Below are positions 1-64,000 of a stretch of DNA of 64,000 nt, piece after piece. This stretch comes from Brevibacillus laterosporus (GTDB taxonomy: Bacteria > Bacillota > Bacilli > Brevibacillales > Brevibacillaceae), in assembly GCA_007833815.1 (NCBI GenBank), contig CP033464.1, forward strand, positions 1,807,501-1,871,500, read 5' to 3'. The notes under the pieces are model-generated. The model was given only the letters and a program-made list of their open reading frames with translations. It made no database searches and had not been told where the DNA came from. The first letter of the stretch is position 1. Every line of letters begins with the position of its first letter. The position numbers were made by a program, and so were the translations under genes.

Positions 1-2032
<2,032 letters not shown>

Positions 2033-2093
2033 ATTGCCTTTATGCTGACTTTCATTATCCAGTTTTGAAAGAACAACCTTTCTTTCATACTGT

Positions 2094-2168
2094 TCCTCAG
2101 TAGCTCAATGGTGGAGCAACCGGCTGTTAACCGGTAGGCTGGCGGTTCGAGTCCGTCCTGAGGAGCCA
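2094..2168 (+). tRNA. tRNA-Asn(GTT)
   Basis: Cloverleaf with acceptor TCCTCAG/CTGAGGA, anticodon loop CTGTTAA (GTT), T-loop GTTCGAGTC, and an encoded CCA end. It is the first tRNA after 23S, about 60 bp downstream, with no 5S gene in between. Confidence 0.95.
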
Positions 2169-2171
2169 TAT

Positions 2172-2264
2172 GGATGGATGTCCGAGCGGCCGAAGGAGCA
2201 CGATTGGAAATCGTGTAGGCGGGGTCAACTCGTCTCGTGGGTTCAAATCCCACTCCATCCGCCA
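2172..2264 (+). tRNA. tRNA-Ser(GGA)
   Basis: Class II tRNA with a long variable arm. The acceptor is GGATGGA/TCCATCC, the anticodon loop TTGGAAA gives GGA, and CCA is encoded. Confidence 0.95.
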
Positions 2265-2270
2265 TAATTA

Positions 2271-2347
2271 GGCCCGTTGGTGAAGCGGTTTAACACAGCA
2301 GCCTTTCACGCTGTCATACAGGGGTTCGAATCCCCTACGGGTCACCA
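2271..2347 (+). tRNA. tRNA-Glu(TTC)
   Basis: Acceptor GGCCCGT/ACGGGTC with one G-T wobble. The anticodon loop CTTTCAC gives TTC, and CCA is encoded. Confidence 0.95.
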
Positions 2348-2356
2348 TATATCTTC

Positions 2357-2432
2357 GGAGGATTAGCTCAGCTGGGAGAGCATCTGCCTTACAAGCAGAG
2401 GGTCGGCGGTTCGATCCCGTCATCCTCCACCA
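2357..2432 (+). tRNA. tRNA-Val(TAC)
   Basis: Acceptor GGAGGAT/ATCCTCC, anticodon loop CTTACAA (TAC), encoded CCA. Confidence 0.95.
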
Positions 2433-2450
2433 TTTTTATTTTCATATTGT

Positions 2451-2527
<77 letters not shown>

Positions 2528-2533
2528 AATTTT

Positions 2534-2610
2534 GGAGCTGTGGTGAAGTTGGAGTTCACGCCGGTCTGTCACACCGGAGGTCGCGGGTTCGAGTCCCGTC
2601 AGCTCCGCCA
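2534..2610 (+). tRNA. tRNA-Asp(GTC)
   Basis: Acceptor GGAGCTG/CAGCTCC, anticodon loop CTGTCAC (GTC), encoded CCA. Confidence 0.95.
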
Positions 2611-2640
2611 TTTCTTATTTAGAATATGGCAATCATGTTT

Positions 2641-2713
<73 letters not shown>

Positions 2714-2725
2714 CCTTTATTGTGT

Positions 2726-2799
2726 AGGGGCATAGTTTAATGGTAGAACAAAAGTCTCCAAAACTTTTGGTGTGGGTTCAATTCCTACTGCCCCTGCCA
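2726..2799 (+). tRNA. tRNA-Trp(CCA)
   Basis: Acceptor AGGGGCA/TGCCCCT, anticodon loop CTCCAAA (CCA), encoded CCA end. Confidence 0.95.
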
Positions 2800-2814
2800 T
2801 TATAATTTTTTTAT

Positions 2815-2891
2815 GGCGGTCGTGGCGAAGTGGTTAACGCATCGGATTGTGGCTCCGACACTCGTGGGTTCGATTCCCATCGATCGCCCCA
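2815..2891 (+). tRNA. tRNA-His(GTG)
   Basis: The anticodon loop TTGTGGC gives GTG. The extra 5' G (position -1) opposite C73, typical of tRNA-His, is present, and CCA is encoded. Confidence 0.95.
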
Positions 2892-2900
2892 TTTTTTTAT

Positions 2901-2976
2901 GCGGATGTAGCTCAATTGGTAGAGCGTCGCCTTGCCAAGGCGAAGGTCGCGGGTTCGAGACCCGTCGTCCGCTCCA
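2901..2976 (+). tRNA. tRNA-Gly(GCC)
   Basis: The anticodon loop TTGCCAA gives GCC, the acceptor starts GCGGATG, and CCA is encoded. Confidence 0.95.
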
Positions 2977-2981
2977 TCTAT

Positions 2982-3055
2982 GGAGGTATAGCCAAGTGGT
3001 AAGGCACGGGTCTGCAAAACCCTTATCCCCGGTTCAAATCCGGGTACCTCCTCCA
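2982..3055 (+). tRNA. tRNA-Cys(GCA)
   Basis: Acceptor GGAGGTA/TACCTCC, anticodon loop CTGCAAA (GCA), encoded CCA. Confidence 0.95.
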
Positions 3056-3099
3056 TTTAAGTTCTTACATATTTTTTATGAAGATATTAGCAGTATATG

Positions 3100-3128
3100 T
3101 TGATTTACATAGATAAATATGATAGAAT
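3100..3128 (+). promoter_or_regulatory. Putative sigma-A promoter for tRNA-Leu
   Basis: TTGATT and TAGAAT hexamers are separated by 17 bp, about 40 bp before the tRNA-Leu gene. The 113-bp gap after tRNA-Cys suggests that this last tRNA has its own promoter. This is a motif match only. Confidence 0.45.
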
Positions 3129-3168
3129 GCTAGAGTAAGAAAATGTAATGACATTTGCAATATAACAT

Positions 3169-3251
3169 GCCGGTATGGCGGAATTGGCAGACGCGCGCGA
3201 CTCAAAATCGTGAGGGAAACCGTGGGGGTTCAAGTCCCTCTACCGGCACCA
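3169..3251 (+). tRNA. tRNA-Leu(CAA)
   Basis: Class II tRNA with a long variable arm. Acceptor GCCGGTA/TACCGGC, anticodon loop CTCAAAA (CAA), encoded CCA. It stands 113 bp apart from the main array. Confidence 0.95.
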
Positions 3252-3262
3252 TATGTAAAGGA

Positions 3263-3297
3263 AATGCTTTCTTCATTTTGAAGAGGGCATTTTTTTT
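3263..3297 (+). terminator. Rho-independent terminator after tRNA-Leu
   Basis: A 12-bp stem (AATGCTTTCTTC/GAAGAGGGCATT, two G-T wobbles) with a 5-nt loop, followed by a run of eight or more T. It ends the tRNA transcript. Confidence 0.85.
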
Positions 3298-3388
3298 ATT
3301 GACTTATTGCTACTTATAACACATGTTATTTTGTATTGGATAATAGCACAGAGTAGTTTGGAGTAAAGAGGAAGGAGGGGAAGACGCT

Positions 3389-4726
3389 GTGAAGTATGGC
3401 TTAAATAGTACACCACCTTGGAAGGTAACAATACCGGCAGCTGTACAGTGGTTTATTGTAACTCTTTCATGTAGTATTGCGGTCCCTATTGTAATTGGTG
3501 AAGTTTATGGATTAAGTGAGACCCAAACAGCTTTGTTTATTCAACAAACTTTGTTTTATATTGGATTAGCTTCTCTCATTCAGGCCTGGATCGGGCATAG
3601 ATACCCTATGATGGAGGCTCCTGCAGGGTTATGGTGGAGTATTTTTCTGATGTTGGCCCAAATAGGTGCCACCATGGGATTGGCTCCAATGGAAATAGGA
3701 CAATCCTTTCAAGTAGGTATGGTCATTTCAGGTTTGATCTTTTTAATTCTAGGTTTCACGGGTTCCATAAGTAAGTTACAAAAACTATTTACTCCTTCTG
3801 TAACAGGTACTTATATGATTTTACTAGCAATATCACTAGCTAGCAATTTTATTAAAGGGATGCTAGGGGTAGGTTATCATGGTGCAACTACTGTGCTTCC
3901 TAACATTGCATTGGCTTCTATTGTTATTATTATGATTGTTTTACTTTGTCAAAAAATAAAAGCTATCGCTAGTTTTGCTGTATTAATCGGGATGTTAGCA
4001 GGTTGGGTAACATATGCCTTATTGGGATGGACAGATCCTATTAGAGAGTCATCTGCTTTGATAACCTTACCACGTTTGTTTTTCTGGGGACCTTTTCACT
4101 GGGATCTGGGAATTGTGGTGACGTGTGTTCTCACCACTTTAATTCTTTTAACTAATTTAATTACTAGCATAGCTGTTATTGGGGAAGCAACTAAAGAAAA
4201 GGCAGAAAAGAAACACTTTGATAAAGGTGGGGTATTTACAGGTGTGTCTCATCTAATTTCTGGTTTGGCAGGGGTTGTGGGGATGATACCACTTACACTA
4301 GCTGCGGCATTTATACAAACTACAAAGATTGCATCCAGACTGCCATTTATTTTAGCTATGTCTTTTATGATGATGATCGGTTTGATGCCCTCAATCTCCA
4401 ATGTACTAGCGACATTGCCAACACCAGTCGCATATGCGGCTATGTTTGTGACGTATGCCCAAATCCTAGGATTTGGTTTGCGAGATTTTAAAAGACTTCC
4501 TTTTAATGAACGAACTATTATTGTGGTAGGTTGTTCTTTGTTATTAGGATTGGGTATCATGTTCATTTCCCCCGATGCATGGGGTACATTACATCCTATG
4601 CTAAGTTTTTTATGTAGTAATGGACTATTAGTCGGGGTGCTTCTGGTTTTGTTATTGGAGCACGTTATCTATCCTAATGGTGCTGTGCAAACTGTAGATA
4701 CAAAAAAAGACGAATCTGCTTCCTAG
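3389..4726 (+). CDS. Uracil/xanthine (NCS2-family) permease
   Basis: A 445-residue integral membrane protein of the nucleobase-ascorbate transporter (NCS2) type, expected to import a purine or pyrimidine base by cation symport. About 12 hydrophobic segments are visible. Early features such as SCSIAVPIVIG and the conserved mid-protein segment ending in GEATKE fit the family. The GTG start is preceded by GGAGGGG at good spacing. It is a single-gene unit that ends inside a bidirectional terminator shared with the convergent B3/B4-domain gene. The substrate cannot be read from sequence; Bacillus purine permeases are the nearest type I recognise. Confidence 0.82.
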   Translation: MKYGLNSTPPWKVTIPAAVQWFIVTLSCSIAVPIVIGEVYGLSETQTALFIQQTLFYIGLASLIQAWIGHRYPMMEAPAGLWWSIFLMLAQIGATMGLAPMEIGQSFQVGMVISGLIFLILGFTGSISKLQKLFTPSVTGTYMILLAISLASNFIKGMLGVGYHGATTVLPNIALASIVIIMIVLLCQKIKAIASFAVLIGMLAGWVTYALLGWTDPIRESSALITLPRLFFWGPFHWDLGIVVTCVLTTLILLTNLITSIAVIGEATKEKAEKKHFDKGGVFTGVSHLISGLAGVVGMIPLTLAAAFIQTTKIASRLPFILAMSFMMMIGLMPSISNVLATLPTPVAYAAMFVTYAQILGFGLRDFKRLPFNERTIIVVGCSLLLGLGIMFISPDAWGTLHPMLSFLCSNGLLVGVLLVLLLEHVIYPNGAVQTVDTKKDESAS

Positions 4727-4744
4727 GCAATTCGTCTTTTTTTG
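4702..4744. terminator. Bidirectional terminator between convergent genes
   Basis: AAAAAAAGACGAAT pairs with ATTCGTCTTTTTTT. The A-run and T-run flank the stem so it can work on both strands. The stop codon of the permease lies in the loop. Confidence 0.85.
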
Positions 4745-4746
4745 TA

Positions 4747-5421
4747 TCATTTTGTTGAAATAATAGCTGATTCAGCAACATCGCCGCTATTTATTTCGAT
4801 CATCATTCTGGCAGAGGAACCAATGATTTTTTCCTGTTCATTTGGTGATACATTTGGTGGAACAAAGATGATCTGTAATAGCTCCGTACTATCTACTGAC
4901 ACACTCGTCCGAAGAGAATCAACAATGGGACTACCAAAGGCTCCATTTTCATCAGCTAAAATAATTTTGCCTTTCATAGTAACATCACGACCATTTAGAG
5001 CTGGATACGTATCATTTTCTGTGCCTAATTGACAACGTATCGGAAGTTGTAATTTGTGAACATCATATAGACCAAAAGGAAGAAAATGTATAAGAGACAA
5101 AAAATTATTGATATCTACAGCAGAATTTACCCAGTGAAATGGATTTCCTTGTAAAATCCGTCGTAGCAACGCCTCAGAAGAAGGGCGATATCGAGTAGGA
5201 TCAATACCTAATTTTTTAAATCCTCCACGCCAAGAGCTTAGATTAGGTATATCCTTTAGGGTTTCGAGAGAATGTTCTAAACGAAGAGACTCGATAAAAT
5301 AATTCATGCGACCCATTAGCATTTTGGGAGAGGTAGAGAGTGACATCCCCGAATAATGAATCATACCTAAAGAAAATCCTGGGAGCTTCTCTAACAGAGT
5401 AGCATCAATGGTTACATACAT
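4747..5421 (-). CDS. B3/B4 tRNA-binding domain protein
   Basis: A 224-residue protein matching the B3/B4 domain, the editing module of phenylalanyl-tRNA synthetase beta chain, as a free-standing protein. The diagnostic stretch WRGGF..LGIDPTRYRPSSEALLRR followed by NSAVDINNFLS and LPFGLYD is present. Free-standing copies are thought to act on mischarged tRNA or free amino acids; the exact substrate is unknown. The ATG at 5421 is chosen because GGAAAGGAG precedes it by 7 nt; an in-frame start at 5439 lacks a site. It converges with the permease. The family call is firm, the function is not. Confidence 0.82.
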   Translation of the reverse strand: MYVTIDATLLEKLPGFSLGMIHYSGMSLSTSPKMLMGRMNYFIESLRLEHSLETLKDIPNLSSWRGGFKKLGIDPTRYRPSSEALLRRILQGNPFHWVNSAVDINNFLSLIHFLPFGLYDVHKLQLPIRCQLGTENDTYPALNGRDVTMKGKIILADENGAFGSPIVDSLRTSVSVDSTELLQIIFVPPNVSPNEQEKIIGSSARMMIEINSGDVAESAIISTK

Positions 5422-5720
5422 GAAAAGGCTCCTTTCCAAATAAAACCTTATGGGAATAGTATATCACAGTGCTAAGAGACTTATAAAATACATCTATAAC
5501 AGCGAAAACTTTTCGTACACCAGATGAAATGCAGTATTCCTTCCATTTAATCATGGTAAAATGAAAAGCCAATAACAGGTATGGAAAAGGAAGGAAAAAC
5601 AGTTTGTTTTTACGCAACGGATCACGTAACATGAGGAATAGATTTTATTGAAATATTTTTGTGAAAGGCTCTGTCCTTTTGTACAATAGATATAGGAATC
5701 AAGGAGGTAACAGAACGACG

Positions 5721-6155
5721 ATGAAGGAAGTTACGATTTATACAGACGGAGCATGCTCGGGTAACCCAGGTCCAGGTGGATGGGGTGCAGTTCTATTTTA
5801 TGGTGAACATAAAAAAGAAATGTCAGGATATGCTGAACAAACAACGAATAATCGAATGGAACTACAGGCTGTTATTGAAGCACTTAAGGTTCTTAAAGAG
5901 CCCTGCAAAGTTACTATATATAGTGATAGTGCCTATGTTGTGAACTGTTTTCAGCAACGATGGCATGTAGGTTGGGTACAGCGAGGATGGAAGAACAGTA
6001 AAAACCAACCTGTAGAGAATCAGGAGCTATGGAAAGAACTTCTGTCATTCATGGAGGTACACCAAGTCAGTTATGTAAAAGTAAAGGGTCATGCAGACAA
6101 TGAATGGAATAATCGTTGTGACGAATTGGCTACGGGAGCGATTAAACACCGGTGA
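5721..6155 (+). CDS. rnhA: Ribonuclease HI
   Basis: A 144-residue enzyme that cuts the RNA strand of RNA-DNA hybrids, acting on R-loops and Okazaki primers in the cytoplasm. The four acidic catalytic positions are visible: Asp in YTDGACSGNPGPGGWG, Glu in NNRMELQA, Asp in YSDSAY, and the terminal Asp in VKGHADNEWNNRCDE. Length is typical. The ATG at 5721 follows AAGGAGG with a rather long spacing of 13 nt; an upstream in-frame start at 5661 would add 20 atypical residues. The stop overlaps the GTG of queG (GTGA), so the two are translationally coupled. Confidence 0.93.
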   Translation: MKEVTIYTDGACSGNPGPGGWGAVLFYGEHKKEMSGYAEQTTNNRMELQAVIEALKVLKEPCKVTIYSDSAYVVNCFQQRWHVGWVQRGWKNSKNQPVENQELWKELLSFMEVHQVSYVKVKGHADNEWNNRCDELATGAIKHR

Positions 6156-7330
6156 AGTCAACTCTAGACCCAACATACTGGCAACGATTAAAAGAAACCA
6201 TTCAACGATATGCAGCAGAAATAGGTATTGATAAAATTGGATTTACCTCAGCAGATCCCTTTTTAGAATTAAAAGACAGATTGATCGTCCATCGGGAAAA
6301 AGGATATGAGTCAGGATTTGAAGAGAAGGATATTAATAAGCGTGTGTATCCGGAGCTCACTCTTGAGGGGGCACGTTCTATTATCGCTATTGCTATTGCC
6401 TATCCATCCAAAATGACCAATTTTCCTAAATCAGAGCCTGAGGCATATAGAGGAATTCTGGCTCGTTCCGCATGGGGATTGGACTACCATCATGTTTTAC
6501 GTGATAAATTAAATCGACTTGCTGATTTTATTCAAGAACTGGAACCAGATGCACGCTTAGAATCTATGGTAGATACGGGTGTGCTGTCTGATCGTGCTGT
6601 AGCTGAGAGAGCAGGAATAGGGTGGGTAGGAAAAAATTGTTCCATCATTACTCCAGAATTCGGTTCTTATGTCTATCTGGGAGAGATGATTACGAACCTC
6701 CCATTCCCATCTGATCAGCCGATAGAAGATCAGTGTGGTGATTGTACGCTTTGTTTGGATACATGCCCTACTCAGGCTTTAGTTCAAGGTGGACAACTAA
6801 ATTCACAGCGATGTGTAGCTTTTCTGACACAAGTCAAAAATGAAATCCCAGAAGAATTTCGAGAAAAAATAGGAAATAGATTGTATGGCTGTGACACCTG
6901 TCAAACGACATGTCCTAAAAATAAAGGTATGAACTTTACGCATCATCCAGAGACTTTACCAGACCCAGAATTAGTTAAGCCTTTGTTAAAACCTTTACTT
7001 ACAATTGGCAACAAAGAGTTTAAGGAAAGATTCGGAACTTCTTCTGCTGCTTGGCGTGGTAAAAAGCCTATACAAAGAAATGCGATTTTGGGTTTAGCAC
7101 ATTTTAGAGATAAGTCAGCAGTTCCAGACTTAATTGAGCTTTTACACAAAGATACTCGTCCAGTAATCCGTGTGACTTCTGCTTGGGCATTAGGGCGGAT
7201 TGGTGGAGAGTTAGCAATGGAAGCATTAGAACTAGCATGCCAGAAGGAACAAGATGAGTCTGTGTTGCCTGAGATACAAAAAGCAATAAAAAAGTTAGAA
7301 AGTAAAAACCGTGAGCAACAAGGCTCTTAA
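6152..7330 (+). CDS. queG: Epoxyqueuosine reductase
   Basis: A 392-residue cobalamin and iron-sulfur protein that reduces epoxyqueuosine to queuosine in tRNA, the last step of Q biosynthesis. Two 4Fe-4S binding stretches are visible: CGDCTLCLDTCP near residue 195, and C..CQTTCP (with CDTCQ) near residue 250. The N-terminal half has the family pattern LARSAWGLDYHHVLRDKL. The C-terminal 80 residues form HEAT-like repeats (AILGLAHFRDKSAVPDL, SAWALGRIGG), as in Bacillus QueG. It starts with GTG overlapping the rnhA stop and is followed 20 bp later by ogt. Confidence 0.93.
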   Translation: MKSTLDPTYWQRLKETIQRYAAEIGIDKIGFTSADPFLELKDRLIVHREKGYESGFEEKDINKRVYPELTLEGARSIIAIAIAYPSKMTNFPKSEPEAYRGILARSAWGLDYHHVLRDKLNRLADFIQELEPDARLESMVDTGVLSDRAVAERAGIGWVGKNCSIITPEFGSYVYLGEMITNLPFPSDQPIEDQCGDCTLCLDTCPTQALVQGGQLNSQRCVAFLTQVKNEIPEEFREKIGNRLYGCDTCQTTCPKNKGMNFTHHPETLPDPELVKPLLKPLLTIGNKEFKERFGTSSAAWRGKKPIQRNAILGLAHFRDKSAVPDLIELLHKDTRPVIRVTSAWALGRIGGELAMEALELACQKEQDESVLPEIQKAIKKLESKNREQQGS

Positions 7331-7350
7331 ACAAAAGGGAGAGAGTAAGG

Positions 7351-7890
7351 ATGAATGTACTACATTACTCTTATATGGATGCACCCATTGGAGGATTAAC
7401 TTTAGTAACTAATAATATAGGTGTCTGTTATATCCAATTTGGACAAGATGAAACAAGCATGCATGCCATCCATAACTGGGCAAAGAAATGGGAGTATACC
7501 CTATCTGATCAGCCCACTCCAGAAAAACATCAAGAGCTTCATCAACAACTGCATGATTATTTCCAAGGAAAACGTCAAACATTTACTTTACAAATAGACC
7601 TTCACGGAACAGTGTTCCAGAAAAAGGTATGGCATGCATTACTTGACATTCCATACGGTGAGACACGCTCTTATAAAGATATTGCATGTAGTATTGGATC
7701 AGAAAAGGCAGTAAGAGCAGTAGGGGGAGCTAATAACAAAAATCCTGTTTCATTACTTGTTCCGTGCCATCGAGTAATTGGGGCGGGTGGATCATTGGTC
7801 GGATATGGCGGTGGGTTATCTATAAAGGAGCAACTTCTTTCACTAGAAGGAGCATTACCGACAGTTCGAAAACAAGAAAGAGTTAAATAG
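7351..7890 (+). CDS. ogt: Methylated-DNA-protein-cysteine methyltransferase
   Basis: A 179-residue suicide DNA-repair protein that moves the alkyl group of O6-alkylguanine onto its own cysteine. The active-site PCHRVIGAGGSLVGYGGG motif (Cys in PCHR) and the preceding helix-turn-helix region (FQKKVWHALLDIPYGETRSYKDIA) are intact. The N-terminal 80 residues form the usual ribonuclease-like domain. The ATG follows GGGAGAG. It lies 20 bp after queG, probably in the same transcript. Confidence 0.93.
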   Translation: MNVLHYSYMDAPIGGLTLVTNNIGVCYIQFGQDETSMHAIHNWAKKWEYTLSDQPTPEKHQELHQQLHDYFQGKRQTFTLQIDLHGTVFQKKVWHALLDIPYGETRSYKDIACSIGSEKAVRAVGGANNKNPVSLLVPCHRVIGAGGSLVGYGGGLSIKEQLLSLEGALPTVRKQERVK

Positions 7891-8050
7891 GGTTTACCAA
7901 CTGTATGAGCTATAATTATGTGATTGTTCATGGGTCAAGTCTCCTATCCATATACTTATCAATAGATGCTAGTTGCTCGATCAAGAGTGCTATAAACTTT
8001 GAGAAGTCTTGATCGGAAGCGTACATCCCGAAATGGAAGGGAGCATACGT

Positions 8051-9082
8051 ATGGCTGGAGAAACTTGGAGGAATGAAGTAGACCAATATCTTGGAGAAAT
8101 AGACAAGGCACTCATAAACTTTAATTTTTCTATTTCGTCTAAACAAATGAATGTCACAGAAAAAACAAAGAAAGCTCTTAGGTGTTGGCAAGCAGAATGG
8201 CTTCGATGGAAGGACACACAAGACGATTCAGGAAGCTGTTCATTACAGGCTGTCCACACAAAGTTAACCCCCATTTATGTGGCTTTGTTCTCGTCAAATG
8301 TTACGGTATCAGGTCTTCTTCACAGAAGGATTTATTACAGATCTAATCCCTCTGCGTCCCTTGAGTTTTATGAAATGCAAACCACCGAACAGATTAAATT
8401 AATCACTGCTGATGGGGATATTTGGAAATTCGAACAAGTGTGGGGTATGCCTATGCCATTATTCCATGGTGGCAATAATTCCAACTCTTCATATCCAATG
8501 AATAACGAAGAGACGAAAGTTTCCTTAGATGATAATGTCCCCATTACTAACGTAGAATCAGCTGTCCATCCTGTTGTTTTGTCCTATGGCTATAATCGAG
8601 AAGCTGCTGTTGCCTATGCAAATAGGTATTGGGAAACACCCAACCCAGCGTATCCTTATTTTCAAGATGATTGTACGAATTTTATTTCTCAATGCTTACA
8701 TGCAGGGGGAATCCCTATGATTTTTACCAATAATAGGGCAAAAGGATGGTGGTATCGTCATCGGAATGAAGGCTGGAGTTTTAGCTGGGCGATTGCAAAT
8801 AGTTTAGAATCATTGTTGGCTAAAGGGGGAGCTCCATTTTACGCCCAACAAAGAGAAACTCCGCAAGAATTGGAGATTGGCGACATCATTTGCTATGATT
8901 TTACTGGGGACGGAAGATGGGATCACAATACGATTGTGGTAGCAAAAGACGAGCAGGGATTTCCTTTAGTGAACGCGCACACGTTTAATGCGCAGTATCG
9001 TTTCTGGGAGTACCTAGATTCTACTGCCTACACCCCTTCTATTAAGTACCGTTACTTTCATGTGATGGCTGTCGGAAATTGA
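8051..9082 (+). CDS. Amidase-domain protein (Amidase_6-like)
   Basis: A 343-residue protein. The C-terminal 160 residues match the putative amidase family PF12671: YNREAAVAYANRYW, then FQDDCTNFISQCLHAGG, which carries the likely catalytic Cys, then WDHNTIVV, which carries the likely His. The N-terminal 170 residues are charged, with no signal peptide or membrane segment, and I do not recognise them. Relatives are often spore- or cell-wall-associated hydrolases, but location cannot be inferred here. ATG 8051 is preferred because GGAAGGGAG sits 8 nt upstream; in-frame TTG 8009 and ATG 8033 lack a good site. Confidence 0.75.
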   Translation: MAGETWRNEVDQYLGEIDKALINFNFSISSKQMNVTEKTKKALRCWQAEWLRWKDTQDDSGSCSLQAVHTKLTPIYVALFSSNVTVSGLLHRRIYYRSNPSASLEFYEMQTTEQIKLITADGDIWKFEQVWGMPMPLFHGGNNSNSSYPMNNEETKVSLDDNVPITNVESAVHPVVLSYGYNREAAVAYANRYWETPNPAYPYFQDDCTNFISQCLHAGGIPMIFTNNRAKGWWYRHRNEGWSFSWAIANSLESLLAKGGAPFYAQQRETPQELEIGDIICYDFTGDGRWDHNTIVVAKDEQGFPLVNAHTFNAQYRFWEYLDSTAYTPSIKYRYFHVMAVGN

Positions 9083-9201
9083 AACTTCACTTGGGTTTAC
9101 TAAATCATCTAGGATGGAAGAACGTCACAATAAAGCCTTTTAGAACCATAAAAAATCTAGAACCATAAAAAATTTGGAGTTAAAACCTCTGGGCATGGTC
9201 A

Positions 9202-9264
9202 AAAACCTTAAAGAGTAGTTTGCTTCTTTTGAGATTGGGGTGGGGAGCTGTTCTTTAGGGTTTT
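9202..9264. repeat. Inverted repeat downstream of amidase gene
   Basis: AAAACCTTAAAGA and TCTTTAGGGTTTT pair over 13 bp with one G-T wobble, around a 37-nt loop. It may end the amidase transcript, though the T-run is part of the stem. Just upstream, TAGAACCATAAAAAAT-like sequence is repeated directly twice (about 9141-9172). Confidence 0.45.
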
Positions 9265-9348
9265 CTTACTGAAGTTTTTCAAAATATATCGAAATGACCC
9301 TTTATACGATAATATGATAGTGAGTTAGTTGGAGGAGAGATAACGTCT

Positions 9349-9822
9349 ATGTCTTTACACATCGTACTACATGAACCATTAATTCCAGCCAATACAGGGA
9401 ATATTGCTAGAACTTGCGCGGCAACTGGGGTTCATCTGCATCTAATACGTCCGCTTGGCTTTTCAACCGATGACAAAGCTCTTAAACGAGCGGGGTTGGA
9501 TTACTGGCATGCAGTAAACATCAGTTACTACGACAATTTTGAGCATTTTGCTCATGTACATGAGCATAAAACTGATCGCTTTTTCTTTGTAGAGACAAAT
9601 GGGACAAGACCTTATAGTGAGATAGACTTTCAGCCTGGAGATTTTATTATCTTGGGTAAGGAAACCAGTGGCATCCCGCAAGAAATTATGGATAGATACA
9701 ACCCCAATCAAATTGTCCGTATCCCTATGGGTGGAGCAACTAGGTCCATGAATTTATCCAATTGTGCTGCCATTGTTACTTTCGAAGGACTACGACAGAT
9801 TGGGTTTCCAGGACTAGAATAA
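9349..9822 (+). CDS. trmL: tRNA (cytidine(34)-2'-O)-methyltransferase
   Basis: A 157-residue SPOUT methyltransferase that 2'-O-methylates the wobble nucleotide of tRNA-Leu isoacceptors. The family pattern is complete: N-terminal LHEPLIPANTGNIARTCAATG, the RAGLDYW segment, and the C-terminal knot region GKETSGIP...IPM and RSMNLSNCAAI. Length is typical and there is no extra RNA-binding domain, as in TrmL/CspR. The ATG follows GGAGGAGA. It is a single gene. Confidence 0.92.
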   Translation: MSLHIVLHEPLIPANTGNIARTCAATGVHLHLIRPLGFSTDDKALKRAGLDYWHAVNISYYDNFEHFAHVHEHKTDRFFFVETNGTRPYSEIDFQPGDFIILGKETSGIPQEIMDRYNPNQIVRIPMGGATRSMNLSNCAAIVTFEGLRQIGFPGLE

Positions 9823-9889
9823 GCCAAATTATAGAAGGCCTGATTTAGAGATTAAGTAAAAATATAGGAACGGAAAAGAGGAGAAATAC

Positions 9890-10621
9890 ATGTCACAGGC
9901 AAGCACAGTATTTTTTGATTTAGATGGAACCCTATTAGAAATGCATACAGATCAGTTTGTAGAGAATTATTTAAAAGAATTAGCCGTGTTTGTTGGCGAT
10001 AAATTCGAAGCAAAGCAGTTGATTGGTTGGCTATGGGGATCCACGAAAGCGATGATTATTAACAAAGAAGCTGATAAAACGAACGAACAGATATTTATTG
10101 AGAATTTTGTACAACTGAGTAGTATGAAACAAGAAGATGTATGGCCTATCTTTGAAAAATTTTATGTAGAACTATTTCCGAGTTTGTCACACTACACTAA
10201 TCCATCTCCTTGGGGTAAAAAATTAGTGGAAGCAGCTAAAGAGGCAGGTTATCGAGTGGCTGTTACAACCAATCCCGTTTTTCCTAAAGAAGCTATCTAT
10301 GGAAGATTAGCTTGGCTTGAGCTGACTCCAGAGGATTTTGAATGGGTAACGGTGTACGAGACATCCCACTTCACAAAGCCAAATGTAGAGTATTATCGAG
10401 AGGTTTGCGATCGTTTGCAAGTAGAACCTGAAGAGTGCATTATGGTGGGGAATCATATGCAGGAAGACATGGTGGCCAGCCAATTAGGCCTAAAAACCTT
10501 TTTGGTGACTAACTATATGGAAGATCGAGGGGAGCCTACTTATCAGGTAGACCAGCGGGGAACGATAGAGGAATTATATCAAGCAATTACAAAGCGTAAA
10601 GGTGTATTTGCTAAAGCTTGA
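9890..10621 (+). CDS. HAD-family hydrolase
   Basis: A 243-residue haloacid-dehalogenase-type phosphatase. Motif I is FFDLDGTLLE near residue 10. The phosphate-binding Thr is in VAVTTNP, the Lys in FTKPN, and the acidic motif IV in MVGNHMQEDMVAS (Asp). A helical cap of about 90 residues lies between motifs I and II, which suggests a small-molecule phosphatase. The substrate is unknown. The gene is preceded by GAGGAG and followed by an unusual purine-rich spacer. Confidence 0.82.
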   Translation: MSQASTVFFDLDGTLLEMHTDQFVENYLKELAVFVGDKFEAKQLIGWLWGSTKAMIINKEADKTNEQIFIENFVQLSSMKQEDVWPIFEKFYVELFPSLSHYTNPSPWGKKLVEAAKEAGYRVAVTTNPVFPKEAIYGRLAWLELTPEDFEWVTVYETSHFTKPNVEYYREVCDRLQVEPEECIMVGNHMQEDMVASQLGLKTFLVTNYMEDRGEPTYQVDQRGTIEELYQAITKRKGVFAKA

Positions 10622-10996
10622 TAAGAAAATAATAGAAACGTGAACAAAGAAAAGAGAAAACACATAAAAGGAACGAAGAAATAGAAGAAGAAAAGAACTA
10701 ATAAGAAAAAAGAAGAGAAAAAGCAAAAGCAAAAGCATAAGAAAGAAAAAAGCAAAAAGAAAAAGAAGAAAACAAGATACAGAAATAAATAAAGTGAATT
10801 GAAGTAATAAAGCAAATTAACATGAATAAAACGAATCAAAATAATGGCTCAAAACAAGTCTAATATATTTGATTCGACTAAAACAAAACGGCTATAAAAA
10901 AATGCTAATAAGGAATATACAACTAAAGCAGGACCATATGAAGGAAAGCCTAAGCTGCCAAACAATCAGGCAGCTTTTTTGTGTATAAATTTCTTT
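10622..10996. other. Purine-rich intergenic spacer
   Basis: 375 bp without a gene. From about 10625 to 10800 the plus strand is almost entirely A and G, with short units such as GCAAAA repeated. A frame on the minus strand across it is only a phenylalanine-rich artefact. A terminator lies at its right end. Confidence 0.7.
10952..10980 (+). terminator. Rho-independent terminator
   Basis: An 8-bp stem AAGCTGCC/GGCAGCTT with a 9-nt loop, followed by a T-run on the plus strand. It lies between the HAD gene and the convergent DUF523 gene. Confidence 0.8.
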
Positions 10997-11458
10997 TCAA
11001 AGTTCGATAACATCACTTAATTCATTTTCTGAAATGACAATAAAGCCTTCTTGGCGTAATAAGGCTGACGTCACTCCTTGTCCAGGAATACGTTGATTGG
11101 AAAAATGCCCATTGTAAATATTATGGCTACCACAGGATGGGCTGTTTTCTTTTAAAACAAGATGGGTTGCTTGATATTGTTTAGCAAGCTGAAGAGTTTG
11201 ATAAGCCCCGTCAATGTATAAATGGGTTACATCACGTCCTGATTTCTCCACAACCTTTGCTGTGCCCCGTAAGACATCGTCTCCATTGCCCCCCACGATC
11301 TCTGCTGACTCTCGTGGTGTAATGAAGCCGCCGAGTAGTTCAGGGCAAACCGTGACTGCTTTGTTTTGAGTGACTAATTCTTTCACCTTTTCGTCAAGGC
11401 TGTGGCTACCGTTATAACGGCAATTGAGTCCAGCTAGACAGGAGCTGACGAGAAGCAT
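10997..11458 (-). CDS. DUF523 family protein (TudS-like)
   Basis: A 153-residue DUF523 protein. Characterised DUF523 members (TudS) are iron-sulfur 2-thiouracil desulfurases. Candidate cluster cysteines are C7 and C13 (SSCLAGLNCRYNG), C38 (VCPE) and C109 (SPSCG). The pattern CPELLGGFITPRESAEI is also typical. The ATG follows AAAGGTG. Whether this copy acts on thiouracil or on thiolated tRNA breakdown products cannot be seen. It converges with the HAD gene. Confidence 0.82.
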   Translation of the reverse strand: MLLVSSCLAGLNCRYNGSHSLDEKVKELVTQNKAVTVCPELLGGFITPRESAEIVGGNGDDVLRGTAKVVEKSGRDVTHLYIDGAYQTLQLAKQYQATHLVLKENSPSCGSHNIYNGHFSNQRIPGQGVTSALLRQEGFIVISENELSDVIEL

Positions 11459-11542
11459 GTTTGCTTCACCTTTCTTTTCCTTATTATAAAAATAACCAGC
11501 ACAAGTTCACAAAAATGTGTGGCTCGTCTGGTTATCAAAGCG

Positions 11543-11632
11543 TTGAGGAATCTGGAAACGTATAAGAATTTGGAAGCGCATAAGATTCTAAAGACGCATA
11601 AGATTTTAAAAAACCATAAGATTCCAGAATCG
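11543..11632. repeat. 18-bp tandem repeat, five units
   Basis: Degenerate direct repeats with exact 18-bp spacing. The motif (T/C)ATAAGA(T/A)T begins at 11561, 11579, 11597 and 11615, and a weaker first unit starts at 11543. The third and fourth units are the most alike. The period equals six codons and the plus frame is open, but there is no start codon with a ribosome site. Confidence 0.7.
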
Positions 11633-11648
11633 TACAGACCTGCCTACT

Positions 11649-11741
11649 TTACATGTTCCAGGTCTTATCCTCGTTATAACCCGCCGTCAAGATGAAGAAT
11701 AGAAAGACGACGAATACTCCACCAACAATAAACGTACCCAT
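11649..11741 (-). CDS. Small 30-residue membrane protein
   Basis: A 30-codon frame encoding one hydrophobic segment (MGTFIVGGVFVVFLFFILTA) and a short polar tail GYNEDKTWNM. A clear AAAGGAG site lies about 10 nt before the ATG, and a TATAAT box lies 35 bp upstream of the start. Size and layout resemble the tiny Gly-rich single-pass proteins (YjcZ-like) of spore formers, but the identity is not established. Confidence 0.55.
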   Translation of the reverse strand: MGTFIVGGVFVVFLFFILTAGYNEDKTWNM

Positions 11742-12026
11742 AGAGTAGAGCTCCTTTCTTTACTGTAGTACATCCATTATAACGTAGACTGACTTTTTTG
11801 CCTATTGCATGACTTGACAGAATTGTTTCAGCTTTCACAAAAACTTCTAGGTACTTTGAGCGAAACATGATGGGCACATCTGCATACTCTTAGGAGAGAA
11901 CCTTATTTTCACCTGATATTTCGAGTTCTTCCAAGAATGTAGAAAAATATCGGGACATATATTTGTTTGTCGAGATAACCTAATTTGCGAGTGAAGAATT
12001 GGTCGGTATAGGGAGGAGTGACTTGC

Positions 12027-13925
12027 ATGGATATTTTAAAAAGAATTGCAGAGCACCGGGCCCGTGAAGAAAAGTTAACGTGGAAAGGCACGTTTGCTGA
12101 ATATCTTGAGCTTGTCCGCAAACATCCACAGATTGCACAGACAGCTCATTCACGTGTCTACAACATGATCAAAAGCCATGGAATCGAAGGGAATGAAGAC
12201 GGCAGCAGAAGTTATAAATTTTTCGGACGCGAAATCTATGGTTTGGATCGTAGTGTTGAGCGACTGGTTGAGGAGTATTTCCATTCTGCGGCAAGAAGAT
12301 TGGATGTAAGAAAAAGAATCCTGTTGCTAATGGGGCCGGTCAGTGGGGGAAAATCGACAATCGTAACGATGCTCAAGCGTGGTTTGGAGGAGTATTCCCG
12401 TACAGATGAAGGTGCAATTTATGCCTTAGATGGCTGCCCTATGCAAGAAGAACCCCTCCATTTGATTCCCAATGAACTACGTCCTGAATTTGAGCAAGAA
12501 TTTGGTGTGAAGATTGAAGGAGAGCTTACTCCTTACAACAGGATGCGATTAGAAACAGAATATGGTGGTCGAATGGAAGATTTCCCTGTGACGCGAATCT
12601 TCTTTTCCGAGTCAAAACGAGTGGGGATTGGTACCTTTAGTCCATCTGATCCGAAATCGCAAGACATCGCTGATTTAACCGGGACTATAGATTTTTCCAC
12701 GATCACGAAGTATGGTTCTGAGTCTGATCCTCGTGCCTATCGTTTTGATGGGGAACTAAACAAAGCGAATCGTGGTGTCATGGAATTCCAAGAGATGCTG
12801 AAATGCGATGAAAAATTCCTGTGGCACTTATTGTCATTGACTCAAGAAGGCAATTTTAAAGCGGGAAGATTCGCTTTAATTTCGGCTGATGAGCTTATAA
12901 TTGCTCATACAAACGAAACGGAATACAAAACCTTTATCGGAAATAAAAAGAATGAAGCATTACAGTCTAGAATGATTGTCATGCCAGTTCCTTACAATCT
13001 GCGGGTAGCAGAAGAAGAAAAGATTTATGATAAATTAATTAAGCAATCTGATTTAGGCCATGTTCATATTGCTCCACATGCGCTATATACGGCGGCCATT
13101 TTTTCTATTTTAACCCGTTTAAAAGAGTCCAAGAAACAAGGCGCTGATCTATTAAAGAAATTACGTTTGTATAATGGTGAATCGGTTGAAGGCTTCAAAG
13201 GCTCTGACATCGAGGAATTACGTAATGAGCATGTGGATGAGGGAATGTCTGGAATTGATCCTCGTTATGTCATAAACCGGATTTCCAGTGCACTCATTCG
13301 TCGTGATACTGAGTCTATTAATGCCTTGGATATTTTGCGGGCATTAAAAGAAGGGCTCGATCAGCATGCTTCCATTAGCAAGGAACAGCGAGAGCGTTAC
13401 TTAAATTTCATCTCTATCGCACGTAAAGAGTACGATGAGATTGCGAAAAAAGAAGTTCAGAAGGCTTTTGTGTACAGCTATGAGGAATCAGCTAAAACCA
13501 TGATGGATAATTATCTGGATAATGTTGAGGCGTATTGCAACTCTAACCGCTTACGTGATCCAGTAACAGGTGAAGAATTGGAACCAGATGAACGTCTCAT
13601 GCGGTCTATTGAAGAGCAGATTGGTATTTCTGAAAATGCCAAACGTGCATTCCGTGAAGAGATTCTTATTCGGATATCAGCTTATGCGCGTAAAGGTAAA
13701 CGTTTTGACTACAACACGCATGATCGTCTGCGGGAAGCGATTGAGAAAAAATTATTTGCAGATTTAAAAGATGTGGTTAAAATAACAACCTCCACGAAAA
13801 CACCAGATGAGCATCAATTGAAGAAAGTGAATGAAGTGACACGTCGTTTGGTTGAAGAACACGGATATACGCCAATTTCAGCAAATGAACTGCTGCGTTA
13901 TGTGGGTAGTTTGCTGAATCGATAG
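12027..13925 (+). CDS. prkA: PrkA serine protein kinase
   Basis: A 632-residue AAA-plus/kinase protein of the PrkA family, linked in Bacillus to sporulation and starvation. The N-terminal PrkA AAA domain has a Walker A in [11 protein letters not shown] near residue 105 and conserved [22 protein letters not shown] before it. The C-terminal kinase-like domain is present ([26 protein letters not shown]). The ATG at 12027 starts with MDILKRI, the usual N-terminus; a GTG nine bases upstream lies too close to GGGAGGAG. yhbH follows directly, as in Bacillus and in the enterobacterial yeaG-yeaH pair. Confidence 0.95.
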
Positions 13926-13936
13926 GAGGGGGAATG

Positions 13937-15097
13937 ATGAACGACTCCTCGTTTATCGTCTCCAAAGAAGACTGGTCTCTGCATCGCAAAGGTCATCAGG
14001 ACCAGAGCAGACATCAGGAAAAGGTAAAAGAGGCGATCAAGAAAAACCTGTCTGATTTAGTAAGCGAAGAAAACATCATTATGTCTAATGGGCGAGAAAT
14101 TATTAAAATACCAATCAGATCGCTGGATGAGTATCGCTTCCGTTACAATTTTAATAAAGGCCAGCATACAGGCCAAGGTCAAGGGAATTCCAAGATAGGA
14201 GATGTGGTAGCTAAAGACGGTGAACCGGCTGATGCTACTGCGGGCCAAGGTCAAGGAGCTGGCGATCAACCTGGTAACGATTATTATGAAGCGGAGATTA
14301 CAGTAGAAGAGTTGCAGGAAATGCTGTTTGCTGAGTTGGAGTTGCCTAATCTCCAAACGAAAGACGAACAGAAAATTACCATAGAAGATATTCAGTTTAA
14401 TGATGTGCGGAAAAAAGGTTTAATGGGTAACATTGATAAAAAGCGTACCTTGATGTCTGCAATTCGCCGAAATGCACTAGCTGGGTATGACGATCTGGAG
14501 CTAGGTATCTCTATGGATGACTTGCGATTTAAAACATGGGAAGAGATTGTGAAGCCACATTCCAATGCCGTAATTTTGGCAATGATGGATACGAGTGGAT
14601 CTATGGGAGTTTTTGAAAAATACGTAGCCCGCAGCTTTTTCTTTTGGATGCTTCGCTTTTTGCGTACCAAGTATGAAAAGGTGGAGATCGCCTTCATCGC
14701 GCATCATACGGAAGCGAAGGAAGTGACGGAGGATGCGTTCTTTTCTAAAGGAGAGAGCGGCGGAACCATCTGCTCATCTGCCTATCGAAAAGCTTTGGAA
14801 ATTATCGACGCACGATATCCGGTAAGCCAATACAATATTTATCCGTTTCATTTTTCCGATGGGGATAACCTGACTTCGGATAATGAACGGTGCGTGAAAT
14901 TGGTGAAAGAATTGATGGAAAGGTCTAATATGTTTGGGTATGGAGAAGTAAATCAGTATAATCGCCATAGCACACTGATGTCAGCCTATCGTCACATTAA
15001 AGACCCAAAATTCATGTACTCGATCATTCGAGAAAAAGGTGAGGTTTACAAAGCTTTAAAACAGTTTTTTGGCAAAAAAGAAATAGATGTTAAATAA
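13937..15097 (+). CDS. yhbH: YhbH (DUF444) sporulation-associated protein
   Basis: A 386-residue protein of the DUF444 family. It has a von Willebrand A-like core ([21 protein letters not shown], a MIDAS-type DxSGS), then [11 protein letters not shown], and ends in a conserved helical stretch. The N-terminal 100 residues contain a Gly/Gln-rich linker (GQGQGNS). ATG 13937 lies 7 nt after AGGAGG; ATG 13934, one codon upstream, is only 4 nt away. The gene follows prkA by 11 bp. The PrkA-YhbH-SpoVR trio is co-conserved, and spoVR lies separately at 49361 in this window. Confidence 0.93.
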
Positions 15098-15115
15098 AAT
15101 TTTTACATTGTAATG

Positions 15116-15191
15116 GAATCCCCTATGGCTAATATGTGTATAAACCCTTTATTTAAGTGGGAAAAGACATAATTGACCAGAAGGGGATTTT
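15116..15191 (+). terminator. Possible long-loop terminator after yhbH
   Basis: GAATCCCCT at 15116 can pair with AGGGGATTTT at 15182, which runs into a T-tract. The loop is almost 60 nt, so this is only a weak candidate. Confidence 0.35.
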
Positions 15192-15250
15192 TTATGTGAG
15201 CTAAAGAATTGGTTAATAAGTTCTAAGTGTACCTTATCGGATGTAATTAA

Positions 15251-15685
15251 TTAGGTAAAAATCACAGCATAGGCGCGGGCAAAAGCACCATCACTGTTTT
15301 TTATCTTTAAAGGAGCGGCTGAAAGAAAAAACGTTCTTGGCCAATATGATCGAGATTGGTGAGGTTGTCGTCTCCACTTCATCAGGAGAAATGAAATCTA
15401 ATCCAATGGCTTTGATCTTCAGACGTACTAGTTCATCAGCTAATTCTTTCGATAGATAAGGTGCTTGATGGATGTACTCTTCGCTGTTCCATTGCTTGGA
15501 CAAGTCCGTAAATATCAAAACAATATCCCCTTCTTTGATCTGTGCTTCTTTCAATACCTCTTTGGGGAGTTATCTCTCTCGGATGTGCCTTGCATCGACT
15601 AGTATCGCTTCTCCCACAAAAGCATCTAGTGGCAACTCTTCAATCATTTTCCCACCAGAAATGAAATGTGCTGGGGCGTTTTAAA
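15251..15685 (-). pseudogene. Broken cyclase/kynurenine-formamidase-like gene
   Basis: On the minus strand, fragments of a cyclase-family (PF04199) metal-dependent hydrolase can be pieced together across frames. They read APAHFISGGK, then LPLDAFVGEAILVDARHI, a TAA stop, then VLKEAQIKEGDIVLIFTDLS, YLSKELADEL, IKAIGLDFISPDE, and in other frames DNLTNLDHIG and SDGAFARAYAVIFT before the stop near 15251. At least one nonsense and two frameshift changes are needed. The N-terminal part, including the usual first metal-binding segment, is missing. Its 5' end abuts the metalloprotease fragment at about 15685. Confidence 0.75.
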
Positions 15686-15904
15686 CTAGATGGATTTATT
15701 GAAATGGATGGATCACCTACTTATCATCCTAACTATTATCTAGTAGAATGGCGTACACATAATGGAGTGGAAAATATCGTTTGGAGTGACGGATATGCGG
15801 AGAAAGCCCGCATTCAATTAAAAGACGCTGCTTTTGGGTTAACAGAAACTTCTTCTGTAGATATTCCCCCCCTAATGGACTACAAATTAAAGTGCAAAAA
15901 GTAG
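15668..15904 (+). pseudogene. Fragment resembling immune inhibitor A (M6 peptidase)
   Basis: A 78-codon frame with IDMDGSPTYHP-like sequence followed by NYYLVEWRTHNGV, then WSDG and IQLKDAAFGL. The two blocks look like parts of the immune-inhibitor-A family C-terminal half that are normally separated by about 60 residues. This suggests an internal deletion in an already truncated gene. No catalytic HExxH is left. The call rests on remembered family patterns. Confidence 0.45.
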
Positions 15905-16030
15905 TAGGGAAAAAGACGAAGCAGTTATTGAGATAAGTAAAAAAGGAAGTAAGATAGAAGGGGTAAGACAAGAATATAAATAATGGAAGGGAAATTCAAT
16001 CAAGAGAGGTAATCATCATTTTTTAGTAAT

Positions 16031-16075
16031 ATATAAAAGGACTTTTTCCCTGATTGAGAAAAAGTCCTTTTATAT
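16031..16075. terminator. Strong bidirectional hairpin
   Basis: A perfect 17-bp stem, ATATAAAAGGACTTTTT paired with its exact complement, around an 11-nt loop. It is placed to end the minus-strand gene at 16101. Confidence 0.8.
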
Positions 16076-16100
16076 ATTAGCACTAGTACTGATAAAAAGC

Positions 16101-17594
16101 TTATCTTGGCTCTAATACATGCATAAATGGCTCGTCTAACATCGATAGCAACAGCTCACGAGTGGACGTATGGCGTAATCCACAGAGAATGATACGAACC
16201 TCTCTTAGCATATTTTCAACAGGCATGATTTCACCTGAGTGATTTTTAAGTAACGTGTCCTCGGCAGAAAGATGTGCGTTCAAATGACGAGCATTTCGCT
16301 TGGCAACGATCAGCAATCGATGCTGAACATCTAGTAAGGCATCTGCGAAAGGAGCCTCCATTTCAATATATCCACGAATCTTAGCCAGACGAGCATAGGC
16401 TTCTCGCCATCTCCATAATTGTTTCTTTTGTTCTCGTTGGCACGGATTAGGTTCTGGCAGTGTTGGTTTGGACAACAGCGAAAGTGGGGTAGGCCATGTA
16501 TCTGGATGCATGGATTCTTGTAATTTTGTAATACAGTACGAATCAGGTTCCATTAATTCAATTACTTCTCGATAGGCAGCAATATGTTTACGTGCTTCAC
16601 TACAAATTCCCCATGGACTATGCTGTTGGATATTATCAATATATGGCTGATAAGGTGGCATGATAGATGAAATTTCCTCCTCTGTGAGTGGATGATTAGC
16701 TACTACGAGCCGCTTAATCTGATTATCTGATATGTAATTATTTTCTGTTTCCAATTGCATGTAAGCCTTGGTGAACCATTGCAGAGAGCGAGCAGATACT
16801 GTAGGAATTTCTCCCCGCATGACGCTAAGGCGATGTTCTGCAAATTCGGGAAAAATTGATCCATTAAATCCATCATGAGTCACATGTAAATCATCTCGAA
16901 CAGAAATAAGCTCAGAAAGGACGGTTTCTTCAAGAGCAATAATGCTTGTCTCCATATGGGTAAGATAACTTATCTCTTCATTTTCATCACCCAAGGTTCG
17001 CGAATAGAGGTCGTAGCAGAACAGAATATGAGCCATTTCATGAAAGTAGCTTTGATAGGGAAAATTGACGTAATCTGATTGGCGAAAGTATTGATGATTT
17101 TGATAGATACGTCCCTGTTCAGGGCGAAAAGAAGAGGACTGTGAGGTGGTTTTATCTGCGATGTATAGAGTAAGTCCCTCGTTATAACTAGTAATCCAAA
17201 TTGCTTGATAGGTAGGACTTAGCAACAGTGCAATCGAATGATTAGTAATTCGACCAGGAACATTAAAAAAATCACTCTGATAATGAGGGTATAAAGATAG
17301 CCAAGTCATCCCCAAAGCGAGTGCTTTGTATAATTCAAATTCACTTTCATTAGCACAATCAACAGTGAATTGATGTAGGGCATTTAAACTTTGTATAAAG
17401 GAATGGGAATTATATGTATAGTTTTCAACGTATTGTATATAAGTAGCTTTGAAATCAGCAGGTTCTACTGTTAGGAAAATTTGTAAGCCATCAATCCACA
17501 GGTCTCCACCAATAGAGGAATTCATCCATGCTTCATGATCATGAGTAAGAGAACGAATCTCTTGATATTTTTCAATTAGTTGGGTGTATTGCAC
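16101..17594 (-). CDS. Unknown protein with HEMAH zincin-like motif
   Basis: A 497-residue protein I cannot assign to a family. It is soluble, with no signal peptide or membrane segment. Residues 185-189 read HEMAH, preceded by YQSYF and followed by a helix-like stretch rich in acidic residues (E222, E223, E228), one of which could be the third ligand of a gluzincin-type zinc site. The C-terminal 150 residues are helical and Arg/Glu-rich. The GTG start follows GGAGGT by 6 nt, so expression is likely. It stands alone between two hairpins. Confidence 0.7.
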   Translation of the reverse strand: MQYTQLIEKYQEIRSLTHDHEAWMNSSIGGDLWIDGLQIFLTVEPADFKATYIQYVENYTYNSHSFIQSLNALHQFTVDCANESEFELYKALALGMTWLSLYPHYQSDFFNVPGRITNHSIALLLSPTYQAIWITSYNEGLTLYIADKTTSQSSSFRPEQGRIYQNHQYFRQSDYVNFPYQSYFHEMAHILFCYDLYSRTLGDENEEISYLTHMETSIIALEETVLSELISVRDDLHVTHDGFNGSIFPEFAEHRLSVMRGEIPTVSARSLQWFTKAYMQLETENNYISDNQIKRLVVANHPLTEEEISSIMPPYQPYIDNIQQHSPWGICSEARKHIAAYREVIELMEPDSYCITKLQESMHPDTWPTPLSLLSKPTLPEPNPCQREQKKQLWRWREAYARLAKIRGYIEMEAPFADALLDVQHRLLIVAKRNARHLNAHLSAEDTLLKNHSGEIMPVENMLREVRIILCGLRHTSTRELLLSMLDEPFMHVLEPR

Positions 17595-18178
17595 GAAATG
17601 ACCTCCTTTTTGATATTCGGTACTAGAATACTAACTCCAAAAAGAAGAGCACCCTAAATAGGTGTCCCCTATTTTAACAGAGTACGATCTTTTTAAACTG
17701 TTGTTATTTATAGAAAAAATAAGGGGTAGCGACAGCCTTCATCTTTTTTAGCAGCAGCGTTCTGTGACGAATTTACTTTTACTACTTTTTTATAGATAAT
17801 CACCCTTTCTTATATAATATATAACAAACATTACGAATATACAGTAAATTAGTGTTTGTTTATGGTAGTATATGGTAATATATGGTTATAGTCAATAGAT
17901 TTCGTATACAAAAATTCCTTGCTATTTTTATGGAAGCCTTTTCATTCTTATTCGCAAACGGGAGGGGTTTATTTGCTCCTGTCATAATTTGAAAACAATA
18001 TGTTATGTTGTTAGATGTTCTGCTAAACTTGTAATAGTTCTTTTTGGTAATTTTTATGAAAAACTTTGGAAGTGTCTCCCTCGTTTTTAGGCTCGACGAA
18101 TTTTCTCTCTTCTATCATCGGGAAACGGGAAGATAGAGAACGAAGTCACAGTATTTTTGCAAGGAAAGGTGAATTGAG
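17595..18178. other. 584-bp intergenic region with phased repeats
   Basis: No gene seen. It contains a short hairpin (AAATAGG/CCTATTT at 17656-17674) and, at 17861-17890, three direct 10-bp copies of TATGGT(A/T)(G/A)TA. The rest is AT-rich leader to the 18179 gene. Confidence 0.6.
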
Positions 18179-21100
18179 ATGTCAAATCGAGAAGAAGATT
18201 CTATCCAAAGGAATGAGATGAACGAGCAAAGTAATGAGGAAATAATTGTAGTAGGGATAGGTGCATCTGCTGGAGGATTAGAAGCGTTACAGGAATTTTT
18301 TGAGCATTTACCAGAGACGTCAAACATGGCGTTTGTTATTGTTCAACATCTATCACCACATTATAAAAGTTTTATGGCTGAACTGTTGGAAAAGCATACA
18401 ACACTTACGATTAAGCAAGTGACTGAGGGAATGAAAATTGAACCTGACTCTATTTATTTGAATCCGCCTAAGAAGTATATTCGGCTCATGAATGGTCAAT
18501 TTTCTTTAACGAAATATCCTGAAATATCAGGTATTCATTTACCTATAGATGTATTCTTGGTATCCTTGGCTACTGAGCAAAAACAGCGTGCTATCGCTAT
18601 TATTCTCTCAGGAACAGGAATAGATGGCTCAAATGGAATAAAGGCCATCCACGAATATGGGGGGATGGTTATGGCACAAAATAGTGATTCAGCCAAGTTT
18701 GATGGTATGCCAAGAAGTGCACTATCTACAGGAGTAGTTGATTTTATTTGCGCTCCGTATCAGTTAGGAGAGTATTTAATACACTATGTAAAACGCTATA
18801 TATTCGGTGAAGTGGAAGAGGTAAAAAGCGTTGCAGACGATCAGGTAACAAAAATACTTACTCTACTTAATCAGTATAGTGGGGTAGATTTTACTGGATA
18901 TAAACGCGATGGTGTCATCCGACGAATTGAACGACGTATGAAGCTGAATAGCAAGGAATCCTTAGCGGAGTACATTCACTATTTAGAGGAAACACAAGAG
19001 GAACAAGAAGCTTTACAGAATGATATGCTTATTAATGTTACCCATTTTTTCCGAGATCGAGAAGCATTTAACATCGTGAAAGCTAAAGTAATACCAGCTA
19101 TCATTGAAAATAAGCAAGTAAATGGCGAACAACATGTACGTATTTGGGTAGCGGGTTGTTCTACAGGGGAAGAAGCCTATTCCCTAGCTATGCTGTTTGA
19201 CGAATATTTATGTAAAAAGGAAATTACGCTTGATGTACGAATTTTTGCTACCGATGTAGATAAAGAAGCCGTGTACTATGCTGCTCAAGGCATTTACCCA
19301 GCAACAATCGAGAAGGACATTTCCAAGGATTTGTTAGATAGGTATTTTGAGAAACAGGGTGATACATATCAGATCATTAAAAATATACGAAGAATGATCG
19401 TTTTTGCCGCACATAATATTATTAAAGACCCACCTTTTGTCAACATGGATTTTATCACGTGTCGTAACATGATGATTTATTTTCAAGCAGATGTGCAGAG
19501 AAAGGTACTGAGCTTATTCCATTTTTCTTTACATCCCAAGGGATATTTATTCTTAGGGCCAAGTGAAAGTATAGGTAAACTAGCGAATCTGTATATTCCG
19601 CTCAATCGTAAATGGAATATTTTCACCATTAGGAAATCTGATCAAAGCATGCCGAATAATTCCATACGTATTGATAAAGAAAGTGGCCGCCCTATCATAC
19701 AGACTCAAACGGTGAAAACAGGGGAAAGAGAAATGACTGTTGGAATTAGTAAGGCGGATGACATATATGCTACGATCATAGAGGAGTATTTGCCGGCTTG
19801 TGCAATTGTAGACCGTAACTATGACATCGTTCATACTTCAGGTCCCGTTAATAAGTATTTAACCTTACCACGTGGCAAAATTACACTCAATATTTTTAAG
19901 CTAGTTTCATCAACTTTATCTGTAGCAATTGGCACAGCTATGCATAAAGCCAGAAAAGAAAATAAAGAGATTACCATTACAAATGTAAAAGTAAAAAGGG
20001 AAGATGATGGTTCAGAGCTGGTAACATTAACTATTAATACTTTTGCTCCACATAAGTATAACGGGCAATATATGATGATTACATTTAAGGATGAAGTGAA
20101 ACCTGTCATAAATCAGGAGCATACTCAACAGAGTTTTGATATTCAAAGCACGACAACACAACGAATCCGTGAGTTGGAGCAAGAATTACAATATGCCCAG
20201 GAATGTCTACAGGCAACCATAGAAGAACTAGAAACCTCGAATGAAGAGCTACAGTCTACGAATGAAGAGTTAATTGCTGCGAATGAGGAACTGCAATCTA
20301 CAAACGAAGAATTACAATCCATTAATGAAGAACTAATTACGGTCAATACGGAACATCAAGCAAAAATACAAGAACTACTTGATTTAAATAATGACATGGA
20401 TAATTTCCTGTTAAGTACGAAAATTGGTACTATATTTTTGGACAAGGATATGTGTGTTCGCCGATTTACACCAGCAGTGACCACCATTATTAATCTAATG
20501 GATATGGATATTAGCCGTTCGATTAGTCATATTACTCATCAATTAAAATATAACAATCTGGTAGAAGATGCTGAATATGTCTTACATAACGTAACGCCGT
20601 TGGAAAAAGAAATTCAAAATCTGAACGGCCAATGGTATAGCATGGAGATTTTGCCTTACCAGACACAGGATCATTTTATTAAAGGTGTTGTCATTACGTT
20701 TGTGGATATTACGGAACTGAAAATGGCAAACAAAGAGCTACAGAAGCTTTCCTATGCTATTCATCAAATACCTAATAGTATTATCATTACTGGTCTTGAT
20801 GGTAAAATTCAGTATATAAACCCTTCTTTTACAGAAAAGACGGGCTACACAGGAGAAGAAGTGATTGGTCAAGAGCTTAATCTCATTGAAGATCACGAGG
20901 ATTATGAGGAGAACATACAGGAAGAAATTATCCAGACATTAGCCAAGGGTAGGAACTGGTATGGTGAGTTACAAAGCAAACGGAAAAATGATGAGGCATT
21001 CTGGGAAAGAACAGCATTTTTACCAATTAAAAATGAAGAGGGCGAAACCATTCATTTCCTTAAAATTGGTGAAGATATTACCCAACAGAAGAAGGCAGAA

Positions 21101-21775
21101 GAGATGCTGCGTAAATCGGAAATGTTATCTGCTGTTGGTCAGTTAGCAGCTGGTATCGCTCATGAGATACGTAATCCATTGACAGCGTTAAAGGGATTTA
21201 TACAGTTAATGATGGCAGATGGACAGGGGAATAAGAAGTATTTCCAAATTATGATGGGCGAGTTTGATCGCATCGAATTAATAATTACGGAATTGCTCTT
21301 GTTATCTAAGCCCCATGTTCTTAGCTTCCAAACAGAGGATCTAGGAATTATTCTAAACGATGTATTAATGTTAATCGAAACACATGCTTTGATGAATCAA
21401 GTGGATATTATCCCAGTAATTCCAACTCCTTTACCGAAGATACATTGTGTGGAAAATCAACTTAAACAAGTGCTGATTAATGTGTTGAAAAATGCCATTG
21501 AATCCATGCCAACAGGTGGCAAGGTCGATGTGCATGTCCGTAAAAAAGCGGGAGGAAAAGTTGCGATTGAGATTACAGATCAAGGAAAGGGAATTCCTCA
21601 GGATAAACTAGCAAGGGTTGGCGAGCCTTTCTTTACAACCAAAGAAAAAGGAACCGGACTGGGCTTAATGGTTAGCTACAAAATTATTGAAAACCATAAT
21701 GGTGAAATACAGATTGAAAGTGAGCAAAGTAAGGGAACGACTGTACGGATTATCTTGCCAACCGTTTCAATCTAA
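18179..21775 (+). CDS. CheB-CheR-PAS-histidine kinase fusion
   Basis: A 1198-residue signalling protein. Residues 22-205 form a CheB methylesterase without a receiver domain (Ser30 in GASAGG, His57 in QHLSP, Asp149 in GTGIDG). Residues about 225-490 form a CheR methyltransferase ([33 protein letters not shown]). Then comes a long coiled coil with TNEELQS repeats at about 660-730, two PAS modules, and a HisKA domain with phosphorylatable His995 in AHEIRNPL. A HATPase closes the protein (DQGKGIP, KGTGLGL). Such fusions are known in bacteria; the output here is probably phosphorelay. ATG follows AAGG..GAATTGAG. A GGDEF/EAL gene lies downstream after a terminator. Confidence 0.92.
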
Positions 21776-21847
21776 GAATAATTTACATGGAACCCCCTCT
21801 TTCATTCGTGAGTTGGACTGTAACGAAGAAAAGAAGAAAAGACTTAC

Positions 21848-21875
21848 AACCTGGAGCACTGCTTCAGGTTTTTTT
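21848..21875 (+). terminator. Rho-independent terminator
   Basis: A 10-bp stem AACCTGGAGC/GCTTCAGGTT (two G-T wobbles) with a 3-nt loop and a T-run. It separates the fusion kinase from the GGDEF/EAL gene. Confidence 0.88.
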
Positions 21876-22039
21876 ACGCTTACAACAGATAAAGCGGTAC
21901 TAGTAACAAAGAAGGGGAAAAGCCTAGTAACATTTTTAAATCATAGTCACTCCGACCCTTTTATCTTGATACAAGATGGGGTATTGTGGAAAGCATGATA
22001 GAGTAAATAATGAAGATTACGACAGAGGGAGAAGTTGCA

Positions 22040-23914
22040 ATGAATGACGTTTCAGTAATGATGAATTCGCTCATCCTCTCTTTTCTTGTCGGGATGGCGA
22101 CAACTCTACTCATTGGGTGGGCCATCGGACTGTTACGCAGAGGTAAACAGGGGAAATTAGACATCGAGAAAAGAACCATTTGGAAAAAAGCGAATCGTGA
22201 CCAAATGTTTTGGGAAACAAATAGTGATGCTTGCTTACTTCTTAACACCAACGGAGAGATTTTGGAAGTAAACCCTGCCTTGAGAAATCTGATAGATTTT
22301 GAAGATTCTGCGGAAAATGGACATTCGATCGCAACAATTATGGATTATATAGGACAAGAAGAAGTACTAGCTATTCGAAAGCATTTACATCGAATGTTCC
22401 AAGGCGAAACACTGAATGCTAATGTTACTTTAGTTATAAAAAGTAACCGCTCCTTACATGTAAATGTAACATTCCTGCCTTTGACCAGAGGAAAAAAGGT
22501 CTTAGGAGGTATTCTGATGATACGTGATTACACTGATCAAAAGAATATGGAGGAACAGCTTTACCATCAGGCATATTACGATGCTTTAACAGACCTGCCT
22601 AATCGTCGTTTGCTAGAATTTAGATTTCAAGAAGCATTACAAACGATGAAGAATTCAGAGCAGATGGAAAAACTGGCTGTTATGTTTTTAGATATAGATA
22701 GTCTTCAAGGAATCAATCATTCTCTAGGTCATCAATTTGGTGATTTGGCACTTATTACAATCGCTAATCGTTTAAAAGCGTGTGTACGTGATTGTGATAC
22801 AGTAGCAAGGTTGGATGGAGATGAATTTATTTTATTATTACCGAGCATTATGCAAGATGAACTTCTACTTATCTCAGATAAAATTATTCAAGCCATTGAA
22901 CAGCCTTGTTTAATTAAAGGTCATGAAGTACATGTAACAGCGAGTATTGGAGTTGCTTCTTACCCAGATGACGGCCAAAATGTACAAGCTCTTATTAAAC
23001 AGGCTGATACAGCAATGTTCCACGCAAAAAGCCGAAATGGTAGCCATTATAAACTTTTTTCTCCAATAATGAATGATGTAGATTTTGAACGGTCACATGT
23101 GGAAAGTGAGTTACAGCGAGCATTGAAAAATAAAGAGCTACGGTTATATTATCAACCAAAAGTTTCATTAGAGACACAGCGCATTGTAGCTATGGAAGCC
23201 TTGATACGCTGGGATCATCCCATTAAAGGTTTAATTGTACCAGATGAATTCGTCCCGCTAGCAGAGCAGACAGGACTTATTGTTCCGATCGGTGAATGGG
23301 TATTACGTACTGCTTGCAAACAGGCAGTAGAATGGCAACAACAGGGCTATCCTCCAATACGAATTTCTATTAATCTTGCCAATCGTCAAGTCTGGAAACA
23401 TAACTTTATCGAAATGATAGCCGCAATCTTAAAAGAGACGGGACTAAAGGCAGAATATCTGGAGCTCGAGCTTACAGAGAATATGCTATTAAATAACAAT
23501 CGGGGATATCAGCTCGTTCATCAGATAAAAGAGCTAGGGGTACAAGTAAGCATTGACCAATTTGGCAGTGATTTTCACTCTTTACGCCAATTGATTGGAT
23601 TGCCAGTTGATCGGATTAACATTGATCGCCCGTTTATCTATGAATTACCATATGAGACTAAAAATCAGGCAGTTGTTTTGTCTGTGATTGCGTTAGCTCA
23701 TCAGCTAGATTGGACTGTACTGGCAAAAGGGGTAGAAACCCAGGAAGAACTAAATTATTTAAGCAAACACCATTGTGATGAATATCAGGGCTACTTGTTT
23801 CAAGAGCCGGTTTCTTCTGAAAAAGTAAAAGCGTTACTACGTCAAAACCTTGTGCTACTTAATAGAATGAATGAAAGATCCCCCTTGATTTTCAAAAAAG
23901 CTGAAAAGGGGTAA
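22040..23914 (+). CDS. PAS-GGDEF-EAL protein with altered catalytic motifs
   Basis: A 624-residue protein with one N-terminal membrane segment (about 8-30), a PAS domain, a GGDEF domain and an EAL domain. The signature of the cyclase domain is RLDGDEF (D259) rather than GGDEF. In the EAL half, EALIRW is intact but the DDFGTG loop reads DQFGSD (Q507), losing one acidic residue used for metal binding. So cyclic-di-GMP synthesis and breakdown are both doubtful, and the protein may be a binding sensor. ATG 22040 follows a GAGGGAG-type site; ATG 22010 lacks one. Confidence 0.9.
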   Translation: MNDVSVMMNSLILSFLVGMATTLLIGWAIGLLRRGKQGKLDIEKRTIWKKANRDQMFWETNSDACLLLNTNGEILEVNPALRNLIDFEDSAENGHSIATIMDYIGQEEVLAIRKHLHRMFQGETLNANVTLVIKSNRSLHVNVTFLPLTRGKKVLGGILMIRDYTDQKNMEEQLYHQAYYDALTDLPNRRLLEFRFQEALQTMKNSEQMEKLAVMFLDIDSLQGINHSLGHQFGDLALITIANRLKACVRDCDTVARLDGDEFILLLPSIMQDELLLISDKIIQAIEQPCLIKGHEVHVTASIGVASYPDDGQNVQALIKQADTAMFHAKSRNGSHYKLFSPIMNDVDFERSHVESELQRALKNKELRLYYQPKVSLETQRIVAMEALIRWDHPIKGLIVPDEFVPLAEQTGLIVPIGEWVLRTACKQAVEWQQQGYPPIRISINLANRQVWKHNFIEMIAAILKETGLKAEYLELELTENMLLNNNRGYQLVHQIKELGVQVSIDQFGSDFHSLRQLIGLPVDRINIDRPFIYELPYETKNQAVVLSVIALAHQLDWTVLAKGVETQEELNYLSKHHCDEYQGYLFQEPVSSEKVKALLRQNLVLLNRMNERSPLIFKKAEKG

Positions 23915-23948
23915 AGACTGGACAAGCTACACTGTTCAGTCTTTTCTT
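23913..23948 (+). terminator. Rho-independent terminator
   Basis: AAAGACTG/CAGTCTTT, an 8-bp stem with a 16-nt loop and a trailing T-rich tract. It overlaps the stop codon of the GGDEF/EAL gene. Confidence 0.8.
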
Positions 23949-24125
23949 TTAAAAAGAGAAGATATATACCCTACTCTCTCAACTTTTTCTCAAAACTAGG
24001 AATACTTCATGCTCTTCGTTCATATAGTAGAAGAGAGAGGAAGTACAGCTTTGATTCAAGTGAAATCATTCTGTCTAGGTAGGCAACAGACAAACAAATG
24101 ATTTCCGAACAAGGGGGAATGTAAT

Positions 24126-24845
24126 ATGTTAAAACATGAACGATTGTCTAAACATATGATAGCTCTAGCTATTACGGGAATATTGTTGGCTGGTTGCGGC
24201 AACGGGGTTCAGGCCATTCCTGACTCAGACAAATCAGAGCAGATAGTTGGGGCAGGTGCTGCATCTACTGTCACGCAAGAAAACAAAAACAAAGACGATC
24301 TAAATAAGACGACTGACCCATCAACAAATCAAATTGCTAGTAATCAAGCTGGTAGTAAGACTCAAGCGCCAGCTCAAACAAAAGAATTAACTTATATGAT
24401 TGATGGTAAGCAGGTGAGTGAGCAAGCGAAGCTGTTTGAAAGTCATTTAGGATATTATCTCTATTATTTGCCTGGCTTTGAAGCAACCGGTGAAGAGCCT
24501 GGTAAAGATATGTTATTCTCTAAGAAGAACGACCATTATGCTGTGCGTATTGAGCGAATGCCAGATAAAGTAGACCTACCTGCCCAAAAGAAACTGATAG
24601 AAGTTGAATTAAGCGATATAGGCAAGGTACAAAACCTGAAAAAGGGGCAGGAAACAGACCCTTTTTTGCAAAAAACTACTCTTCATTTCGGAGTGGATAC
24701 CAAGAACGATCATAAGGAAATTATAGTGACGCAAATTGAAAAAAGGTGGTTCAAATTCACTTTATTTGCGCTTAAAGATAAGGATAATCCTGTTATTCTT
24801 CCAAAACTATGGGCTATGTTGCAAACGATTATGCTTAAAGAATAA
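24126..24845 (+). CDS. Putative lipoprotein of unknown function
   Basis: A 239-residue protein with a lipoprotein signal peptide: Lys-rich start, hydrophobic stretch, and lipobox LLAGC with the modified Cys at 24. A low-complexity Thr/Asn/Gln linker of about 70 residues follows. A folded C-terminal domain from about residue 80 (YMIDGKQVSEQAKLFES onward) has no family I recognise. It is exported and anchored to the membrane outer face. AAGGGGGAATG precedes the ATG. A clear terminator follows at 24871. Confidence 0.72.
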   Translation: MLKHERLSKHMIALAITGILLAGCGNGVQAIPDSDKSEQIVGAGAASTVTQENKNKDDLNKTTDPSTNQIASNQAGSKTQAPAQTKELTYMIDGKQVSEQAKLFESHLGYYLYYLPGFEATGEEPGKDMLFSKKNDHYAVRIERMPDKVDLPAQKKLIEVELSDIGKVQNLKKGQETDPFLQKTTLHFGVDTKNDHKEIIVTQIEKRWFKFTLFALKDKDNPVILPKLWAMLQTIMLKE

Positions 24846-24870
24846 TAGGTAATAATCTTGATAAATATGA

Positions 24871-24915
24871 CCAGTACAATTGATCCTTATTGGATATAAA
24901 TTGTATTGGTTTTTT
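24871..24915 (+). terminator. Rho-independent terminator
   Basis: An 11-bp stem CCAGTACAATT/AATTGTATTGG (one wobble) with a 17-nt loop and a T6 tail. Confidence 0.85.
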
Positions 24916-24939
24916 GTTGCATCAAAATAGCTCTATCCG

Positions 24940-24973
24940 TCATAATATAAGAACGTATGATCTTATATTATGA
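24940..24973. repeat. Perfect inverted repeat before a ribosome site
   Basis: TCATAATATAAG and CTTATATTATGA are exact complements around a 10-nt spacer. The right arm ends directly before AGGTGA, the ribosome site of the gene at 24987. There is no T-run, so an operator or a translation-controlling RNA hairpin is more likely than a terminator. Confidence 0.65.
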
Positions 24974-24986
24974 TAGGTGATAATAA

Positions 24987-25346
24987 ATGGAAATTCAAGA
25001 ACAAATTTTTGCTTATGTGATTTGGAAAGAAGCAGGAAAGCATCTCAAAAGTGATATAGAGTTGCTAATCAATTCTCCATTAAAGCTTGGGAAAGCTTAT
25101 GGGCAATTGCTCTCCTTTTTATGCGAATTAGCTTATGCAATGGAACAGGCATCTGCGAAAGACTTACGAAAAGTTGATGTAAGAATGCTTGCCATAGAGG
25201 AGGATGGAGGGGAGACGTTTGTACTATGGAAGCATAAGGGAGAAAATCGTTTGATGAGAATTCCTTTCGTACGAATAAAAAGACAGATTCAAGTAAAAAT
25301 GGAAGATATGATCGACTCTTTACATAAACGTACGGAAAAAACCTGA
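24987..25346 (+). CDS. Hypothetical protein
   Basis: A 119-residue soluble protein I do not recognise. It has an amphipathic helical first half (WKEAGKHLKSDIELLINSP, LLSFLCELAYAMEQA) and a beta-rich basic second half (RLMRIPFVRIKRQIQVK). A perfect 34-bp inverted repeat lies immediately upstream of its ribosome site, so its expression is probably controlled. It may be monocistronic. Confidence 0.6.
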   Translation: MEIQEQIFAYVIWKEAGKHLKSDIELLINSPLKLGKAYGQLLSFLCELAYAMEQASAKDLRKVDVRMLAIEEDGGETFVLWKHKGENRLMRIPFVRIKRQIQVKMEDMIDSLHKRTEKT

Positions 25347-25403
25347 ATAAACTCGCTTACATTACCAATTTTGCGACAAAAGGATAGGGGAAAGCAAAAA
25401 AAC

Positions 25404-25413
25404 TTGGTATAAT
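25404..25413 (+). promoter_or_regulatory. Extended -10 promoter (putative)
   Basis: TTGGTATAAT, a TGn-TATAAT extended -10 element, lies 43 bp before the 5'-nucleotidase start. No good -35 hexamer is seen. Confidence 0.4.
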
Positions 25414-25455
25414 AGCTACGACATTATATTTATATTTTGAGAGGAGACTCAAATT

Positions 25456-27309
25456 ATGAAAAAGGGTATTACTGGATATTCCCTCTTAACAGGTTTACTA
25501 GCTTCTTCCTTATTCGCTACAAGCGCATTTGCAGCACCTCTTCAACCGGTTACACACGCGAACTGGATGAAGGAACAGAACATTATCTCTGATTTGTCTT
25601 TGGAAAGAAATATAACAGTAGCAGAAGTAGCAGCAACGATGGCAAAGGTGAAAGGTGTTAGCCTAGGTGCAGCGCAAGGAAAGGCACATTGGGCAACTCC
25701 TGCCTTGCAATGGTTGGAAAAACAAGGCGCACTAACAGCAGCAGAAGTAAAAACGCCAGCAGCGAACGTTTCTTCTGACAAAGCGATTGCAATCGCGAAA
25801 AAGCTAGGGTATGACCTGAAAGCTGACAAAAAGGCTACGCTAACTCGTGGTGATTTCTTGCAAGCACTAGGTAATGCCATCACGACTCATGTAACGATTG
25901 CACATACGAATGACGTGCATGGTCACATCGACGAGAACGAGAGTGGCGAAGAGTTCGGTTATGCAAAAATGGCTACCCTAATCAAAGAATGGCGTCAAGA
26001 AAACCAAAACTTCTTGTTGCTAGATGCTGGAGATACCTTCCAAGGAACGGTATTTGTTAACCAATTTAAAGGTGAGTCTATTCTTCCGATCCTTAACTAC
26101 TTAAATTACAATACGATGGCAGCTGGTAACCATGAATTTGACTTCGGTTATGAGCAACTGTTGAAATTGCGTGATCAATTAAAATATCCAGTCATCAATG
26201 CGAATGTATACAAAGAGGATGGTACTAATCTTTTGGTTCCGGTATACAAAACAGAAATTAATGGCAAAAAGTTTGCTTTTCTCGGTTTTGTAGCTGAAGA
26301 TACGCCAATTTTGACGCATCCTGATAATGTAAAAGGTCTGACTTTCAAAGCGCCAGTAGAAGTTGCCAAAAAATTGGTACCTGAGTTGAAGAAGGAAGTA
26401 GATCATGTTGTAATCGTTTCCCACATTGGTGTCGATGTTGACCGTGAAATAGCAAAAGCGGTTGATGGTATTGATCTCATCGTAGGTGGTCATTCTCATA
26501 CACCATTAAAACAACCAGAAAAAGTAAATGATACGTACATCGTTCAAGACTGGGAATATGGTAAATCACTAGGTCGTGCTGATCTGTTCTACTACAAAAA
26601 CAAACTAGTTGGCTTCAGCGGGGGTTTGGTTGAATATGATAAAAATATAAAAGCAGACCCAGAAGTAGAAAAACTGGTTAAAGAAGTAGTAAATAAAGTA
26701 GACAGCGCTATGAAGGAAGTTATTGCAAAAGCAGAAGTACCACTTGATGGTGACCGTGAATTGGTTCGTAAAAAAGAAACGAATGTTGGTAATTTAATTG
26801 CGGATGTTATGCTTGAAAAGACGAAATCCATCAAAGGACACGAAGCAGATATTGCCATTACAAACGGCGGTGGAATTCGTACGCAATTGCCAGCAGGAGA
26901 TATCTCTAAGAAAGACTTGTACACGTTGCTACCATTCCCGAACACGCTCGTAGTCATCGAAGCGACTGGGGAAGAGATTGTTGAGGCAATGGAAGTAGGT
27001 GTAAGTGAAGTAGAGAAAGGTGCAGGTCGTTTCCCTCACATCAGTGGAATGTCCTTCTCTTACAATCCGACAAAACCTGCAGGTGAGCGCCTTGTTGAAG
27101 TTAAGGTAGCGGATAAACCAATTGATTTAAAGAAAACATATCGCATTGCGACAAACGACTTCATTGCAACTGGTGGCGACGGATACTCGACGCTGAAAAA
27201 ACCAGCGCTTGATACAGGCTTTACCCTTTACAGCATCATGGAAGACGCATTTAAAGAGCGCAAAGTAATCGCACCTAAAGTAGAAGGTCGTATCGTAGAA
27301 GTAAAATAA
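25456..27309 (+). CDS. Secreted 5'-nucleotidase / metallophosphatase
   Basis: A 617-residue exported enzyme of the UshA/YfkN type that removes phosphate from extracellular nucleotides. The signal peptide ends in TSAFA (about residue 26). Residues 30-145 look like degenerate SLH-type helical repeats (ITVAEVAATMAKVKG, LTRGDFLQALGN), which could bind the wall. The metallophosphatase domain has all metal motifs: AHTNDVHGH, LLDAGDTFQGT, AAGNHEFDFG, VSHIG, VGGHSHTP. The 5'-nucleotidase C domain follows (ITNGGGIRTQLP, NDFIATGGDGYS). GAGAGGAG precedes the ATG. A terminator follows at 27329. Confidence 0.9.
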   Translation: MKKGITGYSLLTGLLASSLFATSAFAAPLQPVTHANWMKEQNIISDLSLERNITVAEVAATMAKVKGVSLGAAQGKAHWATPALQWLEKQGALTAAEVKTPAANVSSDKAIAIAKKLGYDLKADKKATLTRGDFLQALGNAITTHVTIAHTNDVHGHIDENESGEEFGYAKMATLIKEWRQENQNFLLLDAGDTFQGTVFVNQFKGESILPILNYLNYNTMAAGNHEFDFGYEQLLKLRDQLKYPVINANVYKEDGTNLLVPVYKTEINGKKFAFLGFVAEDTPILTHPDNVKGLTFKAPVEVAKKLVPELKKEVDHVVIVSHIGVDVDREIAKAVDGIDLIVGGHSHTPLKQPEKVNDTYIVQDWEYGKSLGRADLFYYKNKLVGFSGGLVEYDKNIKADPEVEKLVKEVVNKVDSAMKEVIAKAEVPLDGDRELVRKKETNVGNLIADVMLEKTKSIKGHEADIAITNGGGIRTQLPAGDISKKDLYTLLPFPNTLVVIEATGEEIVEAMEVGVSEVEKGAGRFPHISGMSFSYNPTKPAGERLVEVKVADKPIDLKKTYRIATNDFIATGGDGYSTLKKPALDTGFTLYSIMEDAFKERKVIAPKVEGRIVEVK

Positions 27310-27328
27310 GTAAAAAGATAGTGGGAAC

Positions 27329-27369
27329 AGGCAACTTTCTGGTCATCTGACAGGGGAGTTGCCTTTTTC
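27329..27369 (+). terminator. Rho-independent terminator
   Basis: AGGCAACT/AGTTGCCT stem with a 20-nt loop and a T5 tail, after the 5'-nucleotidase gene. Confidence 0.8.
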
Positions 27370-27558
27370 TATTGGTCATCAAGCTAGTAATAGTTATTTT
27401 TATCCAATGTGACTAGGTTTGCCCATTTTTGAATTGTTCATCACATTTATTTATTATAATTTATAAGTACTTTATATCTGTATATAACAAAATAAAAAAA
27501 TGCTGAAAAATGTAAAAAAATAAGTTGACATTATTTTCAAAATATTTAAAAATGATAG

Positions 27559-29289
<1,731 letters not shown>

Positions 29290-29329
29290 GCTATATTTCC
29301 CTCATCTGAACCGACATAATAAGAAGTGA

Positions 29330-29365
29330 AAAACCTCGACTGGGATCATATGGTCGAGGTTTTTT
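29330..29365 (+). terminator. Rho-independent terminator
   Basis: AAAACCTCGAC/GTCGAGGTTTT, an 11-bp stem with a 12-nt loop and more T. It ends the protease transcript. Confidence 0.88.
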
Positions 29366-29419
29366 GGTAGGTAAGTGTTAAATGTAAAGTTATAAATAAT
29401 GAAAAAAAGGAGGAGACAG

Positions 29420-29962
29420 TATGGCTTGCATCGAGGTAATTCCATGGGAGGAGCTATTTCCATTCGTTATATGGCTTGACATAGGGGATATCAGGTAGGA
29501 AAACTGGCTTTGCTAGCAGCAGCAGCCCCATCATTTGTTAAACGAAAAGATTATCCATATGGAATGACCAGACAGCAAGTAGACGATCTAATTCAGAAGA
29601 CGTATACTGATCGACCAGCTATGATGCGTGACTTTGGAAGTATATTTTTCCATCTTCCTGTCAGTGAGGAGTTGCGTTTATGGTTTTGGGGTCTTGGTAT
29701 GGCAGCTTCTAACCATTCTACAGCGATGACAGCTATATCGTTACGCGATGAGGATTTACGTTCAGACCTAGCCAAGATTCATGTACCTACGGGAATTTTT
29801 CATGGTAAACATGACAAGGTTTGTCCGTTTGAATTTGCTTTGGTGATGAATCAAGGTATTTATGGATCGCAATTATTCCCATTTGAACAAAGTGGCCATG
29901 GAGTATTTTATGAGGAATTGGCACTATTTCAGCAAACGTTTTTATATTTTTTAGAGTCCTAA
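29420..29962 (+). pseudogene. Truncated alpha/beta hydrolase
   Basis: One frame carries the nucleophile elbow GNSMGGAISIRYMA (Ser), then a TGA stop at the place where HRGYQVGKLALLAAAAP should continue. After it come an intact cap and the C-terminal part with HDKVCPFE (acid) and QSGHGVF (His). About 100 N-terminal residues, including the oxyanion segment, are missing. The TGA plus the truncation make this a remnant. A shorter internal frame from 29510 could be translated but would lack the nucleophile. Confidence 0.75.
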
Positions 29963-30063
29963 CATTTTTAATGGTTGAGTAGAGGGAAGGAATGTATTAA
30001 GATGTATATCGTTGAATAATTATTTAGTGGTAAACACCATGACATATTTCCAAGGAGACTTTC

Positions 30064-31431
30064 ATGCAGACAGCAAAGAGAGAGACCTATCTTCATATAG
30101 CTACATCTAAGCAGATACTACGATTTCTGCTTCCATCTATCATTGGGGTGTTATTATTTATCACCCCCGTTTCTTGGGATGGACAAGTTACTATTCCAAT
30201 AGCCTTATTGTCCAGACTATTGCAGGAACAATTGGCTACTGTCTTACCACAACTGGTAACAAGCTTTATTAGTATCACAGCTCTGTTGAGTTTGTGGGCC
30301 AAGCTGTTTCGCCCAGCGGCTCTGACTAAATCCTCTTTTTGGACGAGCTTATGTCAGGTTTCCCCCTTTTGGTTGGTAATGCGAGTGGCGGGAATGATTC
30401 TGGCTATCTGTACATTGTTCCAGCTAGGACCAGAATGGATTTGGTCTGAAAGTACTGGTGGCATGCTTTTGTACAGTTTGTTGCCGTTGTTGTTTACCGT
30501 TTTTTTGTTCGCAGGATTATTTATGCCTCTTTTATTGAATTTTGGACTATTAGAATTTTGCGGTACGTTATTTATGAAAATCATGCGTCCTTTATTCAAA
30601 TTGCCGGGACGATCCTCTGTCAATTGTATTACATCTTGGCTGGGGGACGGAACGATCGGGGTATTACTAACTAGCAAGCAATATGAGCAGGGGTATTACA
30701 CCAAACGTGAGGCTGCCGTTATTAGTACGACGTTTTCGGCTGTATCAATTACATTTTGTTTTGTTGTGTTGTCTCAAGTTAATCTTGCGCATATGTTTGT
30801 TCCTTTTTATTTGACTGTTACATTTGCAGGACTGATTGCAGCCATTATTATGCCACGTATACCGCCATTGTCGCGTAAAGCAGATACGTATCATGAAGGC
30901 GTAGCCCCACATGAAGAGAATGGGGAAAGCGAAGAACCATTATTTAAAAAAGGGATAAAGCTAGCCGTGATGAGAGCGGGGCAAAATAAAAGTGTCTCTG
31001 CTTTTTTGCGGGAGGGCACACATAACGTATTGGATATGTGGCTTGGTGTCACACCAATCATTATGGCGGTAGGAACCATTGCTCTGATTATTGCGGATCA
31101 AACTCCTATATTTGCCTGGCTAGGATTGCCGTTTACTCCTCTGTTAGAGTTGTTGCAAATCCCTGAAGCACAAGCGGCTTCTCAAGCACTAGTAGCTGGT
31201 TTTGCTGATATGTTCTTGCCAACCGTACTCGCCAGCGGTATTAAGAGCGAATTGACTAGATTTGTAATTGCTTGTATTTCTGTTACTCAATTGATTTATA
31301 TGTCTGAAGTGGGTGGGCTGTTACTAGGCTCTAGATTGCCAGTTACGGTCAAAGATTTACTGCTCATTTTCTTGTTGCGAACGCTAATTACGTTGCCAAT
31401 TATAGCTGGTGTGGCACATTTGTTGTTTTAA
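30064..31431 (+). CDS. YjiH-family membrane protein (nucleoside recognition/Gate domain)
   Basis: A 455-residue polytopic membrane protein of the YjiH family, with about 11 hydrophobic segments. The Gate-type domain is split into two halves, recognisable in SWLGDGTIGVLLTSKQYEQGYYTKREAAVISTTFSAVS and in MWLGVTPIIMAVGTIALII. Relatives are presumed transporters of an unknown small molecule. CAAGGAG precedes the ATG. A terminator follows at 31445. Family membership is clear, the substrate is not. Confidence 0.82.
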   Translation: MQTAKRETYLHIATSKQILRFLLPSIIGVLLFITPVSWDGQVTIPIALLSRLLQEQLATVLPQLVTSFISITALLSLWAKLFRPAALTKSSFWTSLCQVSPFWLVMRVAGMILAICTLFQLGPEWIWSESTGGMLLYSLLPLLFTVFLFAGLFMPLLLNFGLLEFCGTLFMKIMRPLFKLPGRSSVNCITSWLGDGTIGVLLTSKQYEQGYYTKREAAVISTTFSAVSITFCFVVLSQVNLAHMFVPFYLTVTFAGLIAAIIMPRIPPLSRKADTYHEGVAPHEENGESEEPLFKKGIKLAVMRAGQNKSVSAFLREGTHNVLDMWLGVTPIIMAVGTIALIIADQTPIFAWLGLPFTPLLELLQIPEAQAASQALVAGFADMFLPTVLASGIKSELTRFVIACISVTQLIYMSEVGGLLLGSRLPVTVKDLLLIFLLRTLITLPIIAGVAHLLF

Positions 31432-31444
31432 ATTATGATAAGTT

Positions 31445-31477
31445 AGCGATGGTTCCATGAGAATCATCGCTTTTTTA
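31445..31477 (+). terminator. Rho-independent terminator
   Basis: AGCGATGGTTC/GAATCATCGCT, an 11-bp stem (one wobble) with a 5-nt loop and a T6 tail. Confidence 0.87.
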
Positions 31478-31496
31478 CTGCTCCTTGTTGAGAATT

Positions 31497-31505
31497 TGAT
31501 ATAAT
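31497..31505 (+). promoter_or_regulatory. Extended -10 promoter (putative)
   Basis: TGATATAAT, a TGn-TATAAT element 41 bp before the flippase gene start, without a recognisable -35 box. Confidence 0.4.
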
Positions 31506-31545
31506 ACCAGATAGACTTGCTATTTAGATAGAAAGGATAAAGAAT

Positions 31546-33180
31546 ATGAACAATACGGCTAAAGGAGCCAATCATTTTATAAAAGCAGCAGCTATTTTAG
31601 CGATTGCAGGATTAATTTCCAAGGTTCTAGGCGCTGCCTATAAAATTCCTTATCAAAACATTACCGGGGATATCGGTATGCACGTGTACGGTACTGTGTA
31701 TCCGCTCTACACCACTCTAATCGCATTGGCTACGGCTGGTTTTCCTCTAGCTATTTCCAAAATGATTGCGGATCGTTCCGCAGTAGGTGATGTCAAGGGT
31801 GTGCAACAAATTTTTCGAATTTCATCGCTTACTTTAGGGATTTTAGGGGTTGTTTTCTTTTTATTGACTTTTATCACTGCGCCCACGATCGCGATCTTGA
31901 TCGGTGACCCTAATTTGACCAATCCGCTTCGGGCTATTTCTGTTTCATTAGTTTTAGTACCATTAATAGCCAATACAAGGGGATACTTCCAGGGTCACCA
32001 AAACATGCTTCCAACGGCTGTATCACAGGTAACGGAGCAATTTTTCCGAGTAATCATTATCATTGTAGGAGCCTATATCGTGATGAGGCTCTATGATGAT
32101 CCTTACTTTGCTGGTACTATAGCCGTTTTTGCGGCAACGCCAGGGGCAATTATTGCTCTGTTGGTATTAGGCTATTTTTATCGAAAACAAAAGCGGGAGA
32201 TAGCAAATGTATCAAATCAAGCAGACGAACAAATACCGAGTCTTTCAGATGGAGCAGTATTTAAACGTATTGTTACTTATGCGATTCCCATTTGCCTAGC
32301 TTCACTCGTGTTACCGTTAATACCGCTTGCCGATAGTTTCACGATTATTAACATGCTGGTTTACAAAGGAATGGATAACGAGGCAGCGATATTGTTAAAA
32401 GGTGCTTTTGACCGTTCTCAGCCTTTATTACAGTTTGGAACATTCTTTGCCACGTCTCTCTCGCTTGCTATTGTTCCATCAATAAGTGAAGCCATTGTAC
32501 GAAAACAGGACAATCTTATTCACTATCGCACGCAAACAGCGATTCGTTTAACCTTCCTATTGGGGGCGGCAGCTACAGTAGGCTTGGCTATCTTAGCTAA
32601 ACCAATTAATATCATGTTGTTTGGAGATGTAAATGGGACGCTGGCGCTTGCCATCAATGCTTTTGCCATTCTTTTCTCTACACTTGGTATTGTGTCTGCT
32701 GGTATCTTACAAGGGATGGGCAAAGTGAACTTGCCACCCAAGTATTTATTAATTGGGGTACTTGTAAAGTTTGCAGCTAACCTCATTTTATTACCGATTC
32801 TTGGTATTGCAGGGGCAGCGATCGGTACAGTACTTGCTTACCTAGCATCCACGATCCTAAACCTACGCGCAATTGGACGACTGACGCAGGTGACTCAGCA
32901 GGACAAGGGGAAATATGGACGCTCGGCGTTGGCTGTAGTGATGATGGGAATTATTGTGGCTGTGGTCGCATTTGGACTAATGGCTGTATTACCTGCTGCA
33001 ATTGGTACGGGACGTTTGTTGTATACCATTGTTTCCCTAGCTTCTGTAGGGTTAGGAGTTCTTGTTTATGGAATTTCACTGATAAAGTTCGGCGGGATTA
33101 CACGAGAAGATATTCAGTTTTTACCTAAGTCAGGCAAAATTTTGGCATTATTGCAGAAAATGAGATTGCTTGAGAAATAA
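31546..33180 (+). CDS. ytgP: Lipid II flippase MurJ-like (YtgP/SpoVB family)
   Basis: A 544-residue MVF-type polytopic membrane protein (about 14 segments) of the YtgP/SpoVB group, which flips lipid-linked peptidoglycan precursor across the membrane. The N-terminus (KAAAILAIAGLISKVLGAAYKIPYQNITGD) and the segment LALATAGFPLAISKMIAD with NTRGYFQGHQNMLPTAVSQ are characteristic. Its N-terminus resembles YtgP (MurJ of Bacillus) more than SpoVB, but the two are close. AAAGGATAAAG lies upstream of the ATG. The gene is intact and monocistronic. Confidence 0.87.
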   Translation: MNNTAKGANHFIKAAAILAIAGLISKVLGAAYKIPYQNITGDIGMHVYGTVYPLYTTLIALATAGFPLAISKMIADRSAVGDVKGVQQIFRISSLTLGILGVVFFLLTFITAPTIAILIGDPNLTNPLRAISVSLVLVPLIANTRGYFQGHQNMLPTAVSQVTEQFFRVIIIIVGAYIVMRLYDDPYFAGTIAVFAATPGAIIALLVLGYFYRKQKREIANVSNQADEQIPSLSDGAVFKRIVTYAIPICLASLVLPLIPLADSFTIINMLVYKGMDNEAAILLKGAFDRSQPLLQFGTFFATSLSLAIVPSISEAIVRKQDNLIHYRTQTAIRLTFLLGAAATVGLAILAKPINIMLFGDVNGTLALAINAFAILFSTLGIVSAGILQGMGKVNLPPKYLLIGVLVKFAANLILLPILGIAGAAIGTVLAYLASTILNLRAIGRLTQVTQQDKGKYGRSALAVVMMGIIVAVVAFGLMAVLPAAIGTGRLLYTIVSLASVGLGVLVYGISLIKFGGITREDIQFLPKSGKILALLQKMRLLEK

Positions 33181-33240
33181 ATGGCGAGAAGAAATAGTTG
33201 ATAGATCGAAAACATCTTCTGAATCTGTAACAACATAAAA

Positions 33241-33274
33241 AACGGAAATAGGAGTTAGAACCCTATTTCCGTTT
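33241..33274. terminator. Bidirectional terminator
   Basis: AACGGAAATAGG/CCTATTTCCGTT, a perfect 12-bp stem with an A-run to its left and T to its right, between convergent genes. Confidence 0.87.
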
Positions 33275-33310
33275 GTATGTTTTAGATAGCTTTATACTTG
33301 ATGATGGTCT

Positions 33311-33832
33311 CTATATTGCTAATAGGTCTGCAAAAGCTTTGGCATAGGCAGGTAGGTCAGGTGGACGACGCGAACCGACAATGTGTCCATCCACTACTAC
33401 TTCTTCATCAACCCAAATCGCCCCGGCATTTTCGATATCATCCTTGATACCTGGTGTAGAAGTTGTAGTAACGCCTTTCAGGATTTTAGCTGAGGCAAGT
33501 ACCCAACCCGCGTGGCAGATGTGACCGATTGGTTTTTTTGCCTGATCCATCTGTTGAATGAATGAAATGATTTCTGGATAACGACGTAATTTATCTGGTG
33601 CCCATCCCCCTGGAACGAGAACGGCATCGTAGTCTTCTGCTTTCACATCGGTGATTGATTTATCAGAGGTGCAAGGAACACCGTATTTACCCATATACTT
33701 TTTATTTGCTTCTGGTCCCACTAAATGAACAGTAGCACCTTCTTCGCGCAATCGATAAACTGGATACCATAGTTCCAAGTCTTCGAATTCATCCTCCACA
33801 TAGCATACTACTTGTTTACCTTGTAAGCGCAT
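33311..33832 (-). CDS. DJ-1/PfpI family protein (YfkM-like)
   Basis: A 173-residue DJ-1/PfpI protein like Bacillus general stress protein 18 (YfkM). The nucleophile elbow Cys lies in GHICHAGWVLASA, with the acidic partner in YVEDEFEDLELWYP. Members act as deglycases, chaperones or proteases; the present role is likely protection from carbonyl or oxidative stress. GGAGGG precedes the ATG. It converges with the flippase gene. Confidence 0.88.
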   Translation of the reverse strand: MRLQGKQVVCYVEDEFEDLELWYPVYRLREEGATVHLVGPEANKKYMGKYGVPCTSDKSITDVKAEDYDAVLVPGGWAPDKLRRYPEIISFIQQMDQAKKPIGHICHAGWVLASAKILKGVTTTSTPGIKDDIENAGAIWVDEEVVVDGHIVGSRRPPDLPAYAKAFADLLAI

Positions 33833-34024
33833 GATTACCCTCCTTGTTTTTGCTACATGATTGCCTTTCTATTATTGTAACCTTTTCTTGCTCCTGAAAC
33901 TCGTTTTAATGTGCTCTAGCTACAGATGGTAGCAAAGGTAGGTAGTTCTAATCTTTTTAGGCAAGTCGTATAAATCAGAAGAAGGAAAGCGTCAGCCTTT
34001 GACAAAAGAAGAAAGGATGACAGG

Positions 34025-34177
34025 ATGCTTTACACAGAATATATCGTCGATGTAGTGCTACTTGGAACTGTAATCTTTGGAGTTGGAGCATTTTATATCA
34101 TAACGAGTGATCAGCGAAGGGTAAAAAAGGAAAAGAAACAGGATGCACCAAACCCAAAACCAGAGAAATTACATTGA
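34025..34177 (+). CDS. Small 50-residue membrane protein
   Basis: A 50-codon frame with one N-terminal membrane helix (about residues 8-26, VDVVLLGTVIFGVGAFYII) and a Lys/Pro-rich charged tail ending NPKPEKLH. GAAAGGATGACAGG gives a ribosome site about 9 nt before the ATG. A weak hairpin (GACC/GGTC) and a T8 run follow the stop. The function is unknown. Confidence 0.55.
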   Translation: MLYTEYIVDVVLLGTVIFGVGAFYIITSDQRRVKKEKKQDAPNPKPEKLH

Positions 34178-34455
34178 CCTAGTACGGGTCTTTTTTTTGC
34201 CTAAAACTTTTTTGGAATTACATATTTTGTAGAAATATGATGTCAAATGATAAAAAGTGTCAAGTGGTTTCTCTAATGTTTTCGACAACAAATTGTAAAA
34301 AAAGATACGAAAAGAGAGATGATTTTGTCATTTTTATTAGAATTAATGTTTTTATATGGTATTTTATGTTGATACATAGGATAATAGATAGGCAACATAT
34401 TTTGTAGCAACGTGTAGTTTTTTTCTTTTTCGACATAACAGGGGGAGGGTAGATC

Positions 34456-35067
34456 ATGCCGGCTATAAGTTTACAAAAAGGCCAACGGATTGACTTAACC
34501 AAAGGAGATTCAAGTATAACAAAAGTAATGGTTGGACTAGGATGGGACCCAGTTAAAAAATCTGCTGGATTTTTAGGTGGTTTGTTTGGCGGCGGACAAG
34601 TAGCGAATATCGACTGCGATGCTTCTGTAATCATGCTTGCGGAAAATGATCAATTAAGCAGAGACAAGGATGTTATTTATTTCGGCAATAAAAATAGTGC
34701 GTGCGGAAGTGTCATCCATGCAGGGGACAACCTGACAGGCGATGGGGATGGGGACGATGAGACGATAACGATTGATCTATCGCGTGTTCCTCAAAATATT
34801 AAGAAGCTTGTTTTTATAGTAAATATTTATGATTGTTTAAAACGTTCCCAAGATTTTGGAATGATTGAAAATGCATACATTCGCATTGTAAATCCGACTA
34901 ATCAACAAGAGTTATGCAAATATAATTTGTCAGAAGATTACTCTGGGAAAACCTCCTTATTTGTAGCCGAATTATATCGCCATAATGGTGAATGGAAATT
35001 CTTTGCTAAAGGGGAAGGAACTACAGACTCATCCATAACTCAGTTGGTAAATAGATACATTAGATGA
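34456..35067 (+). CDS. TerD-family stress protein (first copy)
   Basis: A 203-residue TerD-domain protein. TerD domains bind calcium and take part in tellurium, phage and envelope stress responses. The N-terminal SLQKGQRIDLTKG and VMVGLGWDP, the acidic loop [12 protein letters not shown] and C-terminal [14 protein letters not shown] are family hallmarks. It differs from its neighbours: a Gly/Phe-rich insert (GFLGGLFGGG) lies before the first acidic site, and that site reads IDCDAS rather than FDLDAS. GGGGGAGGG precedes the ATG. It is first of a five-gene run (34456-38515), like yceCDEF of Bacillus. Confidence 0.9.
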   Translation: MPAISLQKGQRIDLTKGDSSITKVMVGLGWDPVKKSAGFLGGLFGGGQVANIDCDASVIMLAENDQLSRDKDVIYFGNKNSACGSVIHAGDNLTGDGDGDDETITIDLSRVPQNIKKLVFIVNIYDCLKRSQDFGMIENAYIRIVNPTNQQELCKYNLSEDYSGKTSLFVAELYRHNGEWKFFAKGEGTTDSSITQLVNRYIR

Positions 35068-35113
35068 TAAATTAAGTTAATTTTGTAAAAATTGAATTAT
35101 GGAGTGATTACAT

Positions 35114-35695
35114 ATGGCAGTTTCTCTATCCAAAGGGCAAAAAGTTGATTTAACGAAATCAAATCCAGGGTTAACAGAGATCGTAGTAGGTCTTGGTTGG
35201 GACACAAACAAATATGACGGAGGACAAGATTTTGATTTGGATGCATCTGTTTTTTTGTTAAATGGCCAAGGAAAAGTCCTGTCTGATACGGATTTTATTT
35301 TCTTTAATAACACAACGGGTGGAAATGGTTCTGTTGTGCACTCTGGAGACAATCGCACTGGTGTAGGCGATGGAGATGACGAGACAATCGATATTAACCT
35401 GCCAGCGATTCCAACTGATTACGAAAAAGTAGCGTTTACCATCACGATTCATGAGGCGACTGCTCGCAACCAAAATTTTGGTCAAGTTTCTAATGCATAC
35501 GTGCGCATTCTAAACAAAGCAAACGGTGAAGAGCTGATTCGTTATGATCTTGGTGAAGATTACTCTGTTGAAACAGCTTTGGTAGTAGCTGAGTTATATC
35601 GCCATAACGGCGAGTGGAAATTTAATGCGATTGGAGCAGGCTATAAAGATGGTTTAGCTGGTCTGGCTCGTGATTATGGTGTAAACGTAGGGTAA
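35114..35695 (+). CDS. terD: TerD-family stress protein (second copy)
   Basis: A 193-residue canonical TerD protein. Both calcium-binding regions are intact (FDLDAS near residue 41 and [12 protein letters not shown] near residue 85), with [19 protein letters not shown] at the C-terminus. It corresponds to YceD/TerD. It lies 46 bp after the first copy with its own GGAGTGA site, very probably in one transcript. The paralogues are collinear and arose by gene duplication. Confidence 0.92.
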
Positions 35696-35749
35696 GACAC
35701 TCGTTTGAAACTCGTACTATCTATATCTAGAGAGGAAAGGTGATTGAAA

Positions 35750-36328
35750 ATGATTAGTTTGCAAAAAGGACAAAAGATCGATTTAACAAAAGGAAATCCT
35801 AATTTAACGAAGGTTATTGTAGGGCTGGGTTGGGATACCAATAAATATTCTGGTGGACAAGCTTTCGATCTTGATGCATCTGCCTTTTTACTTCGCGCAG
35901 GAGATAAAGCAACTGGGGTTCAAGACTTTATTTTTTACAACAATTTAAAAGGCGGCAATGATTCTGTTATTCATACGGGAGATAACCTTACTGGTGAGGG
36001 CGATGGAGATGATGAGCAAATTAAGGTAGATTTTAGCCGTGTACCTGCTGACATTGAGAAAATTGCTATCACGGTTACCATTCATGATGCGGCTAGTCGC
36101 AGCCAAAACTTTGGACAAGTAAGTAATGCTTTTGTTCGAGTTGTTGACGAGATGACTGGACAAGAAGTCCTTCGTTACGACTTAGGAGAAGATTTCTCTG
36201 TAGAAACGGCTATCGTCGTTTGCGAGTTGTATCGTCACGGTGGGGAGTGGAAATTCGCAGCAATCGGTTCTGGTTTTTCTGGAGGGCTACAAGCTCTTTG
36301 CGCAAACTATGGATTGCAAGCAGGATAA
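35750..36328 (+). CDS. terD: TerD-family stress protein (third copy)
   Basis: A 192-residue canonical TerD protein ([57 protein letters not shown]). It corresponds to YceE. ATG 35750 sits 7 nt after AAAGGTG; an in-frame TTG at 35744 is too close. It is followed 79 bp later by the TerD-TerA fusion. Close similarity with the second copy suggests that the two may form mixed assemblies; that is inference. Confidence 0.92.
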
Positions 36329-36407
36329 AAGCCCGACAGAGATGCTAGTTTCTTTACTGCTAGCATCTCTCTTTTTACAATGCAAATGGGGGATGGTGTA
36401 ACTTTAA

Positions 36408-37685
36408 ATGGTAACTCTCATTAAAGGGCAAAAGACAGATGTAACAAAACCTTATCCTCATCTAACCAAAATCAGTGTGGGATTAGGGTGGGAGGAAGCA
36501 CGGGGAGTCGAAATTGATGCATCCGCTTTTTTACTTGCCACCAATGGGTTAGTACATACAGAAGAAGATTTTATCTTCTATAGTAATCCTGTAAACCGAA
36601 ATAACTCTTTTCAGATGCAGGAGGGGAAAGGGGATCGCCAGCAATTCCTAGTTGATTTGCAACAAATCCCTTCCGTCGTCGAAAAAATCGCTTTTACACT
36701 AACCATTTATGAAGCACAACTTCGGCAGCAGAACTTCATTCAGGTCAAAAATACGTACATTCGGATTCTGGATCAGGCAACATCTCAAGAAATCATTCGG
36801 TTTCAAGTGGATCCATTTACAGTAGAAACCGCTATTGTGGTTGGAGAATTGTATCGCTACAATGGCCAATGGAAATTTAATGCAATAGGCGCAGGGTTTT
36901 CTGGGGGATTAGCTGCCTTATGTGGAAATTTCGGTGTAGAAGTAGAAGAATCGCTACCGGTAATTCCTCCAGCGCCAGTCCCAGTTCCGTCAACGACATC
37001 ACCAACGTTCGTTCCTCCAGCACCGACGATCGTTCCAACTACATCGACATCTGCGCCAGTCCCGGTCCCTACTCCGACTATCCAATTATCTAAGATTGAA
37101 TTAACAAAAAAAGATGATGTCGTTAGTCTGAAAAAAACAAAAAAAACATTGGGGGAAGTTGTTGTTAACCTCAATTGGAATAAAAAGCAATCCTCCACAG
37201 GATTCTTTGGTATGGGGAAGAAAGCAGGTGTAGATTTAGATCTTGGTTGTCTTTTTGAACATAAGGATGGTAGTAAGGTGTGTATTCAAGCTTTAGGTAA
37301 TCAATTTGGATTCTACGAAGATTATCCTTATATCTTGTTGGATGGCGATGATCGAAGTGGAAATGTAACAACAGGCGAGAATATTCGAATCAACGGTTCA
37401 TATGTAAAGGAGTTTCGCCGTATTTTGCTCTACGCCTACATTTATGATGGTGTAGCGAGTTGGGCAGATGCTGATGGGATTGTGACTATCAAACAAGAAG
37501 ATAATCCGGAAATAGTCGTAAAGCTGGATGTTCATGATCCAAGAAAAATTATGTGTGCAATCGCTATGATTGAAACAGAGGGAGATACACTACGCATTCG
37601 TAGGTTGGTAGAGTATTTTGCGGGTCATAAACAAATGGACAAGCATTACAATTTTGGCCTGAAATGGGTACCGGGAAGTAAGTAA
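36408..37685 (+). CDS. TerD-linker-TerA fusion
   Basis: A 425-residue two-domain protein. Residues 1-180 are TerD-like, but the acidic calcium loop is lost (KGDRQQF where GDGDDE stands in its neighbours). Residues 185-235 are a Pro/Thr/Val-rich linker (VPVP and PTPT stretches). Residues 240-425 form a second, TerA-like domain (VVVNLNWNKK, VDLDLGCLFE, LDGDDRSGNV, YIYDGVASWADADG). The fusion of partners that are separate in other ter operons is informative about physical contact. It is the fourth gene of the run; terC starts 14 bp downstream. Confidence 0.87.
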   Translation: MVTLIKGQKTDVTKPYPHLTKISVGLGWEEARGVEIDASAFLLATNGLVHTEEDFIFYSNPVNRNNSFQMQEGKGDRQQFLVDLQQIPSVVEKIAFTLTIYEAQLRQQNFIQVKNTYIRILDQATSQEIIRFQVDPFTVETAIVVGELYRYNGQWKFNAIGAGFSGGLAALCGNFGVEVEESLPVIPPAPVPVPSTTSPTFVPPAPTIVPTTSTSAPVPVPTPTIQLSKIELTKKDDVVSLKKTKKTLGEVVVNLNWNKKQSSTGFFGMGKKAGVDLDLGCLFEHKDGSKVCIQALGNQFGFYEDYPYILLDGDDRSGNVTTGENIRINGSYVKEFRRILLYAYIYDGVASWADADGIVTIKQEDNPEIVVKLDVHDPRKIMCAIAMIETEGDTLRIRRLVEYFAGHKQMDKHYNFGLKWVPGSK

Positions 37686-37699
37686 GGAGGAATGGGAAG

Positions 37700-38515
37700 T
37701 TGGATTCAGTGTGGTCGGGTATTGTATCAGTGTTTCAAAGTATGTTGAATGTGTATGCATCTGCCTTTGATGGTCAGATGTGGATTAATTTTCTCAGCAG
37801 TTGGGAAAGTTGGTCGCAAATCTTACTTCTTGTAGGATTAGAAGGTTTACTATCGGCGGATAACGCGCTTGTACTAGCGGTTATGGTAGCCGTTCTACCC
37901 GTTCACCAGCGTAAAAAAGCATTGTTCTATGGATTTGCAGGTGCTATACTCTTCCGTTTCTTCTTTATCGGACTAGGAAACTATTTGACCTCTATCTTGT
38001 GGATAAAGCTAGTAGGTGCGGCTTATCTAGCTTGGTTAGCGATTAGCCATTTTACGAAGAAGAACGAAGTGGAACAAGAAGAGGGATACGATGTCTCTAA
38101 AGCTGACAAAGGCTGGATGGTAGCAGTGTTTGGAATGTTTTGGGCAACGGTTATCCGTGTCGAAGGTATGGATTTAGCCTTTTCCGTAGATTCAATCTTA
38201 GCAGCGCTAGCGGTATCTAATCAACTTCCCATCCTTTTATTAGGGGGGATTCTCGGTATCTTAATGATGCGGGCTGTAGCAGGTGTATTCTTACGCTTAA
38301 TTGAGCGGATACCACAAATGGAAACTACTGCGTACGTTTTGATTGCCATCATTGCCGTTAAAATGGGGATCTCCGAATGGGTGCACATTGACCATTGGTT
38401 GTTCTTTGGTGTTCTCGTTTCTGTTTTCCTTGGTACTTTTGTGGTTGCCAAGGTTCAGAACCAAGATGTTCAGCTTGCTCGCGATGAAGTGGCAGCTACA
38501 AAAGAAGAAGAATAA
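37700..38515 (+). CDS. terC: TerC-family membrane protein
   Basis: A 271-residue TerC integral membrane protein (about seven segments), the membrane anchor of ter systems, linked in other bacteria to metal export or loading of exported proteins. The two diagnostic acidic segments are present: GLEGLLSADNALVLAVMV and VEGMDLAFSVDSILAALAVS. The TTG start is 9 nt after AGGAGG. It lies 14 bp after the fusion gene and is followed by a terminator, so it is the last gene of this transcript. Confidence 0.93.
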   Translation: MDSVWSGIVSVFQSMLNVYASAFDGQMWINFLSSWESWSQILLLVGLEGLLSADNALVLAVMVAVLPVHQRKKALFYGFAGAILFRFFFIGLGNYLTSILWIKLVGAAYLAWLAISHFTKKNEVEQEEGYDVSKADKGWMVAVFGMFWATVIRVEGMDLAFSVDSILAALAVSNQLPILLLGGILGILMMRAVAGVFLRLIERIPQMETTAYVLIAIIAVKMGISEWVHIDHWLFFGVLVSVFLGTFVVAKVQNQDVQLARDEVAATKEEE

Positions 38516-38527
38516 GCAACATGTGTG

Positions 38528-38567
38528 GAGAAAAAGGCGTACTCAAAAGGAGATGCCTTTTTCTCTC
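38528..38567 (+). terminator. Rho-independent terminator after terC
   Basis: GAGAAAAAGGC/GCCTTTTTCTC, an 11-bp stem with a 16-nt loop. The T-run is within the 3' arm. Confidence 0.7.
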
Positions 38568-38591
38568 CTACAAACGTGGAGAGCGAACAAG

Positions 38592-38996
38592 AGTGAAAAA
38601 GAGAATCTGGTTTAATCGTACCTGTATGATGGGTACGAAATGCTGAGGAATTTGGGAAATTGCTAACGGCTGTTCCGCGTAAAAAAGTGGAAGGTAGAAT
38701 TCGTCTATTAGAAGCGAATAAAGATCTTCTACAGATAGCTCAAGTTGTAGCCCAGACGTGTAATCTCCCTTATTTGTATAACATTCAGGTAATCTATCAA
38801 GATGGAATTCCTCATTTACTAAAATTAAATCCTCGTGCGTCTGGAGGACTTTATCTGTCCTGCTTGTCAGGTATTGCCTTTCCTTATCTAGCAATAAAGC
38901 TGTTCTAACGGGAGAAGCGGATGTACCAGTCCCTCATTTAGATACATGGGCTACCCATTTTGAAAAGGAGTTATTGGTACAAAGACTGATGTAGGA
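38592..38996 (+). pseudogene. Remnant of Ter-type ATP-grasp gene
   Basis: A GTG-started frame with MKKRIWFNR, the usual beginning of Ter-associated ATP-grasp proteins, breaks off at a TGA. In a second frame the C-terminal ATP-grasp part continues from EEFGKLL through PRKKVEGRIRLLEANKDLL, NLPYLYNIQVIYQDG and LLKLNPRASGGLYLSCLSG. A second frameshift near 38905 gives LTGEADVPVPH...LVQRLM and the true stop at 38996. So roughly two thirds of the gene is deleted and the rest is frameshifted. The family normally sits in this very position in ter loci. Confidence 0.75.
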
Positions 38997-39007
38997 TAAG
39001 AAAAGGA

Positions 39008-39029
39008 AAATCCCACGAAATGTGGGATA
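39008..39029 (-). terminator. Terminator for terB
   Basis: On the minus strand TATCCCAC/GTGGGAT with a short loop is followed by TTTTCCTTTTC. It lies just downstream of the terB stop. Confidence 0.65.
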
Positions 39030-39037
39030 CCAAGGGT

Positions 39038-39493
39038 TTATAGTTGAAAGTCTGCTGAATTTAAATTAAGAGCCTGACAAATCTCTCGGACCACTTCTTT
39101 TTCTTGCTGATCAAAGTCTCCGTCAGCTGCACCAATAGCGCAACATACGCTTACGATAACACGCGCTACTTCTGGATTGTTTTTGAAGGCGCCAATTACT
39201 TTCAAAGCTTCCATTTTGCCAACCATGTGGTCGAATTCAAAGTTCTCTGTATGTTTGTTAAATACATCGATAACCTCAGAAACTTTGAATACTTTCAATT
39301 CATCATTACGTGAAATATAGCCAACCATTTTCTGTTTTTCAGAGCTTTCAATTTTACCATCCGCGGCAGCAACTAATGCACATCCCGCAGCAATTGCCTC
39401 TAAAAAATTTTTATTTTTAAATTTTTTGACGGCTTCTCCTAATGTTGTACCTTGTTGTTGAAACCAACCTTTTACCGAATTAACCATGCTCAT
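39038..39493 (-). CDS. terB: Tellurite resistance protein TerB
   Basis: A 151-residue helical TerB protein with two metal-binding repeats: LVAAADGKIESSEKQKM (about residue 40) and CAIGAADGDFDQQEKEVVREI (about residue 118). It is cytosolic and associates with TerC at the membrane in known systems. The ATG follows AAAGGAGG. It is the only ter gene on the minus strand and lies between the two plus-strand blocks, divergent from the metabolic block starting at 39570. Confidence 0.92.
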   Translation of the reverse strand: MSMVNSVKGWFQQQGTTLGEAVKKFKNKNFLEAIAAGCALVAAADGKIESSEKQKMVGYISRNDELKVFKVSEVIDVFNKHTENFEFDHMVGKMEALKVIGAFKNNPEVARVIVSVCCAIGAADGDFDQQEKEVVREICQALNLNSADFQL

Positions 39494-39569
39494 TCGATAA
39501 CCTCCTTTAAGAATATATGAAAAATGAGACTATCTTCTATTATAGAACAAAGTATCGACAGCATACAAC

Positions 39570-40766
39570 ATGGCATACCTGTACCATCTAGATTTTCCAA
39601 GGAAGGAACGAAGGATATTGAGATACTTTCATTATTTAACAGCCGAAGAACAACAATCTATTTTTTATCAAAGTCCCGGTTCATTTGACAGATTTTCAGA
39701 CAAGTACTTACTTTCTCATTCGTTAGGTGCTTTGTTATATATGCCTGGAACGCGAAAACAGATTGTTGATGACATTATTGTAAAAAAACATAGAGGCTTA
39801 ATATCCATGGTTTTATGCTTAGAGGACGCAATAGGAGATAACGAAGTACTTGATGCAGAGAATTCCTTGATTGCACAAGTTCATCAGATTGCTTTATTGA
39901 TCAAAAATGGGCGTTTACAGGAAGAAGATGTACCACTTATCTTTATTCGTGTTCGAGAACCAGAGCAGATTAATCGCTTAGTCAACCAATTAGGAGAACA
40001 TTCTCTATATGTGACTGGTTTTGTATTTCCCAAATTCTCTAGCTCAAATGGTGAAAGATATTTTGAAACATTGATAGAGTGCAACAAACAGATAAATAGA
40101 AAGCTTTATGGCATGCCCATTTTAGAGTCGTCTGAAATTATTTACAAGGAAACTAGAGTAAGCGCTCTCGTAGAAGTGAGAAATATACTAGATAAATACC
40201 GTGATGTAGTCCTCAATGTGAGAATTGGAGCTACTGATTTCTCCAGCTTGTTCGGGTTACGTAGAAATCCAGGGATTACGATTTATGATTTATCTGTCAT
40301 TCGTGATTGTATAGCGGATATCGTAAATATGTTTAGCCGCAAAGATAGTGATTATGTGGTCTCAGGACCTGTTTGGGAATATTTTAATAGTACGAATCTC
40401 CCTCCCAAAACGGCGCCCCTCTCTCCTTTTAACCGTAACACCGTCGTGGATTATGAAGAGGGGCTTATTCGTGAAGTGATGCTGGATAAAGAAAATGGTT
40501 TATTAGGAAAAACAATTATTCACCCGAGCCATATTCGTGCAGTACAGTCTCTGTATGTAGTGTCTCATGAGGAATATATGGATGCACTTGCCATCGTGCA
40601 AAAGAATGATGGTGAGCAGGGAGTTATGAAAAGCGAATATGCAAACAAGATGAATGAAATCAAACCGCATTTGAACTGGTCTAATAAAATTCTAATGCGA
40701 GCTAACATATATGGGGTGTATCATGCTCAAAACAACTTCACCAACTTACTTGCCGAAAGAATATAA
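39570..40766 (+). CDS. HpcH/HpaI-type C-C bond lyase of Ter operon
   Basis: A 398-residue TIM-barrel lyase/aldolase of the citrate-lyase-beta/HpcH superfamily, in the subgroup tied to ter loci (C-C_Bond_Lyase). Key residues lie in MVLCLEDAIGDNEV (metal-binding Glu-Asp), FIRVREP and VRIGATDFSSLFG. The start is uncertain: ATG 39570 has no clear ribosome site, while in-frame TTG 39618 (giving RYFHYLT as N-terminus) follows AAGGAACGAAGGA. Its 3' end overlaps the next gene, so the four genes to 44138 are coupled. Confidence 0.82.
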   Translation: MAYLYHLDFPRKERRILRYFHYLTAEEQQSIFYQSPGSFDRFSDKYLLSHSLGALLYMPGTRKQIVDDIIVKKHRGLISMVLCLEDAIGDNEVLDAENSLIAQVHQIALLIKNGRLQEEDVPLIFIRVREPEQINRLVNQLGEHSLYVTGFVFPKFSSSNGERYFETLIECNKQINRKLYGMPILESSEIIYKETRVSALVEVRNILDKYRDVVLNVRIGATDFSSLFGLRRNPGITIYDLSVIRDCIADIVNMFSRKDSDYVVSGPVWEYFNSTNLPPKTAPLSPFNRNTVVDYEEGLIREVMLDKENGLLGKTIIHPSHIRAVQSLYVVSHEEYMDALAIVQKNDGEQGVMKSEYANKMNEIKPHLNWSNKILMRANIYGVYHAQNNFTNLLAERI

Positions 40767-42183
40767 CTTCTCCATTTTGGAACATTTGTCTGTTCAAGTC
40801 ACGATTACCAATAATCCCTACCAAGTTCCAATGGATGCACTCTTCTCCATGGCAGCGCGTATCAATAAAAAGCGTGGTTTCTTATTTGTAAGTAAGGTAT
40901 TAGGCAAGCATCTACCTATACAGCCAGGAATCGGGTTATTGGGTGGCGCTATTTTAGCAGGACAGCTCCTGCAAGATGTGTATGGGATTCGACAAGCAAA
41001 TCTATTAGATCTACTGACAGGTCTCCAATCACCTGATAGTAGTAGAGACGTATATGCTGCTTTTTCCCAAGAACGTTTTCCTTTGCCGGAAAAGGTAACT
41101 TTCATCGGTTTTGCGGAAACAGCAACGGCGCTTGGACATAGCATGTTTGCCGCTTTTACTGACAAAGCTTCATATATTCATACTACGAGAGAACAAATAC
41201 AGAATCTCTCGCCTGTTCTTACATTTGAAGAAGAGCATTCTCATGCGACTTCCCACCGTTTTTACACGCTTGATCCAGCTTTTTTGGATCATCATCAGCC
41301 GATTGTTTTGGTAGATGATGAAATTACTACAGGTAAAACGGCTCTAAACATGATCGCTGAATTACATCAGGCATTCCCACGGAAAACCTATGTGGTTGCT
41401 TCCTTGCTGGATTGGCGGTCAGATGCGGATGAGCAGCGTTTTGCTATGGTGGAGCAGGAACTTGGAATTACTATCAAAACCATTTCGTTACTACGTGGAA
41501 AATTACAGTTCAATAACAACGAGCTTGTAAGTGAGAAGAGAGACAGTCAGCCAGAAAATAAAAATGAAAGAATAATAGAAGATAGGCAAGATTGCGGTCC
41601 AGACACAGAACTACGAGAGGTTATTGTTCAAACCATCTATCTAGACACAGAACCATGGGCTGTTGTAGAAGGCATTTCAACTAATGCTTTGCTAGAACAA
41701 AATGATACGCCTTATTTGGCAGAGACCGGTCGCTTTGGTCTAACAAGTGAGAGAAATCAACACATAAATACCATTGCTCAAGGGGCTGCTACGAAATTAA
41801 TAACGTATCGCATATCAACGGGAAAGCCTACGCTTTGTCTAGGAACTGGGGAGTTCATGTATCTTCCAATGTTAATAGCCTCTTATATGGGAGAGAATGT
41901 TCTGTATCATTCCACTACGCGAAGCCCGATTCATCCTCATGTTGAAACAGGATACGGAGCACAGAATAAATTTGTTTTTGCAAACCATGAAGATCCTCAG
42001 GTTACCAATTATCTATACAATATTCCGTTTAACACTTATCAGGATGTTTTTTTATTTATAGAGCGTGATGTACCTATGTCGCGCCTGCAACCAACAGTGG
42101 ATGCGTTGCTACAAACAGGTATAGAGCAGCTATATCTGGTTGTTTGTTCATCAAAGAATGGAAAGCAGGAGGAAAGACAATGA
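40723..42183 (+). CDS. Phosphoribosyltransferase-TRSP domain protein
   Basis: A 486-residue Ter-operon enzyme. The N-terminal half is an orotate-type phosphoribosyltransferase with the PRPP loop IVLVDDEITTGKT (about residue 200) and GFAETATALGHSM. The C-terminal 180 residues fit the TRSP domain found fused to it (VVEGISTNALLEQN..., LCLGTGEFMYLPM, HSTTRSPIHPH). Predicted to build a nucleoside-like compound in the Ter pathway, as argued for the family by comparative genomics. ATG 40723 follows GGGGTG and lies inside the end of the lyase gene. Confidence 0.87.
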   Translation: MLKTTSPTYLPKEYNFSILEHLSVQVTITNNPYQVPMDALFSMAARINKKRGFLFVSKVLGKHLPIQPGIGLLGGAILAGQLLQDVYGIRQANLLDLLTGLQSPDSSRDVYAAFSQERFPLPEKVTFIGFAETATALGHSMFAAFTDKASYIHTTREQIQNLSPVLTFEEEHSHATSHRFYTLDPAFLDHHQPIVLVDDEITTGKTALNMIAELHQAFPRKTYVVASLLDWRSDADEQRFAMVEQELGITIKTISLLRGKLQFNNNELVSEKRDSQPENKNERIIEDRQDCGPDTELREVIVQTIYLDTEPWAVVEGISTNALLEQNDTPYLAETGRFGLTSERNQHINTIAQGAATKLITYRISTGKPTLCLGTGEFMYLPMLIASYMGENVLYHSTTRSPIHPHVETGYGAQNKFVFANHEDPQVTNYLYNIPFNTYQDVFLFIERDVPMSRLQPTVDALLQTGIEQLYLVVCSSKNGKQEERQ

Positions 42184-43313
42184 ACATGTTATGGCAACAT
42201 AAAACAATTCCTGCGCCAACTCCTGTAGGAAGCTATCAACCCGAAGATGTTGTATTTTTGTTAAAAGACATTAGCCATGTAAGTTTAGAGAGAGATACAG
42301 AAGATCGTGAAGAATTGATTCAGGGCGGTGTACATTATTCTGAAATGTTACCGATTGAATATCAACCAACGCAGGCTTATCTGGAACTTTTTCATCAAAC
42401 CTTACAAGAAAATGCCCATATAGTAGCAATGGCGGCTGGAATCGTAGCTGAGCTGATTGTGAAAAAACGGGGTAAAAATCTTGTTCTAGCTTCCCTAGCA
42501 AGAGCAGGAACACCTATTGGAATTTTAATAAAGCGGTATATCAAGCAAATTCATAACCTCGATATTCCCCACTACAGCATGTCGATCATTCGTGGAAAAG
42601 GCATAGATGAAAATGCGGTCATGTATATGCTTCAACAGCATGAGGGGGCTGACATTCAGTTTGTAGATGGATGGACGGGCAAAGGAGCCATTACACAAGT
42701 GCTACATGACGCTTGCCAATCTTTCTATGAAACATACGGCTATTTATTACACTCTGATTTGGCTGTCTTGGCTGATCCAGGTCATTGTGTGGAGACGTTT
42801 GGAACACGAGAGGACTTCATTATTCCGAGTGCTTGCCTGAACTCGACGGTATCAGGATTAATGAGTCGCACGGTACACCGAGCAGATTTACTTTCAGAAA
42901 AAGAGTTTCACGGGGCCAAATATTATAAAGAGTGGGAAGCAGAAGACCTTTCAAACTATTTTATCGACACTGTCTCTAGTTTTTTTGCAGAAATAGCAGG
43001 AGAAGCAAAGCAACGAATGGAACAAACGTTACAAGCGAACCTACCTATTACCTGGAAAGGAATGAAAGATATTCAAAAAATTCAAGAGCATTTTCACATT
43101 GAGGATAGTAACTTAGTGAAACCAGGAGTAGGTGAGACGACTCGTGTGCTACTGCGAAGAGTGCCTTGGAAGATTCTCGTAAATCGTCTGGATAATCCCC
43201 ATGTAAAACACATTCTGTTGTTGGCTAAGGATCGTGGCGTTCCAGTGGAAGAATTTCCTGAGCTGTCCTATTCATGTTGCGGATTGATTCGTCCTATGAA
43301 AGGGGAAGAGTAA
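42180..43313 (+). CDS. StiP-family protein with PELOTA RNA-binding domain
   Basis: A 377-residue Ter-operon protein. Residues 1-270 match the family described first as a phosphoribosyltransferase and now labelled cysteine protease StiP (LVLASLARAGTPIGILIKR, PHYSMSIIRGKGID, FVDGWTGKGAI). Residues 300-377 form a PELOTA/L7Ae-like RNA-binding domain (GETTRVLLRRVPWKILV, HILLLAKDRGVP). I cannot tell which activity applies; there is no test in sequence alone. ATG 42180 overlaps the upstream stop (ATGA) and has AGGAGG 7 nt before it. Confidence 0.85.
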   Translation: MNMLWQHKTIPAPTPVGSYQPEDVVFLLKDISHVSLERDTEDREELIQGGVHYSEMLPIEYQPTQAYLELFHQTLQENAHIVAMAAGIVAELIVKKRGKNLVLASLARAGTPIGILIKRYIKQIHNLDIPHYSMSIIRGKGIDENAVMYMLQQHEGADIQFVDGWTGKGAITQVLHDACQSFYETYGYLLHSDLAVLADPGHCVETFGTREDFIIPSACLNSTVSGLMSRTVHRADLLSEKEFHGAKYYKEWEAEDLSNYFIDTVSSFFAEIAGEAKQRMEQTLQANLPITWKGMKDIQKIQEHFHIEDSNLVKPGVGETTRVLLRRVPWKILVNRLDNPHVKHILLLAKDRGVPVEEFPELSYSCCGLIRPMKGEE

Positions 43314-44138
43314 ATGCTTTACGCTAGTGACCTAGATCAAACTCTTATTTATTCACGTAGATCATTCGGAGCTTTTGATGAAAATAGCGAGAAAATCCGT
43401 CTAGTAGAGATGAGAGGGGAAAAAGAGATTTCTTTCATGGTGCAGAGAGCGACAGATGTATTAAAAGAGATCGCAGCTCAGATGATGTTTGTTCCTGTGA
43501 CGACTCGGACCAGAGAACAATATCGTCGGATTCATCTATTTTATAAAGAGATACGGCCTACATACGCTGTCACTAGTAATGGTGGGCATATTTTATATAA
43601 CGGTCAACTAGATATGGCGTGGAACCATTCGGTGACTCAGAAAATCGAGGACAGTTCTCTTCCCCTTCATGAGCTTATAAAAGCTTTTGCTGAAATAAAA
43701 AGTAGTGAGTGGTTACATAATGAATACATCGCTGACAAGCTTTTCTACTATTGTACAGTGAATCGAACTACCATGCCGATGGAAGAGATTCTGGTCTTTG
43801 GAGACTGGGCGAATCAGAAGGGTTGGAATCTATCTATTCAAGGAAGAAAAGTGTATATCGTTCCACATGCAGTGAACAAGCGGGATGCAGTAAGGGCCAT
43901 CCAAGAACGTGAGGGTCTTACCACCCTGATTTCTTCGGGAGATTCTTTGTTGGACTTTCCTTTGCTAGATGCCTCAGACATCTCGATTGCACCACCACAT
44001 GGAGAACTATTTCAACTACGGGATAGGGGAAATATTCAATTTACACAAAAAAGTGGAATTCTGGCATCTCTAGAGATTGTTGAAATGGTTATGCAGGTTT
44101 TGCAAGAGGGTCGGGAGCGGACGAAAATGAATCTTTAG
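43314..44138 (+). CDS. HAD-family phosphatase of Ter operon
   Basis: A 274-residue HAD hydrolase with the Cof/SPP-like arrangement: motif I SDLDQTLIYS at the N-terminus, Thr in VPVTTRT, and motif IV SSGDSLLDFPLL near residue 205. A cap domain lies between. Expected to dephosphorylate the pathway's nucleotide-like product. It starts one base after the stop of the StiP/PELOTA gene and is the last gene of the block. Confidence 0.87.
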   Translation: MLYASDLDQTLIYSRRSFGAFDENSEKIRLVEMRGEKEISFMVQRATDVLKEIAAQMMFVPVTTRTREQYRRIHLFYKEIRPTYAVTSNGGHILYNGQLDMAWNHSVTQKIEDSSLPLHELIKAFAEIKSSEWLHNEYIADKLFYYCTVNRTTMPMEEILVFGDWANQKGWNLSIQGRKVYIVPHAVNKRDAVRAIQEREGLTTLISSGDSLLDFPLLDASDISIAPPHGELFQLRDRGNIQFTQKSGILASLEIVEMVMQVLQEGRERTKMNL

Positions 44139-44225
44139 AAACAGTGAATTAATAATCGACTTTTCTCATCATAGAGAAAAACTTTAGTAATGCGATTGGT
44201 TTTCCTATTGGTTTCCCCAAACAGA

Positions 44226-44270
44226 AAAGCACATGTTCTTGGCACGTGTTGTAGCGAGAATATGTGCTAT
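44226..44270. repeat. Inverted repeat after the Ter block
   Basis: AGCACATGTTCT and AGAATATGTGCT pair over 12 bp with one wobble around a 17-20 nt loop. There is no T-run, so its role is uncertain; it may mark the 3' end of the block. Confidence 0.45.
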
Positions 44271-44335
44271 TTCTGAGGAAAAGAAGAAAAAGCATGGGTG
44301 AACGCTGAAATCGTTTTACATAGATTCAAGCCTTT

Positions 44336-45292
44336 TCAACTATCGATTACATTCGAATTTTTTCCTGATGTAGAAGGTTTTTGACTTAGCAAGAAAACCA
44401 TGACTAGAACAGATAGAGTCCCTACGGATTGGAAAATTCCAAAAGGTACATGTAAAAGTAGAACGGATGAAATAATAGCTGCAAGTGGCTCCGTACACCC
44501 TAGTAAACTTGTTTCTTTTGGAGTAATATATCTTATACTTTCAAGATAAAGGTAGAAAGCGATTAATGTACCGAAAATAACAACGAACCCAATTAATAAA
44601 AAAGTTTCTAAGGTTAGATTCTCGATACGAGATAAAAATATGATTTTTCTTGTAGAGATAAAGCTTAGGAGCGTTAATCCAATCCCCCCGATAATCATAC
44701 CCCAGCCAACAACGATAGAAGAAGCCCATTTATCTAATAATCCCTTTGAATAAAGTGTATAGAACGCTAAAGTTAAACCAGATAAAATACCCCAAATGAT
44801 TGCTGGTTTAGATACTGTTAAATTATCTGTTGATCCATTCGTAAGTAATAAAAAGGTTCCTAATAAAGCTAAAAAAATAGATATGGTATCAATTTTTGTA
44901 GGAAAAGTTTTACATTTCATAATAAGATAGAAAGTAATAAATATAGGAGCTAAGTACTGTAATAAGGTTGCAACAGCAGCATTTCCCGCATTAATCGAAG
45001 CAAAATACGTGTATTGGACCCCTAGCATGCCTCCTATTCCAAAAAGAATAATTTTTACTGATTCTTTTTTATCTTTCCATATGCCAAATATTTGATATCT
45101 TTTTGGGCTAAATGATGACAGAAGCAACAAAATCATTCCTGAAATCAATAGTCGAATTGTAACAAGCCACTCTGTAGAAATGTTTACTTGTTGGAAAAGC
45201 TGTTGAGCAACGGTACCTGATATACCCCATAAACCGGCACCTGTAATTACCATCACCATTCCTTTAAATCGATTTCCATCTATTTCTTTCAA
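44336..45292 (-). CDS. EamA/DMT-family exporter
   Basis: A 318-residue drug/metabolite transporter with ten membrane segments in two EamA repeats (MVITGAGLWGISGTVAQ at the start; the second repeat begins near PAIIWGILSGLTLAFYTLYSKG). Such proteins export amino acids or small metabolites. The TTG start follows AAGGAGGGG. It is divergent from the diaminopropionate genes with a 180-bp shared intergenic region, so it is a candidate exporter of their product. The alternative is unrelated amino-acid efflux. Confidence 0.87.
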   Translation of the reverse strand: MKEIDGNRFKGMVMVITGAGLWGISGTVAQQLFQQVNISTEWLVTIRLLISGMILLLLSSFSPKRYQIFGIWKDKKESVKIILFGIGGMLGVQYTYFASINAGNAAVATLLQYLAPIFITFYLIMKCKTFPTKIDTISIFLALLGTFLLLTNGSTDNLTVSKPAIIWGILSGLTLAFYTLYSKGLLDKWASSIVVGWGMIIGGIGLTLLSFISTRKIIFLSRIENLTLETFLLIGFVVIFGTLIAFYLYLESIRYITPKETSLLGCTEPLAAIISSVLLLHVPFGIFQSVGTLSVLVMVFLLSQKPSTSGKNSNVIDS

Positions 45293-45404
45293 TTGTACCC
45301 CTCCTTTTTACAAAATATCCAAAAAACTACAAATATATAATGAAATATATCATGAGTGATGTTAAAATGAAATGGGTTAAAAACATTATAAATATTTTAA
45401 ATTA

Positions 45405-45431
45405 TTTACAAGTGTGTTTCGTATATATAGT
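45405..45431 (+). promoter_or_regulatory. Putative promoter of the diaminopropionate operon
   Basis: TTTACA and TATAGT are spaced by 15 bp, 41 bp before the GTG start. A TATATA four bases earlier is an alternative -10. No recognisable Fur box is present. Confidence 0.3.
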
Positions 45432-45472
45432 AAACTTATCATTCTCTATTTAGCTGTAAAGGGGGAAAAAAT

Positions 45473-46234
45473 GTGTTATCTGAGCTAAGAGTAGTACCGA
45501 TCAGTCAAGTGTTTTTACATGAAGAGTATGAAATAGAAAGGCTAGAAAAACTTTGCTCTAAAATTAAAAATGAGCAAAAAGTAAAAAATCCTCCTATTGC
45601 TTTACAACTTGAGCATAACAAATATTTGATTCTTGATGGAGCTCACCGCACATTATCCTTACAGAAATTGAATTGTAAAAGAATCGTGATACAAGTGGTT
45701 GACTTAGAGTATTTATCAATTGATTCTTGGGCACATCACATTTTGGATGCCGAAAATCTTATTGAGGAATTACTCCAGAATCCAGATTTAATGTGGAGAA
45801 AAGAAACATATTCTGTAGATCCAATTGCAACCATCTTCGTTAGTAATGAGAAACACTATGTATATACCGCTGCAGATGTTCACATGGATATAAAAAAGAG
45901 GATTACGATTTGGAAGGAAATTGTTAATTCTTATTCGACTAAATATACATTTAATAGAATATCTGCTAGTCAACCGCCTATTGATAGTGGCATTGTTTTT
46001 CATTACCCTGCTTTTCATATAAATCAAATTAAAAATATCGTAGATGAAAACCTCCTCTTACCAGCTGGTGTAACAAAATTTACTCTACATTGCGGACGCA
46101 TTTTGAATTTAAACATCCCCCTAAGCTTTTTAATCCGAGAAGATTACGTAGAGGAGGATTGGAGGGAATTGCTGGAATTATGGAGGTCTTCCATGAGGTT
46201 ATATACTGATCCAGTCTATTTGTGCGAGATTTAG
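45473..46234 (+). CDS. SbnI-like ParB-fold L-serine kinase
   Basis: A 253-residue ParB/Srx-fold protein resembling SbnI, the staphyloferrin B protein that phosphorylates L-serine to O-phosphoserine and also responds to heme. The ParB nucleotide-binding motif is LDGAHR (D55-R59), and an acidic HEEYE stretch at 16-20 is a candidate for the catalytic Glu. The rest of the length agrees with SbnI. GTG start, 7 nt after AAAGGGGG. It is the first of four collinear genes that include sbnA and sbnB, so it would supply their phosphoserine substrate. Confidence 0.75.
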   Translation: MLSELRVVPISQVFLHEEYEIERLEKLCSKIKNEQKVKNPPIALQLEHNKYLILDGAHRTLSLQKLNCKRIVIQVVDLEYLSIDSWAHHILDAENLIEELLQNPDLMWRKETYSVDPIATIFVSNEKHYVYTAADVHMDIKKRITIWKEIVNSYSTKYTFNRISASQPPIDSGIVFHYPAFHINQIKNIVDENLLLPAGVTKFTLHCGRILNLNIPLSFLIREDYVEEDWRELLELWRSSMRLYTDPVYLCEI

Positions 46235-46269
46235 GTATTAGAAATGTAAAAAGGGGGAGGGAACATCAC

Positions 46270-47121
46270 GTGGGGACGAAAAAGACCAAAGCTCAAATTT
46301 TAATGACAGAAGGAAGTTTTCACGCAGTCTATTTAATTAAAAAATGGTATGAAAATGTAGGGCATACTACTTCATTCAAGGGAATCGTTATTAGAGATAC
46401 CCAAGAAAATAGTCAACAAAAGGTACAATTCCATAATGAACACTCTGGTAAAAAATTAGTAACAGAGAATGAGTGGGATGAGCTTTGTGCGCTATATGGA
46501 ACCATCAGTGAGGCAGAAAAAAGTATGGTTTCATTATACGGAATACCGTCCTATCCTGCTGATGTAATTCCACATATTCATTATGGTGGACACAGCTTGA
46601 ATCATGATGATATGGAAAATTTCTTAAAAAATGTGACGCGGGAGTATGATCTCACCGTATACGTTTTTTTAGATCAAATATTAAAACCTTGGTGGATTGA
46701 GTACACAGAGGGAAACATTATTAATGCCCATTCGGCAGTTCTTCCCTATGCGAGGGGAATGTATGCCATTGAAAATATGGCTGTAAAAGGAAATAGTAAG
46801 GATTTTCAAAAAGCTGCCGGAGCTTCCATACATTTTGTAGATAACGGAATAGATACAGGTCCAATTATCAGAGCGGTGAGGATAAAGGATCCATTTCATT
46901 ATGAATCAATTTGGGAAGTAAAAGCTGCTTCTTATCAATTAGCTTTTGAGCTTTTAGTTAACCAGGCAAAACAGGAAGTAGAAAATCCGGATTTACATTA
47001 TGTGGGGATAAAATGTGATGTAAATATAATGGGGGAAAACTTTTTGAGCAAAAATTTTAATGAAGGTAAAAAATATCTGGCGGAAGATCAATTCTTATCA
47101 ATGAAAAAGTCTCAAATGTAA
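46270..47121 (+). CDS. Formyltransferase-family protein
   Basis: A 283-residue protein. The C-terminal two thirds match the formyl_trans_N fold that uses 10-formyltetrahydrofolate. The catalytic Asn, His and Asp are in place: INAHSAVLPYARG (N152, H154) and FVDNGIDTGPII (D191 or D195). The first 100 residues diverge from Fmt, GART and ArnA. It is not a tRNA formyltransferase, because the second domain is lacking. The GTG start is 9 nt after AGGGGGAGG. It sits inside the diaminopropionate operon, so the likely acceptor is that amino acid or a derivative; this is inference. Confidence 0.75.
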   Translation: MGTKKTKAQILMTEGSFHAVYLIKKWYENVGHTTSFKGIVIRDTQENSQQKVQFHNEHSGKKLVTENEWDELCALYGTISEAEKSMVSLYGIPSYPADVIPHIHYGGHSLNHDDMENFLKNVTREYDLTVYVFLDQILKPWWIEYTEGNIINAHSAVLPYARGMYAIENMAVKGNSKDFQKAAGASIHFVDNGIDTGPIIRAVRIKDPFHYESIWEVKAASYQLAFELLVNQAKQEVENPDLHYVGIKCDVNIMGENFLSKNFNEGKKYLAEDQFLSMKKSQM

Positions 47122-47145
47122 TTCAAGAACATAGGAGGCGATATT

Positions 47146-48129
47146 ATGATTTATGAAAATGCACTAGAATTGATAGGCAATACACCAGTAGTAAAGATTA
47201 ATCATCTAGTACAAACTGAAAATAGCGAATTATATGTAAAATTGGAAGGGTTTAATCCAGGAGGAAGTTCCAAGGATAGGGTTGCAAAACGTATAATTGA
47301 GTATGCTGAAAAAACGGGAAAATTAGAAGCCAATGGAACAATTGTTGAATCATCATCGGGTAATCTGGCTATAGGATTAGCTATGGTGGCTAAAATGAAA
47401 GGCTATAAAATGATATGTGTAGTAGATCCTAAAATAAGCAAGGTTAATCTAAATCTTATTAAAGCATTTGGTGCACAGGTTCATATGGTAGATCAATCAG
47501 ATGAGCATGGGAACTACTTAAAAACAAGATTAGCTACGGCACAACTTTTAGAAAGTTCGATAGAGGGTGCTTATTGGCCAAATCAATATAACAATCCAGA
47601 AAATCCAAAAGCGTATATGCATTCATTAGCCCGCGAAATCTATAGTGATTTTCAGGATACCTTAGATTGGATTGTATGCCCAGTTGGCACAGCAGGATTA
47701 ATAACTGGAGTAGCAGCAGAAATGAAAAAGCTAAATCCTTCTGTTAAAATTTTAGCAGTGGATGCTGTCGGCTCGGTTATTTTCGGTGGAAAGCCAGGTG
47801 CACGAAGATTGCTCGGTATTGGAAATGCAATCGTTCCTGGCAATTTAGATAAGAGTTTATATGATCGATTAAGTTATGTAAATGATGCAGATGCGTTTTT
47901 TATGACACGAGAACTAGTATTACAGGAGGGACTCCTAGTTGGAGGTTCATCGGGTGCAACAGTATGTGCAGCGTTACGATTACTAGAGGATTTACCAAAA
48001 GGACAAAAAGTATTAGCCATTTTGCCAGACAGAGGAGATAGATATTATAGCACTATTTTTTCTGATGAATGGATGAATCAAAATGAGATTAGATTACCTC
48101 AATCTATATATAAATCCGTTTCTATTTAA
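47146..48129 (+). CDS. sbnA: 2,3-diaminopropionate biosynthesis protein SbnA
   Basis: A 327-residue PLP enzyme of the cysteine-synthase superfamily. In staphylococci SbnA joins O-phospho-L-serine and L-glutamate into N-(1-amino-1-carboxyl-2-ethyl)-glutamate. The Schiff-base Lys is K43 in NPGGSSKDR, SSSGNLAIGLAM binds the substrate carboxylate, and GGSSGAT supports the cofactor phosphate. The ARRLLGIGN segment fits SbnA better than plain cysteine synthase. ATG follows AGGAGGCG. It is placed directly before sbnB. Confidence 0.87.
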   Translation: MIYENALELIGNTPVVKINHLVQTENSELYVKLEGFNPGGSSKDRVAKRIIEYAEKTGKLEANGTIVESSSGNLAIGLAMVAKMKGYKMICVVDPKISKVNLNLIKAFGAQVHMVDQSDEHGNYLKTRLATAQLLESSIEGAYWPNQYNNPENPKAYMHSLAREIYSDFQDTLDWIVCPVGTAGLITGVAAEMKKLNPSVKILAVDAVGSVIFGGKPGARRLLGIGNAIVPGNLDKSLYDRLSYVNDADAFFMTRELVLQEGLLVGGSSGATVCAALRLLEDLPKGQKVLAILPDRGDRYYSTIFSDEWMNQNEIRLPQSIYKSVSI

Positions 48130-48158
48130 TTACACCCAATTTTAAAGGAGGGATTATG

Positions 48159-49178
48159 ATGTTAGTAGAAACAAAGCCAGAGTTAATCTATTTGAACAAG
48201 CAAGATATTATAAATGTAGGTGGTTATAAGTCCGAGGTTTATGTACAAGCTATAAAGCAAGCTCTTACGTTACATTCTGAGAAGAACTTTAGTCAGCCAC
48301 TAAAACCATATCTGAAGACAAATAAAAAGGATGAGCATATCGCAGATAGAATCATAGCTATGCCTGCTTACTTAGGTGAACCTTCTATTTCAGGTATCAA
48401 ATGGATTGGAAGTAAGTTTACGAATCCTACTAAAAAAAATATGGAAAGAGCTAGTGCTTTGATCATTTTAAATGATCCTGAAACGAACTTTCCTATTGCC
48501 ATATTAGAGGGAAGTGTCATCAGTTCCATGAGAACTGCGGCAGTAACAGTAGTAGCGACTGAATATTTAGCGAAAAAGGGTTTTAGCCATTTATCTGTGA
48601 TAGGTTGTGGATTAATTGCTAAAATGCAAATAAATTCTTTGCTGGAACAGTTTGATCATATTAAGCATGTACATTTGTTTGATCTAGATATGCAAAAAGC
48701 TGAAGCGTTTGTCAAAGAAATACAACAGCGCTTTAGTCATATTATGTTCCGTATCCATGATTCAGCTCAAAGTGCGGTAGAGAATGCTGAAGTATTAGTA
48801 ACTTGCACAGTAACAGCAACTCCGTATATTAAATCAGAGTGGATTAAAAAAGGGACATTTGTAAGTAATATTTCTATTATGGACATAGAGAAAGAGGCAT
48901 TCTTACGTGCAGATAAAGTTGTTGTTGATGACTGGGATCAATCAAATAGAGAAAAGAAGATCATAAATCAATTGGTGCTGGAAGGAAAATTTTCAAAAGA
49001 AATGTTGCATGCAGAGCTAGGAGATATTATTACCAATAAAAAAGCAGGCAGAGAAACAGATGACGAGATTATCATTTTAAATCCAATGGGGATGGCCATA
49101 GAAGATATCTCTTGCGCCTATGAAATTTATAAAAAAGCACGTCAAGAAGGTATAGGAACGGTGTTAAGCTTGTATTAA
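48159..49178 (+). CDS. sbnB: 2,3-diaminopropionate biosynthesis protein SbnB
   Basis: A 339-residue NAD-dependent enzyme of the ornithine-cyclodeaminase/mu-crystallin family. SbnB oxidatively cleaves the SbnA product to L-2,3-diaminopropionate and 2-oxoglutarate. Seen are SGIKWIGSKFTNP (substrate-binding Lys), SSMRTAAVT, and a nucleotide-binding LSVIGCGLIAKM. ATG 48159 lies 7 nt after AGGAGG; ATG 48156 is nearer. It is the last gene of the operon and a terminator follows. Confidence 0.87.
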   Translation: MLVETKPELIYLNKQDIINVGGYKSEVYVQAIKQALTLHSEKNFSQPLKPYLKTNKKDEHIADRIIAMPAYLGEPSISGIKWIGSKFTNPTKKNMERASALIILNDPETNFPIAILEGSVISSMRTAAVTVVATEYLAKKGFSHLSVIGCGLIAKMQINSLLEQFDHIKHVHLFDLDMQKAEAFVKEIQQRFSHIMFRIHDSAQSAVENAEVLVTCTVTATPYIKSEWIKKGTFVSNISIMDIEKEAFLRADKVVVDDWDQSNREKKIINQLVLEGKFSKEMLHAELGDIITNKKAGRETDDEIIILNPMGMAIEDISCAYEIYKKARQEGIGTVLSLY

Positions 49179-49242
49179 ATGTACAACAATACAGAAAACC
49201 AAAAAGCTGGCTGTTTTGATGAGAAGATGATTTTTAAAATGA

Positions 49243-49292
49243 CAAAGAAGCACATTTTTTTGGCGCCATAAGTCAAACAATGTGCTTTTTCT
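49243..49292 (+). terminator. Terminator of the diaminopropionate operon
   Basis: AAAGAAGCACATT pairs with AATGTGCTTTTTCTTT around a long loop, with T-rich sequence following. Confidence 0.75.
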
Positions 49293-49360
49293 TTATTTAC
49301 CTTATATTCTTTTCCCCATTTTACATATACATGGTGTAGAGGGGAAAAGGAGGGGTTTGG

Positions 49361-50785
49361 ATGAACCAGGAGGAACAACGTAAACTGGAATATGCAATTG
49401 ATGAAATAACCGAAATTGCCAAAGGGTTTGGCTTAGATTTTTATCCCATGCGCTATGAGATATGCCCGGCGGAAATTATTTATACGTTTGGGGCTTACGG
49501 AATGCCGACCAGATATTCGCATTGGTCTTTTGGTAAAAATTTCCACAAAATGAAGCTTCAGTATGATTTAAATCTCAGCAAAATTTATGAATTAGTGATT
49601 AACTCTAATCCATGCTATGCATTTTTATTAGATGGCAATAGCTTGATCCAAAATAAACTAATCGTGGCACATGTACTGGCTCACTGCGATTTCTTCAAAA
49701 ACAACGTGCGCTTTAGCAATACTAATCGTAATATGGTAGAGAGCATGGCCGCTAGTGCTGACCGTATTCGAGAGTACGAAATCGCATACGGGAAAGAGAA
49801 AGTAGAAGAATTATTGGATGCTTGCATCGGGATACAAGAGCATATTGATCCAAGACTGATTCATCCCAACAAAGAGAGAATCAAATCAAATGGGAACGAG
49901 ATAGAAGCTCCTAAAATGTATAAGCCTAGTTCACCCTATGATGATTTGTGGAAGCTAGATCAAGAAATAACAAAGATAGACGCTTCTCCTAACCAACCGC
50001 AACGGTTTCCTGTGCAACCTGAGAAAGATCTGCTCTGGTTTATTCAGGAATATAGTCCGTATTTGGCGGAATGGCAACGCGATATCATGACCATTATTCG
50101 CGATGAAATGTTATATTTCTGGCCGCAAATGGAAACCAAGATCATGAACGAAGGCTGGGCTTCCTATTGGCACTGCCGGATTCTTCGGGAAATGGATTTG
50201 ACCGAAGCAGAGACAATTGAGTTTGCCAAGTTACACTCTTCCGTCATACAGCCATCTACTACCAGCATTAATCCGTATCATTTAGGTCTGAAAATGTATG
50301 AAGATATTGAGAAGCGTTACAATAATCCGACGAAGGAAGAACAGGAGCGTTTTGGGCGCAAACCAAATCAAGGAATGGAAAAAATCTTTGAGGTACGTGA
50401 ACTAGATGGGGACATTTCCTTTATCCGTAACTATCTGACAGAAAACCTAGTGAAGGAACTGGATATGTATTCATTTGGAAAGCAGGGTAATGACTGGGTG
50501 GTTACACAGAAGCAATGGGAACTGGTGCGTGATCAATTGGCACTTTCCCGTGTAAATGGAGGCTTCCCGTACCTAACCGTGCAAGATGGTGACTATCTGC
50601 GTAGTGGAGAGTTGTATATCAAGCATCTGTATGAGGGTTTAGAGTTAGATGTTAAATACATCGAGAAAACCTTACCGTATGTTTACACATTATGGGGAAA
50701 AAATGCACATATTGAAACTGCATTAGATGATCGAACCGTAGTATTTAGCTATGATGGAAAAAAGGTTCATCGGAGGTTTTTATAG
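49361..50785 (+). CDS. spoVR: SpoVR family protein
   Basis: A 474-residue SpoVR protein, involved in spore cortex formation in Bacillus. The whole sequence shows the family pattern ([58 protein letters not shown]). The ATG follows AAGGAGGGG. It is usually functionally linked to PrkA and YhbH, which lie 35 kb away here. It is transcribed alone, with its own terminator after it. Confidence 0.94.
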
Positions 50786-50793
50786 GATAAAGC

Positions 50794-50837
50794 TTGCATC
50801 TCGGATCATCTATAATGGTGAGACGGGATGTTTTTTT
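50794..50837 (+). terminator. Rho-independent terminator after spoVR
   Basis: GCATCTCG pairs with CGGGATGT (one wobble) around an internal loop, followed by a T8 run. Confidence 0.65.
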
Positions 50838-51070
50838 TGTTGCTTGACTATTCATAAAATCCCCCTCTATTATCGACAATCTAACAACCTTTTTTGCTAA
50901 CAACATCACACATGTTTGAAGTTTAGTATAATAGGTAAGATAGCGTAAAAAACTAAGGAGTAACCAAGTTGTATCAGTTAGGAATTGGTAAATAGCGACA
51001 CAGGGAATTTAGCACCTTAACCTACCCGTAAAAAACTAGACATCTCGAGCAGAAGGAGCTTAACCTGTTC

Positions 51071-52687
51071 ATGAACAAACCTCGCAAAAGGAAGTTACAG
51101 CTTAGCTTACACACAAAGATTATTTTGCTTATTGGAATTGTCGTTATTAGCTCTCTCTTGGTTACTAATGTGCTGATCAGTAGGGATATTGCCAGTCAAA
51201 CGGGTCATAGTTTGTCTGAGAAGGTGACAGACATTGGACGTATTGTAGCTAATTCAGTCATTGTAATTGATGGATTAACGGGTAAACGTGACCAAGCAGA
51301 AATTCAAAGCTATTCGAACCGCATCAAAGACCTGACGAATGTGAGCTTTGTGGTTGTGCTTGATATGAATTTAATTAGAAAATCTCATCCGCTGCCTTCC
51401 AGAGTCGGGGAATCCTTTATGGATCGGGAAGACGCTAACGCCTCGTTGTCAGGTAAGGAATACATCTCCATTGCAGAAGGAGTGCTGGGCGAGGCATTAC
51501 GTGTTTTTACGCCTGTATATGATTACGATGGCAAACAGATTGGCGTAGTGACGGTCGGAATAGCATTAGATGATGTAGGAAAAGCGGTCAAGCAGAGCCG
51601 ATCTGTTATTTATCTAAGCATGATACTTGGAATTGCAATTGGTATTATTGGGGCGTTGTTGTTTGCCAGACATATTAAAAAAATTCTGTTTGGACTAGAG
51701 CCCTTTGCTATTGCCAAAGTACTGGAAGAGCAAAATGCGATGCTTCAATCCGTACGGGAAGGTGTTATTGCTGTAGATCGGGAAGGGCTTATTACCTTGG
51801 TGAATTCAGAAGCACGAAGGTTATTACAACTAGCCGATAGCTCTGAAGAAATTGTAGGTAAGTCTGCTAGCGACCATATGTGGATATTGGAGGAAACATT
51901 ACGTACGGGCAAGGCACAGTTGGACGAGCACTATAGCATCAATGGAATTTCACTAGTGATTAACTGTGTACCTGTAGTCGTAGATGATCATGTAGTAGGA
52001 GTCGTGGCTACGTTCCGGGATAAGACAGAGATTCAGCAGCTGGTAGAACAGATTACAGGAATACAGCTCTATGCTGATGCACTTCGGGCCAAATCGCACG
52101 AATTTAAAAATAAATTGCATGTCATTCAAGGCATGATACATATGGGCTACTACGACCAACTCAGCGAATATATTAAGCAAATTTCTATCCAACACCAAAA
52201 AGAGATAGGTTTTATTGTGAGAAGAATTAAAAGCACCGTATTTGCCGGATTCCTATTGGGGAAAGTTAGTGATGCTAGAGAAGATGATGTGGAACTGATC
52301 TTGAAAGAAGACAGCTATTTAGCTGAAACCGAGGATTCAGAGCTGATACATTCGCTCATTACCATTGTAGGAAATCTGATTAATAACGCCATGGAAGCTT
52401 CTATTCACGCAGATGTTAAAAAGGTAGAGCTGAAAATTGAACAAACAGAAGAACAGATTTTCATTGAACTAACCGATAGCGGACATGGCATTCCACCAAC
52501 ATTTAGACGAGAAATCTTTGTTAAAGGATTCTCGACTAAAGGAGAAAATAGAGGATTGGGGCTGTATTTCGTAGCTCAGCATGTGGATAAGTGGAAGGGT
52601 GAGATTGCTATCCATTCTGTTGAGGGGAAAGGAACAAGCTTTGTAATAGCCCTCCCTTACATAATGAAGGATGAATATGATGATTAA
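51071..52687 (+). CDS. CitA/DcuS-type sensor histidine kinase
   Basis: A 538-residue membrane sensor kinase for a dicarboxylate or similar acid. It has two membrane segments (about 18-38 and 178-198) flanking an extracytoplasmic PDC domain, then a cytoplasmic PAS domain (LEEQNAMLQSVREGVIAVDREG). The phospho-acceptor His is in the SpoOB-type box AKSHEFKNKLHVIQGM near residue 345, and the HATPase shows NLINNAMEA, DSGHGIP and NRGLGLYFV. It overlaps the downstream response regulator. The nearby carrier and D-hydroxyacid dehydrogenase are probable targets. Confidence 0.9.
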   Translation: MNKPRKRKLQLSLHTKIILLIGIVVISSLLVTNVLISRDIASQTGHSLSEKVTDIGRIVANSVIVIDGLTGKRDQAEIQSYSNRIKDLTNVSFVVVLDMNLIRKSHPLPSRVGESFMDREDANASLSGKEYISIAEGVLGEALRVFTPVYDYDGKQIGVVTVGIALDDVGKAVKQSRSVIYLSMILGIAIGIIGALLFARHIKKILFGLEPFAIAKVLEEQNAMLQSVREGVIAVDREGLITLVNSEARRLLQLADSSEEIVGKSASDHMWILEETLRTGKAQLDEHYSINGISLVINCVPVVVDDHVVGVVATFRDKTEIQQLVEQITGIQLYADALRAKSHEFKNKLHVIQGMIHMGYYDQLSEYIKQISIQHQKEIGFIVRRIKSTVFAGFLLGKVSDAREDDVELILKEDSYLAETEDSELIHSLITIVGNLINNAMEASIHADVKKVELKIEQTEEQIFIELTDSGHGIPPTFRREIFVKGFSTKGENRGLGLYFVAQHVDKWKGEIAIHSVEGKGTSFVIALPYIMKDEYDD

Positions 52688-53393
52688 GGTGCTAATTGTA
52701 GAAGATGACCCAATGGTTGCAGAATTTAATAAAAGATACTTAGAAATGATGGAAGGCTTTACCGTTCAGGCTGTAGCCAATGATGTCAGTAAGGCATTAG
52801 AGCTTATTGAAGAAATAGATGTTGACCTGGTGCTTCTCGATGTTTATTTGCCTGGAAAGAGTGGATTTGACTTTCTCACACAAATACGTCAACGGGAAAG
52901 AAGCATTGATGTCATTATGATTACAGCAGCTTGTGATACGAAAAGCATTAGTAAAGCCTTGCATTTTGGTGCTGTTGATTATTTAATTAAGCCGTTTGAG
53001 TTCGAACGCTTACAAGAGGCTCTGCAAGGTTATAAAGAAAAAGTTAGCGTGATGAAACGACAAAATAAATTGAATCAGACCGATTTGGATAAATTGTTGT
53101 TAGCAAAGGATAAAGAGCATACACCTATCTTAGTGGAGCTTCCCAAAGGGTTGACACGTACGACGTTGCAATTGATTTGGGATCATATTACTAAGCGAAG
53201 AGGGCAAGCTTTCTCCACTGAGGAGATGGCCCATGAGGTAGGTATATCGCGCGTATCCATGCGGAAATACTTGAATTTTTTAAGTGAGATTGGAGTGTTA
53301 AAGGCTGAGATTATGTACGGCACAGTAGGACGCCCAGTATGTAAGCACCGGACGGTAGAGGATAGCAGCGAACGTATCAGACAGTATATGTAG
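52677..53393 (+). CDS. CitB/DcuR-type response regulator
   Basis: A 238-residue response regulator. The receiver has the acidic pair EDDP, phospho-Asp in VLLDVYLPG and Lys in LIKPFEFERL. The C-terminal part has a winged helix-turn-helix like DcuR/CitT (TEEMAHEVGISRVSMRKYLNFL). It overlaps the kinase by a few codons; ATG 52677 lies 6 nt after AAGG. It probably controls the AEC carrier at 53916, whose promoter region is duplicated. Confidence 0.9.
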   Translation: MMIKVLIVEDDPMVAEFNKRYLEMMEGFTVQAVANDVSKALELIEEIDVDLVLLDVYLPGKSGFDFLTQIRQRERSIDVIMITAACDTKSISKALHFGAVDYLIKPFEFERLQEALQGYKEKVSVMKRQNKLNQTDLDKLLLAKDKEHTPILVELPKGLTRTTLQLIWDHITKRRGQAFSTEEMAHEVGISRVSMRKYLNFLSEIGVLKAEIMYGTVGRPVCKHRTVEDSSERIRQYM

Positions 53394-53401
53394 GGGAAAA
53401 G

Positions 53402-53430
53402 CGACTAGCATTCAGCTGGTCGTTTTTTTT
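53402..53430 (+). terminator. Rho-independent terminator
   Basis: CGACTAGC/GCTGGTCG (one wobble), an 8-bp stem with a 5-nt loop and a T8 tail after the regulator gene. Confidence 0.85.
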
Positions 53431-53640
53431 ATTTATGAAAGTAGAGAACCAGACTCTTTAGTTACATTAGTTACATAATCGCTTTAATAATTTAGATAAG
53501 GTATGCAGAAAAGGAAAGTGGGGTTATGATAAAAGCATAAAGAATGTGAATTGATTCACAAGAATAAATTAATAGCCTACTTATTTTTTTGAACCTACAT
53601 GTGAAAGTATTCACATTATTGATACAAGGGGGAGTGCTCG

Positions 53641-53890
53641 ATGAATATCGGGGAAATTTTTATTAGCACAGTAACAGATAGCAAAATTGTTAGTGCCATT
53701 TCTTCTGTCTTCATTATTTTCTGAGGATTCTTTTTACGCAAGAAAGAAGTGTTATCAAAACAAACAGCCAAGATTCTAAATAACGTTATCTTGTCTGTAG
53801 CTTTGCCAGCACTGGCATTTTACGGCCTTCATGACCGACATTAATACAGAATACTTGAAACAAGGAATTAACCTTCTCATTTGGGGGAAC
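53641..53890 (+). pseudogene. Decayed tandem copy of the AEC carrier 5' end
   Basis: This stretch repeats the start of the carrier gene with an offset of 275 bp, including the upstream GATACAAGGGGGAGTGCTCG. Relative to the intact copy it has a 3-bp loss near 53701, a TTA-to-TGA change (stop after 24 codons), a 1-bp insertion near 53822 and several substitutions. Its ribosome site and ATG are intact, so a 24-residue peptide could still be made. Confidence 0.85.
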
Positions 53891-53915
53891 TTATTGATAC
53901 AAGGGGGAGTGCTCG

Positions 53916-54971
53916 ATGAATATCGGGGAAATTTTTATTAGTACATTAACAGATAGCAAAATTGTTAGTGCCATTAGTTCTTCTGTCTTCATTATTTTCT
54001 TAGGATTCTTTTTACGCAAGAAAGAAGTGTTATCAAAACAAACAGCCAAGATTCTAAGTAACGTTATCTTGTCTGTAGCTTTGCCAGCACTGGCATTTAC
54101 GGCCTTCATGACCGACATTAATACAGAATCCTTAAAACAAGGGATTAACCTTCTCATTTGGGGGATCTTGGTTTACATCGTTCTGATCTTTGTTTCTAAA
54201 CCACTGTTTGCGAAATATGTAGGCGATAAGCAAGACGTACTACGTGTTCTAACGATCTTTGGTTCTACTACCTTCTTCGGTATTCCAATCGTACAAGTTA
54301 TGTATGGTGCAGTTGGGGTTATGTACGCTTCTATCTTTAACATTGGATATCGTATTTTCCTTTACTCTTACGGATACATCAAGATGTCTGGTTTAAAAAT
54401 GGAAGCCAAAAACATCAAGACGATGTTTTTAAATCCAATCGTAATAGCTACTTTTGCTGGATTATTTATCTGGATGTTCCAAAACTATATTCCACAAGTA
54501 CACATGATGGCGGATGGAAAAGAAGTAAGCTACGCATTCTTGCGCTTAGATCAAACAGCATTGTGGTTGTTCAAGCCAATGGATTATCTAGCTAAATTAG
54601 CTTCTCCACTTGCTTGGTTGTCTATTGGTGCTACACTGGCTGAGATTTCTTTAAAAGATGCTGTACGAGTAAAAGATGCTTGGTACTACAGCTTAAACAA
54701 AGTTATCATCGTTCCAATTGTTAACATTGTGATCTTGACTGTTCTAACAATGACTGGTCTATTGCCAATCTCTCATGTAGCTTTGGCAACGGTAGTAATC
54801 ATGATGGCTACACCAACAGCAACAGTCGCTGCAGCCTATGCCATCAGCTTTGATAAAGAAGCAGTATTAACTTCCAACTGCTCCTTGTTATCCACGATAG
54901 TAGGTGTTCTGATAATGCCTTTATGGATTGTTGTCCTAGAAATGATTAAAACTTTGGGATTGTTTGTATAA
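53916..54971 (+). CDS. Auxin efflux carrier (AEC) family transporter
   Basis: A 351-residue transporter with ten membrane segments in two five-segment halves. AEC proteins in Firmicutes often move malate, lactate or similar acids. The N-terminal VFIIFLGFFLRKKEVLSKQTAKILSNVILSVALPAL and the final MMATPTATVAAAYA segment are typical. AAGGGGGAG precedes the ATG. It is followed by a D-2-hydroxyacid dehydrogenase gene and preceded by a CitAB-like system, so uptake or efflux of a hydroxy acid is likely. Confidence 0.87.
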   Translation: MNIGEIFISTLTDSKIVSAISSSVFIIFLGFFLRKKEVLSKQTAKILSNVILSVALPALAFTAFMTDINTESLKQGINLLIWGILVYIVLIFVSKPLFAKYVGDKQDVLRVLTIFGSTTFFGIPIVQVMYGAVGVMYASIFNIGYRIFLYSYGYIKMSGLKMEAKNIKTMFLNPIVIATFAGLFIWMFQNYIPQVHMMADGKEVSYAFLRLDQTALWLFKPMDYLAKLASPLAWLSIGATLAEISLKDAVRVKDAWYYSLNKVIIVPIVNIVILTVLTMTGLLPISHVALATVVIMMATPTATVAAAYAISFDKEAVLTSNCSLLSTIVGVLIMPLWIVVLEMIKTLGLFV

Positions 54972-55031
54972 AAGAAACAACGAAGACGCGAGAAATTGTG
55001 ATTAGGTTTACCAAGAGAGGGAGGATTACAC

Positions 55032-56033
55032 ATGAAAAAAATTAATCTAGTTTGCTATGGTGTGCGAGATGTAGAGGTAGAATTCTTTCAAAAGCTAAAC
55101 AAATTCAATTACAATTTAACATTGATAGCAGACTTAATGAACGATACGAATGTTGAGATGGCTAAAGGTGCAGACGCGGTTATGATTCGCGGTAATTGTA
55201 AGGCGACTCGTACGAACATCGAAAAACTAGCTAGCTACGGAGTGAAATATTTATTGACTAGAACGGTAGGCTTTAATCATATCGATCTACAAGCGGTGAA
55301 AGATTGCGGTATGAAAGCAGCGCGCGTGCCATCTTATTCCCCCAATGCAATCTCTGAACTAGCACTTACACTTGGCATGATGTTGATGCGTAATGCTTCT
55401 TATACAGCTAATAAAACAAAAGAAAAAGACTTCACGGTTGATGCTACTATGTTTAGTAAAGAAATTCGTAATTGCACAGTAGGTATCTTGGGTACTGGTA
55501 AAATTGGTTTAACTACAGCGAAATTATTCAAAGGCTTGGGAGCTCACGTAGTGGCATTCGATGTTTTTGAAAATGAAGCGGCAAAAGAAATTGTAGAATA
55601 TCTACCTTTAGATGAAGTATTAGCGAAATCTGATTTGATCTCTGTACATGTTCCTTTCTTCAAAGATCAGAACTACAAAATGATCAACGATGAATTCCTA
55701 GCGAAAATGAAAGATCAAGCTGTGCTTATCAACACATCTCGCGGTGAGTTGCAGGACAACGAAGCGATTCTACGAGCGTTGGAAGCGAATAAACTAGCTG
55801 GTTTTGGTACCGATGTATTCGAAAATGAGTCTACTTTCTTCTTCAAGAACCTGAAAGATCAGACTTTGCCTAACGAAACCATTGAAAAGCTGATCAATAT
55901 GTTCCCACGAGTGTTGGTAACACCGCACATCGGTTCTTACACAGATGAAGCATTGACCAACATGGTAGAAATCTCTTATGAAAACTTGTACAGCTTTCTT
56001 ACTGAGGGAAAATGTGATAACGAAGTAGCCTAA
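55032..56033 (+). CDS. D-2-hydroxyacid dehydrogenase
   Basis: A 333-residue NAD-dependent dehydrogenase of the D-lactate/D-hydroxyisocaproate group. The Rossmann motif is VGILGTGKIGLTTAKLFKGLGA. The catalytic triad is visible: Arg in NTSRGELQD, Glu in DVFENES, His in TPHIGSYTDEA. GGGAGG precedes the ATG. It follows the AEC gene by 60 bp and probably shares its transcript. Reduction of a 2-oxoacid to a D-2-hydroxyacid is the expected reaction; the chain length of the substrate is not clear. Confidence 0.9.
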   Translation: MKKINLVCYGVRDVEVEFFQKLNKFNYNLTLIADLMNDTNVEMAKGADAVMIRGNCKATRTNIEKLASYGVKYLLTRTVGFNHIDLQAVKDCGMKAARVPSYSPNAISELALTLGMMLMRNASYTANKTKEKDFTVDATMFSKEIRNCTVGILGTGKIGLTTAKLFKGLGAHVVAFDVFENEAAKEIVEYLPLDEVLAKSDLISVHVPFFKDQNYKMINDEFLAKMKDQAVLINTSRGELQDNEAILRALEANKLAGFGTDVFENESTFFFKNLKDQTLPNETIEKLINMFPRVLVTPHIGSYTDEALTNMVEISYENLYSFLTEGKCDNEVA

Positions 56034-56066
56034 TGGATTTGTGAAGCACTACTTCTCTTTGCAAAC

Positions 56067-56108
56067 AGCCACCTTTCATCTGCCATAATGAAAGGTGGCT
56101 ATTTCTAT
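56067..56108 (+). terminator. Rho-independent terminator
   Basis: AGCCACCTTTCAT/ATGAAAGGTGGCT, a perfect 13-bp stem with an 8-nt loop, then T-rich sequence. Confidence 0.87.
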
Positions 56109-56123
56109 TTGTACGGTTACCTT

Positions 56124-56465
56124 CTATTGAATATGTAGTTGTTGCTGAGCTGGTGCTGGAATGTCTTTAATGGATACGTTATCGAGATTTGTCACATCGC
56201 CTTGATGATTTATTGTGAATTTGACTAAAGAGCCTTCTGGTAATTTAGAATCTGTGGTGTAAGTAAGGACTTTTTTATTCCCGTCTTTATCATAGGTGGG
56301 GAGAGTGTATTCCTTACCTTGGTTAGTCAGGTCTTTACCTTCACTTAACATGGCAGCGTAAAACTCTGTTTCATTACCTAAAACATTGTATTGATCTTGC
56401 TCACAACCCGCCAAAGCTACACTTCCTATCAAAAGAGCAATGATGAAGCCTAAATTCTTTTTCAA
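56124..56465 (-). CDS. YxeA-family lipoprotein
   Basis: A 113-residue YxeA-like (DUF1093) protein. The lipobox reads VALAGC after a hydrophobic N-terminus, so it is membrane-anchored on the outside. The YxeA pattern GKEYTLPTYDKDGNKKVLTY, LPEGSLVKF and SIKDIPAPAQQQL covers the mature part. The start is a TTG at 56465 preceded by GGAAAGGAC; an in-frame ATG at 56588 would give an implausible 41-residue extension ahead of the signal sequence. YxeA-type proteins often lie near ABC efflux and two-component genes, as here. Confidence 0.75.
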   Translation of the reverse strand: MKKNLGFIIALLIGSVALAGCEQDQYNVLGNETEFYAAMLSEGKDLTNQGKEYTLPTYDKDGNKKVLTYTTDSKLPEGSLVKFTINHQGDVTNLDNVSIKDIPAPAQQQLHIQ

Positions 56466-56605
56466 TAGAAAAACGTCCTTTCCATAGTCGGAGTTGTCCG
56501 TGTATTTCCACAAAATATACGAAATATTCATTGAATTGTCAACTTTTATAAAGAGTCGAAATGTAGTAGACATCCTCAGCTTTCCCACAACTTTTCCTCA
56601 AGGTG

Positions 56606-56621
56606 GACATTTACCTGACAT
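56606..56621 (+). promoter_or_regulatory. GACAT direct repeat, 11-bp period (site 1)
   Basis: GACAT at 56606 and 56617, 86 bp before the start of the repeat-protein gene. The same pair recurs before two other genes nearby. One helical turn between halves is typical of OmpR-type regulator sites. Confidence 0.55.
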
Positions 56622-56691
56622 ACTCCGTTAGTACATTAGTACTTGTAAGAAGTTGTTCTTGCAAAACTAACTATGAAGGAGTTTGATTCGA

Positions 56692-57783
56692 ATGAATAAA
56701 AAAGCATCAAAATGGATGATTGGGGCACTAGCACTAGCAGTCTTTGCACCAACTGCGGCTTTTGCGGCAACGAATACAAATGTAGATGCAACAAAAGTAG
56801 AGCAAACCTTTCATCAAAAACGCGTACTCTATTCATCTGAGGATAGACAAGCCAACCAACAGGAATTAATGCAGATTATCAACAAATACAATCCCGATCT
56901 AGCTGACGATTTCCAGAAGCTATTTGACCAGCAGGATAAAATGATGGAAAAATCGGGCCTAAAGATAAAGATTAATGGTGAAGGCAAAAACATCGATGAA
57001 GAAACGAAAAAGAAAATTGCTGATGTTCAAGAGCAAGTAAAAGACGGAACATTAACAAAGGAACAAGCAAAAGAAGAGATGGAAAAGCTAGGCCTAAACA
57101 TAAAGCTAAAGACTATTGGTGAAGGCAAAGAAATCGATGAAGAAACGAAAAAGAAGCTTGATGAAATTAAAGAGCAAGTAAAAGAAGGAACATTAACGAA
57201 GGAACAAGCAACAGAAGAGATGGAAAAACTGGGCCTAAAGTTTAATGTTCGTAAATTCAAAGAAATCGATGAAGAAACAAAAAAGAAGCTTGATGCTATT
57301 CAAGAGCAAGTAAAAGAAGGAACATTAACGAAGGAACAAGCAGAAGAAGAGATGGAAAAATTGAATCTGAAGTTTAAGGTTCATAAGTTCAAAGAAATCG
57401 ATGAAGAAACAAAAGAGAAGCTTGATGCTATTCAAGAACAAGTAAAAGAAGGAACATTAACGAAGGAACAAGCAAAAGAAGAGATGGAAAAACTGGGCCT
57501 GAAGCACATGGTTCGTGAAGGCAAAACAATCGATGAAGAAACGAAAAAGAAGCTTGATGAAATTCAAGAGCAAGTAAAAGAAGGAACATTGACGAAGGAA
57601 CAAGCAAAAGAAGAGATGGAAAAACTGGGCCTCAAGCACGCTGTTCGTGAAGGAAAAGAAAATATCATGGAACAGATTAAAGAAGCCGCTGATGCGGATG
57701 ATGCTGATACAGTGAACAAACTACTACAAGAGTGGTTAGAAAAAATGCAAAACAAGAAATTCCCTGAAGCAAAGGCTGAGTAA
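56692..57783 (+). CDS. Secreted protein with five 44-residue repeats
   Basis: A 363-residue exported protein. Signal peptide MNKKASKWMIGALALAV...AFA is cut near residue 26. Residues 27-100 contain a unique segment, FHQKRVLYSSEDRQ. From 56992 to 57660 five tandem repeats follow (the first 47 residues, the others 44). Each has IDEETKKKLD, then EQVKEGTLTKEQA and EEMEKLGL. They are charged and helical. The C-terminal tail is DDADTVNKLL. ATG 56692 follows AAGGAG by 11 nt. No family is recognised; a periplasm-side or wall-bound sensor, binder or sacrificial protein is possible. Confidence 0.75.
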   Translation: MNKKASKWMIGALALAVFAPTAAFAATNTNVDATKVEQTFHQKRVLYSSEDRQANQQELMQIINKYNPDLADDFQKLFDQQDKMMEKSGLKIKINGEGKNIDEETKKKIADVQEQVKDGTLTKEQAKEEMEKLGLNIKLKTIGEGKEIDEETKKKLDEIKEQVKEGTLTKEQATEEMEKLGLKFNVRKFKEIDEETKKKLDAIQEQVKEGTLTKEQAEEEMEKLNLKFKVHKFKEIDEETKEKLDAIQEQVKEGTLTKEQAKEEMEKLGLKHMVREGKTIDEETKKKLDEIQEQVKEGTLTKEQAKEEMEKLGLKHAVREGKENIMEQIKEAADADDADTVNKLLQEWLEKMQNKKFPEAKAE

Positions 57784-57937
57784 TTGCAGCGTGTAAGTAA
57801 TGGGAAAAGCTCAAAATAGAGCACACAAGTCGGGCAAAAGGTTAGCTAGAAGTAGAGCGGTAATAAACAGTAAAATTAGCAGTAGCCCCTTGTTTTAGAG
57901 TAACCCCCACTCTCTATATAAATGTGTGATGTCATAA

Positions 57938-57972
57938 GGCATGGCTTTCCCTGATAACGGGAGGGCTATGCC
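57938..57972 (+). repeat. Conserved hairpin, copy 1
   Basis: GGCATGGCTTTCCC pairs with GGGAGGGCTATGCC (three wobbles) around TGATAAC. A second version is at 58894 with different bases in the right arm that keep the pairing. Confidence 0.7.
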
Positions 57973-58012
57973 TGCGTTTAGTTGACGTTAACTGCCAATT
58001 ACGTTTAAAGGA

Positions 58013-58044
58013 GGCCGATCAATCTATTTGACCGGTCTTTTTTT
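58013..58044 (+). terminator. Rho-independent terminator
   Basis: GGCCGATCAA/TTGACCGGTC with a 5-nt loop (one mismatch, one wobble) and a T7 tail. It ends the repeat-protein transcript. Confidence 0.75.
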
Positions 58045-58149
58045 GATGCGCTCAGCATAGGCATCAAACGGTTCATTGAATTGTCAACTTTTAGAGAGGG
58101 GTAAGATGTAGTAGACATACTCAGCTTTCCACAGCATTTCCTTTAGGTG

Positions 58150-58165
58150 GACATTCATCTGACAT
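58150..58165 (+). promoter_or_regulatory. GACAT direct repeat, 11-bp period (site 2)
   Basis: GACAT at 58150 and 58161, 86 bp before the start codon at 58236. The spacing from the start is the same as at site 1. Confidence 0.55.
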
Positions 58166-58235
58166 ACTTTCCTAGTAGAGTGGTACTTGTAAGAAGTTAT
58201 CTTAGCAAAACTAACTAGGAAGGAGTTTGATTCGA

Positions 58236-58511
58236 ATGAATAAAAAAGCATTAAAATGGATAATTGGATCATTAGCACTAGCAGTCATTGTACCAACTGT
58301 GGCTTTTATGCTAATTCAGGAACTATCCTTTGATAAGCATGATGTGAACAGCTTTGAGCAGGAGGAAATGCAAGAAGTACAATTGGATGAAGCAACGAAG
58401 AAAGAGCTAGATGGATTGAGGGAACAAGTGGAGAATGGTACATTAACTCAGGAAGAAGTCATGGATAAGCTTGGTGTGCAAGGATTTGACTCGGATGGAG
58501 CAACGAAGTAA
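58236..58511 (+). CDS. Short paralogue of the repeat protein
   Basis: A 91-residue protein with the same start (MNKKALKWIIGSLALAV) and ribosome site as the gene at 56692. The signal cleavage region is changed (AFMLIQ in place of AFAATN), so it may stay membrane-anchored. It contains one degenerate repeat (LDEATKKELDGLREQVENGTLTQEE). It may be a functional short form or a decaying duplicate. Confidence 0.55.
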   Translation: MNKKALKWIIGSLALAVIVPTVAFMLIQELSFDKHDVNSFEQEEMQEVQLDEATKKELDGLREQVENGTLTQEEVMDKLGVQGFDSDGATK

Positions 58512-58718
58512 GACTAATACAAATGTAGATGCAACAAAAGTAGAGCAAACCTTTCATCAAAAACGCGTACTCTATTCACTTGAAGATAGACAACAATCCC
58601 CGATCTAGCTAACGATTTCAAAGAAGCTAATATCATGGAACAGATAAAGTAGCGGCTGATGCGGATGATGCAGATACAGTGAACAAACTGCTACACTCTG
58701 AAGCAAAGGCTGAGTAAT
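58512..58718 (+). pseudogene. Remnant of the duplicated repeat-protein gene
   Basis: Non-coding sequence nearly identical to the N-terminal unique segment (NTNVDATKVEQTFHQKRVL) and to the C-terminal tail of the gene at 56692. The repeats between them are lost and frameshifts are present. Confidence 0.7.
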
Positions 58719-58893
58719 TGAAGCGTGTAAGTAGTTGGAAAAGCTCAAATAGAGACTAACAAATAGTCAATAAGTAAGCTTCAGGAGAGCCTAGAAGAAG
58801 AGCGGAAATGTGTCAGTAAAACAGTGAAGTTCGCAGTAGCCTCATGTTTTAAGTACCTTCCGACTCTCTCTATATAAATGTGTGATGTCATAA

Positions 58894-58927
58894 GGCATGG
58901 CTTTCCCTGATAACGGAAGGCCATGCC
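58894..58927 (+). repeat. Conserved hairpin, copy 2
   Basis: GGCATGGCTTTCC pairs with GGAAGGCCATGCC (one wobble) around CTGATAAC. It is the partner of the hairpin at 57938. Confidence 0.7.
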
Positions 58928-58956
58928 TGCGTTTGGTTGACTTTACATTAACTACC

Positions 58957-58991
58957 AAAACATACCCTCTTTTCCTTTCGGTATGTTTTTC
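58957..58991 (+). terminator. Terminator or attenuator before the regulator gene
   Basis: AAAACATACC pairs with GGTATGTTTT, followed by more T. It lies only about 53 bp before the ATG of the response regulator. Either the regulator has a promoter inside that short gap or this hairpin attenuates read-through. Confidence 0.65.
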
Positions 58992-59043
58992 GTATGCTTT
59001 TGATAGAGCCCTCACGTTATACAGTTGGAAGGGAGCATATTAT

Positions 59044-59730
59044 ATGCAAACAATAGTAATCGTAGAAGACGAAGGGCCGATTTCTCGGGTTCTACAAGTC
59101 TATTTGGAAAAAGCGGGATATCAGGTGGAGCTTGCCTTTGACGGGGAAGAAGCCATTACTACATTCGATCGTGTGACACCTTCTCTGGTCTTATTGGACG
59201 TCATGCTACCAGGGCAGAGCGGTTGGAAGGTATTGGAGTATATACGTACTAAAAGTAGTTGTCCCGTCATCATGTTAACAGCGTTAGGACAACTGGACCA
59301 GAAGATAACTGGGTTAAATCAGGGTGCTGATGATTACATTACCAAGCCTTTCATTGGTGAGGAAGTTGTGGCACGTGTCAATGCTGTCATGCGACGTTCT
59401 TTGCTGGTCATGGGTGACTATCAGGCACGGATTTTTGGTAGTTTAAAAGTAGATTACCAGGCTCATTCTGTTATGTTGCACGGCATTGAACTTACTTTCA
59501 CACCACGTGATCTGTCTCTTTTTTTATTTCTCGCACAGCATCCCAATCAGACCTTTACAAGAGAACAGTTAATCGAACACGTCTGGGGTATGGATTATGA
59601 GGGCAGTGATCGTGCTGTTGATCTAGCGGTGAAACGGATCAGGAGAACCTTGCAAAACTGGCCAACCGATGAAGGAGAGATTCGTACACTACGGGGATTG
59701 GGGTATCAGTTCTGTGTCAATGAAAAATAA
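59044..59730 (+). CDS. OmpR/PhoB-family response regulator
   Basis: A 228-residue regulator. The receiver has the acidic pair VEDEG, phospho-Asp in VLLDVMLPG near residue 52 and Lys in YITKPF. The winged-helix DNA-binding domain is complete (FTPRDLSLFLFLAQHP, REQLIEHVWG, RAVDLAVKRIRRTL). ATG 59044 follows GGAAGGGAG by about 9 nt; longer in-frame starts have none. It is coupled to the kinase by overlap. Candidate targets share the GACAT-N6-GACAT site upstream of the repeat-protein and efflux genes. Confidence 0.9.
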   Translation: MQTIVIVEDEGPISRVLQVYLEKAGYQVELAFDGEEAITTFDRVTPSLVLLDVMLPGQSGWKVLEYIRTKSSCPVIMLTALGQLDQKITGLNQGADDYITKPFIGEEVVARVNAVMRRSLLVMGDYQARIFGSLKVDYQAHSVMLHGIELTFTPRDLSLFLFLAQHPNQTFTREQLIEHVWGMDYEGSDRAVDLAVKRIRRTLQNWPTDEGEIRTLRGLGYQFCVNEK

Positions 59731-61147
59731 AGAGCGGAAGACGCTATTAACCTATTGGACAACTCGTTATGTACTCACTATATGTGTTGGTCTTGTCGTC
59801 ATTGGTCTTTTCTCTAGCATGTGGATACGCTACAATGAAACGCAAAAACGGCTCGACGTCATGAAATACATGGCAATGGACATTTCTGAGCAAATTGTCG
59901 CAGCGGACGGGACGGTTGTGATACCCCCTTTCTTGCCACGTTTACTAGATAATCGTCAACGCTTCATGGGAGGATTTAAGCCCATGGTGCTAATTTTAGA
60001 TCAACAGAGACGTGTCATCCTTCACACATCCGCAGCCACAAGCGCAAACACATCAAATCGTTTTCTTGACGATATACTCCCGCGACTCTCCCCTAATTGG
60101 GAGCAAAATCAATCTGTGCAAGAAATACAGATGCGATCAGGGGAAAATGTATTCTTTCTCACCCAGAAGATAGAGAACAATGGCAAAACGCTGGGCTGGG
60201 TCTTTCTCTTTTCCCCGAAAAAAGAGATGTCTCATAGTGTAGAGGCGATGCAACAATTATGTATTATGTTAATAGGTCTTGGAGTGTTAGGTTGGATTGT
60301 TATTTATTATTTGACGAAAAAATTATCGGAACCTGTTAAGGATGTTGCAGATGCGGCAAAACAGATTTTGACGGGACAATATGATATCGAACTGAAAAAG
60401 GATATCAAAGAAAAGGAAATCTACGAACTTATTCAGTCGTTCAAAGATATGGCGGATCGGCTACGTCAGTTAGAAATGATGCGAACGGAGCTGCTCGCGG
60501 GAGTTACCCATGAGCTTAAAACGCCAGTAACTTCCATCAGTGGACTGCTACAAGCGGTCAAGGATGAAGTAGTAACAGGTGAAGTAGCCCAAGAGTTTCT
60601 GGAGGTTTGTTCAAAAGAGATTTTTCGTTTGCAAAAAATGGTCGAAGATTTATTGGATTTCAATTCTTTTGCGGTGGGAGATATTAAGGTTACCAAACAA
60701 CCACAGAACTTGAATCATCTCGTGCAAGAGATCACGCATCAGTGGTTGATTGGACAAGAGGAGAATACGCTTTCGCTTCAGACGTATATTCCTGAACAGG
60801 AGGTATGGATCGACACGGACCCGCTACGTATTCAGCAAATTTTATACAATCTATTAAATAACGCCAAACAAGCGACGGGACCAAATGGAATCATTCAAGT
60901 CACTCTATTACATCAAGAAGGAGTTCTTCAGATTTCTGTGCAAGATAATGGCATTGGAATTCCAGAAGCAGAGAAGGCAAATATTTTTGAACGATTTTAT
61001 CGCGGGGAAGAGAAGAAACATAAGGTAAGGGGTCTCGGACTAGGATTACCTTTTAGCAACATGATGGCAAAGGCACTTGGTGGCGATCTTCAATTGACTG
61101 AGAGTGTTAGAGAGAAGACCATTTTTACACTGTCACTAAAAAAGTGA
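59720..61147 (+). CDS. Sensor histidine kinase
   Basis: A 475-residue membrane sensor kinase. It has two membrane segments (about 15-35 and 180-205) around a 140-residue outer domain, a HAMP linker, a HisKA with the phospho-His in LAGVTHELKTPVTS, and a HATPase (NLLNNAKQAT, DNGIGIPEAEKA, GLGLGLP). ATG 59720 overlaps the regulator stop by 11 nt; ATG 59669 in frame is possible. It pairs with the regulator upstream and lies before an efflux system, which suggests sensing of a toxic compound or envelope damage. Confidence 0.9.
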   Translation: MKNKERKTLLTYWTTRYVLTICVGLVVIGLFSSMWIRYNETQKRLDVMKYMAMDISEQIVAADGTVVIPPFLPRLLDNRQRFMGGFKPMVLILDQQRRVILHTSAATSANTSNRFLDDILPRLSPNWEQNQSVQEIQMRSGENVFFLTQKIENNGKTLGWVFLFSPKKEMSHSVEAMQQLCIMLIGLGVLGWIVIYYLTKKLSEPVKDVADAAKQILTGQYDIELKKDIKEKEIYELIQSFKDMADRLRQLEMMRTELLAGVTHELKTPVTSISGLLQAVKDEVVTGEVAQEFLEVCSKEIFRLQKMVEDLLDFNSFAVGDIKVTKQPQNLNHLVQEITHQWLIGQEENTLSLQTYIPEQEVWIDTDPLRIQQILYNLLNNAKQATGPNGIIQVTLLHQEGVLQISVQDNGIGIPEAEKANIFERFYRGEEKKHKVRGLGLGLPFSNMMAKALGGDLQLTESVREKTIFTLSLKK

Positions 61148-61193
61148 GTGATTTAAAACCAATATCCACAGGCGAACGATCTAATTGATAAGA

Positions 61194-61240
61194 AATGTCC
61201 ACAAATACCGAGTAAAAAGGTATTTGTGGACATTTTTTTA
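61194..61240 (+). terminator. Rho-independent terminator
   Basis: AATGTCCACAAATACC/GGTATTTGTGGACATT, a 16-bp perfect stem with a T7 tail. It separates the two-component genes from the efflux genes. Confidence 0.88.
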
Positions 61241-61292
61241 TACGAACAGTAGCAGAGATTTCCTTCCTTTCCCTCCATTTTCCCACTGAACA

Positions 61293-61308
61293 GACATCTA
61301 GCTGACAT
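61293..61308 (+). promoter_or_regulatory. GACAT direct repeat, 11-bp period (site 3)
   Basis: GACAT at 61293 and 61304, 84 bp before ATG 61377. It has the same arrangement as sites 1 and 2. Confidence 0.55.
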
Positions 61309-61376
61309 ACAGCGGCCTTATAGTTAGTTTACGAAGGTTGTTTGTAGAAAATATGAGTCTTTTGGGGGAAATCTCA

Positions 61377-62951
61377 ATGATTGAAAGTACAACAAATAAA
61401 TCATTTCTTAGGGGAATGGGCAAGAGAAAGAAAAAGATTATCATGATTACATTAGCGGGAGCCTTGCTGTGTGGGACGGGTATTTTTGCCTATAGTAAGT
61501 TTGTCTCGCCTTCTAGTGCAGCTTCGATTATGCAAACAATTCCCGTCCAGAGAGGGGATGTTTCTGAGGTTGTTGCTGCTTCTGGTACGGTGCAGGCCGC
61601 TCAACAAGAGACTTTAAACTTCCCCAGTGGTGATGATGTCATTACGGCAATACATGTAAAAATAGGTGATTCTGTAAAAGCAGGGCAGGTACTCGCTACT
61701 ATGGATCAGTCCGCTACTTTGATGCAAGTAAAGATTGCAGAAGCCAACCTGTTATCAGCCAAGGCAAGCCTAGCGGAAAAAATGCAAACAAAAGATGAGA
61801 ATGAAATTCTAGTATTACAGACTAATGTGACGAAAGCAAAAGCATCATTGGAAGCTGCTAAGAAAAGCTACGACAATCAAAAGGCGTTAATCAATCAAGA
61901 GAAGGCAAGTAGTAATTTGCAAGAGGCCAAAAAAAATGTTGAAACGCAAAAGAGACTATATGAAGCGGGAGCTATCTCGAAAAGTGAATTAGATCAGGCT
62001 CAAAATAGTCTCAATCAGGCAGAGGCGGAATACCAAACGTCTAGCATGCAATACAGTCAGACAAAGGATCAGAGCCACAATAGTGTAGTTCAGGCACAAG
62101 CTGCCTACGATTCTGCGCTAGCACAGTTGAATCAAGCGAAAGCTCCGGCACAAGATTCTTCTCTACAAACAGCGAAAGCATCAGTTACTCAAGCTGAGGT
62201 TAAACTACAAGAACTACAGCTTCAATTAGAAAAATTAACGTTAAAAGCGTCAATGGATGGTGTCGTTTTACAGGTGAATGGGGATGTAGGTAAAGCAGCA
62301 GCCTCCCCCTTTTTGGTTATGGATAACTCGAATGCCGAAGAATTGGAAGTGCTGGCCCAGATCAGTCAGAGCGAAATTGGTAAAATCAAGCAAGGCATGG
62401 AAGCCACTTTTACCATCGGAACCTTTAGTGGTAAAAAATTCCAAGGAAAAGTGAAAACGATATATCCACAAGGAACTACAGACTCAGGAGTGACAACCTA
62501 CAAAGTACTCCTTACTGTCGGAAATAAAGAAGGATTGTTAAAACCAGGCATGACGCTCCAGACAACAATTCATGTAGGAACACAAAAGAATGTGCTCTAT
62601 GTCCCAACGGCTGCTTTGCGAGAACAAGGTGGGAAAACAGGTGTTTTGGTGAAAGGAGAAGATGGTGCTACTACGAATAAAGAAGGGAAGGCAATAACAG
62701 ATTCAAAAAGCAAATCACGTGACAGAGGACAAAATGTGTCAGGTTATCAATTCAAGGAAGTAACGACCGGACTGGTCAGCTCAAATAGCGTCGAAATTAC
62801 TTCTGGTCTCGAAGAAGGGGATCAGATTCTATTAATCATGCAGGTACCTAGCTCCTCCGATAACCGTCAAATGCGTCAAGGCGCAGGTATGAGTAGTATG
62901 CCCGGAATGGGAGGAGGTATGCCAAGTGGAGGTAGTATCAGAATTAGATAA
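61377..62951 (+). CDS. Efflux RND/MacA-type adaptor protein
   Basis: A 524-residue membrane-fusion (HlyD/MacA/YknX-like) adaptor. It has one N-terminal membrane anchor ([20 protein letters not shown]), a biotinyl-lipoyl segment ([22 protein letters not shown]), a long coiled coil rich in Gln/Ala (about 120-270), beta domains, and a Met/Gly-rich tail ([12 protein letters not shown]). ATG 61377 follows GGGGGAA. It works with the ATPase at 62926 and the FtsX-type permease at 63672 to export a hydrophobic or peptide toxin. Confidence 0.9.
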
Positions 62952-63675
62952 AGCTAGAGCGGTTATTCGCATTACTGATCTTAAAAAGACATATACCATT
63001 GGAGATCAAGAGATACATGCCCTACGTGGAGTAAATCTTATGATTGAAGAAGGGGATTTTGTAGCCATAATGGGTCCATCTGGTTCAGGTAAATCTACCA
63101 TGATGAACGTTATTGGTTGCTTGGATCAACCCTCAAGCGGAGCCTTTTATTTAGATGACGATCCTGTTTCGGAGGCAGAAGATGAGGATTTAGCCAAAAT
63201 TAGGAATCAAAAAATAGGTTTTGTTTTCCAAAATTTTAACCTACTTCCGCGTACACCAGCGGTAGAAAATGTGGAACTACCACTTTTATATGCAGGTGTA
63301 GATGCCAAACAAAGACGAAAGAGAGCTATTGATTCCCTAAATAGTGTGGGACTTGGCAATCGGTTATACAACAAACCCAATGAGTTATCAGGAGGGCAAC
63401 AGCAACGTGTTTCCATTGCCCGTGCTTTGGTTAATCATCCCGTGATTATTTTGGCAGATGAACCTACAGGCGCTCTTGATACCAAGACTAGTCAAGAGAT
63501 TATGGGGATATTTCAGCGATTAAATGATGAAGGAAAAACCGTTATTTTGGTGACGCATGAATCAGATATCGCTGAATATGCTAAGCGAGTCATCCATTTC
63601 CGTGACGGACAGATAATCGCAAATGATGTGATCCAAGAGCGAAGAATAGCGAAATTCGAGGAAGTGGTAGGATGA
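62926..63675 (+). CDS. MacB-type ABC transporter ATPase
   Basis: A 249-residue ATPase of the MacB/LolD/YknY group. Walker A is [10 protein letters not shown], the Q-loop [10 protein letters not shown], signature LSGGQQQR, Walker [15 protein letters not shown]-loop VTHE. The GTG start lies within the end of the adaptor gene, 7 nt after GGAGGAGGT, so translation is coupled. The C-terminal stop overlaps the permease ATG (ATGA). Confidence 0.93.
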
Positions 63676-64000
63676 ATTTTTTGGAAGCCATGCGAGTATC
63701 ACTACGAAGTGTAACAGCTAATAAATTGAGGTCTTTTTTAACCATGTTAGGCATCATAATTGGTGTATCTGCTGTGATTACGATGGTAGCAATAGGGGAA
63801 GGGGCAAAATCTAGTGTAGCCAAACAAATTAATGGCTTGGGAAGTAATCTGCTGATTGTCACAGCAGAACTAACAAAGGGTGGCGCTCAACTAACTTTAG
63901 AGGATGCTAAAGCCCTACAACAAAAGGATTCGATAGCAGGTGTTGCCCCTTCCGTTAACATGCGAGCGCAGTTGGTTTATCAGAATGACAACTATTCATC
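63672..64000 (+). CDS. MacB-like ABC permease (partial, runs off the window)
   Basis: The first 109 codons of an FtsX/MacB permease. It starts with [21 protein letters not shown] and a first membrane helix [24 protein letters not shown], then the start of a MacB extracytoplasmic domain ([11 protein letters not shown]). It is the third gene of the efflux operon. The 3' end is outside the window. Confidence 0.9.

Follow-up and report, generated by a model that had tools for sequence, protein, structure and literature searches.

A diaminopropionate gene unit with a formyltransferase and a divergent proposed exporter in Brevibacillus laterosporus, and its possible product N-formyl-diaminopropionate

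The window analyzed here is a stretch of 64,000 nucleotides from the Brevibacillus laterosporus genome. It contains a unit of five open reading frames: a divergent gene for an EamA-family transporter and a four-gene operon (45473-49178) for SbnI, a formyltransferase-fold protein (FT), SbnA, and SbnB (Table 1). The initial annotation had described four plus-strand genes and a divergent EamA exporter; all five frames lie at the coordinates it gave and match the families it named. The terminator it placed 3' of the operon is recovered as well, as a hairpin with a T-rich tail, and the 75 bases around the hairpin fold at -21.7 kcal/mol in the window sequence. This hairpin was not listed by a simple terminator scan covering loops of 3-8 only. 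The FT reading frame is real, but the start first assigned to it, 46222, is less likely than the GTG at 46270. The latter is the most likely start on comparison of sequences, because relatives begin there and three of them have an in-frame TAG upstream.

Table 1. Genes and other features of the diaminopropionate unit, in window coordinates.
Feature	Position	Strand	Evidence
EamA-family transporter, proposed product exporter	44336..45292	-	PF00892 2e-35, 122.5 bits; divergent from operon
Shared divergent promoter region, 23% GC	45293..45472	.	Alignment; Fur comparison
SbnI-like free serine kinase, 253 aa	45473..46234	+	NF033589 7.6e-52; SbnI structures E=3e-40
Formyltransferase-fold protein (FT), 283 aa; proposed N-formylation of Dap	46270..47121	+	PF00551 5.9e-12
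SbnA	47146..48129	+	TIGR03945 399.5 bits; SbnA structures; residue table
SbnB-family enzyme, proposed Dap + 2-oxoglutarate release	48156..49178	+	TIGR03944 406.2 bits; 4m54
Hairpin then T-rich tract, probable intrinsic terminator of operon	about 49237..49298	+	Folding of intergenic stretch

The unit is present in four of six Brevibacillus genomes, including that of the window. It occupies one and the same gap in their chromosomes, where the remaining content differs between genomes. A stress block at 34-44 kb is found in the window only, and recombinase- or transposase-like frames, identified by eye, adjoin the unit in two relatives (L041 and L085). The window genome and three relatives whose loci were read (L041, L084, L085) each have all five genes together, and the EamA gene of the relatives occupies the same position, its product being 84-86% identical. 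When the four-gene order is followed across genomes, as the initial annotation had suggested, FT and EamA accompany it in all four units read. FT sits between sbnI and sbnA in each of these. Three other genomes conserve the whole unit, with proteins 77-94% identical, which excludes chance. No description of such a locus was found in the open-licence PMC literature, which already tabulates SbnA/SbnB pairs from other bacteria whose purpose is unknown (PMC3179956, excerpts).

SbnA scores 399.5 bits on the family model TIGR03945, above the curated cut-off of 349.95 and on par with an SbnA from a nonribosomal peptide synthetase (NRPS) cluster of the same genome (399.9 bits); three cysteine synthases of the genome reach 240-252 bits. 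In S. aureus SbnA, the residues concerned with O-phosphoserine are Arg132, Tyr152, and Ser185, alongside the PLP lysine (PMC12414870, excerpts). The unit protein keeps the lysine (K43) and the first two (R128, Y148), and has glycine (G181) in place of Ser185 in all four genomes with the unit. R128 and Y148 are common to six of six other SbnA-like proteins, one of which (L135) falls below the SbnA cut-off at 300 bits and another (L087) is without a score, and are absent from all three cysteine synthases compared. Where the unit has Gly181, the cysteine-synthase state, the same six proteins have serine. In a tree with a midpoint root only, from which L088-L092 and L097 are missing as no SbnA frame was found in them, unit SbnA stands apart from other SbnA proteins. 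Together with Gly181, this position suggests that its donor preference may differ.

SbnB scores 406.2 bits on TIGR03944 (curated cut-off 326.9), and among 398 genomes of the phylum only that of the window has an SbnB above this cut-off. S. aureus SbnB (4m54) aligns with it over residues 8-340 of 340 (456 bits, E=3e-136). In a midpoint-rooted tree that carries long-branch warnings and omits L045 (no frame found), it clusters with the siderophore-cluster SbnB of a related genome (G001) and of plasmid pPM400.

SbnI reaches 176 bits on NF033589. Since this is under the strict equivalog cut-off of 350, the protein is filed as SbnI-like; the SbnI of an NRPS cluster in the genome likewise scores 176 bits against the same cut-off. 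The kinase residues of S. aureus SbnI, Glu20 and Asp58 (PMC9641203, excerpts), align with E17 and D55, so that both are kept. SbnI is the proposed source of O-phospho-L-serine, and it may have a regulatory role besides. On a plasmid, a relative of SbnI with 58% identity is paired with an SbnA-like enzyme; the 18.8 kb examined there contain no match to SbnB.

Since SbnA and SbnB pass their cut-offs and SbnI retains two kinase residues, L-2,3-diaminopropionate (Dap) is the likely product of the unit. Dap synthesis, as first annotated, is thus well supported by family cut-offs, most active-site residues, and a linked serine kinase.

FT contains a Formyl_trans_N domain (PF00551, 46.1 bits; gathering cut-off 26.1). 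The triad of this domain, as in PurN (N-x-H...D), is invariant as N152, H154, and D195 in all four genomes with the unit. In the libraries searched, FT has distant relatives only. The structures most similar to it are PurN-type, the nearest solved one being PurN 3p9x (8.4e-10), and PvdF matches at E=0.061 across 25 residues only. Two samples, one of 399 genomes and one of 398, have full-length relatives in the genus Brevibacillus only. Weak matches in two genomes of the phylum sample (G280 and G471; 2e-11 and 4e-11) adjoin, by eye, nucleotidyltransferase genes and a NeuB-like or aminotransferase-like gene, not Dap genes, and the single match in a search of plasmids is an Enterococcus PurN. PvdF formylates a free amino acid at its side-chain amine, and by analogy we infer that FT may act on Dap. 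The PurN-type structural kin and the poor PvdF match weigh against such an activity. To our knowledge, few members of the formyltransferase family act on free amino acids, and the unit would add a formyltransferase to that family.

The divergent promoter region includes a block of about 70 columns that is nearly unchanged in the four genomes aligned. Its best resemblance to a Fur site, judged against a general consensus in what is a weak test, has 4 mismatches in 14 positions, a value equalled or bettered in 898 of 2000 shuffles. The petrobactin promoter and the G001 sbn promoter have sites with two mismatches, a value that 16 of 2000 shuffles attain; the shuffles were made of the unit promoter only. 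Iron regulation is therefore unsupported, the Fur-like site being at chance level, and the chelator role that had been considered for the product is not indicated. A search for RNA elements in the unit gave none at E up to 0.1, and a promoter scan gave 16 matches, fewer than the shuffle mean of 22.9.

The absence of a synthetase from the window, as initially annotated, fits both the frames around the unit and a genome search: no adenylation, carrier, or condensation domain is found among the seven proteins scanned, and the condensation-domain match nearest to the unit lies about 160 kb off, with its start at 2.017 Mb. For the genome as a whole, that description understated matters, given 111 condensation-domain matches, two further SbnA/SbnB pairs, and a NIS synthetase cluster. 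Each of the two strong-scoring SbnB-family genes of these pairs belongs to an NRPS cluster that also encodes an SbnA; the one at 4.084 Mb scores 312.2 bits, below the cut-off of 326.9. One of the two clusters also has an SbnI-type protein.

Adenylation domains were read around all condensation-domain matches at the customary code positions. The motif search gave 93 stretches and may have missed some domains, as there are 111 condensation-domain matches; several of the codes read are without an assignment. Three of the 93 carry the code DIWELTADD or DIWQSTADD, all within the two clusters that have their own SbnA and SbnB. Because of this restriction, DIW(E/Q)(L/S)TADD is labelled a putative Dap code; no paper turned up in a literature search for these letters. 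An NRPS without its own Dap genes was considered as a client of the unit and rejected, as the putative code occurs, among the 93 stretches, only in clusters with SbnA/SbnB. An orphan siderophore was rejected as well: the only two IucA/IucC matches of the genome form one pair about 35 kb downstream of the unit, and this pair sits in an asbA-F-like, petrobactin-type set (frames read by eye). The initial annotation had named an NRPS or siderophore cluster lacking Dap genes as evidence against its reading, and none occurs among the clusters read.

Family membership, most active-site residues, the integrity of the unit, and, for the synthetases read, the lack of an orphan that carries the putative Dap code are established at the level of sequence. 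The reading that best accommodates them, given slightly less than an even chance, is a Dap cassette of siderophore ancestry that now makes exported N-formyl-Dap. The unit would then be a self-contained pathway to a small exported amino acid. SbnI would convert serine to O-phosphoserine, from which SbnA would make N-(2-amino-2-carboxyethyl)-L-glutamate, with glutamate's amino group taking the place of the phosphate. This product would be oxidized by SbnB with NAD to L-2,3-diaminopropionate and 2-oxoglutarate. FT could then formylate one of the amino groups of Dap with 10-formyl-tetrahydrofolate as donor, by analogy with PvdF and its own acceptor, and the EamA protein could export the product, which might act as a glutamine- or asparagine-like antimetabolite. 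The fuller proposal, in which a siderophore-derived cassette and a new amino-acid formyltransferase branch, without any synthetase, supply N-formyl-2,3-diaminopropionate for secretion as a glutamine/asparagine mimic against competitors, is more doubtful. N3-acyl-Dap compounds are glutamine-analogue inhibitors of GlcN-6-P synthase (PMC9272926, excerpts). N3-formyl-Dap would be without the electrophile of the known inhibitors, so its potency is doubtful.

Alternatively, the unit may feed the NRPS/PKS cluster at about 4.04-4.10 Mb in trans, with Dap, formyl-Dap, or only O-phosphoserine from SbnI. Two adenylation domains of that cluster carry the putative code, and SbnI is missing from the stretch read, which does encode SbnA and SbnB. 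In G000, G002, G004, and G005 the unit is accompanied by an SbnB in the score range of this cluster, and both are missing from G001 and G003; among the relatives, the cluster neighborhood was read in G002 and G004. This co-occurrence may merely mirror the greater distance of G001 and G003, where SpoVR is 71-82% identical, compared with 90-92% in G002 and G004. As the cluster encodes an SbnA and an SbnB itself, and more than 2 Mb separate it from the unit, which has its own EamA gene, supply in trans is considered unlikely. Somewhat less probable again is export of unmodified Dap, with FT either acting on another amine or formylating Dap to protect the cell. The pathway is firmest at Dap synthesis, and FT is only distant kin of characterized enzymes, but the position of FT in all four units and the lack of a full-length FT outside the genus in the samples tie it to the pathway.

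A different beta-substituted alanine would result if SbnA used an altered donor or nucleophile, as its Gly181, its separate tree position, and the plasmid pairing of SbnI with an SbnA-like enzyme might suggest. The TIGR03945 score equal to that of the NRPS-cluster SbnA, and a closely SbnB-like SbnB that would need the SbnA product, make this improbable. The least credible reading is that a staphyloferrin B cluster has decayed and left the unit behind as a remnant that no longer functions. SbnB does group with siderophore sbnB, and an sbn-type cluster that includes three NIS synthetases exists in a related genome. Against this, all five frames are intact in four genomes and the promoter block is conserved, neither FT nor EamA belongs to the staphyloferrin B genes, and the Fur-like site is at chance level.

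Known Dap genes provide a building block for siderophores and peptide antibiotics. A unit where they occur on their own, beside a formyltransferase and an exporter, would suggest that the Dap derivative itself is the end product. The staphyloferrin B locus sbnA-I of S. aureus, with sbn-type counterparts in G001 and on the Bacillus badius plasmid pPM400, shares SbnA, SbnB, and SbnI with the unit. The unit differs in having FT and EamA instead of the IucA/IucC synthetases (SbnC, SbnE, SbnF), in having sbnI as the first operon gene, and in its promoter, as described above.

Dapdiamides are N3-acyl-Dap antimetabolites. In fumaramoyl-Dap of antibiotic A19009, an acyl group on the side-chain amine makes Dap a glutamine analogue (PMC9272926, excerpts); in the unit formyl would replace fumaramoyl, and no ligase is among its Pfam matches. 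Dap genes lie within the NRPS clusters for zwittermicin, viomycin, and dapdiamide (PMC3179956, excerpts), and edeine has an SbnI-like EdeB (PMC9641203, excerpts). The zwittermicin, viomycin, and dapdiamide clusters and the two of this genome have an SbnA/SbnB-type pair like that of the unit, whereas no NRPS, carrier protein, or adenylation domain adjoins the unit itself. Finally, PvdF-type siderophore formyltransferases share the Formyl_trans fold with FT and, putatively, the amine of a free amino acid as target, but the unit is without an N-hydroxylase and so would not yield a hydroxamate.

All five open reading frames (ORFs) that the initial annotation had proposed for the locus are present in the window (genome of 5.76 Mb, four contigs). 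Among named organisms, Brevibacillus laterosporus MSSRFCCT15 is the closest relative found. The exporter belongs to EamA by Pfam search, and the formyltransferase (FT) matches Formyl_trans_N at 46 bits (cut-off 26.1). With NCBIfam models, SbnA and SbnB score 399.5 and 406.2, above their cut-offs of 349.95 and 326.9, and SbnI reaches 176 bits against a strict cut-off of 350. The FT frame stands, but its start does not: judged from relatives, it lies at 46270 instead of 46222. The terminator proposed for the operon is recognizable as a hairpin with a T-rich tail after SbnB, and is absent from the list of a simple scan. GC content is 34.4% in the unit versus 39.8% in the window, whose lowest-GC stretch of the unit's length (500-base steps) begins inside the unit. 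Acquisition from elsewhere is therefore suggested.

Positions of the unit, its surroundings and related loci
Feature	Sequence	Position
Window	G000 (this genome), contig C4	1807501-1871500
Unit	window	44336-49178
Start of lowest-GC stretch	window	44501
ThiJ/PfpI-like gene	window	33311
Tellurite-type stress block	window	34-44 kb
C-C bond lyase, PRTase_2/TRSP, StiP/PELOTA and HAD genes	window	39570-44138
SpoVR	window	49361
SbnB in NRPS cluster	G000	1.303 Mb
Second SbnI-type gene	G000	1.324 Mb
SbnB in NRPS/PKS cluster	G000	4.084 Mb
NRPS/PKS cluster (L055-L058)	G000, contig C4	4035000-4098200
sbn-type cluster (L110)	G001, contig C20	377001-397000
Split SpoVR (L138)	G001, contig C2	101872-109334
SbnI-carrying plasmid locus (L135)	CP045534.1	9001-13856

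Full-length FT occurs in four of six genomes of the genus (G000, G002, G004, G005). The gene-order check proposed earlier has been run on three relatives' loci, L041 (taken to be that of G005), L084 and L085. All five genes, exporter and FT included, keep their order and orientation there, and the proteins are 77-94% identical to those of the window. Judged by these comparisons, the unit is real and self-contained. The ThiJ/PfpI-like gene adjoins it in all three loci, and SpoVR follows in L084 and L085; L041 has a recombinase-like ORF after the unit, and its fetched stretch is without SpoVR. The stress block lies between ThiJ and the unit in the window and was not found at the corresponding place in the three relatives read. 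Its lyase, PRTase_2/TRSP, StiP/PELOTA and HAD genes belong to the tellurite-type stress module. G003 keeps both flanking genes with others between them. In G001, no unit was seen within the 17 kb read, and SpoVR is split; its parts (residues 1-272 and 260-474) have other ORFs between them, one recombinase-like by eye.

PurN proteins are the best solved relatives of FT (8.4e-10); the match to PvdF covers 25 residues at 0.061. The PurN-type triad N152, H154 and D195 is invariant in all four unit proteins. A search of 100 genomes gave some match in 95; outside the four with full-length FT, these are short stretches resembling PurN or Fmt, none better than 3.7e-8. With E limited to 1e-10, FT matches came from 4 genomes in a set of 399 Bacilli, each belonging to this genus, and from 3 of 398 phylum-sample genomes, namely its own and two with weak partial matches in other contexts. 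A pattern scan of 84,980 species genomes, able to detect close relatives only, yielded a single locus, in B. laterosporus.

SbnI of the unit aligns along its length with S. aureus SbnI (E=3e-40) and retains the two residues, corresponding to Glu20 and Asp58, that PMC9641203 describes as needed for the kinase. SbnB aligns with its S. aureus counterpart at 456 bits. In a tree of 21 rows, computed with long-branch warnings, it clusters with siderophore-cluster SbnB from G001 and a B. badius plasmid (support 100/99), apart from the NRPS-cluster copies. SbnB-family matches at 1e-60 or better occur in 11 of the 398 phylum-sample genomes, one of them, its own, over the cut-off. In SbnA the PLP lysine is conserved, as are the counterparts of Arg132 and Tyr152; PMC12414870 names a third residue behind selectivity for O-phosphoserine, position 185. 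This position is Gly in all four unit proteins, Ser in six of six other SbnA-like enzymes and Gly in three of three cysteine synthases. The unit proteins are separate from other SbnA in a 13-row tree, yet an SbnA from an NRPS cluster has an equal family score (399.9). The Gly and the tree placement speak against carrying the staphylococcal mechanism over unchanged.

Possible users of L-2,3-diaminopropionate (Dap) were sought across the genome. The genome has 111 condensation-domain matches, three SbnB-family genes at strong scores and a fourth, weak match. The NRPS cluster around the 1.303-Mb SbnB has an SbnI and an SbnA of its own; the NRPS/PKS cluster around the 4.084-Mb SbnB has an SbnA of its own and no SbnI in the stretch read. 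The third strong SbnB is the window's. SbnI-type genes number two in the genome, including the window's. DIWELTADD or DIWQSTADD, a putative Dap code not found in the open-licence PMC literature, occurs in 3 of 93 A-domain stretches read, all within these clusters. In the NRPS/PKS cluster there are two putative Dap modules; reading by eye adds an aminotransferase and an AmpC-like hydrolase. The four genomes that carry the unit are also those with an SbnB like the 4.084-Mb one, so the unit may supply this cluster (~4.04-4.10 Mb) in trans, as a less likely reading; but the two genomes lacking both are also more distant. The sole IucA/IucC pair, ~35 kb downstream, is part of an asbA-F set of the petrobactin type (ORFs read by eye).

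In the unit's 180-bp divergent promoter, the best Fur-like site has 4 mismatches in 14, and 898 of 2000 shuffles, made for this promoter only, reach 4 or fewer. The petrobactin and G001 sbn promoters have sites with 2 mismatches to the same consensus. A block of ~70 columns in the divergent promoter is nearly invariant in four genomes. The exporter and operon may therefore be under common control, which seems not to be iron-linked.

The established route leads from serine through O-phosphoserine and N-(2-amino-2-carboxyethyl)-L-glutamate to Dap (PMC12414870). From gene linkage, FT would formylate Dap and EamA would export the product. Since SbnA/SbnB pairs with no known product in other bacteria are already tabulated (PMC3179956), there is nothing new in the mere existence of a pair whose use is not known. 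In the open-licence PMC literature, no paper was found on SbnA and SbnB with a formyltransferase or in Brevibacillus. There, one paper on diaminopropionate and Brevibacillus laterosporus concerns a synthetic analogue, and in one on formyltransferases and diaminopropionate in a biosynthetic gene cluster the formyltransferases belong to NRPS loading.

Related genes also occur in other settings. The plasmid locus L135 has an SbnI with 58% identity to that of the window and, nearby, an SbnA-like enzyme that at 300 bits stays under the SbnA cut-off; within the stretch fetched it shows no match to SbnB. Its neighbours are HpaB-type monooxygenase, dihydropyrimidine-dehydrogenase-like and phosphoribosyltransferase genes; speculatively, it is possibly a pathway to pyrimidinyl- or other beta-substituted alanines. 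In G001, a genome of the same genus, the sbn-type cluster resembles that of staphyloferrin B: it encodes SbnA, SbnB and SbnI together with three IucA/IucC synthetases and an MFS-like transporter. For the unit, an antimetabolite role is plausible by analogy, because N3-acyl-Dap compounds act as glutamine analogues that selectively inhibit GlcN-6-P synthase (PMC9272926). Formyl-Dap would differ from these inhibitors in being without their reactive group.
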